The notes under the pieces are model-generated. The model saw only the letters and a list, made by a program, of their open reading frames with translations. It did not search any database and was not told the DNA's origin. The position numbers were made by a program, and so were the translations under genes. From Nocardia vinacea (GTDB taxonomy: Bacteria > Actinomycetota > Actinomycetes > Mycobacteriales > Mycobacteriaceae): 64,000 nt of DNA. The DNA lies in the NCBI RefSeq assembly GCF_035920345.1, contig NZ_CP109149.1, positions 2,418,001 through 2,482,000 of the forward strand, given 5' to 3'. Shown here one piece after another: positions 1 to 64,000 of this stretch (position 1 is the stretch's first letter; each line of letters begins with the position of its first letter).

Positions 1-1
1 T

Positions 2-1507
2 GTCGCATTGGCGGTGCTGGTGCTCGGCATCGTATTGGCCGTGCGGTTCGAACCCGGTGGGGCGCAATATCAGTTCGTCGAATCGCACGAGTGGATTCCG
101 GCCTTCGGCGCGGGTTACACCCTCGGGTTGGACGGGATCGCGCTGGTGCTGGTGCTGCTCACCGCGGCGCTGGTACCGCTGCTGATCCTGGCCGGGTGGA
201 ACGATGAGCGCGAGGTCGGCAGCGGGCGTCGGGTGTCGCACACCTACGTCGCGTTGACATTGCTCGTCGAGGCGATGGTGCTGATTTCCTTTGTCTCACT
301 CGACATTCTGCTGTTCTACGTGTTCTTCGAGGCGATGCTCGTTCCGATGTACTTCCTCATCGGCGGATTCGGGCCGCGCAGTGCCGATCTGGCGCATCGT
401 CAGCAGCGCTCGCGGGCGGCGGTGAAATTCCTGCTGTACAACCTGTTCGGCGGTCTGATCATGTTGGCCGCGGTGATCGGGTTGTATGTGCTCACCGCAC
501 GGCAGGGCCTCGGATCCGGAACGTCGGGCACCTTCGATTTCCGCACCGTGGTGGCGGCAGCCAATGCCGGACAGCTCGGCGCCGGTCCGGCGGTGCTGAA
601 TGCACTGTTCCTCGGGTTCATGTTCGCCTTCGCGGTGAAGGCGCCGCTGTGGCCGTTGCACACCTGGCTGCCGGATGCGGCGGTGGCGGCGACGCCGTCG
701 AGTGCGGTGTTGATGATGGCGGTGGTCGACAAGGTCGGCACCTTCGGCATGTTGCGCTACTGCCTGCTGCTGTTCCCGGATGCCTCGGGAACCTATGCGC
801 CCCTGGTGATCACGCTCGCGGTGATCGGCATCATCTACGGCGCGCTGCTGGCCATCGGACAGACCGATGTGATGCGGCTGATCGCCTACACCTCGATTTC
901 GCACTTCGGATTCATCATTCTCGGCATCTTCGCGATGACCAGTCAGGGGCAGACCGGGGCCACGCTCTACATGGTCAATCACGGCATCTCGACCGCGGCA
1001 CTGTTCCTGATCGCGGGATTCCTGGTGTCGCGCAGGGGCACTCGGGCCATCGCCGCCTATGGCGGGGTGCAGAAGGTGGCGCCGGTGCTGGCGGGCACCT
1101 TCTTCATCGCCGGTCTCGCCACCCTGTCGCTGCCGGGCCTGGCGCCGTTCATCAGCGAATTCCTGGTGCTGCTCGGCACATTCAACCGGTACGGATTCGC
1201 GGCGGTGATCGCGACCGGTGCGCTGGTGCTGGCCGCGCTGTATGTGCTGTGGATGTACCAGCGGATGATGACCGGGCCGGTCAAGGAGGGCAACGAGCGG
1301 CTCTATGATCTGGTGCCGCGCGAGTTGGCGGTGGTGGTGCCGTTGATCGCGGCGCTGCTGTTCCTCGGCATCTATCCGAAACCGGTGCTGGACTTCATCA
1401 ATCCCGCGGTGGGTCAGACGCTCACCACCATCGGCGTCCATGATCCCGCGCCGAAGACGCCCGCGATCCCCGCAGCGGGGGCCGATCACGGAGGTGCCCA
1501 CAAATGA
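2..1507 (+). CDS. nuoM: NADH-quinone oxidoreductase subunit M (5' end outside window)
   Basis: Membrane-arm, proton-pumping subunit of respiratory complex I (antiporter-like family). About 501 residues are visible, a continuous series of hydrophobic helices. Family hallmarks are visible: a conserved Glu in FFEAMLVPMYFLIG (near residue 110), Lys in AFAVKAPLWPLHTWLPDA (near 215), and the SSAVLMMAVVDKVGTFG and YTSISHFGF segments. The frame is open to the left edge with no plausible start, so the true start lies upstream; actinobacterial NuoM is usually 500-550 residues, so roughly 10-50 are missing. The stop overlaps the nuoN start as ATGA, implying translational coupling. Upstream nuo genes presumably lie outside the window. 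Confidence 0.96.
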   Translation, partial: VALAVLVLGIVLAVRFEPGGAQYQFVESHEWIPAFGAGYTLGLDGIALVLVLLTAALVPLLILAGWNDEREVGSGRRVSHTYVALTLLVEAMVLISFVSLDILLFYVFFEAMLVPMYFLIGGFGPRSADLAHRQQRSRAAVKFLLYNLFGGLIMLAAVIGLYVLTARQGLGSGTSGTFDFRTVVAAANAGQLGAGPAVLNALFLGFMFAFAVKAPLWPLHTWLPDAAVAATPSSAVLMMAVVDKVGTFGMLRYCLLLFPDASGTYAPLVITLAVIGIIYGALLAIGQTDVMRLIAYTSISHFGFIILGIFAMTSQGQTGATLYMVNHGISTAALFLIAGFLVSRRGTRAIAAYGGVQKVAPVLAGTFFIAGLATLSLPGLAPFISEFLVLLGTFNRYGFAAVIATGALVLAALYVLWMYQRMMTGPVKEGNERLYDLVPRELAVVVPLIAALLFLGIYPKPVLDFINPAVGQTLTTIGVHDPAPKTPAIPAAGADHGGAHK

Positions 1508-3114
1508 GCAGTCTGCTCGCGGCAAGTATGCCCGCGCCGAGCATCGAATACGCCAAGTTGTCACCGATGCTGATCGTGTTCGGCGTGGCGGTGGTCGGGG
1601 TGCTCGTCGAGGCGTTCGCGCCGCGCCGCCACCGGTACGCCATCCAGGTGCCCCTCGGGCTGGCCGGGTTGGTGGCGGCGCTGGTTGCGGTGCTGCGGTT
1701 GTTCGGGACCGAGGCGACCGTGATGGTCGGTGCGGTGGCGATCGACGGTGTGACGCTGTTCCTGCAGGGCACGATCCTCGTCGTGTCGATTCTGGCGCTG
1801 CTGTTCATGGCCGAACGCGGTGCCGAGCCGCGGCCGCAGGTGCGTTCCGGTCCCGGGACATGGAGTGTTGCCGCGGCCGCTGTCGGCCGTGGCGTGGACG
1901 CGTTCACCCCGCAGGCCTCCGCGGTGCCCGGTAGTGCGGGTGAAATCGCCGCGGTCCGTGCGGGTGTCGCGACCACCGAGGTGTTCCCGCTGACCATGCT
2001 CGCGATCGGTGGCCTGCTGCTGTTCCCGGCCTCGAACGATCTGCTGACCATGTTCGTGGCGTTGGAGGTGTTGTCGCTGCCGCTGTATCTGCTGTGTGGG
2101 CTGGCGCGCCGCAATCGGTTGCTCTCGCAGGAAGCGGCGCTGAAATACTTTCTGCTCGGGTCGTTTTCGTCCGCGTTCTTCCTCTATGGCGTTGCGCTGC
2201 TGTACGGGCAGGCAGGGACGGTCAAGCTCGGTGGGATCGCCGATGCGATAACCCAGCATCCGCAGAACACCACCCTGGCGTTGCTCGGTGTGGCGATGCT
2301 GGCGGTGGGGCTGCTGTTCAAGATCGGCGCGGTGCCGTTCCAGTCGTGGGTGCCCGATGTGTATCAGGGTGCGCCCAGTTCGGTTACCGGGTTCATGGCC
2401 GCGGCGACGAAGATCGCCGCTGTCGGTGCGCTGTTGCGGGTGCTGCAGATCGCCGTGCCCGGTCTGCGTGACGACTGGCGTCCGGTGCTCGCCGCCATTG
2501 CCATCGCGACCATGGTGATCGGCGCGGTCATGGCGATCACCCAGACCGACGTCAAACGCATGCTCGCCTACTCTTCGGTCGCGCATGCCGGATTCATCCT
2601 CACCGGTCTCGCTGCGGCGAATGAGGCTGGTACCTCGGCGATCCTGTTCTATCTGCTGGCGTACGGGCTGGGCACACTCGGTGCGTTCGCGGTCGTCAGC
2701 CTGGTCCGCGACGCCGCCGGTGACGAGGCGACCGCCATGTCCCAGTGGGCCGGCCTCGGCCGCCGCTCCCCCTGGCTGGCAACGGTTTTCGCCCTGTTCC
2801 TGCTCTCGTTCGCGGGCCTGCCCCTCACCGGCGGCTTCGTCGCCAAGTTCGCGGTCTTCCAGGCCGCGGCCTCCGGCGGCGCCACCTACCTGGTGATCGT
2901 CGGTGTCATCTCCAGCGCCATCGCCGCCTTCTTCTACATCCGCGTCATCGTCCTGATGTTCTTCACCGACCCACCCACCGCCGCCCCGACCGTCGCGGCA
3001 CCATTCCTCACCACCACAGTCGTCGCATTCACCGCGGGCGCCACCGTCCTGCTCGGCATCATCCCGCAAATGCTGCTCGACTTGTCCGACCGCGCATCGA
3101 CTTTCGTCCGCTGA
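1504..3114 (+). CDS. nuoN: NADH-quinone oxidoreductase subunit N
   Basis: Last gene of the complex I operon; a membrane-arm antiporter-like subunit that works with NuoL and NuoM in proton translocation. It has 536 residues and about 14 predicted helices. Visible family motifs include FVALEVLSLPLYLLCG, LKYFLLGSFSSAFFLYG, FKIGAVPFQSWVPDVYQGAP and YSSVAHAGFILTG. A hydrophilic, alanine- and glycine-rich insert near residues 105-150 is typical of actinobacterial NuoN. The ATG lies inside the nuoM stop (ATGA), so translation is probably coupled. A strong hairpin begins 9 bases after the stop, consistent with the operon ending here. Confidence 0.97.
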   Translation: MSSLLAASMPAPSIEYAKLSPMLIVFGVAVVGVLVEAFAPRRHRYAIQVPLGLAGLVAALVAVLRLFGTEATVMVGAVAIDGVTLFLQGTILVVSILALLFMAERGAEPRPQVRSGPGTWSVAAAAVGRGVDAFTPQASAVPGSAGEIAAVRAGVATTEVFPLTMLAIGGLLLFPASNDLLTMFVALEVLSLPLYLLCGLARRNRLLSQEAALKYFLLGSFSSAFFLYGVALLYGQAGTVKLGGIADAITQHPQNTTLALLGVAMLAVGLLFKIGAVPFQSWVPDVYQGAPSSVTGFMAAATKIAAVGALLRVLQIAVPGLRDDWRPVLAAIAIATMVIGAVMAITQTDVKRMLAYSSVAHAGFILTGLAAANEAGTSAILFYLLAYGLGTLGAFAVVSLVRDAAGDEATAMSQWAGLGRRSPWLATVFALFLLSFAGLPLTGGFVAKFAVFQAAASGGATYLVIVGVISSAIAAFFYIRVIVLMFFTDPPTAAPTVAAPFLTTTVVAFTAGATVLLGIIPQMLLDLSDRASTFVR

Positions 3115-3122
3115 GTCCCTCA

Positions 3123-3159
3123 CGACACCGCCGCACTCCATTCGGGTGCGGCGGTGTCG
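3123..3159. terminator. Bidirectional hairpin terminator after nuoN
   Basis: Perfect 14-bp inverted repeat (CGACACCGCCGCAC at 3123-3136 and its complement at 3146-3159) with a 9-base loop. It lies between the convergent ends of nuoN (3114) and the GNAT gene (3164). No T-run follows, as is common in high-GC actinobacteria. Confidence 0.85.
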
Positions 3160-3163
3160 CGTT

Positions 3164-3727
3164 TCAGGATGTGCCCGTGTCGCGCGTGGCAGCGTAGAGG
3201 AGCATGTCACGTCGCGTGCCGCCGATCTCCTGGTAGCTGTGCAGCAGGCCTTCGCGGAGGTAGCCGCCGGATTCCGCGACGCGGATCGAGCCGGTATTCC
3301 ATGGCTCGATATAGAGCTCGACGCGGTGCAGAGTTGGGATGGTCCAGGCAAAAGTTGTCAGGGCTTGTAGTGCGGCCCCAGCGAATCCGCGGCCGCGATG
3401 TGCCGGAGAGACCGAATAGCCCGCTGCCGCTCGACCCTTCGCCAGGTTTTGCAGCCAAAGGCCGATCCCGCCCACAGCGTTGCCGGTTTCTGCGTCAGCT
3501 ATAGCGAAGGAGAAACCGATTCCTTCGGCGTGCCTGCCGCGTTGACGGTGCACCCAGTTCAGTGCCTCGGTGGCGTTCGGGAAAGCGGGCAAGCTCCCGA
3601 TCAACGGGATGTACGGGTCCGCGCCCATCTCGATCGCGAGGTGGGTGTCGGCTTCGGTGTACTCCCGCAGGATGATCGGGCCGCTGGTCGGTGGCGTGTT
3701 GGGCCAAGGTGGTAGCTGCTGTGTCAT
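3164..3727 (-). CDS. GNAT-family N-acetyltransferase (RimJ/RimL-like)
   Basis: 187 residues. It looks like the ribosomal-protein-type GNAT fold: an N-terminal substrate region with LREYTEADTHLAIEMG near residue 20, then the acetyl-CoA site as YSVSPAHRGRGFAGAALQAL (R-G-R-G-x-A pattern near residue 108), then a C-terminal segment with VAESGGYLREG typical of RimJ-like proteins. It probably acetylates an amino group of a protein or small molecule; the substrate cannot be read from sequence. The SDR gene lies upstream on the same strand with a 16-base gap, so the two are probably co-transcribed. Confidence 0.88.
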   Translation of the reverse strand: MTQQLPPWPNTPPTSGPIILREYTEADTHLAIEMGADPYIPLIGSLPAFPNATEALNWVHRQRGRHAEGIGFSFAIADAETGNAVGGIGLWLQNLAKGRAAAGYSVSPAHRGRGFAGAALQALTTFAWTIPTLHRVELYIEPWNTGSIRVAESGGYLREGLLHSYQEIGGTRRDMLLYAATRDTGTS

Positions 3728-3743
3728 GTGTCCCCCTGGCGGA

Positions 3744-4481
3744 TCAGTGCAGGTATGAGGCTCCGTTGACGTTCAGGACTGCGCCGGAGCTCCATGTTGC
3801 TTCCGGCGAGGCGAGATAGCGGACGGCGGAGGCGATTTCCTCTGGTTGGGCGACGCGGTCGAAGGGGCTCTGAGCGCGGACCTCGTCGGTGACGCGGGAC
3901 GCGACGCGTTCGGTCGCTACGAATCCCGGTGCCACCGAGGCAACCGCGATTCCGTAGGGAGCCAAATACACCGCGAGCGATTGGCCGAGCGCGTGGACGG
4001 CTGCCTTCGAGGCACCGTAGGCGGGATAGTCGGGTTCGCCGCGGAATGCGCCGCGGGAGCCGATATTGATGATGCGGCCGGGGATCTCGTTATCGATCAT
4101 GTGACGGGCGGCGCAGTAGGAGACATTGGCCGTGCCGAAAAGGTTGACATCCATGGTCTTGCGCCACACCTGCTGCCATTCCGCGTACGAGGATTTCGCG
4201 AGGGGATGCGGAAGGTTCACCGCCGCATTGTTGACCAGCACGTGCACGGTCCCGAGTCCCTCGACCGCAGCCGTGACGATCGCTTCGGCCGTTTCCGGCG
4301 AAGCGATATCGCCTTCGACGAGAAGATGCCCGTCACCCGGTAACCGCCGCAACGTCTCCTCGGCATCGGCTCGCCCGGAGGAGTAATGCACCGCCACCCG
4401 GTCGCCGTTCTCGGCGAATGCCACCGCAACCGCCCGCCCGATCCCCCGCGAAGCACCCGTCACCAACACACCACGACTCAT
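3744..4481 (-). CDS. Short-chain dehydrogenase/reductase (FabG-like SDR)
   Basis: 245 residues, classical SDR length. The cofactor motif TGASRGIG is at residues 6-13, NNAAVN near residue 85, and the catalytic Tyr-Lys pair in YPAYGASKAAV near 160. A basic residue in the GASRG loop suggests NADP(H) preference. The start at 4481 was chosen because the Rossmann strand begins right after it; a start at 4517 would add 12 unrelated residues. A purine-rich GAAGGG sits just upstream. Probably first gene of a two-gene unit with the GNAT. Substrate unknown. Confidence 0.92.
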   Translation of the reverse strand: MSRGVLVTGASRGIGRAVAVAFAENGDRVAVHYSSGRADAEETLRRLPGDGHLLVEGDIASPETAEAIVTAAVEGLGTVHVLVNNAAVNLPHPLAKSSYAEWQQVWRKTMDVNLFGTANVSYCAARHMIDNEIPGRIINIGSRGAFRGEPDYPAYGASKAAVHALGQSLAVYLAPYGIAVASVAPGFVATERVASRVTDEVRAQSPFDRVAQPEEIASAVRYLASPEATWSSGAVLNVNGASYLH

Positions 4482-4581
4482 CCCTTCACCCTGCCACGAA
4501 CATTTGGCTGCTCTCACGTTTGGGGCGAGGTATCGGAACGTGCTCGGAGCCGGATGAGCTTGCGTCCGGCTCCGATCGTGC

Positions 4582-4902
4582 TCAGTTGCCGTACTGTTCG
4601 GTTTCGGGCCGTTCGATCATGATCCCGTGAGCCGGTTCCTCGGCCACCGGCCGATGCTCGACTCCGCGCGGAACGACGAAAATCTCACCGGCACCGAGCG
4701 TCACCGGCTCGCGATCCTGCAATTCGATGCGGAAAGTGCCGTTCCAGCACAGAAACAGCTCGTCCTCGTCGTGGTGGTGCCAGGGGAATGCCCCGTGGAA
4801 GCGGGCGATGCGGACCACGGCGTCGTTGGCCATGGCCAGGTCCCGCGGCTGCCATGGTCCGGTCAGGTCGTCGATGACATCGGTGATGGAGATCTTGCTC
4901 AT
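4582..4902 (-). CDS. Small cupin-domain protein
   Basis: Single-domain cupin of 106 residues. The first cupin motif contains FPWHHHDEDELF (His-His-His...Glu metal ligands, near residues 37-46) and the second carries GAGEIFVVPRGVEHRP with the last His ligand. Such mini-cupins bind one metal ion and are often isomerases, dioxygenases or sensors; activity cannot be specified. It is divergent from a MocR-type regulator whose start is 63 bases away, with CCAAT/ATTGG half-sites between, so it is the most likely target of that regulator. A longer frame continuing to 6060 is only the shadow of the MocR gene. Confidence 0.85.
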   Translation of the reverse strand: MSKISITDVIDDLTGPWQPRDLAMANDAVVRIARFHGAFPWHHHDEDELFLCWNGTFRIELQDREPVTLGAGEIFVVPRGVEHRPVAEEPAHGIMIERPETEQYGN

Positions 4903-4937
4903 GGCTTCATCCTCGCGACGACAGGGTCGCGCACCTA

Positions 4938-4980
4938 GAGCCAATCGGGCAGAATTGGTTTGCGTATGGAGCCAATTGAA
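4938..4980. promoter_or_regulatory. CCAAT/ATTGG half-site cluster between cupin and MocR genes
   Basis: Three half-sites: CCAAT at 4941-4945, inverted ATTGG at 4954-4958, and CCAAT at 4972-4976 just inside the MocR reading frame. GAGCCAAT occurs twice as a direct repeat, 31 bases apart. MocR/PdxR regulators commonly bind repeated half-sites of this kind in the shared divergent promoter. Confidence 0.5.
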
Positions 4981-6375
4981 CTTGCCGACCGGCTCGGCCG
5001 CTGGTCCGCCGACCGCGGGCCGCTCTATTTGCTGTTGGCCGGGCGATTGCGGACGCTGATCGATGACGGTGAACTGCGGCCGGGAATGCCGTTGCCGCCC
5101 GACCGCGCGCTCGCGAAAGTACTTGCGGTAGGGCGCAGTACGGTCGTGGCCGCCTATGACCTGCTCAGTGTGGAGGGCCGGGTGGTGCGGCGGCAGGGTA
5201 GCGGCACCCGGGTCGCGGGACCCGCAGCAGTTCCGGCGCGCGATACCACCCATTCTCCGGCCTTCCTGCAACTGCTCGAACCGGACGCCGATGTCATCGC
5301 GCTCGCCTGTGCCGCCCCTGCGACACCGCCGCCCGAGGTGGCCCAGGCGTATCGGCACATCGTGCCCGAACTCGCTGCGGTCGAGGGCGATATAGGTTAT
5401 CGGCCGACCGGACATCCGCGGTTGCGCAACGCGATCGCCGATCGATACCGGGCACGTGGCGTACCGACCGATCCGGAACAGATTCTCGTCACCGGTGGCG
5501 GGCAGCAGGCGCTGTCGTTGCTCGCCCGCGCACTGCTCCGGTCCGGCGACCGGATACTGGTGGAGGCGCCGACGTATCCCGGTGCGCTGGAGGCGTTTCG
5601 GGAGGTCGCGGCGATACCGCAGACAGGTCCGGTGGGTCTCGGCGCGGTGACCCCGGCGGCGCTCGCGTACGTCGTGGCGACCTACCAGAATCCCACGGGT
5701 GCGGTGCTTCCCGCGCTGGCCCGGCGGAGACTGGTCGAGTCGGCGAGAACGGCCGGGGTGCAGCTGATCGACGACGAGGTGCTGACCGATCTCGGATTTC
5801 CGGGCACCGATCCACCACCGCCGCCGCTGGCAGCCCTGGACGAGTCCGTGATATCCATCGGTTCGCTCAGCAAGGTCGTCTGGGGCGGACTGCGTGTCGG
5901 CTGGGTGCGTGCACCGATCCCGGTCATCGCCCGGTTGGCCCGGCTGCGCGCCGTGCACGATCTCGGCGGCAACATCCCAGCGCAGTTGGCCGCCGCCTGG
6001 CTGCTTCGTGACCTCGATCGGTTGCGCGAGCGAATCACGCAGCAGCGCAAGGAAAGCCACGACGTTCTGGTGACCGAGCTGAGCGAGCGCCTGCCGGAAT
6101 GGGAGGTCCCCCCGGTGTCCGGCGGCCAGACACTGTGGATCCGGCTATCCCGCGGGGATGGCACCTCGTTCGCCCAGCGCGCCCTGCGACACGGCGTGGC
6201 GATCCTGCCCGGCGCCGGTCTCGACGCCTCTGGCGGCAGCATCGATTACGTCCGAATCAGCTTTGTCGCCGATCCCGACAGCCTGCGCGAGGCCACACGC
6301 CGCTTAGCTGAGGCATGGCGGACCTACGAACCTCCTCCCCAGCCCGCCCCGGCATCACCGACACTGGCTGTTTAG
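4966..6375 (+). CDS. MocR-type regulator (GntR winged helix fused to class I aminotransferase fold)
   Basis: 469 residues. Residues about 12-80 form a GntR-type winged helix (LAGRLRTLIDDGELRPGMPLP... then GRSTVVAAYDLL). Residues about 110-460 are an aminotransferase-like effector domain, with the NPTG motif in YQNPTGAVLP, an Asp in LIDDEVLTDLGF and the PLP-binding Lys in SIGSLSKVVWGGLRVGW. Such proteins bind pyridoxal phosphate and regulate, often from a divergent promoter. ATG 4966 is preferred over TTG 4960. Divergent from the small cupin gene. The ligand pathway is not evident; no pdxS/pdxT genes are nearby. Confidence 0.92.
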   Translation: MEPIELADRLGRWSADRGPLYLLLAGRLRTLIDDGELRPGMPLPPDRALAKVLAVGRSTVVAAYDLLSVEGRVVRRQGSGTRVAGPAAVPARDTTHSPAFLQLLEPDADVIALACAAPATPPPEVAQAYRHIVPELAAVEGDIGYRPTGHPRLRNAIADRYRARGVPTDPEQILVTGGGQQALSLLARALLRSGDRILVEAPTYPGALEAFREVAAIPQTGPVGLGAVTPAALAYVVATYQNPTGAVLPALARRRLVESARTAGVQLIDDEVLTDLGFPGTDPPPPPLAALDESVISIGSLSKVVWGGLRVGWVRAPIPVIARLARLRAVHDLGGNIPAQLAAAWLLRDLDRLRERITQQRKESHDVLVTELSERLPEWEVPPVSGGQTLWIRLSRGDGTSFAQRALRHGVAILPGAGLDASGGSIDYVRISFVADPDSLREATRRLAEAWRTYEPPPQPAPASPTLAV

Positions 6376-6385
6376 CATGCCCGGC

Positions 6386-6409
6386 CCGAGACGTGAGACA
6401 CGGTCTCGG
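6386..6409. terminator. Hairpin between convergent MocR and hydrolase genes
   Basis: CCGAGACGTG (6386-6395) pairs with CACGGTCTCGG (6399-6409) with a single bulged base and a 3-base loop. It lies in the 76-base gap between two convergent genes, so it can serve both strands. Confidence 0.65.
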
Positions 6410-6451
6410 CGTGGAAACATCACTATGCGTGAGAGATGCGGTGCGGTCGTT

Positions 6452-7282
6452 CTAAGCAGCACCTCCGAGTACCGCACGCAACCGGACGGCGAAACCGATT
6501 GGGTCCTCGACGAATCCGGTGTGTCCGCCGGGGAATATGGTCGGAGTCACCCCGATGGCTTCGCCGAGTGCCCGCGACGTGCGGTCGCAATGCTGGCCGG
6601 TCGATTCGGAGCCGATGCCGATTACGATTCGGGCCGGAGTCGATTGCAGCACAGCGATATTCGGCTCCCACGTGATGGTGCCGCGCAGCTCGTGATCGAA
6701 CCAGTAGCGTTCGCTGGCCATTTGGCGCGGGGCGCGTTCACCGCCGAACACCTGCTGTAGCACCGGTTCGGGCATCATGATGTTCGCGTTGGCCATGAAC
6801 TTGCGCCATGCGCCGAGCACATCCCCGCTGCGGTAGGTGGCGATCACGTCTTCGGTTCCGGCGCGCACCTGGTCGCGATCGTCCAGGAGTTCACCCAGCG
6901 GCGGTTCGTGGGCGATCACGGTGGTGACCAGGTCCGGCTGGGATTGGGCCAGTGCCAATGCACTCACAGCGCCGCCGCTGGAGCCGAATACCACCGCGGG
7001 GCCGATGCCGAGATGAGTGATGAGGCAGGCCAGGTCGTCGGCGCGCAGCTGTGGTGTCGAGTCCTGCTCCGGATCGTCGAGCACGCTGCCCTGATGGCCG
7101 CGCGGGTCGGTGGTGAGCACGGTGCGGTCGGTGGCGAGTAGTTCCGCCAGCGGCGCGAAGGCCGCCGCATCCATCGGTGCGCCGACCAATACGACCAATG
7201 GTCCGGTGCCGCGCACCTCGTAGTGCAGTCGCGCCCCGGGCACGTCCAGGCTGTGCGTCGTGGCGGTCGAAGTCGGGATCAT
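6452..7282 (-). CDS. Alpha/beta hydrolase
   Basis: 276 residues, soluble, no signal peptide. The nucleophile elbow is GSSGGA near residue 100, preceded by the DPRGHQGS segment (near 70); the catalytic His is in FPGGHTGF near the C-terminus. Start 7282 is set by a good GAGGAG ribosome site and the DVPGARLHYEVRGTGP opening strand. It is divergent from a TetR regulator, with operator-like repeats between. The TetR is followed by a second hydrolase of the same type (8018-8857) sharing the G-S-x-G-G-A elbow, VIAHEPP/VVAHEPP and FPGGH(T/S)G, so the two are paralogues. Substrate unknown. Confidence 0.9.
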   Translation of the reverse strand: MIPTSTATTHSLDVPGARLHYEVRGTGPLVVLVGAPMDAAAFAPLAELLATDRTVLTTDPRGHQGSVLDDPEQDSTPQLRADDLACLITHLGIGPAVVFGSSGGAVSALALAQSQPDLVTTVIAHEPPLGELLDDRDQVRAGTEDVIATYRSGDVLGAWRKFMANANIMMPEPVLQQVFGGERAPRQMASERYWFDHELRGTITWEPNIAVLQSTPARIVIGIGSESTGQHCDRTSRALGEAIGVTPTIFPGGHTGFVEDPIGFAVRLRAVLGGAA

Positions 7283-7375
7283 CAAGATCTCCTCGAACAA
7301 GTAGTCATGGATCTGCCGAGAGTGTTGACCGGCCTGGCTGCACGAATTAATCGGTCCGCCACGAACCACTTGTAA

Positions 7376-7412
7376 AACCTAGGGCTATTAGGTTATAAAC
7401 TAGGTACCCTAG
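7376..7412. promoter_or_regulatory. TetR operator-like tandem inverted repeats
   Basis: Two adjacent inverted repeats share CCTA/TAGG cores: AACCTA (7376-7381) with TAGGTT (7389-7394), and CTAGG (7400-7404) with CCTAG (7408-7412). They lie in the 148-base gap between the divergent hydrolase and TetR genes and next to a TATAAA-like hexamer, as expected for an autoregulatory TetR operator. Confidence 0.65.
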
Positions 7413-7430
7413 CTCAGGAAAGGAGGCGCA

Positions 7431-8021
7431 ATGTCGCCACGCGCCGGGTTGACCGCCGAGCGGATCACACTGGCGGCGGCGGAACTCGCCGATGAGGTCG
7501 GCTTCGACAACATCACCGTCGCCGCGCTGGCCAGGAAGTTCGGCGTCAAGGACGCGAGCCTCTACTCGCACATCAAGAACCTCGAGGACCTGCGCAACCG
7601 GGTGGCCATGCTGGCAAGCGACGAGAAGACCGACCGTATTGCCGCGGCGGTGGCCGGGCGCGCCGGACGGGATGCGCTCGCGGCATTTGCCGACGAGTGG
7701 CGCCGTTACGCCCTGGAACATCCCGGCCGCTATGCCGCCACCCAGATGCCGATGGACCCCGCCGTCGCCGCCGATTGGTCCGGCGGGTGGCGCGCCATCG
7801 ACCTGACCTACGGGATGCTGCGTGCCTACGGCCTCGACGAACCCGATATCACCGACGCGGTTCGCCTGTTGCGCAGCACTTTTCACGGTTATTCCAACCT
7901 GGAGGCGAGCGGTGGTTTCGGCCACGCCCGCTCGACCGCCGCTTCCTGGGACCGCATTATCGACGCCCTGCACATCACCCTCACTCATTGGCCGACCGAC
8001 GAGAAAGCGAAATTGCAGTGA
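7431..8021 (+). CDS. TetR/AcrR-family transcriptional regulator
   Basis: 196 residues. The N-terminal helix-turn-helix reads ITVAALARKFGVKDASLYSHIKN (about residues 27-50) after AAELADEVGFDN. The C-terminal ligand domain includes WRAIDLTYGMLRAYG and an F-H-G-Y-S-N-L segment, as in TetR proteins with a WHG-type domain. A strong AAAGGAGG site lies 5 bases before the ATG. Its stop overlaps the GTG of the following hydrolase (GTGA), so the two are translationally coupled. The paired repeats upstream suggest it represses both itself and the divergent hydrolase. Confidence 0.94.
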   Translation: MSPRAGLTAERITLAAAELADEVGFDNITVAALARKFGVKDASLYSHIKNLEDLRNRVAMLASDEKTDRIAAAVAGRAGRDALAAFADEWRRYALEHPGRYAATQMPMDPAVAADWSGGWRAIDLTYGMLRAYGLDEPDITDAVRLLRSTFHGYSNLEASGGFGHARSTAASWDRIIDALHITLTHWPTDEKAKLQ

Positions 8022-8857
8022 GATCCGAAACCCTCGCAGTATCCGGCGCCACCCTGTATTTCGAGGTGCGCGGTAGCGGCCCGGTGCTGCTCCTGCTGCC
8101 GGGCAGTGGCGGCGACGCCGGGATTTTCGACCCGATCGCCGATGCTCTCGCCGAGCACTTCACCGTCGTCGCCGCCGACCCACGCGGGTACTCGCGCAGC
8201 GCCCTGGACGCTCCCGAACCCGTGAACCAGCGGATGAATGTATTCAGCGACGACGCGCACCGTCTGCTCGAACACCTCACGCCCGTAGGCGAATTCGCCT
8301 ACGTCGCCGGCGTCAGCGGTGGCGCCGTCGTCGCGCTCGACCTACTTGCCCGCCATCCGGAACGGCTGCGCCTGGTCGTCGCCCACGAACCGCCGTGCTT
8401 CGCGGTCCTGCCCGATGCGGACGTGCACCGGGCGATGGTCGAGGAGGTGGTCGAACTCGCCCGTGCCGAGGGGCCCGCCGTCGCGGGCGGGCGCTTCATG
8501 CAGGCTGTCGGCGTCACCTCGAAGCCGCTGCCCAATGCGGCCGAGGTCCCCGCCCGCACCGCCGAAATGCTCGGCCGCCTCATGGGCAACGCGTCGCTGA
8601 TGTTCGCTCATGAACTGCGCGCGGTCACCGATTACCGTCCCGATACGGCCGCACTCACCGCTGTCGTGGACCGCCTGGTGCTGGCCGCGGGCCGGGAAAC
8701 CCGTGGCCAACTGCCTTATCGGACCGCGGAAACCCTCGCGGCCGAGTTGGACCGACCGCTGGTCGAGTTCCCGGGTGGGCACAGTGGCGTGCGGGAAGCT
8801 CCGGCCGAATTCGCTCGTGCTCTCTTGGAGGCGCTGACGGTCACTGCTGATCGCTGA
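8018..8857 (+). CDS. Alpha/beta hydrolase coupled to TetR
   Basis: 279 residues. The GTG start overlaps the TetR stop. The fold is evident from GSGPVLLLLPGSGGDAG (oxyanion region near residue 20), ADPRGYSRS (near 57), the GVSGGAVVALDLLARHP elbow with the catalytic Ser (near 95) and FPGGHSGVRE with the catalytic His near 255. Strong similarity in motif order and length to the divergent hydrolase at 6452-7282 suggests duplication around the regulator. Substrate unknown; possibly detoxification of an ester or lactone sensed by the TetR. Confidence 0.9.
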   Translation: MRSETLAVSGATLYFEVRGSGPVLLLLPGSGGDAGIFDPIADALAEHFTVVAADPRGYSRSALDAPEPVNQRMNVFSDDAHRLLEHLTPVGEFAYVAGVSGGAVVALDLLARHPERLRLVVAHEPPCFAVLPDADVHRAMVEEVVELARAEGPAVAGGRFMQAVGVTSKPLPNAAEVPARTAEMLGRLMGNASLMFAHELRAVTDYRPDTAALTAVVDRLVLAAGRETRGQLPYRTAETLAAELDRPLVEFPGGHSGVREAPAEFARALLEALTVTADR

Positions 8858-8884
8858 CCCACACATCCGCGGCACGCCGGTGTT

Positions 8885-9043
8885 TCAAACGAGGCTGAAC
8901 GTCACCGCCGATACCGGCAGTCCGACCGCCGACCCACCGATGAACACCCGAGGGGCCCAGCGACGCAATGGTTCCCGTTCGGTGAACAGCTTGCGCTTAC
9001 CGGCTGCCATTCCGATCAGAAACATGCCGAGCGCCGGAATGCG
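8885..9043 (-). pseudogene. Fragment of a DUF418 (YeiB-type) membrane protein
   Basis: About 50 codons read in one frame as LGMFLIGMAAGKRKLFTE followed by a second hydrophobic segment, then stop. This resembles the internal 'LGMFLLGMAAG' region of DUF418 membrane proteins, which are normally about 380-420 residues. Upstream sequence in the same frame does not resemble the family. It appears to be a leftover fragment. The rest of the 8858-9170 gap shows no gene. Confidence 0.45.
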
Positions 9044-9170
9044 GTTGCGGACAGGACCGATTCGGACATGATCCGAAGGTAACGGCCGCACCGCGAGCGG
9101 TCGTCCTCCCACCGGCCGATTCACACCCCGCTCGGATCCGTCTCGATCAGCTACCTCCGGCGTATTGACA

Positions 9171-9950
9171 TCACACCAGGTCGGCGACCTCCAAATAGAG
9201 CTGCCGCTCTACGGCGATGTCGACGAGGAAGCCCTGCTGGCCGCCCGCGTTATCGGTCGCATGGAACGCCGCCACCGCGATCTCGCCGACCCGCAATCGC
9301 TGGCCGGCGAAATCTCGCTGCCCCAGGATGATCGGCTGCGCCTGGTCGAACACCAACTCGGTGACATCGACGGACAGCGGGGCGCCGAGCAGGTCGGTAA
9401 CGGTGCCGGGGATGAGCCGGGCCGAGACGATTTGATCGAAGCTCGGCCGCCGCCTGATCCGGTGCGTAACGTACATTTTGCCCTCCCGGCCGAAGCACAG
9501 ATGGGTCAGCAGTTCCGCACTGCGCAGGGGATGCGGATCGAGCTGTGTGAAGGACACGATGTTGCGCACGGTGGCCACGACGTCACGTGCGATCACGATG
9601 CCGCCGCGCTCCAGATGGCCGCGAATCAGGTTGCCCCGAAATACGGTTCGCGGATGATCCGCGCGCGGATCCAGGTCGGTGAGCGCGAGGTCCGCCGGTT
9701 CGAAGGCGTGGCCGCCGCGAAATCCGGTGCGTCGATCGGCGCCGAGCGCCCGACTGCCGCGCTCGTCCAACCCGATATCGAGCAGCACCTGAAAGTCGAA
9801 CGGCGAGAAGAACATCGGCCGATGCGAGAAATAACAGTCGGTGCCGGTCCCGAAGACCACCATCCCGTGTGTCCCGACCGTTGGCGCCGACCTATATGGA
9901 CCCGCATACCTGGCCGTATATCTCGCCGTCCTGGTGAACATCCCGCTCAT
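9171..9950 (-). CDS. Conserved actinobacterial protein of unknown function
   Basis: 259 residues, soluble, no signal peptide or membrane segment. It contains an N-terminal HGMVVFGTG...SHRPMFFSPFDFQVLL segment (near residues 25-60), resembling a widespread actinobacterial family with an H-x-P-M-F-x-x-P-x-D-x-Q pattern that has no known function to my knowledge. Later segments are mostly beta-strand-like (FRGNLIRGHLERGGIVIARDVVATV, near 110-135). Start 9950 is supported by AAGGAG 9 bases upstream; 9998 would add an acidic, unlikely leader. It stands alone, and the 288-base gap before it (9951-10238) carries its promoter but nothing recognisable. Confidence 0.75.
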   Translation of the reverse strand: MSGMFTRTARYTARYAGPYRSAPTVGTHGMVVFGTGTDCYFSHRPMFFSPFDFQVLLDIGLDERGSRALGADRRTGFRGGHAFEPADLALTDLDPRADHPRTVFRGNLIRGHLERGGIVIARDVVATVRNIVSFTQLDPHPLRSAELLTHLCFGREGKMYVTHRIRRRPSFDQIVSARLIPGTVTDLLGAPLSVDVTELVFDQAQPIILGQRDFAGQRLRVGEIAVAAFHATDNAGGQQGFLVDIAVERQLYLEVADLV

Positions 9951-10238
9951 GAGGACGCTCCTTTCTTCTTCCCCTCCCCTAGCCTGGCCCGAGTACATCC
10001 CCGTGCCACGAGTGTCCGGCTACTCGAATCCCCGACCCCCGCTACTCGGCCTCCCCGATCCGATATGCCCGCTTTTGCTCCACGATCCTCCGATCGCGCC
10101 GCCTCGGCAATCGGTCATGACCTGGACATATGGGTCGCCGGTAGATGCCCTGGCAAAAAGGCACCGCAATACCAGCTCAGCAGCGGGGCAATCGGCGGCC
10201 GTGGGTCTGCGGATAGGCCCGGTGCCGCGGCTGCGACG

Positions 10239-11627
10239 TCAGTTGTACGACTTGGTGACGCTGTCGATCAGGTGTTCGAGGGTGTCGATCGTGGGCGTGT
10301 CGATCACATCGATCACGTCGCCGGGCACCGGGACGTGGGTGTCGGCGGTGACCTTGGCGAATTGGCTGGGGTCGCTGGCGCGGAAACCGTGTTCGGCGGC
10401 GAGGCGCTGCAGGTCCGGGTCGGTGGTCAGCAGGCGGCCGATGCGATCGCCGGGCGTGGTGAGGGGCACCAGGGTGTGCTGGGAGACCACGGTCGGGGAC
10501 GGGTAGGTCAGCATCATGCCGGGTTTGATCTGGCCGCGGACGGTCGCCTCGACGAACTGGGCCTCGTAGATCCAGACCATGGGTGTCGGGCCCATACCCG
10601 CCGCAAGGTACTCGCGGAACGGGCCGTCGGTGGAGTTCTCGGTGTAGCCCTGGCGCACGAACAGCCGCGACACCGTGGGCAGCACGGCCTGCTCGGCGGC
10701 CGGGCCCTGCACGATGGTGTTGTCATTGGCGACGTGGCTGGCGATGGCCAGGTACATGGCGGCGGAGTTGGAGGTACGCGGGTCCGTCGTGGAGACCAGG
10801 ATGTTCTTGTGCACCGGGTAGACCGTGTTGTCGCGGAGTTTGTCCCATTCGACATCGTTGCGCACGAGTTCGAGGTACCGGGCCATATCGAAGGTCGGGA
10901 CCGGCCCCGGACGCACTACGCCCGCCGCGGTCAGCAGATCGGCGATGGGCTGGAAGGTCGCGATCGCCATGGGCGAGGAGAACGGCGTGTACTTCGTGCT
11001 GATATTGCGCACACGCTGAATCCGTTCCGCCGCAGGCGCACTCGACGGAAACGCGAAGTCGTACTTCCCGAGATCGATGGAGGTCGCGATCTGCCGCGAC
11101 CCGGCCGGATCGACCTCCGCCTTGACCCCCTTGCGGGCCAAGGCTTCCACGACGCGCAGGTCTTCGAAGAACGCCATCTTCTCCGAGCCGACGACACCGT
11201 GCACCGTGGTCAGCGCTGCTGTCGCGCTGGCCGGAGCGGGCTGGTCGGGCTGCCGCACGGCCAACGCGGCCACCAGTGCGATGACGACGACCACAACCGC
11301 CGCCGCGAGTGCCATGAGCCGCTTGTCGGCGACCAGCTTGCCGCCGGACGCCACGATTCGGCTCATCCCCCGCGCCGGATCGGGCTGCTGAAGCGGGTTC
11401 GGTTGCGCGGCAACGCTTTCGGACTCGGCCTCTTTTGTCGATGACTCCAGTTCCCGGCGCGCGATCCGCTCGATCAGAATCGGGACGAATTCTCGCACCG
11501 GATGGCCTTCGAATCGCTGCCGCGCCGTGCCCACCACGCTCTGGACCCGATCGACCGGGTAGTCGTCGACCAAGCGGTCGGTCAACCGCTGAATTGCCTG
11601 CTCTTCGCGGACAGTAACGACACCCAC
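10239..11627 (-). CDS. Membrane-anchored solute-binding-like protein with N-terminal three-helix domain
   Basis: About 462 residues. Residues 1-55 are a helical module (REEQAIQRLTDRLVDDYPVDRV...) resembling the three-helix domain found fused to many actinobacterial proteins. A linker follows, then one membrane helix near residue 120 (LMALAAAVVVVVIALVAALAV). The remaining 310 residues look like a type-2 periplasmic binding fold: VVGSEKMAFFED, then FAFPSSAPAAERI, and FQPIADLLTAAGV. The C-terminal domain should face outside and the three-helix domain the cytosol. GTG 11627 is chosen because GAGGAG lies 6 bases upstream; ATG 11720 is possible. No transporter genes adjoin, so it may sense rather than import. 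Confidence 0.72.
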   Translation of the reverse strand: MGVVTVREEQAIQRLTDRLVDDYPVDRVQSVVGTARQRFEGHPVREFVPILIERIARRELESSTKEAESESVAAQPNPLQQPDPARGMSRIVASGGKLVADKRLMALAAAVVVVVIALVAALAVRQPDQPAPASATAALTTVHGVVGSEKMAFFEDLRVVEALARKGVKAEVDPAGSRQIATSIDLGKYDFAFPSSAPAAERIQRVRNISTKYTPFSSPMAIATFQPIADLLTAAGVVRPGPVPTFDMARYLELVRNDVEWDKLRDNTVYPVHKNILVSTTDPRTSNSAAMYLAIASHVANDNTIVQGPAAEQAVLPTVSRLFVRQGYTENSTDGPFREYLAAGMGPTPMVWIYEAQFVEATVRGQIKPGMMLTYPSPTVVSQHTLVPLTTPGDRIGRLLTTDPDLQRLAAEHGFRASDPSQFAKVTADTHVPVPGDVIDVIDTPTIDTLEHLIDSVTKSYN

Positions 11628-12143
11628 CACAGTCTCCTCGGCGTCACATCGATCTCCGGTCGCGACAGCACCCAGCCCCTGCCCGCGCCGCCGAACCCTA
11701 CCGAAATTTTCGGTCGGCATTGCACCGGCGAAACCCCCCATTGCTGGCGGGTGAATCCCATTTCGACTGTGCCCGTGCACATCCGACGTGACCGCTATCC
11801 GAAGCGTCTACCCAGGTCAGGGCAGGAAGGGCGGCCCGACCGCCAGCTCGTCGATGGTCCGGGTCGCCCCAGCACCGGTCTCGAACTCGCGTTGAAAGTT
11901 CAACGCGCCATTCACCTTTCGCTACCCAGCGTTGTCCGCAAGTTTCCACCCCACTCGCGCGCCGCCGCGAACCGACAAGTCGTTCCGCAACACCTTCGCG
12001 CACCCCTTCGCGCGGAAGGCACTGTGTGTCGCGCGGTGCGTCCTTATGCGCGAGGCCGGGAAGGTGTGCGCGAGCTCAGCCGGTCAGCGCGCGGCGGGTA
12101 CCGGACGATACTTACTGCGCGTCAACCTGACGCGGCCGCGGGT
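11628..12143. other. 516-base gene-free stretch
   Basis: Between the solute-binding-like gene and the end of the subtilase gene. Apart from the 15-bp palindrome at 11700-11714 I see no coding pattern, tRNA or repeat. Long open frames across it (for example 11502-12587 on the plus strand) are composition effects. Confidence 0.6.
11700..11714. promoter_or_regulatory. 15-bp palindrome upstream of solute-binding-like gene
   Basis: ACCGAAA and TTTCGGT flank a single T, a perfect inverted repeat 73 bases upstream of the chosen GTG at 11627. It is an operator candidate for an unidentified regulator. Confidence 0.45.
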
Positions 12144-13562
12144 TCACGGTGCGATCATGGACTGGATGTCGGGCAGGTTGCCGATCCGCTGGGTCGTGGG
12201 TCGGCCCGGGGCGTCGACTTGGGGCGAACCGGTTGCGCGGAGTCGAGCCCGTACCTCGGACGGTGTCTTGCGGCCGGCGGCTGCGGCGGCCAAGCCTTGG
12301 TAGCTGGCGATGGAGCCGACGACGATCGGGGATGCGCTGGAGGTTCCACTGAAAGTGTCTGTGTACCAGTAGTCTTCGTCGGCGCCGCCCTGCAGGTCGC
12401 CGTATCCGGTGGTGGTGACTTCGAGCCCCCAGCCCTGGGCATCGACGCGGGATCCGTAGTTGGAGAAGGCGAGTCGCGAGCGTGCGGGTCCGTGGTCGCG
12501 GCCGTGGAATCCGGGTGGCGGGGCGCCCGCGCCGACCAGGATGGCGCCGGAGTCGGCGGCACCGCCGCGGAACGGGTTGCGCCATGAGGTCGGGAAATCG
12601 GTGGGTCGGGTGTCGTACAGGGCGCTGTCGAGGTCTTCCGAACCGTTGCCCGCCGCGCCCACCACGATGACGCCACGTCCGATCGCGTATCGGATGGCCG
12701 CCCAGTCGTCGGGCCACCATTCGATCGCGATGTATCCGGCCTGGTCCTCTCGGTTCTGGAAGTTGTTGCGGGGTCCGGGCCGGTGCAACTCGAGCAGGAT
12801 GATGTCACCCGCGCTCAGTGCGTCGGCCGCGGAGCGGATAGCTGCCGCGGAGCCCGCGTCGAATACCGAAACCGCGCGGATGGCGGCATCGGCGGCAATG
12901 CCGGTGACGCCGAAAGTGTTCACATCACCGCTGATCTCCCCGGCCACCGCGGTGCCGTGATTGCGCCAGCCCGCATCCGCCGACGGGGCACCGCCGATCA
13001 CACCGCCCTGGTTCGCCAGCAGGTCTTCGTGGGTGAACCGCCACGCGCCCTCCACGTCGACGATGCGCACGCCCGCGCCGCGACCGCCGGGTCGGGTCCA
13101 GGCCCAGCGTGCGTTCACACCTTGTGGCGCGGCGTCCAGATAACCCTGTCGGGTTTCGAAATTCGGCGTGACGGGCGGCGCGTCTGCCAGCCGGCGAGCC
13201 GCGATATCGGCCAGCACGACCGGTGGCGCGATCGGCGGTTCCGCGGGCGGTTTGACGTAGGCTGCCTCGACCGCGTCATCGGCGCGCAGTCGGTCCGCGA
13301 CCGCCTCGAGTTCATCGCCGACCCCGAGCACGGCGAAGTAGTTGAGGTATTCCGCGCCCACATCCTCTCGAGCGGTGCCCGCGATCCGCTGTGGCAGGCG
13401 ATTGGGCGGCCCGAAGATGCGCACCGGCGCACCGCCTTCCGGCAGCAACTCGACCAGCCGCGATTGTGCCGCGAGACTCTCGCGCACCGCACGGGGATCG
13501 ATACCCGCTCGGGCACCGTGGGTGACGACGATCAGTTCCGAACCACTATCGGTGCGTGCCAT
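12144..13562 (-). CDS. S8 (subtilisin-like) serine peptidase without signal peptide
   Basis: 472 residues. Catalytic triad motifs are present in order: Asp in RIVDVEGAWRFTHEDL (near 165), His in NHGTAVAGEISG (near 200), and Ser in SGTSSASPIVVGS (near 400); the oxyanion-hole Asn lies in GAAGNGSED. Residues 1-140 form a non-catalytic N-terminal region. No secretion signal is visible, so the protein is either cytoplasmic or exported by another route. It is not accompanied by ESX or mycosin partners. Start 13562 is the ATG at the head of the frame; upstream divides it from the HdeD-like gene by 70 bases. Substrate unknown. Confidence 0.9.
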   Translation of the reverse strand: MARTDSGSELIVVTHGARAGIDPRAVRESLAAQSRLVELLPEGGAPVRIFGPPNRLPQRIAGTAREDVGAEYLNYFAVLGVGDELEAVADRLRADDAVEAAYVKPPAEPPIAPPVVLADIAARRLADAPPVTPNFETRQGYLDAAPQGVNARWAWTRPGGRGAGVRIVDVEGAWRFTHEDLLANQGGVIGGAPSADAGWRNHGTAVAGEISGDVNTFGVTGIAADAAIRAVSVFDAGSAAAIRSAADALSAGDIILLELHRPGPRNNFQNREDQAGYIAIEWWPDDWAAIRYAIGRGVIVVGAAGNGSEDLDSALYDTRPTDFPTSWRNPFRGGAADSGAILVGAGAPPPGFHGRDHGPARSRLAFSNYGSRVDAQGWGLEVTTTGYGDLQGGADEDYWYTDTFSGTSSASPIVVGSIASYQGLAAAAAGRKTPSEVRARLRATGSPQVDAPGRPTTQRIGNLPDIQSMIAP

Positions 13563-13632
13563 GACCGACAGTTAACCCGTCCCATGATCATCGCGCCAGG
13601 GCGATCCGACGCCAACTCGGATGTGCGGCAGC

Positions 13633-14229
13633 TCAGTTCGGCGCTGCCGGAATGCGCCTGGCCGCCGCGACCGGGTCGACCGCACCGCGTCCGCGCGCGA
13701 CCGTGAGAATCTCCAGCATGCCGATCACGATCGCGCAGCCACCTGCCGCCACGCCGAGTACGTCCAGCGAATCGAACGGCAGGGCGATCATGATGAATCC
13801 CACCATCATGGTCAGCAGCCCGAATATCTCTTGCCAGCCACCCTCGGGCAACTCGTCGGCCCAGACCGACACGGTCGCCTGCACGATCCCGCGCACGGCC
13901 CAGCCGAGGCCGATCCACACCGCGAGCAGCAGGATCGAATCCGCGCTGTGCAACGCCATCACGGCCAATGCCAAAGAGGCGACACCGCTGAAGAATACAA
14001 ACATTCGTAGTGCCGCCCCGAACCGCGCGCCTATCGCGATGATCAGCTGCATCGCACCGCTCAATAGTAGGTATAGGCCGAACAACAACTCCGCCATCCG
14101 CTCGGTCTTGTCCGGCCACACGGCTATCAGCACTCCGAGAACCACCGAGCCGATACCCGCGACCAATACCGCCGGCCGCACCCCGTCGGCAAGCGAACCC
14201 CCAAGACCCGCACTCTCGTTTTCGGGCAT
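13633..14229 (-). CDS. HdeD-like (DUF308) membrane protein
   Basis: 198 residues with about six short hydrophobic helices arranged in pairs, as in the HdeD/DUF308 family (Escherichia HdeD is linked to acid resistance). Visible features are the opening AVLVAGIGSVVLGVLIAVWPDKT, then LFGLYLLLSGAMQLI, and GWQEIFGLLTMMVGFIMIALPFDSL, which matches the family's repeated 'GxxxxxxGIxxl...P' layout. ATG 14229 is chosen over 14532 because the latter adds arginine-rich sequence unlike the family. The molecular function in actinobacteria is unknown. Confidence 0.85.
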   Translation of the reverse strand: MPENESAGLGGSLADGVRPAVLVAGIGSVVLGVLIAVWPDKTERMAELLFGLYLLLSGAMQLIIAIGARFGAALRMFVFFSGVASLALAVMALHSADSILLLAVWIGLGWAVRGIVQATVSVWADELPEGGWQEIFGLLTMMVGFIMIALPFDSLDVLGVAAGGCAIVIGMLEILTVARGRGAVDPVAAARRIPAAPN

Positions 14230-14291
14230 AGCTCCATAGTATGGGCCCAGGGCACGGATAACCGGATGTTTGCTTTCGAGTCGCGAGATTT

Positions 14292-14990
14292 CTACGTCGG
14301 CTGAGCGTGTCGCGGTGAATTGCGCCTGTGCACGAGTGCCCCGACACCGCAGGCGAGCACCGTCCCAGCCGCGAGCGTCAGCGGCACGTGTCGGGCAAGC
14401 AGGTTCTCGCGCAACGGGTCTCGCAGCAGCAGCCAGCCCGCGACGATCATCACGAATCCCTCGCAGAGCGCCGCGACCAGCGCAGCTTCGACCATCGGCC
14501 GCCACGCTCGACGGTTCCGCTCGACGAGCCAACCGCCGATGCCGAGCAGCGCACAGCCGAACCCGATGAGCGACGCACCGATCGCAGTGCCGAAATCCGC
14601 CGACGGCGCGTCGACGGTTTCGGCGCGGATGTCGTTCCAGCGCACCGCGACGACTTCATCGCGCCAAATCTCCAGTTCGACAGCTGATCCGGGTGTCGCT
14701 CCGGCGAGGATCGTGTTGTCGGAGGGGAAGTCGAGGTGCCGCTCGATGCCGGTGTCGACCTCGAGCCGGTAGGTCGCCGCCCGCGTCACTCCCCCGCGGA
14801 CGACGGCATCGGTGACGCGGGCGGGGTTCAGAGCATGGTCTTCGCGCTCGTAGGCCACCCGCTCGCCCGCTGTCCGCGTCGCGTCCACGACTCCGATGGC
14901 GGTGGTCGCGAGCGCGAGCAGCCCGAATGCGAGAAGTAGCCGCGGACGGATTGCCGTCCAGGACCACCACCGCTGCTCAGGTGCGGTCAT
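14292..14990 (-). CDS. DUF3592-like membrane protein
   Basis: 232 residues. One N-terminal helix (residues about 15-35, LLLAFGLLALATTAIGVVDA), an external domain with GSAVELEIWRDEVVAVRWN near 110 typical of DUF3592-like proteins, then three more helices. Its ATG overlaps the stop of the maltokinase-cap-like gene (ATGA, 14987-14990), so the pair is translationally coupled. No enzymatic motif is visible. Confidence 0.7.
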   Translation of the reverse strand: MTAPEQRWWSWTAIRPRLLLAFGLLALATTAIGVVDATRTAGERVAYEREDHALNPARVTDAVVRGGVTRAATYRLEVDTGIERHLDFPSDNTILAGATPGSAVELEIWRDEVVAVRWNDIRAETVDAPSADFGTAIGASLIGFGCALLGIGGWLVERNRRAWRPMVEAALVAALCEGFVMIVAGWLLLRDPLRENLLARHVPLTLAAGTVLACGVGALVHRRNSPRHAQPT

Positions 14991-15631
14991 GCGCCGATCG
15001 CCAGGACCACACCGCGCACGGAGGAACCATTGCCGATCTGCCATGGCACGGTTACTCGGACGGCATCCATCCGGTCGGAAGCCGGTGTGGCGGGCTCGGG
15101 ACGCAGGACCCGCTCGACCCGAACGCTTCGATCACTGCCCACGGCGATGACGGTGTGGTTCGGTGTATCGAGAGCGGAGCGGAATTCCGTTGCAGTGGCG
15201 GGGAACTCGCCGACCGAGACAACGGAGGGATCCGGTGTGTCACTCATGTTCTGCGCTTGCGGCTGCGCCCGCCCGGCCAGCAGCGCGACGATCTGAGCGA
15301 TCGCCACCGGATCCCGGGTCGCGTCGCAGATCCAGCGCTGTCCGAGCACACCGTGCATCGAGGTGCCGACGAGAGCGTCACCGGCACCGTCGAGCGGTGC
15401 GTCGCGATAAGTGAGCGGCACGTGGTAGGTGATCGGTTCCGGTCCAGCGCTGTCGTTCACGAGCACGAATTCGATGCCGACCGCACCCGCCGGATCGTCG
15501 AGCCGGAAACCCCCGGCCTTGCTCAGCTCCGGCGCACGCCCGCCGTCTCGATACCACGGCCGAGTCGGCAACCAGGCGGTAAGCAGTTCGAGCTTGCTGG
15601 GCGACATGGTCGTACGGTGAATAACAGCCAT
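14987..15631 (-). CDS. Maltokinase N-terminal cap-like domain protein (stand-alone)
   Basis: 214 residues. The N-terminus (IHRTTMSPSKLELLTAWLP, then W-Y and GFRLDDPAGAVGIEFVLV, YHVPLTYRDAPL) matches the cap domain normally fused to the front of maltokinase (Mak/Pep2) in the GlgE pathway. Here the protein ends without any kinase lobes: no APH-type HGD or DFE motif appears. The last 80 residues are of unknown type. A cap domain alone cannot phosphorylate maltose, so a binding or regulatory role is inferred. It is first of a coupled pair with a DUF3592-like membrane protein. Confidence 0.75.
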   Translation of the reverse strand: MAVIHRTTMSPSKLELLTAWLPTRPWYRDGGRAPELSKAGGFRLDDPAGAVGIEFVLVNDSAGPEPITYHVPLTYRDAPLDGAGDALVGTSMHGVLGQRWICDATRDPVAIAQIVALLAGRAQPQAQNMSDTPDPSVVSVGEFPATATEFRSALDTPNHTVIAVGSDRSVRVERVLRPEPATPASDRMDAVRVTVPWQIGNGSSVRGVVLAIGA

Positions 15632-16017
15632 GGGGCACCCTATCCTTCAACGGCGAGTGGAGATTTCATGCGGCTTGGAGTTGGTACGCGACGCGGCACC
15701 AACGCGACAGCCCAGCGAAACTCCGCTCCAACGCGCGACCACGGAATGGCAAAGGCGACAAGGATCCGTCCGCGACACCCTCCGGGAGGCAGCGGCCAAG
15801 TCCGGAGCGCGTCCGATAGCGACCGGCGAGCGCGCGGGTGGTCGTTCAGCAGCCAGGGCGCCCCCAGAGCGGTGACGGCCAGATGCAGATCCCTGAACTC
15901 AGCGCGGTTGCGAGTGTCGGGAATGTGGCGCCGACTCCGTCCTAGGGACATCAGCGGCCACGATGTGCTGCGCGACAGAGAAGAACCAGCATGATCGAAC
16001 GAATGAGAGGAATAACC
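15632..16017. other. 386-base intergenic region
   Basis: Divergent space between the maltokinase-cap gene and the PPOX flavoprotein gene, so it must hold both promoters. An open minus-strand frame runs through it but I recognise no family in it and no start with a ribosome site. No clear palindrome was found. Confidence 0.5.
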
Positions 16018-16515
16018 ATGCAACCGAACGAGATCACCGAAGTTCTGAACCGACCGATCAGCCGAGAACTGTTGGCTCGCGACCTGACCCGCTTGGCCTA
16101 CGTCGCCAAGGACGGCACACCCCGCAATGTCCCGATCGCATTCACCTGGAATGGCTCGGAGATCGTCATGTGCACCACGAAGAACGCCCCGAAGCTCCCG
16201 GCCCTGCGCAAGAACCCGATGGTTGCCATGACGATCGACACCGAGGTGCACCCGCCCAAGATCTTGCTCGTCCGAGGTCGGGCCGAGCTGGACGTCGTCG
16301 ATGGCATCCCGGACGAGTATCTCCAGATGAACGGCACCTACGAGATGACACCCGAGCAACGGGTTCACTGGGAGGCGGAAGTGCGTTCGCTCTACGACGG
16401 CATGGTCCGGATCGTCGTGACCCCGACGTGGGCGAAGCTGATCGACTTCGAGACGACTCTGCCGAGCGCGGTCGAGGAGCTGGTCCGGCAGCGGGACGAG
16501 CGTCAACTCGCCTGA
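16018..16515 (+). CDS. PPOX-class flavin/F420-dependent oxidoreductase
   Basis: 165 residues with the split beta-barrel fold of the pyridoxamine-phosphate-oxidase superfamily: LARLAYVAKDGTPRNVPIAFTWNGSEIVMCT-type opening (here LTRLAYVAKDGTPRNVPI, near residue 23) and ALRKNPMVAMTID near 65, then KILLVRGRAELD. The family binds FMN, F420 or haem; the cofactor is not decidable from sequence. ATG 16018 follows GAGAGG by 7 bases and is preferred over 15991. It is followed by a short open frame with a good ribosome site. Confidence 0.88.
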   Translation: MQPNEITEVLNRPISRELLARDLTRLAYVAKDGTPRNVPIAFTWNGSEIVMCTTKNAPKLPALRKNPMVAMTIDTEVHPPKILLVRGRAELDVVDGIPDEYLQMNGTYEMTPEQRVHWEAEVRSLYDGMVRIVVTPTWAKLIDFETTLPSAVEELVRQRDERQLA

Positions 16516-16622
16516 GCGAAGTCCGCCAGAAAATTTCGCGGTGGATGTCGAGAATCCGCCCGCCGCTCCGTCCCCGAAATGAACACGGCCAGAATGGGCC
16601 GTACCGTACCAAGGAGAACACG

Positions 16623-16691
16623 ATGGCCAAATACGAACGCGACCACCTCACGCGACAGGCCACACGGCTCAACGCGCAGCTGCGCAGTTGA
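16623..16691 (+). CDS. Possible 22-residue small protein
   Basis: An ATG preceded by AAGGAG (16611-16616, spacing 6) opens a 22-codon frame ending in TGA at 16691. The peptide (MAKYERDHLTRQATRLNAQL plus two residues) is charged and helix-forming, with no membrane segment. It lies 107 bases downstream of the PPOX gene and may share its transcript. The ribosome site is better than that of many long genes nearby, but length gives little statistical support. Confidence 0.4.
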   Translation: MAKYERDHLTRQATRLNAQLRS

Positions 16692-16790
16692 GCGGGGCGT
16701 ATGAGAGGTGAACCCGAACACCTGTCGATCCGAATCAGCACCCGGACAAGGGGTATCCGGTCCTGACAACGGGTGCCCGCTTGATTGCCC

Positions 16791-17909
16791 CTATCCGGGA
16801 GCGCTGTCGGACGCCGATCCGGTTCGGCTCTGGCGGGATTCGGCGACCATTTGGTCGAGCTGGCGTTCGGCGCGTTCGGCGCGGGCCAAGGTTTGGGCGC
16901 GGGCGTCGTCCAGCGTGGCCAACCGTTCGGCGGCTTCGCGTCTTGCATGCTCGAGTGCGGCCGCCGATTCGGCGCGCACCGCAGCGACCTCTGCACTTGC
17001 CGCGCGGCGCACCTCGACGAGTTCACTGCGCGTGCGATCCAGTTCCTCGCGCAGTCGGTTCAGCTCCTCGCGCGCCTCCGTGACTGCCTGATTGCGTTCG
17101 GCCACGGCCTGTTCGGCGCGTTCGATGGCACGTTCGGCATCAGCGGCGCGCTGCACCGCAAGATCGCGTTCGGCCCCGGCCGCGGTGATCTGTTGGGCGG
17201 ACTCGCGGCGGATTTGTTCGATTTCCGTCGTCGCCTTCCGTCGCGCCAGTTCCACATCCTCGGTGGCCTGCTGCCGCGCGCGCTCCACATCGTCGGCCGC
17301 TTCGTGGCGGATGGTGCGGATTTCGGCATCGGCCTCGCTACGTGCCGCGAAGACATCGTCGGCGGCCTGTTTGGTGACCCGTACGACCTCACGCAACGCA
17401 TCCGACCGCGCCGTATCCGCTTCGGCCACCAGTGATTCCGCGTGTTCGGCCGCGCCGGCCGCATCGTCGGCGGCCGATTCCGCGGCCGCGCGCGCATCCT
17501 CCGCTTCGCGTCGCGCCTGATCCGCGGCCACCGTGGCGACCTCAGCCTCGGCGATGCGCCGTGCCGCATCCGCCTGCACGGCCTGAACCTGCGCCTCGGC
17601 GACCGCCGGATCGGCAAGGGTGGACAGCTCGGCCACCGCCGCATTCAGCGTGTTCCCCAATTGATCGGCCAGTCCACGGAATTGCGTGAGCAGCTCATCC
17701 GCGCGCAACCGAGCCACCGTCACCGGACCCTGTTGCGTCACAGTGACGGCAGCTGCCGGTGCCTGTGACTCCTGTTGCTGCCGTTGCCGTTCTCGCCAAG
17801 CGCGCCACCGGGTGTGCTCCGGGTGATCACAGTATTCCGAGGGCCGCCCCGGCCCGCCGCCGCGCGTAATCGGTCGAGCACATCCGGGGTAGTTGCAAAC
17901 GTTGGACAC
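16791..17909 (-). CDS. KfrA-like coiled-coil protein with Cys/His-rich N-terminus
   Basis: 372 residues. Residues 1-35 contain CNYPGCARP and CDHPEHTRWRAWRER, a possible zinc-binding or helix-turn-helix-like DNA-binding head also common in actinobacterial KfrA-like proteins. Residues about 55-370 are an almost uninterrupted alanine/arginine/glutamate-rich coiled coil (AEAERAIERAEQAV-type heptads). KfrA proteins are plasmid or chromosome DNA-binding, autoregulating and possibly partition-associated. The GTG at 17909 has no ribosome site but lies 6 bases after a TACGAT -10 box, pointing to a leaderless transcript. An inverted repeat overlaps that promoter. Confidence 0.72.
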   Translation of the reverse strand: MSNVCNYPGCARPITRGGGPGRPSEYCDHPEHTRWRAWRERQRQQQESQAPAAAVTVTQQGPVTVARLRADELLTQFRGLADQLGNTLNAAVAELSTLADPAVAEAQVQAVQADAARRIAEAEVATVAADQARREAEDARAAAESAADDAAGAAEHAESLVAEADTARSDALREVVRVTKQAADDVFAARSEADAEIRTIRHEAADDVERARQQATEDVELARRKATTEIEQIRRESAQQITAAGAERDLAVQRAADAERAIERAEQAVAERNQAVTEAREELNRLREELDRTRSELVEVRRAASAEVAAVRAESAAALEHARREAAERLATLDDARAQTLARAERAERQLDQMVAESRQSRTGSASDSAPG

Positions 17910-17945
17910 CGTAGAATCGTAGCGTTGGTTTCGTCGAATCCAACG
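17910..17945 (-). promoter_or_regulatory. Leaderless promoter with overlapping inverted repeat
   Basis: Read on the minus strand: TTGGAT (17938-17943), 16-base spacer, TACGAT (17916-17921), 6 bases, then the GTG. The spacer and -35 are covered by CGTTGG (17923-17928) and CCAACG (17940-17945), a 6-bp inverted repeat. A further CGTTGG lies at 17900-17905 inside the gene. This layout suits autorepression by the encoded protein. Confidence 0.55.
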
Positions 17946-18417
17946 TATTGACACGAAACGAAATCCGTGTCGCCCCAAGTCCTTCGAACCGCCAACCTAC
18001 GGATCTGACCGCCGATAAGTGAACATTATCGGGGGTCAGACCTCTCTCGACCCTTGCGATCCGCCTGCAAGAGTTCCGTTTTCGTTTGGTTTGTACTCAC
18101 GAAACGAATCACCAACGGAACCGGCGAAAAACTGGGTACCCCCGCCCACTTGGCGGACAAGTGTCAGTTCTCGTGCGTCGAATCGGATTCTCATTTGATC
18201 TATCGGAAGGCAGCATGCCGATAGCTCGAGCCGTAGAGGCCGCACCCCTGCTGAATACTGTTGAGAGACAATGGGATCCAATGCCGATCGCGCAGACCGA
18301 CCGGTTCGAGGCCGCGTACGTGGCCAATGTGCGGTTGAGCGACGGTGCGGCGGCAGGGCCGTCGACGAGTTGATGGCCACGCAGCAGATGACCTATCGAG
18401 AAAAGTGAGTACGCCGA
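17946..18417. other. 472-base region with a possible coding remnant
   Basis: Between divergent genes. Around 18281-18410 two plus-strand frames look locally coding (one reads MPIAQTDRFEAAYVANVRL, another AVDELMATQQMTYREK then stop), as if one short gene had suffered a frameshift. I could not assign a family. The rest shows nothing. Confidence 0.3.
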
Positions 18418-19932
18418 GTGAATATCGAACCTGAAATCCGCACGGCTGCAGGAGTTGTGCGTGGCAGGTGGGAGAACGCAGTCGCCGTCTTCCGGGGCAT
18501 CCGCTACGCAGAGCCACCGATCGGTGCACGCCGGTTCGGAGCCCCGGTCCCAGCACAGCGCTGGGATGGCGTGCGCGACGCACTGGAGTTCGGCCCGCCT
18601 GTTCCCCAAGCGAGCAATGCCGGTTCGGTGATGTCGTCGGTGTCCGGGCGCACCAGTGACGGTTCCGAAGACTGTTTGACCCTCAATGTGTGGTCACCCG
18701 ACCTCGGTGCCGTGAGACTGCCGGTGATGGTGTGGATCCAGGGCGGCACATACCTGGAGAACTACTCCGCCAACCCGCATTGCGATGGTGCGAGGCTCGC
18801 CGGGGCCGGTGTGGTGGTGGTCAGCATGAACTATCGCGTCGGCGTGGACGGCTTCGCCCGCATCGTCGGTGTCCCGGACAACCGCGGCATTCTCGACCAG
18901 ATCGCGGCACTGCGGTGGGTCCAGGAAAATATCGCCGCATTCGGCGGCGATCCGGACAACGTCACCGTCTTCGGCCAGTCCGCCGGTGGAGCGTGCATCG
19001 CTGCTCTGCTTGTTATGCCGATGGCGGCCGGGTTGTTTCGCCGTGCGATAAGTCAGAGCATGCCGGGCACCTACTTCTCCGAAAGGCTCGCCACCGCGAT
19101 CTCGACGACGATCGCCGCGCAACTCGGCGTGCGGGCCACCATCGGTGAGCTGGCCCGTATCACGCCACGCGCACTGACCGACGCGACGGACGTGGTGATC
19201 CAGAAGATGCCGGAATTCGTCGAATCGTGGGGACCCATGGCGCTCACACCCACACCGTTCTCACCTGTCATCGACGGCACCCTGCTCCCGGAGGCGCCAT
19301 GGCGTGCGCTCGCCCGCGGCGCGGCACGCGACATCGACCTGCTCATAGGGCACACCCGTGACGAATACCGGCTGTACACATCACGGCCCGGCGGCGAGCC
19401 GACCGATGCGCGCATAACCGCAGCATTCGACCACCTCAGGCCCAGCACAGATGGCAACGGGCTCTATCGCACCGCCTATCCGGACGCCACACCCGGCCAA
19501 CGATTCGAAGTTCTCAACTCCGACTGGCTGTTTCGGATGCCCAGCCTGCACCTCGCCGACGCCGCGCACGCCGGCGGCGGACCCGTGTGGCTCTGGGAAC
19601 TGGCCTGGAGCTTCAACTCCGAACAGGGCGCCTCGCACGCCCTGGACTTCCTGCTAATCTTCGGCACCCTCAGCCCCGACGAGGTTCGCGCCCACCGCTG
19701 CGCGCACCCGAACGCCGCGAACGAGATCACGCACGTCTCACACCGTATGCGCACCGACTGGGTAACCTTCGCGACCACAGGCGATCCGGGGTGGGCGCCC
19801 TACGATCCGCACACCCGATCCACCCGCGTCTACGACACCGAGCCGACCACCCAGCCCTACCCTGAGGAACGCTCGCGCCGCATCTGGTCCACGCACCGGT
19901 TCGACACCCTCGACCTGCTTCATACCGAATAA
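18418..19932 (+). CDS. Type-B carboxylesterase/lipase family protein
   Basis: 504 residues. Typical order of motifs: FRGIRYAEPPIGARRF (near 25), SEDCLTLNVWSP with the conserved Cys-Leu-x-Leu-Asn (near 82), the oxyanion GG in WIQGGTYLEN (near 105; the usual HGG is here QGG), and the nucleophile elbow FGQSAGGACI (near 182). The oxyanion-side substitution of His by Gln is unusual but tolerated in some bacterial members. No signal peptide, so the enzyme is probably cytoplasmic. The GTG has only a weak ribosome site. It stands alone. Substrate ester unknown. Confidence 0.9.
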   Translation: MNIEPEIRTAAGVVRGRWENAVAVFRGIRYAEPPIGARRFGAPVPAQRWDGVRDALEFGPPVPQASNAGSVMSSVSGRTSDGSEDCLTLNVWSPDLGAVRLPVMVWIQGGTYLENYSANPHCDGARLAGAGVVVVSMNYRVGVDGFARIVGVPDNRGILDQIAALRWVQENIAAFGGDPDNVTVFGQSAGGACIAALLVMPMAAGLFRRAISQSMPGTYFSERLATAISTTIAAQLGVRATIGELARITPRALTDATDVVIQKMPEFVESWGPMALTPTPFSPVIDGTLLPEAPWRALARGAARDIDLLIGHTRDEYRLYTSRPGGEPTDARITAAFDHLRPSTDGNGLYRTAYPDATPGQRFEVLNSDWLFRMPSLHLADAAHAGGGPVWLWELAWSFNSEQGASHALDFLLIFGTLSPDEVRAHRCAHPNAANEITHVSHRMRTDWVTFATTGDPGWAPYDPHTRSTRVYDTEPTTQPYPEERSRRIWSTHRFDTLDLLHTE

Positions 19933-20131
19933 CAGGTGTCATGTCACTCGGCGGCCAGCGCGAACCGCCCGGAATCCGATATGACAAGTCAGAGGGCCGA
20001 AACCCTCGAACATGCTGGGTGCAAACCGATTCGGGTCGACACAGCATCGCGGAAGGTGTGGCGCCCGGAACGGGAGGAATGGTCTACGCGTTCACCAGCA
20101 CCTCCGCGCGCGAGGGCGGTATTCGATGCGG

Positions 20132-22413
<2,282 letters not shown>

Positions 22414-22609
22414 GCGAACAGTTGCGGCCCGGGAGGCTTCATTGCCCTCGGCCCACGCCGGCTCGGATGCTAGTGCACCAGCCGCAGACGCTCGGCTGTC
22501 ACACGAATGAAGCTCTGCCGCACCAATATTCACTCCGCCAACCGAAGCCACCGGTCCGTGGTCATGCGGACCGGTGACTTCGGGCTCGGACTGCGTTCAG
22601 ATTGCCGCG

Positions 22610-23788
22610 TCACCGGGTGACGAACTGGGGCTCCACGTCGCCGATTGCCACGAGGTGGCGGCGACGGCTGGGCAGCATCATGGTCGGGTGGGAGATGCTC
22701 CAGGCCGCGGACGCGCAGATGAGCTCCTTGATGCGAGCGCCCATCCGGCCCATGGCCACCTTGGACGTGGGCTGATCGTCGGCAGTCACCTTCTGGACGA
22801 TGCCGTCGCGGCGGCCGAGGCTGATGCACTGGCTGGCGTAGCCGATCGGGGCATCGGGAACCTTGCGGCCGGTCAAGCGCGCGGCAATGGCGTCGGCGCC
22901 CTGCCATGCCATCGGGGTTGCGGTGGCGCAGCCCATCCGCAGTGGTTTGCCGCCGACTCCTTCGGCGTGCGCGGCGTCGCCGACGGCGTACACATCCGGA
23001 TGCGAGACCGAGCGCAGCGTGGCGTCGACAACGATTCGCCCGGAGTCGGACACCGCCAGGGTGGTCGCGGCCGCGATCGGGTGCACGGTGAAACCCGCTG
23101 TCCACACGGTCATTTGGGCCGGGATGTGCTGGCCCGAACGCGTGACCACACCATTCGCGGTGACCTGCGTGACGTCGGCGTGCTCGTGGACGGTGATGCC
23201 GAACCGCTCGAAAGCGCCGCGCAGATAGCGCTGGGCCTTCTCGTCGAGCCAGTCGCCGACGCCGCCGCGCGCGGCGATCGCGACCTCGAGGTCCGGGCGT
23301 GCCTCGGCGATTTCGGCGGCCACTTCGATGCTGGTCAGACCACCACCCACGATCAGCGCGGTCTCGCCCGGCCGCAACTCGTTCAGGCGTGCCCGCAGCC
23401 GCAGCGCCGCCTGCTTGCCGGCCACGTTGTAGGCGTGCTCGGCGACACCGGGGACGCCGTAGTCCGCGATGGTGCTGCCGAGGGCGTACACGAGGGTGTC
23501 ATAGCCGATGTTCTCCCCGGTCAGGTCGACGGTCTTACGGTCCACATCGACCGCGGTGACCCGCGCGATCCGGACCTGCACGCCGGTGCCCGCGAAGACG
23601 TCGCGCAGCGGGCGAGCGGGCAGATCTTGCCCGCTGGCGAGCTGGTGCATGCGCACCCGTTCGACGAATTCGGGGTCGGCATTGACCAGGGTGATCTCGA
23701 CGTCGTCGCGATGCAGCCGCTTGGCGAGGCGTCCGGCGGTGATGGCTCCGGCGTATCCGGCTCCGAGGACGACGATGCGGTGCTTCAT
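22610..23788 (-). CDS. NAD(P)/FAD-dependent oxidoreductase (NDH-2-like)
   Basis: 392 residues. FAD-binding GAGYAGAITAGRLAKR at residues 9-24, NAD(P)-binding IVGGGLTSIEVAAEI near 147, and the FAD ribityl motif VYAVGDAAH near 270. No C-terminal membrane anchor is evident, though a hydrophobic-amphipathic tail may contact the membrane. Family members pass electrons from NAD(P)H to quinones or other acceptors. AGGAG lies 7 bases before the ATG. It is directly downstream of an ECF41 sigma gene (81-base gap, same strand); oxidoreductases are classical neighbours and targets of ECF41 factors, so control by that sigma factor is inferred. Confidence 0.88.
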   Translation of the reverse strand: MKHRIVVLGAGYAGAITAGRLAKRLHRDDVEITLVNADPEFVERVRMHQLASGQDLPARPLRDVFAGTGVQVRIARVTAVDVDRKTVDLTGENIGYDTLVYALGSTIADYGVPGVAEHAYNVAGKQAALRLRARLNELRPGETALIVGGGLTSIEVAAEIAEARPDLEVAIAARGGVGDWLDEKAQRYLRGAFERFGITVHEHADVTQVTANGVVTRSGQHIPAQMTVWTAGFTVHPIAAATTLAVSDSGRIVVDATLRSVSHPDVYAVGDAAHAEGVGGKPLRMGCATATPMAWQGADAIAARLTGRKVPDAPIGYASQCISLGRRDGIVQKVTADDQPTSKVAMGRMGARIKELICASAAWSISHPTMMLPSRRRHLVAIGDVEPQFVTR

Positions 23789-23869
23789 GGTCTTACTCCT
23801 GTCTCGGTGGGTTCGCTTCCTGAACCGGACAGCGGCACGAATGCTGACAGGAGTGGACTGTGATGTGGG

Positions 23870-24832
23870 TCACCAGGATTCGAGCAGGGGTGCTCCGTGT
23901 TCGGAAGTCGCCCACCGGCGGGTGGCCCGTTCGAGTTTTTCGGGGTTGGCCTGGCCGTGGATAGCCGCGATGCCGTCGGAGGTCACCTCGAGCGACACGA
24001 TGCCGACGACCCGGTCATCGACCACCATCACCAGCGCGGGCCCGCCGTTGGCGATCGCGGCGAACATGGCGGGCCTGCCGCCCAGCTTGTTCCGTTTGCC
24101 GTCGGTCGGCTTGATGGCCAGACGCAGGAACCGCGCGACGCGCAGCGCGCCGATGAGCGGCCTGGTGAGGGTCGCGATGAAGGCGCCGCCGTCGCCGATG
24201 CTGATGGCGTCATCGGTCAGCAGGCTGATCAGCGTCTCGGTCCGGCCGCTGACCGCCGCGGCGAGGAACTCCTCGACGATCCTGTGAGCCGCGGCCTCGT
24301 CGACCTCCACGCGAACCCGGTCGGTGGCCAGATGCTGCTTGGCGCGCCGGTAGATCTGCTGGCAATTCGACTCGGTGATATCGAGCATCTCGGCAATCTC
24401 GTTGTGCGCGTACCCGAATGCCTCGCGCAGCACGTACACCACGCGCTCCTTGGCCGAGAGCCGCTCCATCAGCGTGAGCATCGCGATCGACACCGATTCA
24501 CGCTGCTCGACGGTATCGGCCGGGCCGAGCATCCGGTCCCCGGCGAATACGGGTTCGGGCAACCACTGGCCCACATACGTCTCCCTCCTGGCCCGCGCCG
24601 AGGTGAGCTGGTTGAGGCACAGATTGGTGAGCACCTTGGTCAGCCACGCCTCGGGCGTCTCGACATAGTCGCGGTCGGCGGCCTGCCAGCGCAGAAACGT
24701 CTCCTGCACCGCGTCCTCGGCATCACCGGCCGACCCCAGCAGCCGGTAGGCGATCGCCTCCAAACGGCCCCTGGTGCTCTCGAACAGATCGACCTCATGC
24801 GTACCGAGCGACATCCGACCATCGTCGGGCAT
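23870..24832 (-). CDS. sigJ: ECF41-type RNA polymerase sigma factor (SigJ-like) with SnoaL-like tail
   Basis: 320 residues. Sigma region 2 is at about 10-75 (YRLLGSAGDAEDAVQETFLRW), region 4 at about 115-170 (LSAKERVVYVLREAFGYAHNEIAEML), and residues 185-315 form a SnoaL-like domain. ECF41 hallmarks: WLPEP linker motif in YVGQWLPEPV is present, the NPDKL motif appears as NPEKL, but the DGGGK motif reads DGGAF. The tail normally modulates activity in place of an anti-sigma factor. No anti-sigma gene adjoins. ATG 24832 or 24814 could be the start. Divergent from an ABC exporter gene. Confidence 0.9.
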   Translation of the reverse strand: MPDDGRMSLGTHEVDLFESTRGRLEAIAYRLLGSAGDAEDAVQETFLRWQAADRDYVETPEAWLTKVLTNLCLNQLTSARARRETYVGQWLPEPVFAGDRMLGPADTVEQRESVSIAMLTLMERLSAKERVVYVLREAFGYAHNEIAEMLDITESNCQQIYRRAKQHLATDRVRVEVDEAAAHRIVEEFLAAAVSGRTETLISLLTDDAISIGDGGAFIATLTRPLIGALRVARFLRLAIKPTDGKRNKLGGRPAMFAAIANGGPALVMVVDDRVVGIVSLEVTSDGIAAIHGQANPEKLERATRRWATSEHGAPLLESW

Positions 24833-24920
24833 GTGCGCGGGCCGCGTCCACTCGTCCCGTGGTCGGCCGGTTTTCCGGGCCCGTCAGGAAACACTTGCGC
24901 AGATAGGGAATGGTGGGACG

Positions 24921-25568
24921 GTGCCGAACATCAGTCTGGATCGGGTCAGTGCGAGCCACGGTGAAACGTCGATACTCACCGACATCTCCGTGACGTTTCC
25001 GGGAGGTCGGTGCACCGCGGTGGTCGGGCCGAGCGGGACCGGCAAAACCACGCTGCTGCGGCTGCTCAACCGGCTGGACGAGCCGAGTGGCGGCAAAATC
25101 CTGCTCGATGACATCCCGATCACCCGGTTCCCCGCGCCGGACCTGCGCCGCCGCATCGGGTTGGTGCCACAGCGACCGACACTGCTCACCGATTTCGTCG
25201 CCGATGAGATCCGGGTCGGCCGTGCCGATCTCGCATCCGATCGCATCGATACGCTGCTCGCCCGGGTGGGGTTACCGGGCTTCCGTGATCGGCGCTGTCT
25301 CGAATTGTCCGGCGGTCAAGCGCAGCGGGTGTGTCTGGCGCGGGCGCTGGCCGTCGAACCCGAGGTGCTGTTACTCGACGAACCGACCTCCGCACTCGAC
25401 GCGGAATCCGCTGCAGCGGTGGCAACTCTCATTCGCGAACATGCCGCGTCCGGCGGCGGTGTCATCCTGGTCAGCCACGACACCGTCTTCGTGACCGATG
25501 TGGCCGACGACACCTGGACACTGCAACACGGGCATTTGTCGCCCGGCGATGAACGGAAACCTCAGTGA
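24921..25568 (+). CDS. ABC transporter ATP-binding protein (FetA-like)
   Basis: 215 residues, one nucleotide-binding domain: Walker A GPSGTGKTT near residue 35, Q-loop in GLVPQRPTLL, signature LSGGQAQRVCLARAL near 130, Walker B VLLLDEPTSALD, and the switch His in LVSHDTVF. The GTG at 24921 was chosen because the first beta strand (ISLDRVSASHG) starts there; no strong ribosome site. Its stop overlaps the permease start (GTGA). Paired with a FetB/YbbM-type permease, so it is the ATPase of a FetAB-like exporter, which in Escherichia coli protects against iron-dependent oxidative stress. Substrate here unproven. Confidence 0.88.
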   Translation: MPNISLDRVSASHGETSILTDISVTFPGGRCTAVVGPSGTGKTTLLRLLNRLDEPSGGKILLDDIPITRFPAPDLRRRIGLVPQRPTLLTDFVADEIRVGRADLASDRIDTLLARVGLPGFRDRRCLELSGGQAQRVCLARALAVEPEVLLLDEPTSALDAESAAAVATLIREHAASGGGVILVSHDTVFVTDVADDTWTLQHGHLSPGDERKPQ

Positions 25569-26341
25569 CAGAACAGCTTTCCGTACCCGGCTGGCCGGGT
25601 GTGGCGACCTCGCTGGTGCTCGTCGCACTGGCCGCCGCGATCGCCTACCGTCAGCGATTGCATCTGACTCGCGAGCTACTCATCGCCGCCACCCGCGCCG
25701 GAGCCCAGTTGGTCGCGGTCGGCGCCATTTTGCTGATCCTGTTCCGGCACACCGGATTACCGGGTGCGCTCGCCTGGGTCGTCTTGATGGTGCTGATCGC
25801 CGGGCAGGTGGCGGGCCGACGTGGCCAGGGTGTGCCGCGGGCGCGCCGAGCCGCGACCATCGGGGTCGGCACCGGGTCGGCCATCACCCTCGGCGCTCTC
25901 ATTCTGCTCGGTGTGATTTCCACGCAGGCTCGCGTGGTCGTCCCGGTCGGCGGCATGATCGTCTCCGCCGCCATGCAGGCCACCGGTATCGCACTGCGTC
26001 GACTGCGCGAGGATGCTCGCAATGTGCGTCCCGCCATCGAAGCCCGCCTGTGCCTGGGTCTTTCGGCGCGCGAGGCTTTCCTGCCACACCGGCGGTCCGC
26101 ACTGCGCACCGCGCTGATCCCTACGATCGACGCGACCAAGGTCGTCGGACTGATCAGCCTGCCCGGCGCCATGACCGGCCTCATCCTCGCCGGTGTCGAC
26201 CCACTCACCGCCATTCGCTATCAGATCGTGGTCATGTACATGCTGCTCGCGGCCACCGCTCTGGCCGCGCTCACCGCGGCACGTGTCGCCGAGTCCTATC
26301 TGTTCGACGATGCCCAACGACTGGTGCCACTTCCCGACTGA
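25565..26341 (+). CDS. FetB/YbbM-family ABC transporter permease
   Basis: 258 residues with about seven hydrophobic helices, typical of the UPF0014/FetB family. Characteristic segments: TRAGAQLVAVGAILLILF (near 38), GMIVSAAMQATGIALRRL (near 128), and IDATKVVGLISLPGAMTGLILAGVDPL (in part; near 183-205), followed by QIVVMYMLLAATAL. Translation is coupled to the upstream ATPase through GTGA. Together they form a two-gene half-transporter, likely working as a dimer. Substrate (iron or another metal) is inferred only from family. Confidence 0.88.
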   Translation: MTEQLSVPGWPGVATSLVLVALAAAIAYRQRLHLTRELLIAATRAGAQLVAVGAILLILFRHTGLPGALAWVVLMVLIAGQVAGRRGQGVPRARRAATIGVGTGSAITLGALILLGVISTQARVVVPVGGMIVSAAMQATGIALRRLREDARNVRPAIEARLCLGLSAREAFLPHRRSALRTALIPTIDATKVVGLISLPGAMTGLILAGVDPLTAIRYQIVVMYMLLAATALAALTAARVAESYLFDDAQRLVPLPD

Positions 26342-26443
26342 CCCGTGTTGCGAGCACACCGGAATCGCCGAGTCGCTGCGGCGGGTCGGAAATCGCCGGC
26401 GAGCGCATAGTCTTGGTCGTCGGCGGTAGGCCGGTCCGGCCGG

Positions 26444-27670
26444 GTGGATGGGAGCGAGCGGGTGGGCGATGCGGTGGTCGCGGTGCCGGAGTCGGTGCGC
26501 ACGGAGTTGCGGCGCGGCGTGCGCAGTGTGCTGGTCGATACCGTGGCGCTGCGGTTGGTGCGGGAGCGATTCGATGATGAGCAGGCCGGGGCGTTGCGGC
26601 GCTATCTGGAGGCGTCGCAGTCGGCGAATACGTTGCGGGCGTACCGAACCGATTGGATCGCGTGGGCCGGATGGTGTGCGGCGGAGGGGCGGCAGGCGTT
26701 GCCTGCGGATTCGCTCGACGTCGCGGTATACCTGGCGGCGGCCGCGGATGCGTTGCGTCACAGTGACGATGGGTCGCAGCGGTGGGCGTTCAGTGCGGCC
26801 ACGCTCGAACGCAAGTCAGCGGCCATCGCGGCGGTGCACGCCGCCAACGGATTACCCTCGCCCACGCGCTCCGATGTCGTTCGACTGACTTTGCGCGGTA
26901 TCCGCCGGACCCGCCGCACGCAGCCGAAACGCAAACGCCCCGTCCTGTTGCACACCCTCGAACAACTGCTCGCAGGGCTGCCGGAGCCGGGCTGGCCCAC
27001 CGAGCCCGCGCGCAGCCGCGACGCGCTGGCATTGCTCGTCGGATTCGCGGGGGCATTGCGCCGCAGCGAACTCGCCGGATTGCGGATCGCCGATGTGCGA
27101 GTCGATCTCGACCACGGCACCGGTGAACCGCTGCTGCTCGTGCAACTTCCGACCACCAAAACCGACCCCACCGGCATCGCGGAACAGCGCGTCGCACTCC
27201 CCCGCGGCCAGCGCCCGCACACCTGCCCGGTCTGCGCCTTCGCCGATTGGATCCAGTTGCTCGAGGTGCATCACGCGCACGGGGATATCCGCGCCTGGCT
27301 CGCCGAGGCAACTTCCCCATCTCCGGATATCCACCGCTGCCACGGCTACCAGGGCACCGCACTCGCCGAAAACGACACCCTCCCACTGTTTCCCACCATT
27401 ACCCGGCACGGCAGCATCGCCGCCGCCGCCATGTCCGGCCGCGCCATCGCCGAACTCGTCAAACGCTATGCCGCACGCGCCGGACTCGATCCGGACCTCT
27501 TCTCCGGACACTCACTGCGCGCCGGATTCGCCACCCAGGCCGCCCTCGGCGGGGCCAGCGACCGCGAGATCATGCGACAGGGCCGATGGTCCAACCCCCG
27601 CACCGTGCACAATTACATTCGCACCGCAAACCCGTTGGAGGACAACGCCGTCACCAAACTCGGCCTTTAG
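26444..27670 (+). CDS. Tyrosine recombinase / site-specific integrase
   Basis: 408 residues. A SAM-like core-binding domain lies at about 48-145 (SANTLRAYRTDWIAWAGWC), and the catalytic domain at 170-400: first Arg in GALRRSELAGL, Lys in TTKTDPTG, HSLRAGFATQAA (H-x-x-R), and Tyr in NYIRTANP after GRWSNPRTVH. An unusual T-C-P-V-C pair sits between the Arg and HxxR motifs. The GTG start at 26444 is uncertain. Phage or integrative-element recombinases look like this; no other phage genes adjoin, but the following 2.6 kb contains several truncated genes. Confidence 0.9.
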   Translation: MDGSERVGDAVVAVPESVRTELRRGVRSVLVDTVALRLVRERFDDEQAGALRRYLEASQSANTLRAYRTDWIAWAGWCAAEGRQALPADSLDVAVYLAAAADALRHSDDGSQRWAFSAATLERKSAAIAAVHAANGLPSPTRSDVVRLTLRGIRRTRRTQPKRKRPVLLHTLEQLLAGLPEPGWPTEPARSRDALALLVGFAGALRRSELAGLRIADVRVDLDHGTGEPLLLVQLPTTKTDPTGIAEQRVALPRGQRPHTCPVCAFADWIQLLEVHHAHGDIRAWLAEATSPSPDIHRCHGYQGTALAENDTLPLFPTITRHGSIAAAAMSGRAIAELVKRYAARAGLDPDLFSGHSLRAGFATQAALGGASDREIMRQGRWSNPRTVHNYIRTANPLEDNAVTKLGL

Positions 27671-27702
27671 GGCGTGCACGCTGATCGACAAGGGAGGGAC
27701 AC

Positions 27703-27870
27703 ATGAACGAGTTGCCGATGCTGTCCGCCGTCCAGATCGCAGCGGATCGGGTTCTGCTGCGCAAGGCGCGCGACACCGATCGGGAAAGGCTCATCGAGCT
27801 ACGGACCGAACCGGAGGTCGGGGCCTACATCGGCGGCCCGCGTCTGCGGGAGGATGTCGAGCAGTTCCCT
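27703..27870 (+). pseudogene. 5' fragment of a GNAT acetyltransferase gene
   Basis: After a strong GGGAGGG ribosome site, about 55 codons read as the N-terminus of a GNAT enzyme (ADRVLLRKARDTDRERLIEL followed by EVGAYIGG). The similarity ends abruptly near 27870, where the sequence becomes the antisense of a DNA ligase fragment. The acetyl-CoA-binding half is absent, so the product cannot function. Confidence 0.65.
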
Positions 27871-27874
27871 CGAG

Positions 27875-28075
27875 AGCGTGCTCGCGGCTCCCTCCAGCAT
27901 CGTCGTCGCCTCGACATCGGTCCAGTACGGAGGAGTCAGCACCAGCGCGCCCGCAAGCCCCAACTCGGCCAGCGCTACGCGCCGATTCACATAGGGCAGC
28001 CCCATCGCTGACCATCCGTCGAGGTCCAGCACATCGAAGGCGACCAGTTGAACATCTCTGGTACGCGTCAGCGAG
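27875..28075 (-). pseudogene. Internal fragment of an ATP-dependent DNA ligase gene
   Basis: The minus strand reads VQLVAFDVLDLDG, then PYVNRRVALAELGL and LTPPYWTDVEATTMLE, matching the adenylation domain of LigD/LigC-type ATP-dependent ligases just before the region leading to motif IV. Neither the catalytic lysine motif upstream nor the C-terminal domain downstream is present. It is joined tail-to-tail with the GNAT fragment. Confidence 0.65.
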
Positions 28076-28129
28076 ATCTAGGCAGCAAAGTCTCGGTGAT
28101 CGGCTATGTGGTGTGAGGTGCGCGGCTCG

Positions 28130-28240
28130 GGGGGCGCTGTGTTCGTCTGGGCCGCGATCGCGAAAGTGGCTGATCGCAGCGCAACCCGCACGGCGGTAGC
28201 CGATTTCGGAGTGCCTACCCGGCTGGAGGCCGATTGGGAC
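28130..28240 (+). pseudogene. Fragment resembling a MauE/DoxX-like membrane protein
   Basis: Plus-strand frame reads FVWAAIAKVADRSATRTAVADFGVPTRL, shown here in part: the 'AKVADRS..R.AV.DFGVP' pattern is typical of the start of MauE-like redox membrane proteins. No continuation follows. Confidence 0.45.
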
Positions 28241-28261
28241 AGGGACCCGGCGCAGATGTGC

Positions 28262-28315
28262 GCGGAAATTCCACTACGGGTTGGACCGCGTGCTGGACGG
28301 ACTCGATGCGCGCCG
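28262..28315 (+). pseudogene. Possible 3' fragment of a TetR-family gene
   Basis: One frame reads KFHYGLDRVLDGLDA, like the conserved C-terminal 'FxxGLDRxLDGLEA' end of some TetR-family regulators. It is only about 18 codons long, so the assignment is tentative. Confidence 0.3.
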
Positions 28316-28434
28316 AAATGCTCGACTCACCCTGAGTGGGTGTGGGTTACCACAACCGAACCCCCGTATCGGCTACGGTTCACGTCGCACCAACCTGCGT
28401 GATCCCTCATGTCGAGAGGCGAAGTCAGTTGTCG

Positions 28435-29949
28435 GTGAACCTGTTCTGGCGTTCGATGTCTGTAGTGGCGGTGTCCCTGCTGATGGCTGTGCCGGCATAC
28501 AGCCAGGCGGACCTGGTGGACGACGCGCACCCGATCGGGTTGGACCGGTTCTATCACCAACAGCTCGAGTGGAAACCTTGCGGCGTCGAGAATATCGACA
28601 AGGCCGGTGGTGAGTGTGCGGATGTACTCGTGCCGCTCGACTACGGGAATCCCGACGATCGCACGATGACCGTGGCGATTTCACGGGTGAAGGCCGGCGA
28701 TCCGGTGCAGCGGCGGGGAATTCTGCTGTCCAATCCGGGCGGTCCCGGTGGGGAGGGGCTGGACAGTCTCGATCTGCTCGGTGATGTGCTCTCGCCGGAG
28801 GTCTTGGCGAGTTACGACCTGATCGGCATGGATCCGCGCGGAGTCGGCGAATCCGGTCGGAGTCCACGGTGCGGGTGGCCGGTAGGCGAGATGATTCGGT
28901 CGGCGGGTCTGGATCCGCTGGGATTCGTGCACGACACCGTTCAGTCCGCGGGGATGGCCGCGACCTGCCTGATTCGTGATCCGAACAAGCTGAGGCAGTT
29001 CACCACTCGCAACACCGCGCGTGACATGGACATTGTGCGAGGCGCCCTGGGTGAGGAGAAGGCCAACTTCTATGGCGTCTCCTACGGCACCTACCTCGGG
29101 GCCGTGTTCACGCAGATGTTCCCCGATACGATTGACCGCGTCGTGCTCGATAGTGCGATCGACCCGGACCGGTATTGGGAGGGCTTGGTTCAGGATTGGG
29201 GTCCGGCAGACGAGATCGCGCTGGACGACTGGGCCGGCTGGGTTTCCGGTCGGGATGACGAATTCCGGCTCGGTACGACTCCGCAGCAGGTGCGGGCGAA
29301 GATCGAGGACCTCGTTCGTATAGCCGCGCGCCAACCGATTGTCATCGATGGGTTTGCCATTGACGATCACTGGCTTCCGTTCATCCTGCATGGATTGCTG
29401 ATGAACTTCCGGCTGAACGAAGCAATGGCCGCCACTGTGCGGGAGATCGCCGATGCCGCGGGTGGTCCGCCCACTACATCGCGAACACCCCGGCTTCGTG
29501 CCATCGTGGAGGCGCTGCGCGACAATGAGAATTCGGTGCTTGCACAGATCGCCTGCGGCGATGTCGGAGCACCGATTGATCCGACCTGGTACTGGCGCAA
29601 CATCGAAGAGACTCGTGCCACGCAGCCGGTTTTCGGCGCGCTGGCGAACAACATCCAGCCGTGCGCCTTCTGGCCTCGCCCGGTCGAGCCTCCGACTGTC
29701 GTCCGGAATTCGGTGCCCGCGCTCATCCTGCAGGCGACGGGAGATCCCCGAACTCCCTATGCCCATGGCGTCCGATTGCATCAGGACATGTCCGAGTCGC
29801 GGATGGTGACGCTGCAGGATGTCCGTATCCACATGACATTCCGGCCCGAACTCAGCGGCTGCGTAAACCATGCGATCAACACATACTTCAGCGTGGGAAC
29901 CATGCCGGATACCGACATCACCTGCTACGCGGATCATTCCACGCCCTAG
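28435..29949 (+). CDS. Secreted alpha/beta hydrolase (tripeptidyl aminopeptidase-like, S33)
   Basis: 504 residues from GTG 28435. A signal peptide is clear (MNLFWRSMSVVAVSLLMAVP..., cleavage after AYSQA). The mature protein has LVPLDYGNPD near 65, an oxyanion NPGGPGGEGL (near 100), the nucleophile in GVSYGTYLGAVF (near 215), an Asp in ATGDPRTPYAHG (near 445) and a C-terminal TAP-like region. Such enzymes remove peptides from exported proteins or hydrolyse small esters and amides. TTG 28429 is an alternative start nearer to GAGAGG. It is the only intact gene between 27671 and 30273. Confidence 0.87.
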   Translation: MNLFWRSMSVVAVSLLMAVPAYSQADLVDDAHPIGLDRFYHQQLEWKPCGVENIDKAGGECADVLVPLDYGNPDDRTMTVAISRVKAGDPVQRRGILLSNPGGPGGEGLDSLDLLGDVLSPEVLASYDLIGMDPRGVGESGRSPRCGWPVGEMIRSAGLDPLGFVHDTVQSAGMAATCLIRDPNKLRQFTTRNTARDMDIVRGALGEEKANFYGVSYGTYLGAVFTQMFPDTIDRVVLDSAIDPDRYWEGLVQDWGPADEIALDDWAGWVSGRDDEFRLGTTPQQVRAKIEDLVRIAARQPIVIDGFAIDDHWLPFILHGLLMNFRLNEAMAATVREIADAAGGPPTTSRTPRLRAIVEALRDNENSVLAQIACGDVGAPIDPTWYWRNIEETRATQPVFGALANNIQPCAFWPRPVEPPTVVRNSVPALILQATGDPRTPYAHGVRLHQDMSESRMVTLQDVRIHMTFRPELSGCVNHAINTYFSVGTMPDTDITCYADHSTP

Positions 29950-30009
29950 CTCGCACCACTGCCCCAGGATGATCGGACCAGCGGATCGGTCAAGCGGCGA
30001 CCGTGACGG

Positions 30010-30273
30010 TTTCCTCGGCGAGGTGCGGTACAACTCCGCATACCGGCCGTCGGCGGCCAACAACTGAGTGTGGGTGCCGCGCCCCACGATTCGACCGTCC
30101 TCGAGCACCAGGATCTGGATCGGCCGCGCGAATCGTGGACAGGCGGTGTGCGATCACCAGGGGCGGTCCGACCGTCCAGCGCTTCCGCGAGCGCCTCCTG
30201 CACGGCGGCTTCCGAAGTCGAGTCCAGCGACGCCTCGTCTAGGATCACCACCCGCGGCCGGGCACCGAGGTGT
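30010..30273 (-). pseudogene. 3' fragment of an ABC exporter gene with frameshifts
   Basis: The minus strand encodes the end of a fused ABC exporter nucleotide-binding domain. Walker B/D-loop reads VVILDEASLDSTSEAAVQ where VILDEATSALDS is expected, a 6-base deletion. An extra C near 30158-30162 shifts the frame before the LVIAHRLSTIR region, and a second extra C near 30111-30123 shifts it again before LEDGRIVGRGTHTQLL. All sequence upstream of Walker B is missing; the TetR stop codon begins immediately. Confidence 0.75.
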
Positions 30274-30900
30274 TCAGTGCGGGCCGTTGTTCAAGATTCT
30301 GCGGGCAGTTTTCGTGATTTCGGCGCGTAGGGTTTCGGGGTCCATATCGGCGAGGAGCGGGTGCATGACGGCGACTGCGATGGAGCCGGAGAGCATGACT
30401 GTCGGTACGCGGGTGTCGGTGGTGTTGTCGCCTGCCATCACGGTGAACAGCCGGGTGAGGAAGTCCAGGAAGGGTTTGTGTTCGGCGAGGAGCCGGACGA
30501 TGACGGGGTCGAATTGGAGTGTGCCGACGAGGCCGCGGTCGCGGATGGCGAGGTCGATGACGCGGTCGAGGAGCATGTCTCGGGCGTGGGCGCTGTCGGG
30601 TTCGGCTTCGGCGGCGTCGAGGGTTGGTTCGAGGCCGGCGAGTTCTCGTTCGGTGACGGCGATGACGAGGTCTTCCTTGACCTTGAACTGGTGGTAGACG
30701 GCTGCTTTGGTGACCCCGAGCGCGTCGCCGATCATCTGGAACGAGGTGCCGCTGACGCCGTGTCGGGCGAACAGTTCCAGGGCGGCATCGAGGGTCCGAT
30801 GCTGCGCCTCGGATCGCTTCCGTTGCAAACTGCTCGCAGGTGGGACGCCGGTGGACACCCTGTCGAGGGTAGACGGGTGATCAGTGGTATCCGTCATCAC
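30274..30900 (-). CDS. TetR-family regulator of the oxidase-like operon
   Basis: 208 residues. HTH at about 35-80: ALELFARHGVSGTSFQMIGDALGVTKAAVYHQFKVKEDL (shown in part by key positions F-Q-M-I-G...T-K-A-A-V-Y-H). The ligand domain follows. It lies 41 bases downstream of the subunit IV-like gene on the same strand and is probably the last gene of that operon; the 26-bp palindrome before the first gene is its most likely binding site. ATG 30900 or 30897. Its stop abuts a truncated ABC gene. Confidence 0.9.
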   Translation of the reverse strand: MMTDTTDHPSTLDRVSTGVPPASSLQRKRSEAQHRTLDAALELFARHGVSGTSFQMIGDALGVTKAAVYHQFKVKEDLVIAVTERELAGLEPTLDAAEAEPDSAHARDMLLDRVIDLAIRDRGLVGTLQFDPVIVRLLAEHKPFLDFLTRLFTVMAGDNTTDTRVPTVMLSGSIAVAVMHPLLADMDPETLRAEITKTARRILNNGPH

Positions 30901-30941
30901 CTATCCGGATGTGGGACGGGCGGCTGGTCGCGGGTCCTGGT

Positions 30942-31241
30942 TCATGTGCCGACGAGCCAGATACCGACGAGGTAGGTCCCGAGCAGGCTCACCGACATGA
31001 TCACGATCCACAGATCGGTGAGGCGGCACAAGATGGCGGGTGCGTGTCCGACCTCCATGAATTCCCGGAAGATGATGCGCACCTTGACGATGGCGATGGC
31101 AATGGCGGCGACGGTGGCCACCCTACTAGCGGTGACGGTTCCGTCGTTGTCGGCGGAGTGGTCGATAAGCAGGTAGGTCAGCGTCAAGCCCGACAGCAGC
31201 AGCCATACCGCGAACAGTCTGCTGTTGAATACTGATTGCAC
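30942..31241 (-). CDS. Cytochrome c oxidase subunit IV-like membrane protein
   Basis: 99 residues, three hydrophobic helices (FAVWLLLSGLTLTYLLI; VATVAAIAIAIVKVRIIFREFMEVGHAP; LTDLWIVIMSVSLLGTYLV). The K-x-R...F-R-E-F-M-E-V...A-P pattern is typical of prokaryotic oxidase subunit IV proteins, which stabilise haem-copper oxidases. GTG start at 31241, with GAGGTGA overlapping the stop of the subunit III-like gene 4 bases upstream. No subunit I or II gene is present in the window. Confidence 0.82.
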   Translation of the reverse strand: MQSVFNSRLFAVWLLLSGLTLTYLLIDHSADNDGTVTASRVATVAAIAIAIVKVRIIFREFMEVGHAPAILCRLTDLWIVIMSVSLLGTYLVGIWLVGT

Positions 31242-31245
31242 CCGG

Positions 31246-31860
31246 TCACCTCACGACATAGAGCAGGGAAAAGATCAGGACCCACAGGAAATCGACGGTG
31301 TGCCAGTAGGTGGCACCGGTCTCGATGAGCTGCTGTGACCGTCGTGCGGGGCTTCGGATTTCGTGGATCACCACGCTCATCACGACGATGCCGATCAGGA
31401 CATGAGCGCCGTGGATTCCGGTGAGGAAGAAGTAGTGGCTGAAGAAGTCACTGGTGGTGAATCCGTTGCCCAACCGCAATTCCCGGTGCCATTCGACGAT
31501 CTTCGAAGCCAGGAATACCACTCCGAACGACAGCGTGAGCACGGCGTTGACGAGGGCCGGGCGGTAGCGGCCGGCCCGGGCGGATTGGACGCAGCGGGCC
31601 ACCGACCAGGAGCTACTCAGAATCACGATGGTGTTGAAGATCCCGAAACCCAGCTCGAGCTGCGCTTGTTCGTGCAGGTAGCTGTCCTGGTCGCGGATTC
31701 GCGCGATCAGGTAGACGACGAAATAGGCGGTGAATATCAGGGTTTCGAACAGAACGAAGGCCCACATATCCGGCTGACCGGGAAGGTGGCGCGCCGGTTT
31801 ATCCGTGGTGTGCTGGTCCGGGGATTGTTCGGTAGTGCTGGTACCGGCAAGGTTGGTCAT
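31246..31860 (-). CDS. Cytochrome c oxidase subunit III-like protein (NorE-like)
   Basis: 204 residues with five helices. Family signatures: FVLFETLIFTAYFVVYL (near 35), FFLTGIHGAHVLIGIVV (near 145; the TGIHxxHVxxG motif) and ATYWHTVDFLWVLIFSLLYV at the C-terminus. The short five-helix form is that of NorE and related subunit III-like proteins found beside nitric-oxide reductases or stand-alone. Its ATG overlaps the stop of the upstream membrane gene (ATGA). It lacks metal-binding sites of its own; a catalytic partner would have to be encoded elsewhere. Confidence 0.9.
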   Translation of the reverse strand: MTNLAGTSTTEQSPDQHTTDKPARHLPGQPDMWAFVLFETLIFTAYFVVYLIARIRDQDSYLHEQAQLELGFGIFNTIVILSSSWSVARCVQSARAGRYRPALVNAVLTLSFGVVFLASKIVEWHRELRLGNGFTTSDFFSHYFFLTGIHGAHVLIGIVVMSVVIHEIRSPARRSQQLIETGATYWHTVDFLWVLIFSLLYVVR

Positions 31861-32702
31861 GCGGGGGTCCTCACCGGATCGGTCGGTGCGGGGTGTTGTT
31901 CGGCCACCGAGTCGGGTAGCGGGCCGGTGCCGAAATCTTCGCGTTCGATCAACTGCTCGAGCAGGGTGATGAAGACGACGGTGTAGACACCGAAGACGAC
32001 CATGTTGATCCAGAACGCGATCGCGCCGTTCCAGGCGAAGACACCACGTTTGAAGATCCATGCGGGCGCGACGACGATTTCGGTGAGGGCGTTGCAGAGG
32101 TTGAGGTAGGCGAACCATTTCGGGAATACGCGATTCTTGTCCAGGAGTATCGCGATCATCCAGATCAGGGTTCCGATCAGGAATACGCCCATTGTTCCGG
32201 TGAACGATAGGAACCCGAGGTCGTAGAGCCAGTATTGCAGCTCGGGGTCGCGCTCGGGGCGCATGGCGCCCACGGTCAGCACGATGCACATCAGCACCAT
32301 GCCGGGGATCGCGGCCAGCGCGTAGAGCACGAGGTAGGAGTAGGCGAATGCGCGACTGACCGACATGCGGCGCATCGAATAGGCGATGAGCGCGTTCTGC
32401 TGTGCGGTCATGCCGGTGACGAGCAGGATGAGGCCGAAGCCGATCAGGATGCCCCAGTGGTGGTCGTGGAACCAGCGCACGACCCGGTCGGCGTCCCATC
32501 CCGGATGCGGTGGCGGTTGGGTGCGCGAGAGGATGAAGTAGGCGACGGTGTAGAGCTGGTAGAAGATCACCGTCACCCACCACGCGAACCAGAGTTCACG
32601 TTTGGGGTTGTGGCGGTAGTGCCACGCGAACCGTGCCAACAGCGAATTCGGAAGTGGCGGCACGGTAATCGGGGTTTCGGTCGGTATGGCCGGTGCGCTC
32701 AT
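31857..32702 (-). CDS. Six-helix membrane protein, paralogue of the upstream gene
   Basis: 281 residues, about six helices. I do not recognise a named family. It shares with the adjacent upstream protein a final AWNG...FW-I-x-x-x-V-x-G segment (here AWNGAIAFWINMVVFGVY) and the same helix spacing, so the two look like tandem paralogues. Histidines occur in RFAWHYRHNPKREL and WFHDHHWGILIGFG near the membrane face and could bind metal or haem, but no oxidase subunit I motif is present. ATGA overlaps join it to both neighbours, making one tightly coupled operon. Confidence 0.75.
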   Translation of the reverse strand: MSAPAIPTETPITVPPLPNSLLARFAWHYRHNPKRELWFAWWVTVIFYQLYTVAYFILSRTQPPPHPGWDADRVVRWFHDHHWGILIGFGLILLVTGMTAQQNALIAYSMRRMSVSRAFAYSYLVLYALAAIPGMVLMCIVLTVGAMRPERDPELQYWLYDLGFLSFTGTMGVFLIGTLIWMIAILLDKNRVFPKWFAYLNLCNALTEIVVAPAWIFKRGVFAWNGAIAFWINMVVFGVYTVVFITLLEQLIEREDFGTGPLPDSVAEQHPAPTDPVRTPA

Positions 32703-33454
32703 GCCGTCACCTCGTCGGAGACACGCTGATCGGTGACCGGGTCTTCGGCGCCGGTATCTTCGGCGCGCCGCTGGTAGACCTGCCTGCCGATGACCACGCC
32801 CATCACCACGATCCAGACCGCGATGGCGATGTTCTTGACCCAGAACGGGAAAAGCCCGTTCCAGGCCATCGCACCGGTGAGCGCCAACCCGGTAAACGTC
32901 GCGGGCGCGAGCGCTATCGCGATGACGACATTGAAATGAGCCACCCAGGTCGAAAAGACCGGGCGGGGTTGCTGATCGGTGTAGATCGCCAGCGCCAGCA
33001 GCAGGCTCTGCATGATGAGATACGGCACCTGCACCGTGAATGTCACCCACGCGAGATCGTTGAATAATTGTGTCAGCTCCGCGGGCCGGTCCGGGCGGAA
33101 CGCCGCCAGCAGCCAGAACAGGTTGGCGCACAGGAATATCGCGGGCCCACCGGCAGCGCATGCCAGCATGCAATAGGAGTAGATCGGTGTCCGGTGCGCC
33201 ATTTTCCGCATCTGGATCACCAGCAGCATCACCACGGGTATGAGGCAGATGCCGAACCAGTTGAACATGATCATGCTGTACCGGATGCGCGTGAGATTAC
33301 CTGGGTCACGATAGAAATCGGCGACCTGCTGCGCCGACATCGCCGGTGACATCGGATGCACGAAACCCGGGAACAGAAAGAATGCCGAAATCCACAGCAC
33401 TGCCATCACCGGCAATGACCAGAACAGAATCAACTCACCATCAGTGCGCCTCAT
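32699..33454 (-). CDS. Six-helix membrane protein, first gene of oxidase-like operon
   Basis: 251 residues with about six helices. Family not recognised. The region FFLFPGFVHPMSPAMSAQQVADFYRD (key parts FPGFVHPMSP and VADFYRD) after the first helix and the AWNGLFPFWVKNIAIAVW end match the layout of the next gene's product. GAGGGAG precedes the ATG. A 26-bp palindrome lies 160 bases upstream. The operon (two paralogues, subunit III-like, subunit IV-like, TetR) suggests a membrane complex related to respiratory oxidases. Confidence 0.75.
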   Translation of the reverse strand: MRRTDGELILFWSLPVMAVLWISAFFLFPGFVHPMSPAMSAQQVADFYRDPGNLTRIRYSMIMFNWFGICLIPVVMLLVIQMRKMAHRTPIYSYCMLACAAGGPAIFLCANLFWLLAAFRPDRPAELTQLFNDLAWVTFTVQVPYLIMQSLLLALAIYTDQQPRPVFSTWVAHFNVVIAIALAPATFTGLALTGAMAWNGLFPFWVKNIAIAVWIVVMGVVIGRQVYQRRAEDTGAEDPVTDQRVSDEVTA

Positions 33455-33758
33455 AGGTTGACTCCCTCTCGTGAATCGCGGGCATTCCGAAATGGGCAGG
33501 CCGAAACCGGCACATGTTCAATGGATCGGAAGCATGCGATAAATACGCTCCCGGCTTTGCGAGATCGACGGGAACGTAGGTTAAGCGTCGTTAACGGATC
33601 TCTACTCGAAAAATGAGGCTAGACGATCGTCTAGCCTCAGTCAATGGGTGATCACCTCCGACATGACCGGCAGCGAGGGGACTCGGTGCACCGACGCCGA
33701 CCGAATCACCAAGGCCCACAGGGAGCGTGTGGGCGGCTCGGCGAACTAGGCTGGCACG
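33455..33758. other. 304-base divergent intergenic region
   Basis: Holds the promoter of the oxidase-like operon, the 26-bp palindrome, and at its right end a TAGGCT box (33746-33751) 7 bases before the DUF402 GTG. No gene is visible. Confidence 0.6.
33614..33639. promoter_or_regulatory. 26-bp perfect palindrome, probable TetR operator
   Basis: Half-site TGAGGCTAGACGA followed immediately by its exact complement, centre between 33626 and 33627. The core CTAGACGATCGTCTAG lies 160 bases upstream of the first gene of the oxidase-like operon, whose last gene is a TetR. Its perfection makes chance unlikely. Confidence 0.7.
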
Positions 33759-34352
33759 GTGACGCCTTTCACTGTGGGTCGGACGATTGTGGTGCGGGAC
33801 ATGATCTTCGAGCGGCCATTCACCGAGTGGCCGCAGCGAGTGGTGGCGGATCGGGGCGATGAGTTACGGGTGTTGCTGACGCCGGGAACCGAGGGGATGG
33901 GGCCGGAGTTGTGGATCAGGTCCATGCGGGAGGGCGATCGGGGGGCGCGCGGGCGGTTGCTGGAGGCGTATGCGCGCCGGGCGTGGGAGATGGGACCGTG
34001 GGTGTGGCAGCACACCACGCGGCTGGCGATCATGTATGCGGATCGCTATTTCGCGATTGCCCCGATGTGGAACGAGCGAGGCGAATTCCTGTGGTGGTAC
34101 GTCAATTTCCAGTTGCCGTTCACGCGGACCGCCGACGGCGTCGACACCAGTGATCTGCACCTGGATCTCATTGTCGAACCGGATCTGAGCTATCACTGGA
34201 AGGACGAGGACGAATACGCACTCGCCATTCGGCTGGAGCTGGTGCCCGAGCAGTGGCAGCGCGCGATCGACGGCGCGCGCGAACAAGCCCTGGATATGGT
34301 CGCGCGCCGGGCCGGGCCCTTCGGCGAGGATTGGCGCGCGATTCCCGGGTAG
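33759..34352 (+). CDS. DUF402-domain protein
   Basis: 197 residues. The central region WWYVNFQLPFTRTADGVDTSDLHLDLIVEPDLSYHWKDEDEY (key parts YVNFQLPF, D-x-x-D-L-x-L-D, W-K-D-E-D-E-Y) is the DUF402 signature; members include nucleoside diphosphate/triphosphate phosphatases with these acidic metal ligands. The GTG start has no ribosome site but follows a TAGGCT -10-like box by 7 bases, consistent with leaderless translation. Convergent with the amidase, 6 bases between stops. Confidence 0.85.
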   Translation: MTPFTVGRTIVVRDMIFERPFTEWPQRVVADRGDELRVLLTPGTEGMGPELWIRSMREGDRGARGRLLEAYARRAWEMGPWVWQHTTRLAIMYADRYFAIAPMWNERGEFLWWYVNFQLPFTRTADGVDTSDLHLDLIVEPDLSYHWKDEDEYALAIRLELVPEQWQRAIDGAREQALDMVARRAGPFGEDWRAIPG

Positions 34353-34358
34353 CCGAAA

Positions 34359-35750
34359 TCAGTCCTGGATGCGCCGCCAGGGGCGTTCGGATTCGAGGGC
34401 GAAGGCGATTTCGAGTAAGGAGCGTTCGTCGCCGTGGGCGGCGGAGAATTGCATGCCGATCGGGAGGCTTTCGCTCGAGGCGCCCATGGGCAGTGAGATT
34501 GCGGGCGTGCCTGCGACATTGTTCAACGGGGTGAAGGCGACCCAGGAGATGAGGCGCGCGAAGAGTTCGCCGAACGGGACGGTCGGGTTCAGGTGGCCGA
34601 GTTGCGGAGTGGTGTGGACCAGGACCGGCGAGAGGATCAGTTCGTGGTCGCGGAACATGCCCGCGTAGGCGCGACGCACTTGTGAAAGGCGGTAGAGGAT
34701 GGCGGGTGTTCGCGCCATGGACTTGCGATACAGCGCTCCGAGTCCGTGCGTGAACGCATCCAGATCACCCGGCTGGAACCGCGGATCGATCGCGAACTTC
34801 CCGCCCGCCTCGATCAGGAACGCCAAGAGTCCCCAGTAGGTGGTGAAGTCGTCGACGAAGCGTGGCGAGACCGGCAGCGTGATCGGAAGTACCTCATGAC
34901 CCATCTTCTCCAGCAGCGCGACGGTGTCGTCGAGGACGGCCCGGGTCTGCGGGCAGGTTTCGTTACCGGTGATGGAATCGGCGATCACCCCGATCCGCAG
35001 CCGTCGCCGCGCCGGCCCCTCGACCAGACCGACCGGCGGCAACTTCGGATTGCGCCAATGACGTTCGGCCGCAGCGAAATACGTTGCGGTATCGCGCACC
35101 GATCGGGTGAGCACACCTTCGGAAACCAGATTGATCGGCATCGACCGCGCCTGCGGACCGTCGACATGCCGCCCTCGGCTCGGCTTCAACCCGACCAGAC
35201 CACAACACGCGGCCGGAATCCGAATCGACCCGCCACCGTCATTGCCGTGCGCGATCGGCACCACACCCGCGGCCACCAGTGCGGCCGCACCACCCGATGA
35301 CGCACCCGGTGAATAGTCCGTATGCCAGGGATTGCGCGTCGGCTCGGCCGCGGCGAATTCGGTGCTCGCGTTCAAACCGAACTCCGGTAGCCGACTCTTG
35401 CCCAGCACCGACATCCCGGTGCTCAGAAACTGTTTCGCATACGGCCCGTCCTCGGCGGCGGGCCGCCCGACGAACGCCGCGGTGCCGTGATTGGTCGGCA
35501 GACCGCGCACATCGGTGTTGTCCTTGACATACGTCGGCACACCGAACAGCGGCGCATCCGGATCACCCGCCGACAGTGCGGATTCCGCCGAGACCACAAG
35601 GGCGCGCAATGTCGGATCGACCTGCGCGGCCCTCGCTCGCGCCGCCTCGGCGACCTCGGCTGCGCCGATTTCGCCTCGACGCACCAGTTTCGCAATCGTC
35701 ACCGCATCGTGGTCGGCAAGCACATCGTCGCTGAAGGCATGGAATCGCAT
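34359..35750 (-). CDS. Amidase signature family enzyme
   Basis: 463 residues. The Ser-cisSer-Lys triad is visible: Lys in VPTYVKDNTDVRG (near 75), Ser in SPGASSGGAAALVAAGVVPIAHG (near 155) and the nucleophilic Ser in GNDGGGSIRIPAACCGLVG (near 180). The family hydrolyses amides such as aryl-amides or 6-aminohexanoate dimers. ATG 35750 is preferred; the frame continues to 35870 but that extension is basic and unlike the family. A CAGAAT box ends 6 bases before the ATG, suggesting a leaderless message. Divergent from the MspA porin gene. Confidence 0.92.
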   Translation of the reverse strand: MRFHAFSDDVLADHDAVTIAKLVRRGEIGAAEVAEAARARAAQVDPTLRALVVSAESALSAGDPDAPLFGVPTYVKDNTDVRGLPTNHGTAAFVGRPAAEDGPYAKQFLSTGMSVLGKSRLPEFGLNASTEFAAAEPTRNPWHTDYSPGASSGGAAALVAAGVVPIAHGNDGGGSIRIPAACCGLVGLKPSRGRHVDGPQARSMPINLVSEGVLTRSVRDTATYFAAAERHWRNPKLPPVGLVEGPARRRLRIGVIADSITGNETCPQTRAVLDDTVALLEKMGHEVLPITLPVSPRFVDDFTTYWGLLAFLIEAGGKFAIDPRFQPGDLDAFTHGLGALYRKSMARTPAILYRLSQVRRAYAGMFRDHELILSPVLVHTTPQLGHLNPTVPFGELFARLISWVAFTPLNNVAGTPAISLPMGASSESLPIGMQFSAAHGDERSLLEIAFALESERPWRRIQD

Positions 35751-35871
35751 ATCCGGATTCTGCGCGCTGCGATACCGACCACGCACCGTTTTGGACAAGC
35801 GACCTGTCGACGGAGGTCCCGCACGGCGTCGGATATCGTTCGACTGCAACGTAAGCGAGGAGATCGACAAT

Positions 35872-36510
35872 ATGAATGGCTCGACCGGCGTCCCGCTATG
35901 CCTACTGGCCGCAGGTGTGCTGAGTTTCGTTCCAGCACAAACGGCTTCGGCGGATGCACTGCCGGATCAGTCCCGCACGGTCACCACCGAGGACGGCTGG
36001 CAGCTCACGGTCACGAAAACCGCCGAAAACCTCGATCGGGTTCCCAATCTCGCCGAGACCGCTTTCACTCGAGAGGGCTTCGTCAGTGTGCGCGCGGCCG
36101 CCGATATCACCGGTGCGGGCGGTGTATCGGTCAACTCCGGCACGCTCACGCTGGGTTACCAAATCGGTTGCCAGATCGATGTTTCCAACGGCATCTCGCT
36201 CGGGCTCGCGGCGTCGGTCGGACCGAACGTCAACGTAATGGTCGCGCCGACTCCCGGGCTGAGCGTCGGCATCGGGGCCGCGGCACTGCCCAGCGTATCC
36301 ACCACCTTCAAACCGGGCACGATCACCACCATCCCGTTCGGCACCAAAGCCCTTGCCGGACCGCATGGTTCGATCACCACCGATCAGGTCCAGATCAAAA
36401 TCGATGCCTGTATGGGGCCGGTCAGCCTGCGCTCGTATGTGATCGCGACCACTTCCACCGATACCGCCGACAATTCGGTCGCGGTGTACGGCGATCCGAT
36501 CTGGTTGTGA
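35872..36510 (+). CDS. MspA-family porin
   Basis: 212 residues with a signal peptide (MNGSTGVPLCLLAAGVLSFV..., cleavage after TASA). The mature part matches the MspA family: TTEDGWQLTVTKTAENLDRVPNLA near 40 (key DGW-x-L-x-V-x-x-T), then a beta-rich region (GYQIGCQIDVSNGISLG) and a C-terminal IDACMGPVSLRSY. MspA octamers form the hydrophilic outer-membrane pore of mycolic-acid bacteria, so an outer-membrane location is inferred. GAGGAG lies 9 bases before the ATG. Its stop overlaps the start of the next secreted protein. Confidence 0.9.
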   Translation: MNGSTGVPLCLLAAGVLSFVPAQTASADALPDQSRTVTTEDGWQLTVTKTAENLDRVPNLAETAFTREGFVSVRAAADITGAGGVSVNSGTLTLGYQIGCQIDVSNGISLGLAASVGPNVNVMVAPTPGLSVGIGAAALPSVSTTFKPGTITTIPFGTKALAGPHGSITTDQVQIKIDACMGPVSLRSYVIATTSTDTADNSVAVYGDPIWL

Positions 36511-36824
36511 TCGCCATGCCCCTCGCATCCCGCCGAGCCGTCCTGGTCGGAGCCGCAGTCCTTATGATCGCCACGAGTGCGCTGTCGACCGTCACCCATG
36601 CGGCGCCGATCATGCCCGCCACCTGCGGCGAATCCGATGCCCCCGACTGCCCCGAACCGACCCCCGACAAGACTCGGGGCATCGTTCCCGCACCGGCCGC
36701 ACCGCCACTGCTCACACCGGCCCTACCGCCGCCACCCGCCAAGCCGGGTTCGCCCGCCGCCGCATTGACCCCACCAGTGCCGGTCCCGCATCCGGGCGCG
36801 CCGATCGTGCCTGCCGCGGAGTGA
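36507..36824 (+). CDS. Small secreted proline-rich protein coupled to MspA porin
   Basis: 105 residues from GTG 36507 (ATG 36516 is also possible). Signal peptide: RRAVLVGAAVLMIATSALSTV, cleavage after THA. The mature part starts with a Cys pair (PATCGESDAPDCPEP) and continues as a proline/alanine-rich low-complexity tail. GTGA overlap with the MspA stop implies coupled translation. No family recognised. It could be a cell-envelope partner of the porin; this is inference from coupling only. Confidence 0.7.
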   Translation: MIAMPLASRRAVLVGAAVLMIATSALSTVTHAAPIMPATCGESDAPDCPEPTPDKTRGIVPAPAAPPLLTPALPPPPAKPGSPAAALTPPVPVPHPGAPIVPAAE

Positions 36825-36826
36825 AT

Positions 36827-37303
36827 TCAGCTGCGGCGCAATTCGAAAATGCGGAAGGTGCGCCCGCCGGACAGCTCACATTCCATTTCGTAGCCCGGCC
36901 AGAACTCGACCGCCAGATCCCAGGCCCGTTTGCGGTCCATACCGGTGACCTCGCTGACGGTCACCTCGAACCGGTCACCTTTCCGCCGGACAATGGCGGT
37001 GTCCGCCGCCCGCAGGTTTGCCGACCACACCGGATGCTTGGGGCTGCCCCAGTTGGAGCCCACCAGCAGCAAGTCGTCACCGCGCGGCACATACAGCAAC
37101 GATGTGGTGCGCGGGATCCCGGTTTTGCGGCCCGCGACGGTGAGCTCGATCGACGGCAAACCCGCCAGATCGAGCACGCCGCGCCGACCACGGCTGACCC
37201 GCCGCACAAACCGTTCCAGCCGCATCACTATCGGCGCCGTGCGCATGACCCAGCGTTTCTGCGCGATTCGGCGAGCTACCGCGGGCAACGGATTCGACAC
37301 CAT
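36827..37303 (-). CDS. Deazaflavin (F420)-dependent nitroreductase-family protein
   Basis: 158 residues. Contains the Ddn/FDOR-A pattern: an N-terminal helical stretch, LPSIELTVAGRKTGIPRTTSLLY near 50 (key TVAGRKTGIPRTT), VGSNWGSPKHPVWSANL near 78 (key SNWGSPKHPxWxxNL) and a C-terminal beta strand set. Such proteins bind F420H2 and reduce quinones, nitroimidazoles or similar. ATG 37303 is chosen because the N-terminal helix typical of the family starts there. Convergent with the porin pair, 2 bases apart. Confidence 0.9.
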   Translation of the reverse strand: MVSNPLPAVARRIAQKRWVMRTAPIVMRLERFVRRVSRGRRGVLDLAGLPSIELTVAGRKTGIPRTTSLLYVPRGDDLLLVGSNWGSPKHPVWSANLRAADTAIVRRKGDRFEVTVSEVTGMDRKRAWDLAVEFWPGYEMECELSGGRTFRIFELRRS

Positions 37304-37379
37304 AGTTCGAAATCCTGACAGAAATCCGAAATCGGACCACAGCCGGGACCGCCCGTTGAGACCAGCCTCACCCGCGCCA

Positions 37380-39662
37380 TCACGAAACGCGCTCGACCGT
37401 GGCCGGGGGCCGAACAACGGCCACATCCGGTAGCTCACCGTCGTACGGCTCGATCTCGACCAGCGCCAACTGTCCGGCGCAGCTCTGACTCAGGGTCGAT
37501 GCGGGACGGTCCGCGGTGAGCACATTCGGGTTGCCGTGCCGACAGAAGGTGGGGTCGGCCGGATCCGGGTCATACCAGGCGCCCGTCGACAGCTGCGCGA
37601 CCTGCGGCCGGACCGCGTCGTCGACGACCAGCCCGGCCAGGCAGCTTCCGCGATCGTTGAAGATCCGCACGATATCCCCGTCTCGCAGACCTCGTGCCGC
37701 GGCATCGTCGGGATGTAACCGCACCGGTTCCCGCCCACCGATTTTCACCGACTGACTGTGCGCGCCGACATCGAGCTGACTGTGCAGTTTGGTGCGCGGC
37801 TGATTCGCGACGAGCTGCAGCGGGAATCGTGTCGCGGCGCCCAGCCATTCCTCCGGTTCCAACCAGACCGGGTGGCCCGGGGTATCGGCATAGCCGAACC
37901 CGTCGATCGTTTCGGAAAAGATCTCGATCTTGCCGCTGGGTGTGGTCAGCGGGAAGCGCTCCGGATCCGCACGGAAATCTGCGAACAGCACCTGCTCCGG
38001 ATCGGGCACCGCGACCGTGAACGACTCGCTGTCCCAGAACTCGTCGAACTCCGGCACCGCCGGATCGTCGAGCCCAGCGCGCCATTGCTGGTACAGATGC
38101 CGCAACCATTCCTCGACGGTGCGTCCCTCGGTGAATTCCTTGCCGACACCGATGTGTTCGGCCAGTTCCGCGAAGATCGCGTAGTCGTCACGGGACCGCC
38201 CGTGCGGCCGGGTGAGCGCCTTCATCGGGAAGAACTCGTGATCGTTCTGCCCGGAGCCGAAATCGTCGCGTTCGATGCTCATGGTCGCCGGGAGCACTAC
38301 ATCGGCGTGGCGCGCGGTGGCGGTCCAGAACGCATCGTGCACGACCACCGTCTGCGGCCGGGTGAACGCCGTGTGCAGTCGGGCCAGATCCTGGTGGTGA
38401 TGAAAGGGATTCCCGCCGCACCAGTACACCAACTTGATATCCGGATACACCAGTCGCATACCGTTGAAATCGAAGGGCTCCCCCGGATTCAGCAGCATAT
38501 CGGCGATTCTGGCAACCGGAATGAACGTCGAAACACCATTGCCGCCCTGCGGGAACCTCGGCACCGACTGTCCGCGCGCTGGTTCACCGACATGAGCGCA
38601 AGACCCGTAACTGTGCCCGAATCCCCCACCCGGCAGACCGATCTGGCCCAGCATCGCCGCAAGCACCACCCCGAGCCACAGCGGTTGCACACCGTGCTCG
38701 GCACGCTGCAATGACCAGCTCACATTGATCATCGTGCGCGCGGCAGCCATCTCCCGCGCCAACGAACGGATCCGCCCGGCCGACAACCCGGTGATCCGTT
38801 CCGCCCACGCGGGATCCTTGACGACGCCATCGGATTCGCCACGCACATAACCGATGAACCGTTCGTACCCGACCGTGAACCGATCCAGAAAATCCTTGTC
38901 CGCCAACCCATCCGCATCCAACACCTGGGCCAGCGCCAGCATCAGCGCCGCATCGCTGCTTGGCCGCAGTGCGATCCACTCGGCCGCGGCCTCCGCCGGA
39001 ATGTCATCGCGCAGCGGGCTGATCGATACAAATCGGCAGCCGCGCGCCCGCGCCGCCGCGATCCAGGTCCTGGTGTTGTGCCGCGACACACCACCTGGCG
39101 ACACCACGGAGTTCTTCGGCGACAGCCCACCGAAAGCCACCACCAACTCCGTGTGTTCGACAAGCACGCTCTTCGCGGTCGCGTGCCCCTCGAACAGCCC
39201 CATCGAGCCGATTACATGCGGCAACAACACCTGCGAGGTCCCAAGACTGTAGCTGTGCACACTCCGGACATAACCGCCGAGACAGTTCAGAAACCGATGC
39301 ACCTGACTCTGCGCGTGATGAAATCGCCCCGCACTCGACCACCCGTACGACCCGCCGTACACGGCTTCCGCGCCGTACTCGCCGTAAACCCGATTCAACT
39401 CACCGGAAACCAACTCCACCACGGTCTCCCACGACACCGGAACAAACGGCTCATCGCCGCGCCCAGCCGCACCCGGCCCGTGCTCCAACCACCCCTGCCG
39501 TACATAAGGCTGATCGATCCGCGTCGGATGATGTTGTGCCGAGGCCACATTCTCGATCAATGCCGTCGGTTCCGGATCCCCGCGCCATGGACGCACTGCG
39601 GTCAACCGCTGCCCATCGCTCTCGGCTTCGAACACTCCCCAGTGCGTCAGATGCGCGGCCAT
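37380..39662 (-). CDS. Molybdopterin-dependent oxidoreductase (BisC/TorA-like)
   Basis: 760 residues, DMSO-reductase family. The Mo-ligand region reads GGSYGWSSAGRFHHAQSQ near 105, as in biotin-sulfoxide and TMAO reductases with a serine ligand; no N-terminal Fe-S cluster cysteines and no Tat signal, so the enzyme is probably cytoplasmic like BisC. Other parts: VYWCGGNPFHHHQDLARL (near 415), DVVLPATMSIERDD (near 455) and the C-terminal molydopterin-dinucleotide domain with NQPRTKLHSQLD. Likely reduces S- or N-oxides such as biotin or methionine sulfoxide. ATG 39662 is preferred to GTG 39665. Confidence 0.92.
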   Translation of the reverse strand: MAAHLTHWGVFEAESDGQRLTAVRPWRGDPEPTALIENVASAQHHPTRIDQPYVRQGWLEHGPGAAGRGDEPFVPVSWETVVELVSGELNRVYGEYGAEAVYGGSYGWSSAGRFHHAQSQVHRFLNCLGGYVRSVHSYSLGTSQVLLPHVIGSMGLFEGHATAKSVLVEHTELVVAFGGLSPKNSVVSPGGVSRHNTRTWIAAARARGCRFVSISPLRDDIPAEAAAEWIALRPSSDAALMLALAQVLDADGLADKDFLDRFTVGYERFIGYVRGESDGVVKDPAWAERITGLSAGRIRSLAREMAAARTMINVSWSLQRAEHGVQPLWLGVVLAAMLGQIGLPGGGFGHSYGSCAHVGEPARGQSVPRFPQGGNGVSTFIPVARIADMLLNPGEPFDFNGMRLVYPDIKLVYWCGGNPFHHHQDLARLHTAFTRPQTVVVHDAFWTATARHADVVLPATMSIERDDFGSGQNDHEFFPMKALTRPHGRSRDDYAIFAELAEHIGVGKEFTEGRTVEEWLRHLYQQWRAGLDDPAVPEFDEFWDSESFTVAVPDPEQVLFADFRADPERFPLTTPSGKIEIFSETIDGFGYADTPGHPVWLEPEEWLGAATRFPLQLVANQPRTKLHSQLDVGAHSQSVKIGGREPVRLHPDDAAARGLRDGDIVRIFNDRGSCLAGLVVDDAVRPQVAQLSTGAWYDPDPADPTFCRHGNPNVLTADRPASTLSQSCAGQLALVEIEPYDGELPDVAVVRPPATVERVS

Positions 39663-39746
39663 CACCCCACGGTAGCCCGGCCCACCGACAGGTTCACTTT
39701 GTTATGAACGCCGCGCTGGTCCGCGGCTTTTGCCCGCCCGGCAATC

Positions 39747-39917
39747 TCAGATGCAGATGCTGAAGCTGAAGAAGGGACCCAGCGGGACGTTGAAGCAGAA
39801 AACGACCGAACCGAGCGTAGGTGTAACCGGTTCCGCCGATGCCGTAGGAGCGGCAAGAGCGCCAACAGAGACGGTGATGGCGATCGCGGCGATCGCCGAG
39901 GCAATTCTGGTGGTCAT
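39747..39917 (-). CDS. 56-residue secreted peptide
   Basis: A clean signal peptide (TTRIASAIAAIAITVSVGAL, cleavage after TASA) is followed by a mature peptide of only about 28 residues with two cysteines (VVFCFN and FSFSICI) and four Phe pairs or near-pairs, very hydrophobic at its C-terminus. The cysteines could form a disulfide loop. AGGA lies 8-9 bases before the ATG. Short secreted peptides of this type occur in Nocardia and are unannotated by function. It stands alone between the molybdoenzyme and the rhodanese gene. Confidence 0.7.
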   Translation of the reverse strand: MTTRIASAIAAIAITVSVGALAAPTASAEPVTPTLGSVVFCFNVPLGPFFSFSICI

Positions 39918-40077
39918 TAGGACGTTCCTGACTGATCGACGATGAAGATGCCCCCGACCAGAAATCGTTACCTCTACGATCATCCGCTGATCCCCTAGCA
40001 GGCACAAGACCGCGCATCGACTCGCCAATTGATGCGCGGTCGGGCAGTGCACCGCCCGACCGCGATCCGGGCCAGAC

Positions 40078-40407
40078 TCAGGATTCGGATTCGATCGGCA
40101 GGCCTGCTTCGGTCCAGTCCTGGATGCCGGCGCGGTAGGCACGGACGTTCGCGTACCCGAGGGCGCGCAGTTTGACCGCGACTACCTCGCTGTTCTGGCA
40201 GGCGTTGTTCGAGCAGTAGGTCACGATGGGTGCGTGCTGGTCCGGAAGCAACCGCGCAGCGCGGGATTCCACATCAGCTTCGACCAGGGTGAGCGCACCC
40301 GGCAGATGCGCTTTCTCGTAGTAGCCCGCACCAAGGGTGTCCAGGACCGTCACCGTACCGGCCTCGATCGCGGCGGCCAGTTCGTCACGGGCGATGACTG
40401 TGGTCAT
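40078..40407 (-). CDS. Rhodanese-domain protein
   Basis: 109 residues, one rhodanese domain. The active Cys is in IVTYCSNNACQNS (near residue 64), followed by the typical LRALGYANVRAYRAGIQDW segment (key GYxNVRxYxxGIxDW). Single-domain rhodaneses carry persulfide sulfur between donors and acceptors. It is divergent from a MarR regulator with palindromic sites between, so MarR control is inferred; thiol- or sulfur-responsive MarR/rhodanese pairs are common. Confidence 0.9.
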   Translation of the reverse strand: MTTVIARDELAAAIEAGTVTVLDTLGAGYYEKAHLPGALTLVEADVESRAARLLPDQHAPIVTYCSNNACQNSEVVAVKLRALGYANVRAYRAGIQDWTEAGLPIESES

Positions 40408-40440
40408 AGATTTCCTTCCTAACCATGCACAATTTTATGT

Positions 40441-40476
40441 GCGTGCGCACGCTATTATATGCGTGCGGGTGCACGC
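40441..40476. promoter_or_regulatory. Two GCGTGC/GCACGC palindromes (MarR operator candidates)
   Basis: GCGTGCGCACGC at 40441-40452 is a perfect 12-bp palindrome; GCGTGC (40461-40466) and GCACGC (40471-40476) form a second with a 4-base spacer. Both lie between the divergent rhodanese and MarR genes. Confidence 0.65.
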
Positions 40477-40483
40477 AAGTGGT

Positions 40484-40495
40484 TAGAATCGGCCC
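40484..40495 (+). promoter_or_regulatory. Leaderless -10 box of the MarR gene
   Basis: TAGAAT at 40484-40489 is followed by 6 bases and then the GTG at 40496, with no Shine-Dalgarno sequence. This fits leaderless transcription. Confidence 0.55.
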
Positions 40496-40969
40496 GTGAC
40501 GCAATCGGAGCAGCACCGCCAGTCGGCCGCCAGCGCATGGTCGGCACTACTACGGGTGCACGCGAACCTCGTCCCCCGCCTGGATGCCGAACTGCGCAGG
40601 GGCTTCGGACTCCCACTCGCGTGGTACGACGTGCTGCTCGAACTCGACGGCGTCGAACCACTGCGCATGACCGATCTCGGCGAACGCGTCGTACTCAGCC
40701 GCACTCGGGTCAGCAGGCTCGTCACCGAGATGGCCGCCGCGGGTTTGGTCGCACGCGAATCCAATCCCGACGACGGCAGATCCGCATTCGTCGCCATCAC
40801 CGATGTGGGCCGCGAGCGTCTGCACGCAGCCGCGCCCGGCTATCTCGCGGGCATCGAGCGATGCTTCGCCGACAAGCTGGATCCGGACGAATTGCATACA
40901 CTCGCCGCTACTCTCGGCAAGATCCTGGGCCCAACCGATCTCGCCGTCACACCCCAGCGGACTTCATAA
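40496..40969 (+). CDS. MarR-family transcriptional regulator
   Basis: 157 residues. The winged helix is at about 45-110: LAWYDVLLELDGVEPLRMTDLGERVVLSRTRVSRLV (key MTDLGERVVLSRTRVSRLV), then the wing with NPDDGRSAFVAITDVGRE. Short helices at both ends form the dimer interface. It contains one Cys (IERCFADK) that might sense oxidants or persulfide. GTG start, apparently leaderless. Divergent from a rhodanese gene and presumably its repressor via the palindromes in the gap. Confidence 0.92.
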   Translation: MTQSEQHRQSAASAWSALLRVHANLVPRLDAELRRGFGLPLAWYDVLLELDGVEPLRMTDLGERVVLSRTRVSRLVTEMAAAGLVARESNPDDGRSAFVAITDVGRERLHAAAPGYLAGIERCFADKLDPDELHTLAATLGKILGPTDLAVTPQRTS

Positions 40970-40985
40970 CCCGCAAGTCTGCATC

Positions 40986-41022
40986 GACTGCCAGTCGGCA
41001 TGATTCAAACACTTTGGCAGTC
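40986..41022 (+). terminator. Inverted repeat after MarR gene
   Basis: GACTGCCA (40986-40993) pairs with TGGCAGTC (41015-41022), a perfect 8-bp stem with a 21-base loop, 16 bases after the MarR stop. It may terminate that transcript; the long loop makes it weaker than the other hairpins. Confidence 0.4.
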
Positions 41023-41088
41023 AATGCAATCCGCGTCACATCCGCGCACACGGTGGCATCATTTCTGAAACACTGACACTTCACACTG

Positions 41089-41110
41089 GCCTGTACCTTT
41101 GATTACAGGC
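41089..41110 (+). promoter_or_regulatory. Stem-loop or operator before the MmpL gene
   Basis: GCCTGTA (41089-41095) and TACAGGC (41104-41110) form a 7-bp inverted repeat with an 8-base centre, 98 bases upstream of the MmpL ATG. It could be an operator or a leader hairpin. Confidence 0.4.
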
Positions 41111-41208
41111 ACATCGAGCGTGCACCCCCGGAAAGGATGCAGCCCCTTGGCGATCGGCGCGGCAGACCAAGCAGCACACCAATTTTCCCGCTGGCAAGGA
41201 GCGCGCTG

Positions 41209-43464
41209 ATGTTCACGCGCTGGGGAAATCTCGTCTACCGGGTGCGCTTCGCCGTACTCGCGGTGGTGGTGGGCGCACTCCTTGCACTCGGCGCATACGG
41301 CTTCGGGCTCGAGGACCACCTCAGCTCCGGCGGTATGGACGATCCCACTTCGGAATCCGCACAGGCCGCACGCCTCGCCGACACCGCCTTCGGACGCAAT
41401 CACGACTTCGACGTCGTCGTGCTCTACACCGCACCGGACGGCAAGACCGTCGACGATCCGGAATTCAACCAACCGATCATCGACAATCTCAACAGCCTCC
41501 CGCACAAGTATCCGAACGAGATCACCGGCGTCAACGCGTCCTACTGGCGCGTCGACGGCGTGAAGATCAGCGGCGCGAAGGCGGCCACCGAAGACAAGAA
41601 GCGCGCCGTGGCCGCGATCGCCATCGCGGGCGATAACGACACCGACTCCGTGCGCAACTTCCGGAAAGTCAAGGACGCCTTCGCAATACCCGGCATCGAC
41701 GTGCAGGTCAGTGGCCTGCAAGCGGTGGCGGGCACACTCAATGACACGATGGCCGACGATGTGCACCGCATGGAAGTCCTGGCCATTCCCGCCGTCGCGG
41801 TGCTGCTGTTCTTCATCTTCGGCGGCCTCGTCGCGGCCGCACTGCCGCTGCTGGTCGGTGGACTCACCGTGATCGGCGCATCCGGCATCATCATGTTCCT
41901 GACCCGCTTCACCGAGGTCAATTCCTTTGTCTCCTCGGTCCTCTCGATGATCGGCCTCGGCCTGGCCATCGACTACGGCCTGTTCATCGTGAGCCGATTC
42001 CGCGAGGAACTCGCCGCGGGCTACGACACTCGTGCCGCGGTGCGCCGCACCGTCGTCACCGCCGGACGCACCGTAGTGTTCTCGGCGACCATGATCATCG
42101 CGAGCCTCGGCAGCATGCTGCTGTTCCCTCAGGGCTTCCTCAAATCGATGGCCTACGGCGCCATCGCGACCGTCCTGCTGGCCGCGTTCACCGCCATCAC
42201 CATCCTGCCCGCCAGCCTGGCCGTCCTCGGTCCGCGCGTGGATATGTTGGGGTTCAACCGGTTCCGAAGAACCAAGACCGCCGAACAAATCGAGGGCGGT
42301 TTCTGGGGCAAGACCACACGCTGGGTGATGCAGCGACCGCTCACCGTCGCGATCCCACTGGTCATCGTGCTCTTCCTGCTGATCATCCCGGTCAAGAACC
42401 TCATCTTCGGCGGCTTCAGTGAGCGATATCTGCCACCGGACAACCCGACTCGCGTCGCACAAGAACAGATCGACACCTTCTTCCCACAGCGCCGATCCGA
42501 TCCCATCGAACTCGTCTTCGTCGCCGACAACAGCACGCCGGTCGGCGAGGCCTGGCGCACCGCCGGACACGCCCCCGGGTTGGCCAGTCAGTTCGAGATG
42601 CCGTCCAAATCCATGACCCAGGGCAACGTTTACCGCTCCAAGGCAACACTGGTGCACCCGAACGAAGGCGGGGAAACCATCGAATACCTGCGCAAGATGG
42701 AACTCCCCGACGGCGTCAGCATGTACGTCGGCGGCATTCCGGCCATGCAGAAGGACAGCATCGACGCACTGCTCTACCGCATCCCGGTCATGATCGCGCT
42801 GGTCCTGTTCGTGACCACGATGCTGATGTTCCTGACCTTCGGCTCGCTGGTGCTGCCGATCAAGGCCGCACTGATGAGCGCGCTCGGGCTCGGCTCCACC
42901 CTCGGCATCCTGACCTGGATCTTCGTCGACGGCCACGCCGCAGGACTATTGAACTTCACCCCGCAGCCCATCCAGTCGAATGTGCTCGTCCTGATCATCG
43001 CGATCATCTACGGCCTGTCCACCGATTACGAAGTCTTCCTGCTCTCCCGCATGGTCGAGGCCAGGGCCAAGGGCGCGAGCACCAGCGACGCGGTGCACAC
43101 CGGCACCGCGCACACCGGCCGCATCATCACCGCCGCCGCGCTGATCCTGCTCGTGGTGACCGGTGCGTTCGCCTTCTCCGATCTGGTGATGATGCAGTAC
43201 ATCGCCTACGGGATGATCGCCGCACTATTCATTGATGCCACCGTGCTACGCATGCTGCTGGTACCCGCGGTCATGAAACTGCTCGGCGACGACTGCTGGT
43301 GGGCGCCGGCCTGGATGAAACGTGTCCAGGAGAAAATCGGGCTCGGCGAACCTATTCTGGACGATGAACGCCCGGGCACCGAGGATATGCACGAGCCGAT
43401 CGAGACCACACCGATCACGCTGCGGTTCCCGACCGTCACCGCTGGACGGTCGAACGGTTCGTAG
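41209..43464 (+). CDS. MMPL-family (RND) membrane transporter
   Basis: 751 residues with about 12 helices in two repeats, each with a large external loop between helices 1 and 2. Visible motifs: SVLSMIGLGLAIDYGLFIVSRFREEL (near 250; GLxxDYxxFxxSRxRE) and IIYGLSTDYEVFLLSRMVEAR (near 610; the second Asp-Tyr). These Asp-Tyr pairs carry proton relay in MmpL proteins, which export lipids or siderophores across the inner membrane. AAGGAG lies 7 bases before the ATG. No lipid-synthesis genes adjoin, and no MmpS partner is present. The substrate is unknown. Confidence 0.93.
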   Translation: MFTRWGNLVYRVRFAVLAVVVGALLALGAYGFGLEDHLSSGGMDDPTSESAQAARLADTAFGRNHDFDVVVLYTAPDGKTVDDPEFNQPIIDNLNSLPHKYPNEITGVNASYWRVDGVKISGAKAATEDKKRAVAAIAIAGDNDTDSVRNFRKVKDAFAIPGIDVQVSGLQAVAGTLNDTMADDVHRMEVLAIPAVAVLLFFIFGGLVAAALPLLVGGLTVIGASGIIMFLTRFTEVNSFVSSVLSMIGLGLAIDYGLFIVSRFREELAAGYDTRAAVRRTVVTAGRTVVFSATMIIASLGSMLLFPQGFLKSMAYGAIATVLLAAFTAITILPASLAVLGPRVDMLGFNRFRRTKTAEQIEGGFWGKTTRWVMQRPLTVAIPLVIVLFLLIIPVKNLIFGGFSERYLPPDNPTRVAQEQIDTFFPQRRSDPIELVFVADNSTPVGEAWRTAGHAPGLASQFEMPSKSMTQGNVYRSKATLVHPNEGGETIEYLRKMELPDGVSMYVGGIPAMQKDSIDALLYRIPVMIALVLFVTTMLMFLTFGSLVLPIKAALMSALGLGSTLGILTWIFVDGHAAGLLNFTPQPIQSNVLVLIIAIIYGLSTDYEVFLLSRMVEARAKGASTSDAVHTGTAHTGRIITAAALILLVVTGAFAFSDLVMMQYIAYGMIAALFIDATVLRMLLVPAVMKLLGDDCWWAPAWMKRVQEKIGLGEPILDDERPGTEDMHEPIETTPITLRFPTVTAGRSNGS

Positions 43465-43593
43465 TCGCCCCCACCAAAGGGAACGCCGCGCGCCGCCTCG
43501 GGAGGTACGCTCACCGCCGGAAAGCCCGCGGACCCGATCGCCGAACCGGCGACCTGGTCAACCACCGGCCAACTGGACCGAAGGACGACCGCG

Positions 43594-44418
43594 ATGTGCA
43601 GCTACCGTCTCGATGCCGAATACGCCGATCCGACACCTTTGAAGGTGCGGATCGATACCCACGAGCGCTATTCGGAGCGTCCCGACGACCCCACCGCGAA
43701 TGTGCTGACCGCGCTGGAACTCACCGGAACCGAACATCTAGCCGATATCGGCTGCGGCGACGCCCGATTCCTCGCCCACCTCGCCGGCAACGGTCATCAG
43801 GGTCCACTGGTCGGGATCGACACCTCCCCCGCGATGGTCGCCGCCGCCAATGCCGTCCCCGGGGTGCGCGGCGTATTCGGCAGTGCCGACCGGATCCCGT
43901 TCGACGACAACAGCTTCGACGCTCTCACCGCGCGACATATGCTGTACCATCTCGCGAATCCGCTCGCCGCGCTCGAGGAATTCCGGCGCACGACCAAACC
44001 CGGCGGGACGGTTGCCGTGGTCGTCAATCATCCCGGAACCTACCCGTGCACCACCGAACTCGTGGTCGCCCATGCCGCGACCTACGGCCTCGGCCTGGGC
44101 GAGACGATGACCGTCGACTCCGACACCTTGCCGGAGCTGATGTCCGAGGTTTTCGGCGACGTGCGGATCCAGCGATCGGATAATGCGCTCGTCTTCGATA
44201 CTCCGGATCCGCTGGTGCGCTTCGCCGAGGCGCTGTTCACGTTCTACGGCGTCACGCCGAATCACCCACGACGACAGGCGATTCTGAACGATCTGCGCGA
44301 GGACGTCCAGGATTGGTTCACCCACCATCCAGGGAAGACGTGGCGCGACCCCAAGGGGTACATCGTCGCCACGGCCGTCGTCGATCACCAGGGCAGCGCG
44401 CCTTCGGCATCGACGTAG
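43594..44418 (+). CDS. Class I SAM-dependent methyltransferase
   Basis: 274 residues. Motif I is ADIGCGDARFLAHLAG near residue 50, motif II region GVFGSADRIPFDDNSFDALTARHMLYHL near 95-120 (key S-A-D-x-I-P-F-D-D-x-S-F-D) and the post-motif FRRTTKPGGTVAVVV near 135. It is like UbiE/Methyltransf_11 enzymes; substrate unknown. GAAGGA precedes the ATG. Its last 34 bases overlap the convergent SDR gene at 44385, an antisense tail-to-tail overlap. Confidence 0.9.
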   Translation: MCSYRLDAEYADPTPLKVRIDTHERYSERPDDPTANVLTALELTGTEHLADIGCGDARFLAHLAGNGHQGPLVGIDTSPAMVAAANAVPGVRGVFGSADRIPFDDNSFDALTARHMLYHLANPLAALEEFRRTTKPGGTVAVVVNHPGTYPCTTELVVAHAATYGLGLGETMTVDSDTLPELMSEVFGDVRIQRSDNALVFDTPDPLVRFAEALFTFYGVTPNHPRRQAILNDLREDVQDWFTHHPGKTWRDPKGYIVATAVVDHQGSAPSAST

Positions 44419-45095
44419 CTTCCGGTGGGGCCGTCTGGGCCGAGCTGCGCCATGCGCACGATGATCTCGGCACCTTGCTCCACAGCCTGGGTGCCGGTAT
44501 TCCCGTTGAGATCGGTCTTTGTGAAACCAGGCTCCACCGCATTGATCCGGATATCCGGGAAGACCTTCGCGTATTGCACGGTGAGCATGTTGACCACCGT
44601 CTTCGACGCGGGATACGCGACGCCCGGGTAGGCGTATGCCGGGGTGCCCGGGGTCGAGACCCTGGTCAGCGACGCAAGACCGCTGCTGACATTGACCACC
44701 ACCGGCGCCGCCGAGCGCTGTAGCAGCGGCAGGAAGGCGTGCAGGACGCGTACCGTGCCGAAGACGTTCGTTTCGAAGGTCTTTCGCATCACATCCGCGG
44801 TGAGGTCCGCAGCGCCGATGACATCGTTCCGGTCGGTCATCTCTGCCTGGATACCGGCATTGTTGACCAGGACATCCAGACCGCCGTCGGCCTCGATTGT
44901 CTGCGCCGCGGCCGCCACGGATGCGTCGTCGGTGATATCGAGTTGGACAGCCCGCGCACCCAATTCCTCGGCCGCCTGACGACCGCGTTCGGCGTCCCGG
45001 CTGCCGAGGTAGACGGTGTGACCCGCCGCGACGAGTTGGCGGGCTGCCTCGAAGCCGAGACCCTTGTTTGCTCCGGTGACCAATATTGCTGCCAT
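44385..45095 (-). CDS. Short-chain dehydrogenase/reductase
   Basis: 236 residues. TGANKGLG at residues 7-14, Asp for adenine binding in VQLDITDDAS near 52, NNAGIQAE near 82, and Tyr-Lys in GVAYPASKTVVNML near 157. An insert rich in proline and tyrosine (PGTPAYAYPG) precedes the catalytic Tyr. TGANKGLG with following basic residues resembles carbonyl-reductase-like SDRs that use NADPH. Convergent and overlapping with the methyltransferase gene. Confidence 0.92.
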   Translation of the reverse strand: MAAILVTGANKGLGFEAARQLVAAGHTVYLGSRDAERGRQAAEELGARAVQLDITDDASVAAAAQTIEADGGLDVLVNNAGIQAEMTDRNDVIGAADLTADVMRKTFETNVFGTVRVLHAFLPLLQRSAAPVVVNVSSGLASLTRVSTPGTPAYAYPGVAYPASKTVVNMLTVQYAKVFPDIRINAVEPGFTKTDLNGNTGTQAVEQGAEIIVRMAQLGPDGPTGSYVDAEGALPW

Positions 45096-45590
45096 GGCAC
45101 CAACGCTAGGTTTTAGAGTGCGCTCGAAGTCAAGAACCTTCCTCGTAACGCAACGAGTCCGGTTGCTCTTCCTCTCCCGGCTGGCTGTGGTTGTTGAGTA
45201 CCGGACGTTGCTTGGTAGGTGATTTGTGGTGGGATCGAAGGGTTGAGATTACATGAGTAGATGCGTATATCTACCTACCTAAATGTAATTTTTGTATTGC
45301 TGTTGTCTTCAAACCCCTCGCCATGGGCTCCGGTCTTGGCGCCTAGGACGTCGGCGTGAACCGATTTCCCTGTGCCCCAACTTGCTTCCCCACTGCCCTA
45401 CCCTGCGCACCCAAAACCCCACTCCCCCAGCCAGGTTCACCAGGGCAAGTGTTGCTATTCAAGTCGGCGCACAACACCGATAGCCGCATCCTCCCCTACA
45501 GAAGACGACCGACCAGTTACTCTCGTCGCGTGGTCCCGCCCGCCCCGGCCTGCGCCGGAGGTCCACGAGCGCCCAGGAAGCAGGAGTTCG
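45096..45590. other. 495-base divergent region with a low-GC patch
   Basis: Between the SDR and the GH1 gene. Positions 45240-45310 are markedly AT-rich for this genome and contain nested inverted repeats. Positions 45311-45590 have no convincing gene before the GH1 start; a frame reaching back to 45372 is open but lacks a ribosome site. Confidence 0.5.
45249..45288. promoter_or_regulatory. Nested inverted repeats in AT-rich patch
   Basis: TTACAT (45249-45254) pairs with ATGTAA (45283-45288), and inside it TAGAT (45258-45262) pairs with ATCTA (45269-45273). An operator for one or both divergent genes is the likeliest reading. Confidence 0.4.
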
Positions 45591-46913
45591 ATGCGATCGC
45601 CGAGTAGTCGCCATATCTTGGTCACACTGGTGGCCGGCACTGCCGCCTTGATGGCCGGTGGTCCAACGCCCGCGATAGCACAGCCCGCGCCGCCGGCGCA
45701 GGTGCAGCCGCTCGGTTCGGACTTTCTCTGGGGTGTCGCCGCATCGGGATATCAGTCCGAAGGCTATGCACCGGATAGCAATTGGTCCCGGTACGTGGCC
45801 GCAGGCAAGACGGACGACCCCTATCTGGAGTCCGTCGACTTCTACCATCGCTACCGGTCCGATATCGATCTGGCCGCGCAACTCGGCGTCAAGGTCTATC
45901 GAATCGGCATCAAGTGGGCGCGCGTGCAGCCGCGGCCGGGCGAATGGGATGAGGCCGGACTTCGCTTCTACGACAATGTGATCGCCGCGATCACGGCGGC
46001 CGGGATGCGCCCGATGCTCACCATCGATCACTGGGTGTATCCGGGCTGGGAGGTCGACCGCGGCGGCTGGTCGAATCCGAATATCGTCGAGGACTGGCTC
46101 GCCAACGCGCGCGCCGTCGTCGACCGATACGCCGCGGCCGACCCGCTGTGGGTCACCTTCAACGAACCCGCGGCCTACATCATGAACGAGACCTCGCACG
46201 GCGGCCTCTCCCCCGCCGACATTCCGGTGATGCAGGACCGAATCGCCCAGGCGCACAATGCCATCTACGACTACATCCACGCCGTGCAGCCGGGCGCCAT
46301 GGTCACCAGCAACGTCGCCTACATTCCGGCTGGTGAGGATGCGGTCAACGGCTCGTTCATCAATACTGTCGCCGCGAAACTCGACTACATCGGCATCGAT
46401 TACTACTACGGTGCGTCCCCCGACACCGTTACCAAGCTGAGCTTCAGCCAGCTGTGGAACAACCCCTTGGAGCCTGAGGGAATTTACTATGCCCTGCAAC
46501 ACTATTCACGAAAATTCCCGGGCCGGCCGCTCTATATCGTCGAGAACGGCATGCCCACCGAAAATGGCATGCCCCGAGCCGACGGCTACACCCGCGCCGA
46601 CGACCTCCGCGACACTGTCTACTGGCTGCAGCGCGCCAAGGCCGACGGTATGAACCTCATCGGCTACAACTACTGGAGCCTCACCGACAACTACGAATGG
46701 GGTTCGTACACGCCACGTTTCGGCCTCTACACGGTCGACGTCCGCACCGACCCCACCCTCACCCGCAAGCCCACCGACGCCGTACCCGCCTACACCGCCA
46801 TCACCCACCAGGACGGCGTTACCCCCGACTACCGCCCAACCCGCGCCCCCAAACCCTGCTCATTCGTCGACGCCGCCGCCAGTTGCGCCGACCCAGTCAC
46901 CGTCCCCCGCTAG
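45591..46913 (+). CDS. Secreted glycoside hydrolase family 1 (beta-glucosidase-like)
   Basis: 440 residues. Signal peptide MRSPSSRHILVTLVAGTAAL, cleavage near AIAQ. The GH1 barrel is clear: DFLWGVAASGYQSEG near 40, the acid/base Glu in TFNEPAAY near 190, and the nucleophile Glu in YIVENGMP near 320; NYWSLTDNYEWG near 365 forms the aglycone-side wall. Secretion is unusual for GH1 enzymes, which are mostly cytoplasmic. The C-terminal 40 residues add a Cys pair (KPCSFVDAAASCADP). AGGAG lies 5 bases before the ATG. Substrate glycoside unknown. Confidence 0.93.
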   Translation: MRSPSSRHILVTLVAGTAALMAGGPTPAIAQPAPPAQVQPLGSDFLWGVAASGYQSEGYAPDSNWSRYVAAGKTDDPYLESVDFYHRYRSDIDLAAQLGVKVYRIGIKWARVQPRPGEWDEAGLRFYDNVIAAITAAGMRPMLTIDHWVYPGWEVDRGGWSNPNIVEDWLANARAVVDRYAAADPLWVTFNEPAAYIMNETSHGGLSPADIPVMQDRIAQAHNAIYDYIHAVQPGAMVTSNVAYIPAGEDAVNGSFINTVAAKLDYIGIDYYYGASPDTVTKLSFSQLWNNPLEPEGIYYALQHYSRKFPGRPLYIVENGMPTENGMPRADGYTRADDLRDTVYWLQRAKADGMNLIGYNYWSLTDNYEWGSYTPRFGLYTVDVRTDPTLTRKPTDAVPAYTAITHQDGVTPDYRPTRAPKPCSFVDAAASCADPVTVPR

Positions 46914-47092
46914 TCGGAGTGCGCTCGACGGTGCGGTTCGCCGGCGTCACCGCATACCGGCACTACTAGGAGTTGTGCGTGCTGCTCGGGCCGCGGTGCG
47001 GGGACGTACAGTGCCGGGGTGGCGCCGCTACGCCGACCCGGCCGCCTACCAGCCCACCGGTGAGCAGCGGGCCCCGCAGCGGGACGAATTCT

Positions 47093-47339
47093 GCCGTCTG
47101 GTTGGCAAACCCGCCGACCCCGGCCGCGGTGGTCGACGAGCTCAGGGAGCTGGAGGCCGTGCTGTCCGGCGAGGACGGAGATCTGGTGATCTCGCCATTG
47201 ACCGCCGAAGACGTGCGTGTAGGTCGACTGGCCCTCGTTCGCGAAATACCGGCTCATAGGCCGCCACGTGGTCGACTTGCCCTCGGGCGGGAACAGTTAC
47301 CTGGCGCTGGCGGACACCGTCCCGGTGCGAACACCGTAG
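47093..47339 (+). pseudogene. Possible frameshifted remnant, family unknown
   Basis: Two plus-strand frames look coding in succession: AVVDELRELEAVLSGEDGDL in one (from 47093), then after about 47220 another frame reads WPSFAKYRLIGRHVVDLPSG and stops at 47339. Together they look like one damaged gene. No family could be assigned. Positions 46914-47092 hold nothing recognisable. Confidence 0.3.
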
Positions 47340-47358
47340 TGAGCGAATAGAACTGGAC

Positions 47359-47391
47359 GTCGGGGTCGGCGCCTGTGGTGCCGACCCCGAC
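47359..47391 (-). terminator. Hairpin terminator of the sulfonate operon
   Basis: GTCGGGGTCGGC (47359-47370) pairs perfectly with GCCGACCCCGAC (47380-47391), a 12-bp GC-rich stem with a 9-base loop, 5 bases beyond the tauD-like stop on the minus strand. Confidence 0.8.
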
Positions 47392-47396
47392 CCATG

Positions 47397-48326
47397 TCAG
47401 GACCCGGTGAACTGATTGCCGGAAATCGAGCGCGACTGCTCGCCGTTTACGCCGACCGGGATGTCGCCCTCGAGTGTGGTGCGGTACAGCACGCGGGTGA
47501 CATCGAGGTGGTTGAGGTCGCCCGGGGCCAGGTGGGCGGTGGCGCGGTTGTCCCAGAACGCCAGGCTGCCCTTTTCCCAACGGAATCGGACGGTGTAGGC
47601 CGGGTTCGACAGTTCGTCGAACAGCAGCTGGAGTACCGCGTCGCTCTGGGCCGGGCTCAGCCCGACGATGTGGGTGGTGAAACCGGGGTTGACGAAGAGC
47701 ACCTTCTCGCCGGTCACCGGGTGCACGCGCACGACGGGATGTTCGGTCACCAGCGGGGCATTGGCGACCTTCTTGGCGTAGTCGCTTTCCTCGTTCCATG
47801 CCGGACGGCTGCCGCCGAACCGGTGCACGGCCCGCAGCCCCTCGACGAACTTGCGCAGCGACTCGGGCAGGTTCGCGTAGGCCGCGGCGAGATTCGTCCA
47901 GCTGGTGTCCCCACCGCGCTCCGGGGCGATCTCGGCCCGCAGCAGCGACGCGGCGGGCGGGTTGATCAGTGCGGAGACATCGGTGTGCCACTGGTTGGTG
48001 TAGGTGAATTTCTTGATGCCGAAACGCTTTTCGTAGAGTCGGCTGTCGACGGCCAGAATTTCGGGGAATTCGGTCGGCGCGTCATCGTCGTAGGGATGTG
48101 ACGGCGTGACGGCGCCGAATCGCCGAGAGAAGGCGATGTGTTCGGCGTGACCGATGTGCTGGTCGCGGAAGAACAGCACCTTGTATTCGTAGAGGGCCGC
48201 GGTGATGTCGGCGACCTCCTGGTCGGTGAGTTCGGCCCGCAGGTCGACGCCCGCGATCTCGGCGCCGATATGTCCGGCGACGGGCGTGATCCGGAGGGTG
48301 GTGATGGGCTCGCTGACAGTGGTCAT
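47397..48326 (-). CDS. TauD/TfdA-family 2-oxoglutarate dioxygenase
   Basis: 309 residues, typical TauD length. Fe ligands: His and Asp in TNQWHTDVSALINPP (near 120) and the distal His in FWDNRATAHLAPGDL (near 265); the 2-oxoglutarate Arg is in RVLYRTTLEGD (near 285). Family members oxidise the carbon next to a sulfonate or sulfate ester to release sulfite or sulfate. It lies 109 bases downstream of the FMN monooxygenase and a full ssuABC transporter, so a role in sulfonate desulfonation is strongly suggested. The exact substrate is unknown. Confidence 0.9.
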   Translation of the reverse strand: MTTVSEPITTLRITPVAGHIGAEIAGVDLRAELTDQEVADITAALYEYKVLFFRDQHIGHAEHIAFSRRFGAVTPSHPYDDDAPTEFPEILAVDSRLYEKRFGIKKFTYTNQWHTDVSALINPPAASLLRAEIAPERGGDTSWTNLAAAYANLPESLRKFVEGLRAVHRFGGSRPAWNEESDYAKKVANAPLVTEHPVVRVHPVTGEKVLFVNPGFTTHIVGLSPAQSDAVLQLLFDELSNPAYTVRFRWEKGSLAFWDNRATAHLAPGDLNHLDVTRVLYRTTLEGDIPVGVNGEQSRSISGNQFTGS

Positions 48327-48435
48327 GGTCGTACCTTCTTCGGCAATGGATGGGGATGGTCGGTGGAGCACGGGCGACAACCGCTGCTGCCCATTCGCAT
48401 GAAGTCGACGGCGCGCCGCCTGGTCAGTCGGGGAC

Positions 48436-49782
48436 TCATGCGCCGAGTTCGGTTCGTACCTGGGCGAATTGGCTTTCCACCGGTGCCAGCCCGTAGTGCC
48501 CGCGCAGCGTCGTCGCGGTGTAGTCGGTGCGGAACAGGCCGCGCTCCTGCAGGATCGGGACCACCCGGTCCACGAAGTCCTCGAGGCCACCCGGCAGATA
48601 CGGCGGCATGATGTTGAAGCCGTCGGCGGCGCCGTTCTCGAACCAGGACTGCAGTTCGTCGGCGATATCGGTGGGTGTGCCTGCGAGGGTCCGGTGCCCG
48701 CGCCCGCCGCCCAGTTTGCCGATGAGCTGGCGCACCGTGAGTTTCTCGCGCTCGGCGAGTTCCTTGACCAGCGTGAATCTGCTCTTTCCGCCCTCGATTT
48801 CGCTCTCCGCGGGCAGCGGCGGCAGTGGTGCGTCGAGTGCGTGTTCGGTGAGATCGACGCCGAGCAGCGCAGACAGTTGCCGCAGGGCGTAATCCGGTGA
48901 GATGAGGTCGGTGAATTCCTGTTCGAGGGCGAGTGCTTCTTCGCGGGTGTCAGCGATGAACGGCACCAGACCGGGCAGCACCTTCAGTTCATCGGCCGAG
49001 CGACCGTACCTCGGCAGCCGCGCCTTCAGATCCCGATAGAACGCCTGCCCCTCCGCGAGCGAGCGCTGCGCGGTGAACACGGCCTCGGCGTAGTGCGCGG
49101 CGAAATCCTTACCGCTCTCCGACGATCCGGCCTGCACCAGCAGCGGGCGCCCCTGTGGGCTGCGCGGCGAATTCAGCGGGCCGCGTACCCGGAACCGATC
49201 ACTGGCGTAGTCGATGGTGTGCACTTTGTCCGGGTCGGCGAAGACGCCCTCGTCCGGATCGAGCACGATCGCCGAGGACTCCCAGCTGTCCCAGAGCCGC
49301 ACGGTGACATCCACGAACTCCTGTGCCCGCTCGTAGCGTCTGGCATGTTCGGGAATGGCGTCGAAGCCGAAGTTCAAGGCCTCGTCCTCGTTGCCCGAGG
49401 TGACGATATTCCAGCCCGCCCGACCGCTGCTGATGTGATCGAGTGAGGCGAATTTGCGGGCCAGGTTGAACGGTTCGTTGTAGGTGGTCGACGCCGTCGC
49501 GATGAGCCCGACCCGTTCGGTCGCCGCAGCGATCGCGGCAAGCAAGGTGACCGGCTCGAATACGGCGAGGGTATTGCGCTTGATCCGCGGTCCGACGGCC
49601 AACCCGTCGGCGAAGAAGACCGAGTCGAGTTTGCCGCGTTCGGCGATCCGGCCGAGCTCCTGAAAATGCCGCACATCCAGTACGCGGCGCTCCTCGGTCC
49701 GGGGGTGCCGCCAGGCCGCCTCGTGATGTCCGACGCCCATCAGGAAGGCATTGAGGTGGAATTGCTTGCGGGGTAACGACAT
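48436..49782 (-). CDS. NtaA/DmoA-family FMN-dependent monooxygenase
   Basis: 448 residues, a bacterial luciferase-like TIM barrel. Family signatures: QFHLNAFLMGVGHHEAAWRHP near 7 (key A-W-R-H-P), FFADGLAVGP near 57, FEPVTLLAAIAAATERVGLIATAST and GRAGWNIVTSGNEDEA near 130, then SPQGRPLLVQAGSSESGKDFAA near 225. These enzymes use FMNH2 and O2 to cleave C-S or C-N bonds in dialkyl sulfides, sulfones or chelators. AAGGA precedes the ATG. It follows ssuC by 8 bases. No flavin reductase gene is nearby, so one must be supplied elsewhere. Confidence 0.92.
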   Translation of the reverse strand: MSLPRKQFHLNAFLMGVGHHEAAWRHPRTEERRVLDVRHFQELGRIAERGKLDSVFFADGLAVGPRIKRNTLAVFEPVTLLAAIAAATERVGLIATASTTYNEPFNLARKFASLDHISSGRAGWNIVTSGNEDEALNFGFDAIPEHARRYERAQEFVDVTVRLWDSWESSAIVLDPDEGVFADPDKVHTIDYASDRFRVRGPLNSPRSPQGRPLLVQAGSSESGKDFAAHYAEAVFTAQRSLAEGQAFYRDLKARLPRYGRSADELKVLPGLVPFIADTREEALALEQEFTDLISPDYALRQLSALLGVDLTEHALDAPLPPLPAESEIEGGKSRFTLVKELAEREKLTVRQLIGKLGGGRGHRTLAGTPTDIADELQSWFENGAADGFNIMPPYLPGGLEDFVDRVVPILQERGLFRTDYTATTLRGHYGLAPVESQFAQVRTELGA

Positions 49783-49790
49783 CGGAGTCC

Positions 49791-50666
49791 TTAACGGGAG
49801 GGCTCGGCGCGCCACCGGGACAGGTGGCGTTCGAGAGCGACGAGTAGGCCGTTGAAACTCAGCCCGAGTAGCGAGATGGCGATGATGCCCGCATACATAT
49901 TCGGGATCTGGAAGTTCTGCTGGGCCGCGGTGATCAGATAGCCGAGTCCGGCACGGGCACCGACCATTTCGGCGGCGATGAGCACCAGGATCGAGGACGC
50001 CGCCGCCATTCGCACGCCGGTGAAGATCGATGGCACCGCAGCGGGCAGGATCACCTTCTGGAACAGCCGAATCGGCGAGAAGCCGAGCGACACGGCGGAT
50101 TTGATCAGCAGCGGGTCCACGGTGCGCACACCGGTGATGGTGTTCAACAGGATCGGGAAGAAGCTCGCGTACACCACGAGCGCGATCTTGGAGGTCTCCC
50201 CGATGCCCAGGATCAGGATGAACACGGGCAACAGCGCCAGTGCCGCGGTATTGCGGAACAATTCGAGGATCGGGTTCAGAAAGTCGGCCACCGGTCGATA
50301 CCAGGCGATGGCGACACCGACCGGAATGGCCACTGCGAGCGCGAGCGAAAATCCGGTCGCCGACCGCGTCAGGCTCGTCGAGACGTGCTCCCACATCTGA
50401 CCGCTCTGCACCAGATCGATGAAGGCCTGCGCGACGGTCGAAAACGGCGGCAGGAAGACCTCGTCCACCAAACCGAGCCGGGGCGCCGCCTCCCATATCG
50501 CGACCAGCAGGCCGATGGCGAAGGTGGGCTTGAAGATTCGCCACGCCAGCAGCGCGACCGCCCGCACTACCCGCGACACGTCGACTTTCCGTGTCGGCGC
50601 GGACTCGGCCCGGCTGCGGATGACAACCGGCCGTGACTTCTCGACGACTTGCACTGCGCTAGACAT
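49791..50666 (-). CDS. ssuC: Sulfonate-type ABC transporter permease
   Basis: 291 residues, about six helices with a hydrophilic N-terminus. The BPD-type EAA loop is at VSLGFSPIRLFQKVILPAAVPSIFTGVR near 200 (key SLGFS...VILPAAVPSI). This is the SsuC/TauC subfamily. ATG 50666 overlaps the ATPase stop by 8 bases, so translation is probably coupled. With SsuB and SsuA-like proteins it forms an importer for aliphatic sulfonates or related sulfur compounds. Confidence 0.92.
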   Translation of the reverse strand: MSSAVQVVEKSRPVVIRSRAESAPTRKVDVSRVVRAVALLAWRIFKPTFAIGLLVAIWEAAPRLGLVDEVFLPPFSTVAQAFIDLVQSGQMWEHVSTSLTRSATGFSLALAVAIPVGVAIAWYRPVADFLNPILELFRNTAALALLPVFILILGIGETSKIALVVYASFFPILLNTITGVRTVDPLLIKSAVSLGFSPIRLFQKVILPAAVPSIFTGVRMAAASSILVLIAAEMVGARAGLGYLITAAQQNFQIPNMYAGIIAISLLGLSFNGLLVALERHLSRWRAEPSR

Positions 50667-51498
50667 GAACCGGCTTCCTCTCGATGCTCGTGGCCGACAA
50701 CGACTCGCGTTCGAGTCCCTGCGCCCGGGTGACTTCGCTTTGCAACTGCGACCAGATCTGGTGCCGTGCCTCCCGGAAGGGTTCGCTGGAGCGCACATCC
50801 GCACCGGAGTTCCGGTCGATATCGATATCGATCACCGCCTTGATCCGCCCCGGCCGTGAGGTCAGCACGGCGACTCGCTGGCCGAGGTAGACGGCCTCGT
50901 CGATGCCGTGGGTGATGAACAGAATCGTTTTCCCGGTGGCCTTCCAGATCCGTAACAGTTCGTCCTGCAATGACTCCCGGGTCTGGGCGTCGAGTGCGGC
51001 GAACGGCTCGTCCATCAGCAGCACCTCCGGATCGAAGGCGAGGCTGCGGGCGATGGCGACTCGCTGTTTCATGCCGCCGGACAGCTCATGCGGATATCGG
51101 TCGCCGAATCCGGCCAGGCCCACCAGTTCCAGGTATTCGTCGGCGATCTTCCGGCGTTCCCGACGTCGGACACCCTTCGCCTCCAAACCGAATTCGATAT
51201 TTGCCCGGGCGGTGCGCCACGGCAGCAGCGCGTACTGCTGGAAGACGATGCCGCGGTCCAGACCGGGTCCGCTGATCGGCTTGCCGTCCAACAGGATTCG
51301 CCCGGCACTCGGCTTGCTGAGCCCGCCGAGCAGATCGAGCAGCGTCGACTTCCCGGAACCGCTCGGGCCAACAAGCACCAGGAACTCGCCATCGCGCAAT
51401 TCCAGCGAAATATCCTCGATTGCGGTGAACTCCTCGTTCGACCCACGGACCGGGAACTGTTTGCGCACTCCGGTGAGTGCGAGTTTCACCTGACTCAT
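50659..51498 (-). CDS. ssuB: Sulfonate-type ABC transporter ATP-binding protein
   Basis: 279 residues. Walker A GPSGSGKST near 45, Q-loop IVFQQYALLPWRTARANI (near 88; the QxxxLxPW pattern of SsuB/TauB), signature LSGGMKQRVAIARSLA near 140, Walker B VLLMDEPFAALD and the switch His in ITHGIDEAVYL. The C-terminal 50 residues are an extension typical of the subfamily. The ATG overlaps the solute-binding protein stop as ATGA. Cytoplasmic face of the importer. Confidence 0.93.
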   Translation of the reverse strand: MSQVKLALTGVRKQFPVRGSNEEFTAIEDISLELRDGEFLVLVGPSGSGKSTLLDLLGGLSKPSAGRILLDGKPISGPGLDRGIVFQQYALLPWRTARANIEFGLEAKGVRRRERRKIADEYLELVGLAGFGDRYPHELSGGMKQRVAIARSLAFDPEVLLMDEPFAALDAQTRESLQDELLRIWKATGKTILFITHGIDEAVYLGQRVAVLTSRPGRIKAVIDIDIDRNSGADVRSSEPFREARHQIWSQLQSEVTRAQGLERESLSATSIERKPVHV

Positions 51499-52580
51499 TT
51501 CGACGCGACCACCTCTCCGGTCGGTCCGGTGGCCGGACCGTAGGTACCGTTGGCGTACGGGTTGTCCTTGTTGGTGTACAGATCCTTCGCCGTCAGCTTT
51601 CCGGCGGGCACATCACCGTTGCGGACCAGCCAATCGATCCAGATCTGCAGTTCCTTCTCCGCGATCACCGCACCGGGGACCGGGAGGCCTGGGCTCCGCC
51701 AGAATTTCAGCAGATCGGTGTTCTCATTGCGTCCGCGCTTGTTGATGATCGAGGCGAAGCGCGCGACCACCTCATCGCGCGGGGTCACCTGCAGCCAGCG
51801 CGTCGCCCGCGCGGTCCCCTGGACGAAGTCCTTGACGGCCTCCGGGTGCTGGGCGATGTAATCCTTGCGGAAAACATAAGTGCCGTAGTCGAATTGACCG
51901 AACAGATCCTTATCGGTGTAGAGCGCGTGGATACCGCCGCGCCCGACCGCGCTCTCCCGGAAGACTGCGCCCAACGCGGCGACATCGATCTGCCCCTTGC
52001 GCAGAGCGTCCTCGGTATTGGCCGGCGGCACCACGATCAACTCGACCTGTTTGATCTCCTGGTCGGTCAGCCCCTGCTGGTGCAGCCATTCCCGGGTGAT
52101 GAATTCATGGTGTGCGCCAAGGGTATTGATGCCGACCTTCTTGCCGATCAGATCCCTGGGCGAGTTGATGCCCGAATCGTCACGGACGAAGTAGCCGGTG
52201 AACGACTGCTCATCCGCGCCGTACGAGCTGAGCACCGAGGTGACGGGCGCACCGCCCGCGGCCAACTTGACGACCGCGCCGTTGAAGGCGCTGCCGAACT
52301 CGATCTGGCGGGTCGCGGCGGCCTGGATATTCGCCGGTCCGCTGGTGGTGTCACCCTCCCAGTGCAGCGCGATCTTGCTGAAGTAGCCGAGATCGTCCGC
52401 CAGTTCGTATGCCGAGACCTGGCCGGTCGATCCCTGGTAGCGCAATACGGCCTTGCCGTCGGCATTGGTGCCCGGCTCGGATTTGCCGCAGCCGGTGAGC
52501 ACCGCGACCGCGGCGGGAATGGTGAGTACGGCGGCCACCGCACGGACGAACCGTGGCCTGGTTTTCGGGGACAGCGTCAT
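51495..52580 (-). CDS. ssuA: Sulfonate ABC transporter substrate-binding lipoprotein
   Basis: 361 residues. Lipoprotein signal: basic start, hydrophobic core and LTGC lipobox near residue 32 (VAVLTGCGKSE). The SsuA/TauA-like fold shows in TRQIEFGSAFNGAVVKLAAGG (near 95), LIGKKVGINTLGAHHEF (near 148) and DVAALGAVFRESAV (near 200). It anchors on the outer face of the cytoplasmic membrane and delivers the substrate to SsuBC. ATG 52580 is chosen; the frame extends to 52631 without reason. A leader peptide gene lies 119 bases upstream. Its ribosome site is weak (AAAGAA), consistent with regulated or coupled initiation. Confidence 0.92.
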   Translation of the reverse strand: MTLSPKTRPRFVRAVAAVLTIPAAVAVLTGCGKSEPGTNADGKAVLRYQGSTGQVSAYELADDLGYFSKIALHWEGDTTSGPANIQAAATRQIEFGSAFNGAVVKLAAGGAPVTSVLSSYGADEQSFTGYFVRDDSGINSPRDLIGKKVGINTLGAHHEFITREWLHQQGLTDQEIKQVELIVVPPANTEDALRKGQIDVAALGAVFRESAVGRGGIHALYTDKDLFGQFDYGTYVFRKDYIAQHPEAVKDFVQGTARATRWLQVTPRDEVVARFASIINKRGRNENTDLLKFWRSPGLPVPGAVIAEKELQIWIDWLVRNGDVPAGKLTAKDLYTNKDNPYANGTYGPATGPTGEVVASK

Positions 52581-52636
52581 GGAAGTTCTTTCACGGAATG
52601 CGCACTGCCGCAGCGCAATAGGGCACGCCACAACGG

Positions 52637-52660
52637 CAGGTAAGCGCGGAGGATTACCTG
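52637..52660 (-). promoter_or_regulatory. Stem-loop between leader peptide and ssuA
   Basis: CAGGTAA (52637-52643) pairs with TTACCTG (52654-52660), a 7-bp stem; on the transcribed strand the 10-base loop contains TCCTCC, an anti-Shine-Dalgarno-like run. It lies between the leader peptide stop and ssuA, where an attenuator would be expected. Confidence 0.5.
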
Positions 52661-52699
52661 ATCGGCTAATGCGGCGACCCTATTTCGGCGACCGCGGAT

Positions 52700-52777
52700 T
52701 CAGGCGCGACAGACTCCATGGGGCAGGCGCATGAAATCCACCGTGCGACGGCGGATCAGCGCAATGGATTCGATCAT
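52700..52777 (-). CDS. Leader peptide of the sulfonate operon
   Basis: 25 codons, MIESIALIRRRTVDFMRLPH followed by GVCRA and stop. The R-R-x-V-D-x-x-R...C-R pattern matches the short 'putative leader peptides' that precede many sulfur-assimilation genes in actinobacteria, as I remember them; related upstream ORFs in mycobacteria act as cysteine-responsive attenuators. GAAGG lies 9 bases before the ATG. Its position 119 bases upstream of ssuA, on the same strand, and the hairpin between them support an attenuation role. Confidence 0.72.
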   Translation of the reverse strand: MIESIALIRRRTVDFMRLPHGVCRA

Positions 52778-52883
52778 GTCAACGACCTTCGTGGGATTCG
52801 GATAGAAGCGGCGACCCCGCGGCTTTGTGTCCATGGTGGGGTCGCCCGCCAGGGACGACAATGCCGATTTCACATTGTGAAAA

Positions 52884-53648
52884 TCACCGTGAGTACAACT
52901 CCACCGGCGCATCGGTGATGGCGGCGGTGGACTGGAACAGTGGCCCGATCCGGCCCGCGATCTGCCGCATAGCAGGCACGATGCCGCGCACCAGTTCCTC
53001 GTTCAGCCGCGCAGAACGGGCCTGCACGCCGAGCGCACCCCAGACCTGCCTATCGGGGCCGAGGACCGGCACCGCCACCGAGCGGACCGGATCCTCGCGC
53101 TCGATGATCTCCACGGCGAAACCGCTGCGCCGCACACGATCCAGATCTGTCAGCGGCGCAGGCCGTCGATCGAGTCCGTCGACAAAGGGCGCGAAGGCCA
53201 GCAGGGCCTGGCCGACGGCGCTGGAGCGCAGCGGCTGGCGGGCCTGCGGCAACTGGTTGGGGCAGAAGTACACCGGCGGCCGCGCCTGGAAGACCGTGAC
53301 CGCGTCCCGCTCGTCGGCGACGCTCAGGCTAACGGTGATCTTGATGCCTGCGGCCAGCGCGTAGAGGTGCGGTGCGGCCGCGTCGATGCCCAACCGCGAC
53401 AGCGCGGGTCGGGCCAGCGAGGCCAGCCCGTGTCCGATGCGATAGCGATCGGTCGCCGGATCCTGCTCCAGCAACCGGCCCCGCACCAATGCCTGGGCCA
53501 GCCGATAAGTCGTGCTGACCGGAAATCCAGCACGATGCGCCAATTCGCTCACCGACAGCTCGGGATCATCGCCCTCGAAGCAGTTCAGTACGTGAATCGC
53601 GCGGTCGACCGCTTGGGCACCCGAACGGGGTTGATCGGCGGCAGTCAT
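52884..53648 (-). CDS. IclR-family transcriptional regulator
   Basis: 254 residues. An N-terminal winged helix (residues about 12-70: VDRAIHVLNCFEGDDPELSVSELAHRAGFPVSTTYRLAQAL, key SVSELAHRAGFPVSTTYRL) is followed by the IclR effector domain with GQALLAFAPF near 140 and VAVPVLGPDRQVWGALGVQAR near 190. AGGAGG lies 5 bases before the ATG. It sits between the divergent flavoprotein/ferredoxin pair and the leader peptide plus ssu operon, so it probably controls one or both. Effector unknown; a sulfur-containing acid is plausible. Confidence 0.92.
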   Translation of the reverse strand: MTAADQPRSGAQAVDRAIHVLNCFEGDDPELSVSELAHRAGFPVSTTYRLAQALVRGRLLEQDPATDRYRIGHGLASLARPALSRLGIDAAAPHLYALAAGIKITVSLSVADERDAVTVFQARPPVYFCPNQLPQARQPLRSSAVGQALLAFAPFVDGLDRRPAPLTDLDRVRRSGFAVEIIEREDPVRSVAVPVLGPDRQVWGALGVQARSARLNEELVRGIVPAMRQIAGRIGPLFQSTAAITDAPVELYSR

Positions 53649-53894
53649 GGTTCCTCCTGATATTTCTACCGATCGGGATGTGGCCAGAACTATCGCCGGG
53701 CAATCCGAGCACGGCAATGGTTCTGCGCCCGCTGCGCCGATTCCTCGCGCAGGAATCTCGGTAGCGTCAAAATCGCGCTGATTCGAAGGGTTCTGCGATC
53801 GCGGCGACGTGCACAGAATTGAATTCCCCGCGCTGACCCCGCATTCCGCCGACGATTGCCTCTTTCGCAATCCCGACGTATCAGGAGCAGACGC

Positions 53895-55469
53895 ATGAGT
53901 GAACTCTGGCAGACCAGCACCGATGTACTGGTGATCGGCGGCGGTCCGGCCGCCGCATGGGCGGCCATCCACGCGCGGGAGGCCGGCGTGGAGGTGACCC
54001 TGGTAGACAAGGGCTACTGCGGAACCAGCGGCGCGACAGCACCTTCCGGCACCGGCGTTTGGTACGTCGCCCCGGAGGCGACCGCCCGTGCCAATGCCAA
54101 GGCCAGCCGGGAGGCCCTCGGCGGCCATCTCGCCGATCACTATTGGATGGATCGGGTCCTCGATCAGACCTACACCAACATGAATCGGCTTGCCGTGGAA
54201 GGCAAGTACCCGTTTCCAGCCGACCCGGCGACCAGTGAGCAGCTGCGCACCGGGGTGCAGGGCCCGGAGTACATGCGCCGGATGCGCGCGTGGATCAAGC
54301 GGCTCGGCGTCCGGATCCTCGACCATTCACCGGCTCTCGAACTGCTCGTCGACGATGCGGGCACGGTCCGCGGCGCGGCCGGATACCAGCGTCAACTCGA
54401 CCGCGACTACCGCACCACGGCGGGTGCGGTGGTGCTGGCCAGTGGCGGTTGTGCATTCCTGTCGCGCGCGTTGGGCACCAATGTCGATACTGGTGACGGC
54501 GCGCTGATGGCCGCCGAGGTGGGCGCGCGCTTCTCCGGGATGGAATTCTCCAATGCCTACGCGATCGTGCCGAAGGGCTCGACCATCACCAAGACCGCCT
54601 ACTACGGCTACGCGACGTTCTTCCACGAGGACGGACAGGTGCTCGAGGGCGCAGGATCCACGAAAGGCCGATCGGTGATCGCCCGAACCCTGTTGTCGGA
54701 GAAAGTATTCGCCCAACTCGACCGCGCCGACCGGACGGTGCAGACGCAGATGCGGCTCGGGCAGCCCAACTTCTTTCTGCAGTTCGATCGGCGCGGTATC
54801 AATCCGTTCACCGATCGTTTCGAGGTCGATCTGCTCGCCGAGGGCACCGTGCGCGGAACCGGCGGTATCGATATCGTGGACGACGACTGCGCGACCACGG
54901 TGCCCGGTCTGTTCGCGGCGGGCGACGCGGCGACCAGGGAACGCATCTGCGGTGGTTTCACCGGTGGCGGCAGCCACAATTCGGCATGGGCGATGTCGTC
55001 GGGGAGTTGGGCCGGTGCGGGGGCGGCACGGTTCGCGCTCGGCTCGTCTCGGCCGGACGATGCCGCTCTGCGCGGCGCGGGACGAACCGGCTTGCGGCCC
55101 AGTGACTCCCCCACGCTCGATACCGCCGAAGTTGTCGAGGCCGCGCAGGCCGAGCTGATTCCGTTCCAGAAGAACTACCTGCGCCACGGCGAGCGACTGC
55201 GGCCCGCACTCGATGCACTCGACACGCTCTGGGAGCGCGCAGGTAAGGAGCTCGGTGGCCGCACCGGTGACGATCGCATCCGGGCCAGGCAGGCCGCCGC
55301 CATCACCGCGGTCGGTCGGCTCATGTACGAATCGACTTTGGCGCGCACCGAGACTCGCGGTATGAGCAAGCGCGCAGACCATCCGGAACAGGATCCGGCG
55401 CAGCGCCACCACATTCTGTCCGGCGGTCTCGACGCCGTGTGGACCAAGACCGCCGAGGTCGCGTCATGA
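53895..55469 (+). CDS. AprA-like FAD-binding oxidoreductase (fumarate reductase/succinate dehydrogenase flavoprotein family)
   Basis: 524 residues. FAD motif VLVIGGGPAAAWAAIHAREAGVEVTLVDKG at 12-41 (key GGGPAAAWAA), then GTSGATAPSG near 54, VLASGGCAFLS near 190, and the C-terminal FAD contact LFAAGDAATRERICGGFTGGGSHN near 345 (key G-D-A...G-G-S-H-N). The architecture resembles adenylylsulfate reductase alpha subunit and fumarate reductases. Its stop overlaps the start of a ferredoxin gene (ATGA), so the two form a complex by inference, like AprAB. AGGAG lies 8 bases before the ATG. Divergent from IclR and the ssu operon; likely a redox step in the same sulfur pathway. Confidence 0.85.
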   Translation: MSELWQTSTDVLVIGGGPAAAWAAIHAREAGVEVTLVDKGYCGTSGATAPSGTGVWYVAPEATARANAKASREALGGHLADHYWMDRVLDQTYTNMNRLAVEGKYPFPADPATSEQLRTGVQGPEYMRRMRAWIKRLGVRILDHSPALELLVDDAGTVRGAAGYQRQLDRDYRTTAGAVVLASGGCAFLSRALGTNVDTGDGALMAAEVGARFSGMEFSNAYAIVPKGSTITKTAYYGYATFFHEDGQVLEGAGSTKGRSVIARTLLSEKVFAQLDRADRTVQTQMRLGQPNFFLQFDRRGINPFTDRFEVDLLAEGTVRGTGGIDIVDDDCATTVPGLFAAGDAATRERICGGFTGGGSHNSAWAMSSGSWAGAGAARFALGSSRPDDAALRGAGRTGLRPSDSPTLDTAEVVEAAQAELIPFQKNYLRHGERLRPALDALDTLWERAGKELGGRTGDDRIRARQAAAITAVGRLMYESTLARTETRGMSKRADHPEQDPAQRHHILSGGLDAVWTKTAEVAS

Positions 55470-55804
55470 TCGAAGTCGTACTCGCCGAGGCCTGCATCGG
55501 CTGCGATAAATGTGTGGACGCCTGCCCCACCAACGTATTCGACCGCACCGAATCCGGAATCCCGGTCATCGCAAGGCAATCCGACTGCCAGACCTGCTTC
55601 ATGTGCGAGGCCTACTGCCCGACCGACGCTCTCTACGTCGACCCCGAATCCACCCCGCTACCTCCCGGCAGCCCGATCGCCCAGGATCAGATCGGCCGCT
55701 ACCGCGAGAAGATCGGCTGGGGCAAGGGTCGCACCGCGGGCAGCCTGCTCGCCATCGGCCCCCGGCTCCCCCACGGCGCGCCCCCGCCCCGCCTGCGGCA
55801 CTAA
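55466..55804 (+). CDS. Two-[4Fe-4S] ferredoxin, AprB-like
   Basis: 112 residues. Two complete cluster motifs: CIGCDKCVDACP near residue 10 and CQTCFMCEAYCP near 41, each with C-x2-C-x2-C-x3-C-P. The 45-residue C-terminal tail after the clusters (YREKIGWGKG) may wrap the partner, as in AprB. ATG lies in the stop of the flavoprotein gene, so translation is coupled. Electron partner of that flavoprotein by inference. The stop TAA interlocks with the stop of the convergent TetR gene (CTAA). Confidence 0.92.
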   Translation: MIEVVLAEACIGCDKCVDACPTNVFDRTESGIPVIARQSDCQTCFMCEAYCPTDALYVDPESTPLPPGSPIAQDQIGRYREKIGWGKGRTAGSLLAIGPRLPHGAPPPRLRH

Positions 55805-56499
55805 TCGCGGTAGCCGAGTTGTTCGAGGAGACCGTCGAGTTGGAGTTCGAACAGTTCGGCGCGGTCGGTGAAGGTGTCGGTGCCGTACTGATCGAAGACG
55901 TCGAAGGTTACGGCGCCGAACACCCCGACCCACATGGTGATGCCGCGTGCGACGAGCCAGTCCGGTAGGTCGTGGTCGAATGCGGCTCTGATATCCGCGA
56001 AATTGGCTGCGAGCGCGGAGGATAACGGGCGCTCCTTGACCGGAGCGGTGAGCATGTCTTCGCGGTAGGCGCGGGCGAAGAGGGTTTGCATTGTCGCGAT
56101 GACCCGCGTGCCGGGGACGGTGGTCTCCTCGGAGGGAGCGTCGTAGCCCGGCACCGGTGTGCCGAATAAAAGTCCGTAGCGGGCCGGTTCCGCAAGTGCC
56201 CAACCGCGGACAGTACGGCCGACGATGCGCAGGCCCTCGATCGGATCGTCGGGGGCATCGGCCAGCGCCGCATCGACCGCGTCGCCGAGTGCGTTGTAGC
56301 CGTCGATCACGAGCAGTGTAAGCAGTTCATCGCGGCTGCGGACGTAGCGGTATACCGCCGACGACACCACACCGAGATCGCGGGCGACCGCGCGCAGCGA
56401 GAGGGCCGCCGCGCCATCGGTGGCCAGATGTTCGCGGCCGATCCGGACGATATCGTTCATGGTCTGGGCCCTGGCCCGGGCACGTGGTGTCGTCGCCAT
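55801..56499 (-). CDS. TetR-family transcriptional regulator
   Basis: 232 residues from ATG 56499; ATG 56511 is the alternative. HTH at about 30-60: ALSLRAVARDLGVVSSAVYRYVRSRDELL (key LRAVARDLGVVSSAVYRYV). The C-terminal domain includes RYGLLFGTPVPGY and a W-V-x-x-F-G-A-V-T-F-D segment typical of the WHG subgroup. Divergent from an NAD-dependent epimerase gene, with three similar inverted repeats in the 130-base gap, so it likely represses that gene and itself. Confidence 0.92.
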   Translation of the reverse strand: MATTPRARARAQTMNDIVRIGREHLATDGAAALSLRAVARDLGVVSSAVYRYVRSRDELLTLLVIDGYNALGDAVDAALADAPDDPIEGLRIVGRTVRGWALAEPARYGLLFGTPVPGYDAPSEETTVPGTRVIATMQTLFARAYREDMLTAPVKERPLSSALAANFADIRAAFDHDLPDWLVARGITMWVGVFGAVTFDVFDQYGTDTFTDRAELFELQLDGLLEQLGYRD

Positions 56500-56514
56500 A
56501 CCGATCACCATGCG

Positions 56515-56606
56515 CGCTCTAGAGAGCGATGTCAACTAATGTGAGCACTGCTCTTGACTTTGATTCGCGGCGGTTGCATGCTTGTACACAACAGAGAGCA
56601 CCGCTC
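56515..56606. promoter_or_regulatory. Triple AGAGC/GCTCT inverted repeats (TetR operators)
   Basis: CGCTCT-AG-AGAGCG at 56515-56528, GAGCA-C-TGCTC at 56543-56553, and GAGC-ACC-GCTC at 56596-56606. The last two share the core GAGCAC(T/C)GCTC. All lie between the divergent TetR and epimerase genes. Confidence 0.65.
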
Positions 56607-56629
56607 ACCAAAGTAGACAAGGACTCACT

Positions 56630-57559
56630 ATGTCGGAGTTGCACATCGTCACCGGAGCCGGGCCCACCGGAACCACCATCGCCGAGCAATTGGCCGCAGC
56701 GGGCAAACAGGTCCGGGTACTCACTCGCTCCGGGAGCGGTCCCGATCATCCACTCGTCGAGCGTCGCAAGATCAATGTTACACTGCCCGAACAGCTTTCG
56801 GGTGAGTTCGATGGCGCGACGGCCGTCTACCACTGCCTCGGAGGCTCCGAATACACCGCGAAGGTCTGGCGCGCGGAGCTGCCGTCGGCTGAACGCACCG
56901 TGCTCGATGAGGCCGAAAAGGCTGGCACGGTAGTGGTTTTCGCGGAAAACATCTATTCCTACGGCAAGGTCGACGGTCCGATCACCGAAAACCTGCCCCG
57001 CAATGCCGATTTCGGCAAACCCAGCGTCCGCACGCAGCTGGTGCGCGCTCGTGAGGCACATGCCGCCGCGACGGTGAGCGTCGCGGCCGCGGACTTCCTC
57101 GGCCCGTATGTGCGGGCGTCGCTGGCCGGGGAGCAGGTCTTCGTCCCGATCCTCACCGGCAAGCGGGTGCAGGCATTGGGCAAGCTGAACCTGCCGCACT
57201 CCTACACCTATATGCCCGACCTCGCCGCCGCCATGATCCGCGCGGCCGCCGACGAATCGGTCTGGAATTCCTTCCTGCACGCCCCGACCGCGCCGCCGAT
57301 CACCCAGCAGCAACTCTTCGACGCGATCGCCGCCGCCGCAGGTGTCGCGGCCCCCAAGGTCTTCGCGGCACCGGCCGCCCTGCTGCGCATGATGGGCTTC
57401 ACGAATGAGACGATGCGCGAGCTCGCCGAAATGAGCTACCAGGTCACACGGCCGTTCGTGCTGGACTCGTCCGCCAGCGAGCAGCGCCTCGGCCTGCATC
57501 CGACGCCGATCGACGAGGCCATCGCGGCCACTGTCGCCTGGTGGCAGACCCAGCTCTGA
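56630..57559 (+). CDS. NAD-dependent epimerase/dehydratase family protein
   Basis: 309 residues, atypical extended SDR. The cofactor site is VTGAGPTGTTIAEQLAAAG near 8 (G-x-G-x-x-G), with VRVLTRSG after strand 2. The usual YxxxK is replaced by an IYSYGKVDGP segment near 108 (Tyr and Lys separated by one Gly). Length and layout match NAD(P)H-binding reductases regulated by nearby TetR proteins. AAGGA lies 7 bases before the ATG. Substrate unknown. It is followed after 62 bases by choD. Confidence 0.88.
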   Translation: MSELHIVTGAGPTGTTIAEQLAAAGKQVRVLTRSGSGPDHPLVERRKINVTLPEQLSGEFDGATAVYHCLGGSEYTAKVWRAELPSAERTVLDEAEKAGTVVVFAENIYSYGKVDGPITENLPRNADFGKPSVRTQLVRAREAHAAATVSVAAADFLGPYVRASLAGEQVFVPILTGKRVQALGKLNLPHSYTYMPDLAAAMIRAAADESVWNSFLHAPTAPPITQQQLFDAIAAAAGVAAPKVFAAPAALLRMMGFTNETMRELAEMSYQVTRPFVLDSSASEQRLGLHPTPIDEAIAATVAWWQTQL

Positions 57560-57571
57560 GCGTTTGCTACT

Positions 57572-57588
57572 CGGTAGTAATGTTACCG
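57572..57588. promoter_or_regulatory. Short inverted repeat upstream of choD
   Basis: CGGTA (57572-57576) and TACCG (57584-57588), 7 bases apart, 34 bases upstream of the choD ATG. Does not match the KstR consensus I remember (TNNAACNNGTTNNA). Confidence 0.3.
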
Positions 57589-57621
57589 GTGTCACTGGCG
57601 ACACGGATCGAGGAGCACCAC

Positions 57622-59346
57622 ATGGACCAGCGAGAAACGGATTTCGACGTACTCGTGGTCGGTTCGGGATTCGGCGGCAGCGTCACGGCGCTGCGGCTGA
57701 TCGAGAAGGGCTACCGGGTCGGTGTGCTCGAGGCCGGTCGACGCTATGCCGATGACGAGCTACCCGAAACCAGCTGGGACCTGCGCAAATTCCTGTGGGC
57801 GCCGAAGCTCGGCTGCTACGGCATCCAGCGCATCCACCCGCTGCGCAACGTGTTGATCCTCGGCGGTGCGGGTGTCGGCGGCGGTTCGCTCAACTACGCC
57901 AATACGCTCTATGTGCCACCGGAGCCGTTCTTCCAGGACCAGCAGTGGTGCGATATCACCGACTGGCGTGCCGAGCTCACCCCGTACTACGAGCGCGCGA
58001 AGAAGATGCTCGGCGTGGTGCAGAACCCGCATCTGACACCGGCGGACGAGGTGTTCAAGAAGGTCGCCGACGATATGGGCTGCGGCGAGACCTTCGTGCA
58101 GACCCCGGTCGGCGTCTTCTTCGGCGAACCGGGACAGACCGTCGCGGATCCGTACTTCGGCGGTGTCGGACCGGACCGCACCGGCTGCCTCGAATGCGGC
58201 GAATGCATGACCGGCTGCCGTCACGGCGCGAAGAACACCCTGGTGAAGAATTACCTGTACCTCGCGGAAAAGGCTGGCGCGCAGGTGATTCCGATGACGA
58301 CGGTGACCTCGATCCGTCCGCTGCCCGATGGCACCTGGGATATCTCGACCGAACGCACCGGCGCCTGGTTCCGCAAGCGCCCGCAGACCTACACCGCGGG
58401 CCAAGTCGTACTCGCCGCAGGGACCCTCGGCACCCAGAAGTTGTTGCACGCCATGCGGGATCGGGGCGTGCTCCCCGAATTGTCCGACCGACTCGGCCAA
58501 CTCACACGCACCAACTCCGAATCCATTGTGGGCGCGGCGACCCGCAAGGTGAATCCGGACGTCGACTTCACCCGTGGCGTCGCGATCACGTCATCGATCC
58601 ACCCGACCCACGACACCCATATCGAGCCGGTGCGCTACGGCAAGGGCTCGAATGTGATGGGGCTGATGCAGACCCTGATGGTCGACGGCGGCGGCCGCAT
58701 ACCGCGCTGGCTGCGCTTCCTCGGCCAGGTGGTGCGAAACCCGTTCACTCTCATCAGTTTCCTGAGCGTGAAGAACTGGAGTGAGCGCACCATCATCTCG
58801 CTGGTGATGCAGCACCTCGACAATTCGATCACCACTTACACCAAGCGCACCCTGTTCGGCCGCAAGCTCACCAGTAAACAGGGCCACGGCGAACCCAATC
58901 CGACCTGGATTCCGGCGGGCAACGAGGTGACCCGCAAGGTCGCGGAGGAAATCGGCGGCGTCGCGGGCGGCAGCTGGGGCGAAGTCTTCAATATCCCGCT
59001 CACCGCCCACTTCCTCGGCGGCGCACCCATCGGCGCGGACCGCGATACCGGCGTAATCGACGCCTACCACCGAGTTTTCGGCTACCCGACCCTCAGCATC
59101 GTCGACGGCGCCGCCGTCTCCGCGAACCTGGGCGTCAACCCGTCGCTCACGATCACCGCCCAAGCCGAACGCTGCGCCGCCTACTGGCCCAACAAGGGTG
59201 AACAGGACCTGCGTCCCCTACAAGGCGTTGCCTACCAACAGATCCAGCCCATCGCCCCCAATAAGCCCGCCGTCCCCGCCGACGCCCCGGCCGCCCTGGT
59301 CCTCCCGATCGTCGAAATCCGCACCCACAAATCCGCCGCCAGCTGA
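57622..59346 (+). CDS. choD: GMC-family oxidoreductase, ChoD-type (putative cholesterol oxidase)
   Basis: 574 residues, close in length and text to Mycobacterium tuberculosis Rv3409c (ChoD) as I recall it. FAD motif VVGSGFGGSVTALRLIEKGYRVGVLEAG at 13-40 (key GSGFGGSVTA), GGAGVGGGSLNYANTLYVPP near 88, and a C-terminal GMC region with VVDGAAVSANLGVNPSLTITAQAE (key NLGVNPSLTI). Cys motif CLECGECMTGC near 192. No signal peptide. Despite the name, activity on cholesterol by ChoD-type proteins is disputed. GAGGAG lies 6 bases before the ATG. Neighbours give no sterol context. Confidence 0.85.
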   Translation: MDQRETDFDVLVVGSGFGGSVTALRLIEKGYRVGVLEAGRRYADDELPETSWDLRKFLWAPKLGCYGIQRIHPLRNVLILGGAGVGGGSLNYANTLYVPPEPFFQDQQWCDITDWRAELTPYYERAKKMLGVVQNPHLTPADEVFKKVADDMGCGETFVQTPVGVFFGEPGQTVADPYFGGVGPDRTGCLECGECMTGCRHGAKNTLVKNYLYLAEKAGAQVIPMTTVTSIRPLPDGTWDISTERTGAWFRKRPQTYTAGQVVLAAGTLGTQKLLHAMRDRGVLPELSDRLGQLTRTNSESIVGAATRKVNPDVDFTRGVAITSSIHPTHDTHIEPVRYGKGSNVMGLMQTLMVDGGGRIPRWLRFLGQVVRNPFTLISFLSVKNWSERTIISLVMQHLDNSITTYTKRTLFGRKLTSKQGHGEPNPTWIPAGNEVTRKVAEEIGGVAGGSWGEVFNIPLTAHFLGGAPIGADRDTGVIDAYHRVFGYPTLSIVDGAAVSANLGVNPSLTITAQAERCAAYWPNKGEQDLRPLQGVAYQQIQPIAPNKPAVPADAPAALVLPIVEIRTHKSAAS

Positions 59347-59803
59347 TCGCGGGCTTTCCTTCTGCCCCGATCGGGCTGACACACAGTGCTGGATCGGTTG
59401 CACGCCCCGGCACCCCGTCGTCGAGCCAGGCCCCTGTGCGGAGGGTGCCTCTTCAAGGTCGGGGTGTCCGACCGAGCGGCAGCGATGGATCGCTCGGGGA
59501 TGTTCGTTGCGCGGATTCGCACACCGTGCAGGCGCCAGGCCGCCATGCGGGCGCGGCGGGACAAAACGGGCGCCGTGCATGTCGATTGAGGTGCGGCCGC
59601 AGGGCTACTTTAGGGCAAATCGCCCGGTTTTCGCACGGCCGCACTTCTTGTTTCGGTCGACCACCCGGTGGCTGGAAGTAGGTCTGATGCGCACCGAATC
59701 GATGGCGCTCGTTTAGGGTGTGAGGGCGGCTTGCCCGCATAGTCAGTAATGCGTGAACAGCGGTACGTTCCGTGGTTGGTTCCACCGAATCGAAAGGCGC
59801 TGC
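59347..59803. other. 457-base intergenic region after choD
   Basis: Contains CCGAGCG (59472-59478) and CGCTCGG (59491-59497), a 7-bp inverted repeat with a 12-base loop that may terminate choD. Minus- and plus-strand frames in it have no recognisable content. The right end is the desaturase promoter region. Confidence 0.5.
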
Positions 59804-60745
59804 ATGACAGAGGACTTGACGCAACTTGAACTGCTGACGGAGCTCGAACCGGTTGTCGGTGCCAACATCGACCGGCATCTGGCCACAGCCAAGGACTGGT
59901 ATCCGCACGATTATGTGCCCTGGGACGAGAGCCGCAACTTTGCAGCAATGGGCGGGCAGGATTGGGATCCCGAGCAGTCACGGCTCTCGGAAGTCGCCAA
60001 AGTCGCGATGATCACGAATCTGCTCACCGAAGACAATTTGCCTTCCTACCACCGCGTGATCTCCGATAACTTCACCAACGACGGCGCGTGGGGCACCTGG
60101 GTCGGCCGCTGGACCGCCGAGGAAAACCGCCACGCCATCGCCATGCGCGACTACCTCGTATGCACCCGGGCTGTCGATCCCGTCGCCCTGGAGAACGACC
60201 GGATGGTGCATTTGACGCGCGGCGTACACGCGCCGGAGAACTTCGGTGGTGTGCTCGATCAAGTCGCATACGTGACTTTCCAGGAGTTGGCTACCCGCAT
60301 CAGCCACCGAACCACCGCACGAGTCTGCGACGACCCGATCGCCGATCGGATGTTGCAACGCATCGCAGCCGACGAGAATCTGCACATGATGTTCTATCGC
60401 AACATCACCGGCGCCGCCTTCGACATCGCACCTGACCAGACGATGGAGTCGGTGACCAAGATCCTGAAAACGTTTTCCATGCCTGGCACCGGAATGCCGA
60501 ACTGGCGTCGCAATGGCGTGTTGATGGTCAAGCACGGGATCTACGACCTGCGCCAGCATCTGGACGAGGTCGTATTGCCGGTCCTGCGAATCTGGAAAGT
60601 CTTCAACCGCACGGACTTCACCGCACGCGGCGAACGCAGCCGCGAAGAACTCGGCGAGTACCTCGAGAAACTCACTCGCGACGTCATCAAGTTCGAAGAA
60701 CAGCGCGACCGCATCCTCGCCCGCCAGGCGGCGCGCGTCGGGTAG
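59804..60745 (+). CDS. Acyl-[acyl-carrier-protein] desaturase (DesA-like)
   Basis: 313 residues, soluble di-iron desaturase. Iron ligands: ENLPSYHRVI (first E-x-x-H with preceding LLTE; near 80), WTAEENRHAIAMRDY (near 103) and ADENLHMMFYRNI (near 203), with a further Glu in FQELATRI. Mycobacterial DesA1/DesA2 insert double bonds during mycolic acid synthesis. AAAGG lies 7 bases before the ATG. A long hairpin follows the stop, ending the transcript. Alone on its strand here. Confidence 0.92.
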   Translation: MTEDLTQLELLTELEPVVGANIDRHLATAKDWYPHDYVPWDESRNFAAMGGQDWDPEQSRLSEVAKVAMITNLLTEDNLPSYHRVISDNFTNDGAWGTWVGRWTAEENRHAIAMRDYLVCTRAVDPVALENDRMVHLTRGVHAPENFGGVLDQVAYVTFQELATRISHRTTARVCDDPIADRMLQRIAADENLHMMFYRNITGAAFDIAPDQTMESVTKILKTFSMPGTGMPNWRRNGVLMVKHGIYDLRQHLDEVVLPVLRIWKVFNRTDFTARGERSREELGEYLEKLTRDVIKFEEQRDRILARQAARVG

Positions 60746-60754
60746 CGCACCCTG

Positions 60755-60796
60755 GATGTCACAGTCGCGCAAGAACATTCACGCGACTGTGACATC
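60755..60796. terminator. Strong hairpin between desaturase and DoxX genes
   Basis: Perfect 15-bp stem: GATGTCACAGTCGCG (60755-60769) pairs with 60782-60796, with a 12-base loop. It starts 9 bases after the desaturase stop and serves the convergent DoxX operon too. Confidence 0.88.
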
Positions 60797-60832
60797 TGCG
60801 GTCGGCCCGGCGGGTCTACCCGATTGATCGCG

Positions 60833-61369
60833 TCAGTTGCGGACGATCAGGACCGCGGCCGCAACGACCAGGGCCAGCACGATGGCGGCAATGCCGAAGA
60901 CGAGGCGGTGGTTGCGCAGAGCCGGGATCAGGCGGTCGACGGCGTAGCGGCCCGGACCGGTGAGGGCGAGCGATGCGGCGGCCAGGGTGAGGAGCAGTTC
61001 GTACTCGATGCCCTTCGATGTGAAGAAGCCGCCGCCCCATTTGACGGCGATCGCATTGAGCAGGGTTCCGACCAGTGCCGCCGCGGCGAGCGGGGTGAGC
61101 AGGCCGATGGCGATGGCGAGTCCGCCGAGGGTTTCACTCAGACCGGCGACCACGGCCATCGCCTTGCCCGACGGGTAGCCGCTCATCGTGAAGAACGCGC
61201 CGGTGCCATCGAGGCCGCCGCCGTTGAACCAGCCGAACAATTTCTGCGCGCCGTGTGCGGCCATGGTGAGCCCGACGGCCAGCCGCAGGACGAGTAGACC
61301 GAGATCGTAAGTGTGTGTGGGCGTGGCGGTTTCGGTGTTCGCCGCGGGGGCGGTGATGGTCGCGGTCAT
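60833..61369 (-). CDS. DoxX-family membrane protein
   Basis: 178 residues, four or five helices: LGLLVLRLAVGLTMAAHGAQKLFGWFNGGGLDGT (key RLAVGLTMAAHGAQKLFGWF, the DoxX signature, near 25), then AVVAGLSETLGGLAIAIGLLTPLAAAAL and LLLTLAAASLALTGPGRYAVDRL. Family members support membrane redox processes including thiosulfate oxidation, thiol stress resistance and quinone chemistry. It lies 25 bases downstream of a DODA dioxygenase gene and is probably co-transcribed with it under the divergent MarR. Confidence 0.9.
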   Translation of the reverse strand: MTATITAPAANTETATPTHTYDLGLLVLRLAVGLTMAAHGAQKLFGWFNGGGLDGTGAFFTMSGYPSGKAMAVVAGLSETLGGLAIAIGLLTPLAAAALVGTLLNAIAVKWGGGFFTSKGIEYELLLTLAAASLALTGPGRYAVDRLIPALRNHRLVFGIAAIVLALVVAAAVLIVRN

Positions 61370-61394
61370 TGGATGCCTTTCGTTGTCGGGCGGA

Positions 61395-62159
61395 TCAGCC
61401 GAGTTGTATGGAGCGCCGGGCCATGCCCAGCCAGAAGCCGTCGATTACGGTGCGTTGGTTGGTGAAATCGTCGGCGCCCGCACCGAGGGCGACGAACAGC
61501 GGTGCGAAATGGTCGGTGCGCGGATGCGCGAGATGTGCCGCAGGGGCCTTGTTTTCGAAGTCGAGCAGGGCGTCGAGATCGTGGGCGGCGAGGGTTTCGC
61601 GGCCCCAGTCGTCGAATTCGGTCGTGAAGTCGTAGACATGCTCGTCATCGGTGGTGATGGCGCGCAGGTTGTGGGTGAAGAAACCGCTGCCGACGATCAG
61701 CACGCCCTCGTCACGCAGCGGCGCGAGCCGACGGCCCAATTCCATCAGCCGCTGCGGGTCCAGCGTCGGCATCGACAGCTGCAATACCGGGACATCGGCG
61801 TCGGGATACATCTCCTTCAGCGGCACGTAGGCCCCGTGATCCAGCCCGCGATCCGGCACATCGACGACACCGCCGCCGAGCAGTTTGCGCACCTGGGCCG
61901 CCAGTTCCGGCGCGCCCGGCGCGGCATATTGCACCTGGTAGTAGCGCTCCGGAAAGCCGCCGAAGTCATAGACCAGCGGCACCGTCGTGGTGGCGCCGAG
62001 CGCGATCGGCGCGGCCTCCCAGTGCGCGGAAATCATCAAAATTGCCGTGGGACGCGGCAATTCGCGCGACCACGCGGCCAGCTCACCGGGCCACCGCGGG
62101 TGATCGGCCAGCGGCGGTGCGCCGTGTGAGAGGTAGAGCACCGGCATCTGTCCGGCCAT
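61395..62159 (-). CDS. DODA-type extradiol ring-cleaving dioxygenase family protein (YgiD-like)
   Basis: 254 residues. Zinc/iron-binding histidines are visible in order: YLSHGAPPLADHP (near 10), ISAHWEAAP (near 45), LDHGAYVPLKEMYPDADVPV (near 107) and GSGFFTHNLRAI (near 160). The LigB-like fold cleaves catechols such as DOPA. The MarR partner and DoxX follow a common quinone/catechol-responsive cassette layout. Its start codon is 21 bases from a TTCAAATTTGAA palindrome. Substrate not determined. Confidence 0.92.
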   Translation of the reverse strand: MAGQMPVLYLSHGAPPLADHPRWPGELAAWSRELPRPTAILMISAHWEAAPIALGATTTVPLVYDFGGFPERYYQVQYAAPGAPELAAQVRKLLGGGVVDVPDRGLDHGAYVPLKEMYPDADVPVLQLSMPTLDPQRLMELGRRLAPLRDEGVLIVGSGFFTHNLRAITTDDEHVYDFTTEFDDWGRETLAAHDLDALLDFENKAPAAHLAHPRTDHFAPLFVALGAGADDFTNQRTVIDGFWLGMARRSIQLG

Positions 62160-62179
62160 CGCCGCCCTCCATCCAACTA

Positions 62180-62230
62180 GTTCAAATTTGAACGCAAACC
62201 GACTATAGCCCGTTGTTCAAATTTGAACAA
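62180..62230. promoter_or_regulatory. Two TTCAAATTTGAA MarR operators
   Basis: GTTCAAATTTGAAC at 62180-62193 (perfect 14 bp) and an 18-bp perfect palindrome, TTGTTCAAA plus its complement, at 62213-62230. Their centres are 35 bases apart, in the 90-base gap between the divergent DODA and MarR genes, overlapping both promoters. Confidence 0.85.
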
Positions 62231-62249
62231 CCCCGGTAGGATAGCTGTC

Positions 62250-62699
62250 GTGGCTGACGCGAAATGGCTGAACGAGCGGGAGATGCGCACCTGGCAGGGT
62301 TTCCTGGCGGCGGGGGCGCTCGTCGGCCGACGGGTCGAACAGCACCTCAAACAGGAGGGGCTCTCCCATACCCAGTACGAGGTCCTGGTCCGCCTCGCCG
62401 CGGCACCCGGGGGCCAACTCCGCATGACCGAATTGGCCGATGCCCTCTACACCTCGAAAAGCGGTCTGAACTACCAGGTCACCCAATTAGAGAAGGCCGG
62501 TCTGGTACGCCGCGAAGCGTGCCCCACCGATATCCGCGGCGTCATCGCCAACCTCACTGCAGCCGGCCGCGACCGACTCGAGCAAATCGCCCCTGGACAC
62601 GTCGAAACGGTGCGCCGTGTCCTCATCGATGTGCTCACCCCCGAACAGCAGGAGGCCATCGCCACCGGCCTCGGCGAGGTCGCGCGCCGACTGGGCTGA
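62250..62699 (+). CDS. MarR-family transcriptional regulator
   Basis: 149 residues. Winged helix at about 48-100: LSHTQYEVLVRLAAAPGGQLRMTELADALYTSKSGLNYQVTQLEKAG (key MTELADALYTSKSGLNYQV), then wing with CPTDIRGVIANLT. The single Cys in REACPTDIRG could sense quinones or electrophiles. GTG at 62250 follows a TAGGAT -10-like box by 7 bases with no ribosome site, so the transcript may be leaderless; the second palindrome overlaps the promoter. Probably represses itself and the DODA-DoxX operon. Confidence 0.93.
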   Translation: MADAKWLNEREMRTWQGFLAAGALVGRRVEQHLKQEGLSHTQYEVLVRLAAAPGGQLRMTELADALYTSKSGLNYQVTQLEKAGLVRREACPTDIRGVIANLTAAGRDRLEQIAPGHVETVRRVLIDVLTPEQQEAIATGLGEVARRLG

Positions 62700-63023
62700 C
62701 TCGCGCAGGTCGGTGCGATGATTTCGCGCGTGCCGCAGCGTCTGATTCGCCGAATGGCCGATCTGCACGCTAGGAGGTACGCCTGCCATGACAACCGCGC
62801 CGCACAACGCTATTCCGGCCTCCTCAGCGACGACGGCCGCCGCATCAGCAGCGCCTGGGAGAAATCCGCCAATGGCACCACCAGGGTGCACGACTTCGAC
62901 CTCACAACTACAAGCTCTCCTGACGCGCGACCATCTCGCTGCGCCGGGCTACGAGGAAGGCGCAGCACACCGAGACAATGCCGGGTGGCCGTCCACGACC
63001 AGCGAGCCGACTCGGCCGGAACC
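62700..63023. other. 324-base region with one doubtful open frame
   Basis: An AGGAGG (62772-62777) stands 10 bases before an ATG at 62788 that opens a 110-codon frame, but its product is low-complexity and the frame overlaps the end of the convergent gene at 63024, so I do not call it. No hairpin or repeat is evident. Confidence 0.4.
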
Positions 63024-63488
63024 TCAACTGTCCCAACCGAGATGCAGCACAGTCGCCCGACCCGCAGCCACCAGCAGCCAATCCTCCCACTGCGCCGCGT
63101 ACCAGTCGTGCGGACGGTAGTCGACGGTGGCCACCATACGAATGGCGCCCATTTCGGTTTCGATCAGCTCGGCGAGTCGGCCGCCCAGTCGCGCGGCCTG
63201 CGCGCACTGAACCTCCGACAAATAATTAAACGGGTTCTCGCTGACATGCTCGATGAGCGCTGTGCGCCAGCGGCGGACTTTGCTCGGCGTCACCCCGGCG
63301 ACCACACTTGTCTTGTCCCACGCGCGGTACACCTCCGTCGCACAGGCCCGCAGCCCCCGCTCCGAGGGCATCCGATCCAGCGCGACGATCGGGTAGATAT
63401 CGATCATCGCAATGAATCCGGTTCCCGTCCTGGCATGTTGGATGGCATCGACGATCTCGGCAAAACCTTTGAAGCTCGGCTCAGCCAT
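63024..63488 (-). CDS. Protein of unknown function
   Basis: 154 residues, soluble. I recognise no family. It contains MIDIYPIVALDRMPSE near 29, a VTPSKVRRWRTALIEHVSENP helix pair near 65 and a C-terminal tryptophan-rich segment HDWYAAQWEDWLLVAAG near 128, which has a strand-helix character. ATG 63488 is chosen because the preceding 15 residues in frame fall inside the upstream gene. The 8-base overlap with the upstream TPR-like gene implies co-transcription and perhaps a complex. Confidence 0.65.
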   Translation of the reverse strand: MAEPSFKGFAEIVDAIQHARTGTGFIAMIDIYPIVALDRMPSERGLRACATEVYRAWDKTSVVAGVTPSKVRRWRTALIEHVSENPFNYLSEVQCAQAARLGGRLAELIETEMGAIRMVATVDYRPHDWYAAQWEDWLLVAAGRATVLHLGWDS

Positions 63489-64000
63489 CCGAACACTTCT
63501 CCCGATATCCGATAACCGACTCCGCGGCAGCAATTTCGGCGGCCACTGATCGGGCCCGTTCGATCAGCGCATCAGCTTCGCCCGGGTCGTGTTCGCACAC
63601 GAGCCCGGCCAACTCGCGACAGCATTCCGCCATCTCGGGCAGGTACCGCAGCCGCGTACGGGCGGCAGCCTCCGCAGTCGATCGCAGTGCCCGCCTGGCA
63701 CATTCGACGGCGGCACCGCGCCTACCGGCCTGCGCCAGCACCGCGGCGTGCCCGCGCAAGCATTCGGCGAGCCCGGCACCGTGGACCCGACGTTCGTCCT
63801 GCGCCAACGCCTCCCAGAAACATAGCGCCCGCGCGCTGCACTTCAATGCCTCAGCGCTGCGCCCCGCCCGCGCGAGGTGCCGTGCATGATCCACCAGCGC
63901 CGCCGCGAACATATTCGTATCGGCCGACTTCTCCGCATGCGCTCGCTCGTAGCTGTCGACCGCGCGCTGGGACACGGCCAGCACCTCCGCCGCGACACCA
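63481..64000 (-). CDS. TPR-like helical repeat protein (5' end outside window)
   Basis: At least 172 residues visible, open to the right edge. The sequence is almost entirely helical and contains repeats of the tetratricopeptide type, for example FAAALVDHARHLARAGRSAEALKCSARAL and LAECLRGHAAVLAQAGRRGAAVECARRAL (key pattern L-x-x-h-A-x-x-L-A-x-A-G-R-x-x-x-A-h-x-x-x-x-x-A-L). Such repeats are common in the C-terminal halves of large actinobacterial regulators and effectors. The N-terminal part, which would identify the family, is not in the window. Confidence 0.7.
   Translation of the reverse strand, partial: GVAAEVLAVSQRAVDSYERAHAEKSADTNMFAAALVDHARHLARAGRSAEALKCSARALCFWEALAQDERRVHGAGLAECLRGHAAVLAQAGRRGAAVECARRALRSTAEAAARTRLRYLPEMAECCRELAGLVCEHDPGEADALIERARSVAAEIAAAESVIGYREKCSDG

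Follow-up and report, generated by a model that had tools for sequence, protein, structure and literature searches.

A flavoprotein gene and a ferredoxin gene lie next to a set of sulfonate-type genes in a 64,000-nucleotide stretch of DNA from the soil actinobacterium Nocardia vinacea (the window), and the question is what this redox pair contributes to the use of sulfonates. Soil sulfur is mostly organic, and much of it is sulfonate, as stated in the available part of PMC4267179. The initial annotation described the flavoprotein as AprA-like and the reaction of the pair as unassigned.

Organization of the locus

The ssuABC genes, two oxygenases, IclR regulator, flavoprotein and ferredoxin described in the initial annotation were all recovered with Pfam and NCBIfam profiles, and the leader peptide reported there is also present. 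The features are:

47397..48335, minus strand: TauD/TfdA-family 2-oxoglutarate dioxygenase, encoded at the end of the transporter run (Pfam TauD, 218 bits)
48436..49752, minus strand: luciferase-like (LLM) FMN monooxygenase of the NtaA/DmoA family (TIGR03860, 574 bits, cut-off 279.7)
49791..50669, minus strand: SsuC/TauC-type ABC permease (Pfam BPD_transp_1; NCBIfam SaoP, SsuC and TauC all below cut-off)
50659..51498, minus strand: SsuB/TauB-type ABC ATPase (Pfam ABC_tran; top NCBIfam model taurine ATPase, 256 bits, cut-off 357)
51495..52583, frame open from 52631, minus strand: SsuA/NMT1-type substrate-binding protein (Pfam NMT1, 81.7 bits)
52700..52777, minus strand: leader peptide MIESIALIRRRTVDFMRLPHGVCRA, ending in Cys, upstream of ssuA (from the translation)
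52884..53648, minus strand: IclR-family regulator (Pfam HTH_IclR 60.5 bits, IclR_C 53.6 bits)
53895..55469, plus strand: AsfA-type FAD flavoprotein (P0001 is the same protein minus Met; Pfam FAD_binding_2, 64.9 bits, cut-off 20.4)
55466..55804, plus strand: AsfB-type ferredoxin (P0002) with two [4Fe-4S] motifs and a C-terminal tail (Fer4_7, 40.1 bits, cut-off 27)

The substrate names of SsuA, SsuB, SsuC and TauD are not assured, since their scores lie under the NCBIfam cut-offs; the ssuA product scores 84 bits against the TIGR01728 SsuA family (cut-off 163.5) and the tauD product 234.5 bits against the taurine dioxygenase equivalog (cut-off 313). The claimed coupling of the flavoprotein gene to that of the two-cluster ferredoxin is read directly in the sequence as a shared ATGA overlap. 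The flavoprotein gene is preceded by the iclR gene, and the ferredoxin gene is followed by a tetR gene on the opposite strand.

Identity of the pair

Judged by sequence, the flavoprotein and ferredoxin of the window are very probably AsfA and AsfB. P0001 is 57% identical to a protein encoded on the megaplasmid of Cupriavidus metallidurans CH34 (NC_007974.2), where its only match at 1e-30 lies at 928,288-929,733 and is followed by a relative of the ferredoxin. In the accessible portion of the CH34 paper, Rmet_4334/5 are published as 'reductase-ferredoxin AsfA/AsfB'. Interpolation by hand places Rmet_4334 near 923 kb, approximately 5 kb from the P0001 match; six TauD genes on NC_007974.2 fit the locus tags in order, with spacings of 1.08, 1.16, 1.13 and 1.04 kb per tag between them and 1.12 kb across the origin. 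The name AsfA is thus based on the annotation in the CH34 paper and on the interpolated position, rather than on comparison with the S-313 sequence, and no asfA primer sequences were found in the main texts of open-licence PMC papers.

The asf literature cited here (PMC4267179, PMC9694294, PMC2864759) is represented by the parts that are available. In Pseudomonas putida S-313 an asfA transposon mutant lost the use of aromatic sulfonates and kept that of aliphatic ones (PMC4267179), and asfA is in use as a marker of aromatic desulfonation, with Rhodococcus and Williamsia already listed among its carriers (PMC4267179, PMC9694294). The description of the pair as unassigned therefore does not stand, as it matches published proteins that are genetically known for aromatic-sulfonate use. 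The Nocardia pair is a further member of the known, little-understood AsfAB system, for which neither a paper stating the reaction nor any biochemistry was found in the open-licence PMC literature. The name 'AsfA' does not occur among the matches listed in two flavoprotein searches (240 rows), most of which carry generic names or none, and the available parts of expression studies of Rhodococcus qingshengii IGTS8, Gordonia NB4-1Y, G. terrae C-6 and G. alkanivorans 135 do not name such a flavoprotein.

The window resembles the asfRABC loci of P. putida S-313 and CH34 (Rmet_4334/5) in the order of flavoprotein gene and ferredoxin gene, and in the nearby SsuA-type binding protein and ssu-type genes. 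It differs in having an IclR regulator in place of the LysR-type AsfR, in lacking asfC directly after asfB, and in encoding an NtaA/DmoA-type LLM enzyme rather than SsuD, together with a TauD protein. The AsfC-type binding protein and AsfR are companions of the pair and not the pair itself.

Conservation of the gene neighbourhood

The neighbourhood survey proposed in the initial annotation was carried out by tblastn on 121 loci of relatives from four phyla. The 115 loci paired with a ferredoxin were kept, and six group C loci, which are lone paralogues, were set aside after three of the six had been seen without a ferredoxin. As controls served 20 loci around other FAD_binding_2 matches in the genome that contains the window, forming part of 60 matches listed, several of them weak. 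The 80 named loci were picked by similarity to the query and are therefore not a random sample; the set takes in 12 regions from the Nocardia matches, most of which lie outside it, as do two matches truncated at contig ends in a single genome and 51 of 59 plasmid records.

A ferredoxin relative accompanies the flavoprotein in 115 of the 121 loci (0/20 controls). Among the 115 paired loci, SsuB and SsuC occur together in 69 (2/20 controls), an LLM monooxygenase in 63 (0/20) and TauD in 33 (0/20); with at least 50% identity over 70% of the length required, the LLM enzyme is still found in 41, the window included (0/20). Reduced to 32 representatives with less than 75% mutual identity, the counts are 22 for SsuB plus SsuC, 19 for LLM, 7 for TauD and 32 for the ferredoxin. 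The asfA and asfB genes overlap by 4 nt in 90 of the 115 loci and by 1 nt in 20 more, and both the eight-Cys motif and the C-terminal tail motif of AsfB are present in 112 of 114. The combination of SsuABC, LLM and the pair recurs in Streptomyces, Pseudonocardia, Kibdelosporangium, Lentzea, Saccharothrix and Mycolicibacterium, and the pair itself is also carried by Rhodococcus opacus and R. erythropolis. The flavoprotein and ferredoxin thus form a genuine unit, and their link with sulfonate-type genes extends to other strains. The association is variable in detail: the order asfA-asfB-binding protein, not seen in the window, occurs in 30 of the 115 loci, no binding protein was seen in 31, and 21 have neither the transporter pair nor LLM nor TauD. 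The family is large (4759 matches at 1e-20 among 8000 candidates scored) and patchy, with a 1e-30 match in 19 of 394 genomes of the class.

Fold of AsfA and alternative functions

The AsfA model aligns with complex II flavoproteins from end to end (residues 3-523), and the predicted fold is that shared by complex II, AprA and PAPS reductase, yet AsfA is a member of none of these groups. In the tree, AsfA and group C lie on a separate side (94/89) and the AprA rows on one side (99/100); AsfA stands apart from AprA and SdhA, while the deep order and the positions of long-branched outgroups are unsure.

The highest Z and profile scores of AsfA are to fumarate reductase, succinate dehydrogenase and L-aspartate oxidase. 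That the pair is a relative of these enzymes located beside sulfonate genes by accident is scarcely credible. The substrate residues of E. coli FrdA, which we take to be H232, H355 and R390, and the FAD-linking His, presumably H44, align in HMMER with Y221, E315, G356 and G45 of AsfA, all four invariant in 17 aligned rows; in the MAFFT alignment the SdhA counterparts of H355 and R390 fall opposite gaps, and these residues are kept in neither alignment. AsfA reaches no cut-off among the 25 NCBIfam families listed, it is paired with a 2 x [4Fe-4S] ferredoxin, and the neighbourhood is conserved. Despite their scores, these enzymes were discarded because of the substrate residues and the curated cut-offs. 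Neither outcome that the initial annotation had named as contrary to it, a neighbourhood confined to this strain or a flavoprotein firmly among fumarate reductases with their substrate residues, has occurred, since the neighbourhood is kept outside the strain and the residues are missing.

Another alternative is an enzyme resembling APS or PAPS reductase, or one oxidising sulfite with AMP, that acts on the released sulfite. AsfAB shares with AprAB the two-subunit plan, a ferredoxin-type beta subunit with two [4Fe-4S] clusters, a Gly where the FAD-linking His would be and an SSG stretch, and AsfB matches chain C of the Methanothermococcus thermolithotrophicus PAPS reductase (PDB entry 8a8o_C) with an E value of 2.5e-8. 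Nevertheless, this alternative is highly improbable. The curated AprA model gives AsfA 38.4 bits against a cut-off of 557, and in the profile search AprA (54 bits) ranks under the best SdhA, FrdA, PAPS reductase alpha and L-aspartate oxidase chains. The APS-site residues, whose check had been proposed at the outset and which we take to be R265 and H398 of AprA, are not kept in the sequence alignment (MAFFT): in all 17 AsfA rows R265 meets a gap of seven residues and H398 a Val or Ile (V318 in P0001). The alignment is uncertain at this low identity, and of its 8 AprA rows just 3 reach the cut-off of the model. In addition, the alpha subunit is shorter than that of AprA and AsfA forms a separate clade. 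No dissimilatory genes were seen with AsfAB, and seven annotated plasmid loci name no ATP sulfurylase, APS kinase or other PAPS-pathway gene. From the PAPS reductase itself AsfA differs by an identity of 19% in the structural alignment and by a capping-domain profile that meets it at E 1.3 only. An identity as APS reductase was rejected on model score, APS-site residues and tree; the description 'AprA-like' holds at the superfamily level and fails as a statement of specific kinship.

In the published view, as given in the accessible text, AsfAB supplies electrons to an oxygenase. The pair would then be an electron-transfer chain of reductase and ferredoxin feeding the LLM monooxygenase or its flavin, in agreement with the LLM relatives at over half of the paired loci. 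This is unlikely. Neither model alignment nor Pfam revealed a domain for NAD(P)H binding next to the FAD domain of AsfA; the complex II-type match leaves no space for one, and the Pyr_redox_2 match covers just profile positions 2-111 of 291. The designation 'ferredoxin reductase' therefore appears doubtful. Moreover, the established pattern in this superfamily is that an Fe-S partner goes with chemistry on a small molecule at the FAD, and LLM enzymes normally obtain FMNH2 from a separate flavin reductase.

Proposed role in sulfonate utilization

The region is likely to be an ssu plus asf sulfur-scavenging island in which AsfAB widens the substrate range, most likely to aromatic sulfonates. The direct basis for this is the gene content, the coupling, the family identity by sequence, the conserved neighbourhood and the predicted fold. 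SsuABC would import sulfonates, and the NtaA/DmoA-type FMN monooxygenase and the TauD-like dioxygenase would cleave C-S bonds oxidatively to give sulfite, with AsfA and AsfB extending the range to sulfonates, most likely aromatic, beyond those handled by the oxygenases alone. AsfA and AsfB may form a complex like that of AprAB or the Methanothermococcus PAPS reductase, in which the two [4Fe-4S] clusters of AsfB would pass electrons between the FAD of AsfA and an outside carrier. The FAD could act on the sulfonate or its product, in a two-electron step that either precedes or follows oxygenation; such a substrate redox step, which is likelier than a role as NAD(P)H-ferredoxin reductase, is put forward tentatively. 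Because the fold is of the complex II/AprA type with invariant residues of its own, and not that of a ferredoxin reductase, the reaction can be tested directly, and a better label would follow for a large family now mostly under generic names.

A more speculative and somewhat unlikely extension is that AsfAB adds a third branch, an aerobic one, to the AprAB/PAPS-reductase architecture, with flavin chemistry directly on organosulfonates. Low-potential electrons arriving via AsfB would allow the FAD to reduce or activate an arylsulfonate; the result might be, for example, a sulfinate or a dearomatised adduct, and its opening would then fall to the partner LLM monooxygenase. If true, desulfonation would proceed by reduction followed by oxygenation over at least four phyla, a process concealed by the labels 'FAD-binding protein' and 'ferredoxin family protein'.

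Regulation

Shortage of sulfur (cysteine) would probably switch the genes on via the leader peptide and IclR. No promoter- or terminator-like sites were found within 52580-53900, no LysR gene occurs among 20 neighbour ORFs picked from eight other asfAB loci, and no paper on cysteine attenuation in actinobacteria was found in the open-licence PMC literature. A scan for Cys-ending leaders gave none in 13 of 30 selected loci, including one near relative (L170); similar peptides lie upstream of ssuA in 17 of the 30, the window included, as a raw count with no chance control. From this peptide pattern and from general knowledge of such leaders, we infer that the leader peptide senses cysteine.

Gene organization of the region

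The genome around the window comprises 10.36 Mb in a single contig. The sulfonate-type genes and the flavoprotein-ferredoxin pair are organized as follows.

minus strand, as a single run: SsuA, SsuB, SsuC, an FMN monooxygenase (NtaA/DmoA family) and a dioxygenase (TauD family)
upstream of the SsuA-to-TauD run: IclR gene
52700-52777, minus strand: leader peptide of 25 residues with C-terminal VCRA, upstream of ssuA
53895-55469, plus strand: FAD protein of 524 residues, its stop overlapping the ferredoxin start by ATGA
55466-55804, plus strand: ferredoxin of 112 residues, its start within this ATGA

The closest named match of the flavoprotein is from Nocardia pseudovaccinii (97%). Of 30 selected loci, 17 have a leader-like peptide 5' of ssuA, with the pattern RRRTVDLMR...C in Nocardia and HVDLRRQ...C in Streptomyces, Saccharothrix, Lentzea and Amycolatopsis; the scan yielded none for the other 13. 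The Cys-ending peptide of the window is probably a cysteine-sensing attenuator. A TetR-family gene on the opposite strand (55801-56535, minus) overlaps the ferredoxin 3' end with its own by 4 nt, and a cholesterol oxidase-type GMC oxidoreductase is encoded at 57625-59346 (plus; 587 bits against a cut-off of 850).

Conservation of the pair and its neighbourhood

The 121 surveyed loci with flavoprotein relatives were divided into a paired set of 115 and six lone paralogues (group C), which were set aside after ferredoxin absence had been seen in three of them. The paired set consists of 80 named genome contigs (the best by similarity to the query), 8 plasmid records, 17 and 9 genome stretches and the window; two members, L033 and L090, are by all signs the same locus. 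The flavoprotein and ferredoxin genes overlap by 4 nt in 90/115 loci and by 1 nt in 20/115, and only in L048 (8826-10732) does the ferredoxin gene come before the flavoprotein gene, opposite to the order in the other 114. Six loci (L099, L103, L112, L120, L123 and L134) carry a second AsfA-type flavoprotein gene approximately 2-3 kb downstream, with best identities to the window protein of 44-54% and, except in L099, a second ferredoxin relative.

As controls, 20 loci around other FAD_binding_2 matches in the window's own genome were used, and the paired set was thinned to 32 representatives with less than 75% identity.

Genes near the flavoprotein (LLM, luciferase-like FMN monooxygenase)
Gene: paired loci; controls; thinned representatives (Fisher p)
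Ferredoxin: 115/115; 0/20; 32/32 (8e-15)
SsuB+SsuC pair: 69/115; 2/20; 22/32 (4e-5)
LLM: 63/115; 0/20; 19/32 (5e-6)
TauD: 33/115; 0/20; 7/32 (0.035)
Binding protein, either SsuA type: 84/115; 2/20

A binding-protein gene immediately follows the ferredoxin gene in 30/115 paired loci; neither a transporter pair nor LLM or TauD is found in 21/115. The neighbourhood of the pair is well conserved, and the description of the region in the initial annotation is sound.

Four phyla contain paired relatives: Actinomycetota, Pseudomonadota, Bacillota (Paenibacillus) and Cyanobacteriota (Nostoc). The spread is patchy at class level, with a flavoprotein match at 1e-30 in 19/394 genomes; at genus level 139/150 genomes have a match at 1e-40, group C included. 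The order SsuA-SsuB-SsuC-LLM-pair-TauD, in one direction, is observed in four of eight named Streptomyces loci (L093, L095, L101, L104), and related gene sets are present in Kibdelosporangium, Lentzea, Saccharothrix, Pseudonocardia, Planosporangium, several Nocardia and, but without LLM, Amycolatopsis. The divergent layout of the window recurs in L169-L172 and, with a different gene order, in Mycolicibacterium L109. In L052, L053 and L055 the same flavoprotein clade follows another SsuBC set, which has a binding protein of its own. In L177 the transporter-LLM set shares 75-85% identity with that of the window and is followed by a flavoprotein of 58% identity; the pair therefore looks like a module combined with different transporters.

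Probable identity as AsfAB and proposed role

The megaplasmid record of Cupriavidus metallidurans CH34 contains six TauD genes that fit, in order, Rmet_4136, 4409, 4633, 5119, 5292 and 5823, of which the last lies beyond the origin. By manual interpolation between these tags, Rmet_4334, the published AsfA, falls at about 923 kb; the window flavoprotein has one match on this record at 1e-30 (57% identity), at 928.3-929.7 kb, followed by a ferredoxin relative. According to PMC4267179, asfRABC encodes a regulator of the LysR type, a binding protein and a reductase/ferredoxin system; in Pseudomonas putida S-313, a transposon insertion in asfA abolished the use of aromatic sulfonates and left that of aliphatic ones intact. 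Recorded asfA carriers include Rhodococcus and Williamsia (PMC4267179, PMC9694294). Because of the CH34 match and its position, the asfRABC description and these carriers, we call the pair AsfAB, a probable assignment linked through annotation and position in CH34 and not through the S-313 sequence. The pair belongs to a genetically known kind.

In flavoprotein subunits of this superfamily, two electrons pass between the FAD and a small molecule, with the Fe-S partner serving as a wire. AsfA would perform a two-electron step on a sulfonate or sulfonate product, with AsfB wiring the electrons and the LLM enzyme carrying out an oxygenation alongside. The main rival is the published view of AsfAB as an electron chain. 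AsfA has no NAD(P)H domain and is therefore unlikely to be a ferredoxin reductase; a substrate redox step wired through AsfB, beside LLM oxygenation, is the most likely scheme.

Lone paralogues and AprA-model matches

Group C (L032, L049, L050, L178-L180) has flavoproteins of 42-47% identity, and a ferredoxin relative was not found within range in any of the six loci. One member is a paralogue in the window's own genome, and a group C flavoprotein lies at G000:C1:5464497-5465987 (L030, L032). The sole neighbourhood typed, L032, has malic enzyme, CorA and MgtE genes nearby. The three group C rows placed in the tree are nested inside the AsfA side. Matches to the AprA model in small Actinomycetota genomes (about 1.8-2.4 Mb; L204-L208) have open frames of 665-685 codons and score 355-367 bits, under the NF005331 cut-off of 557.
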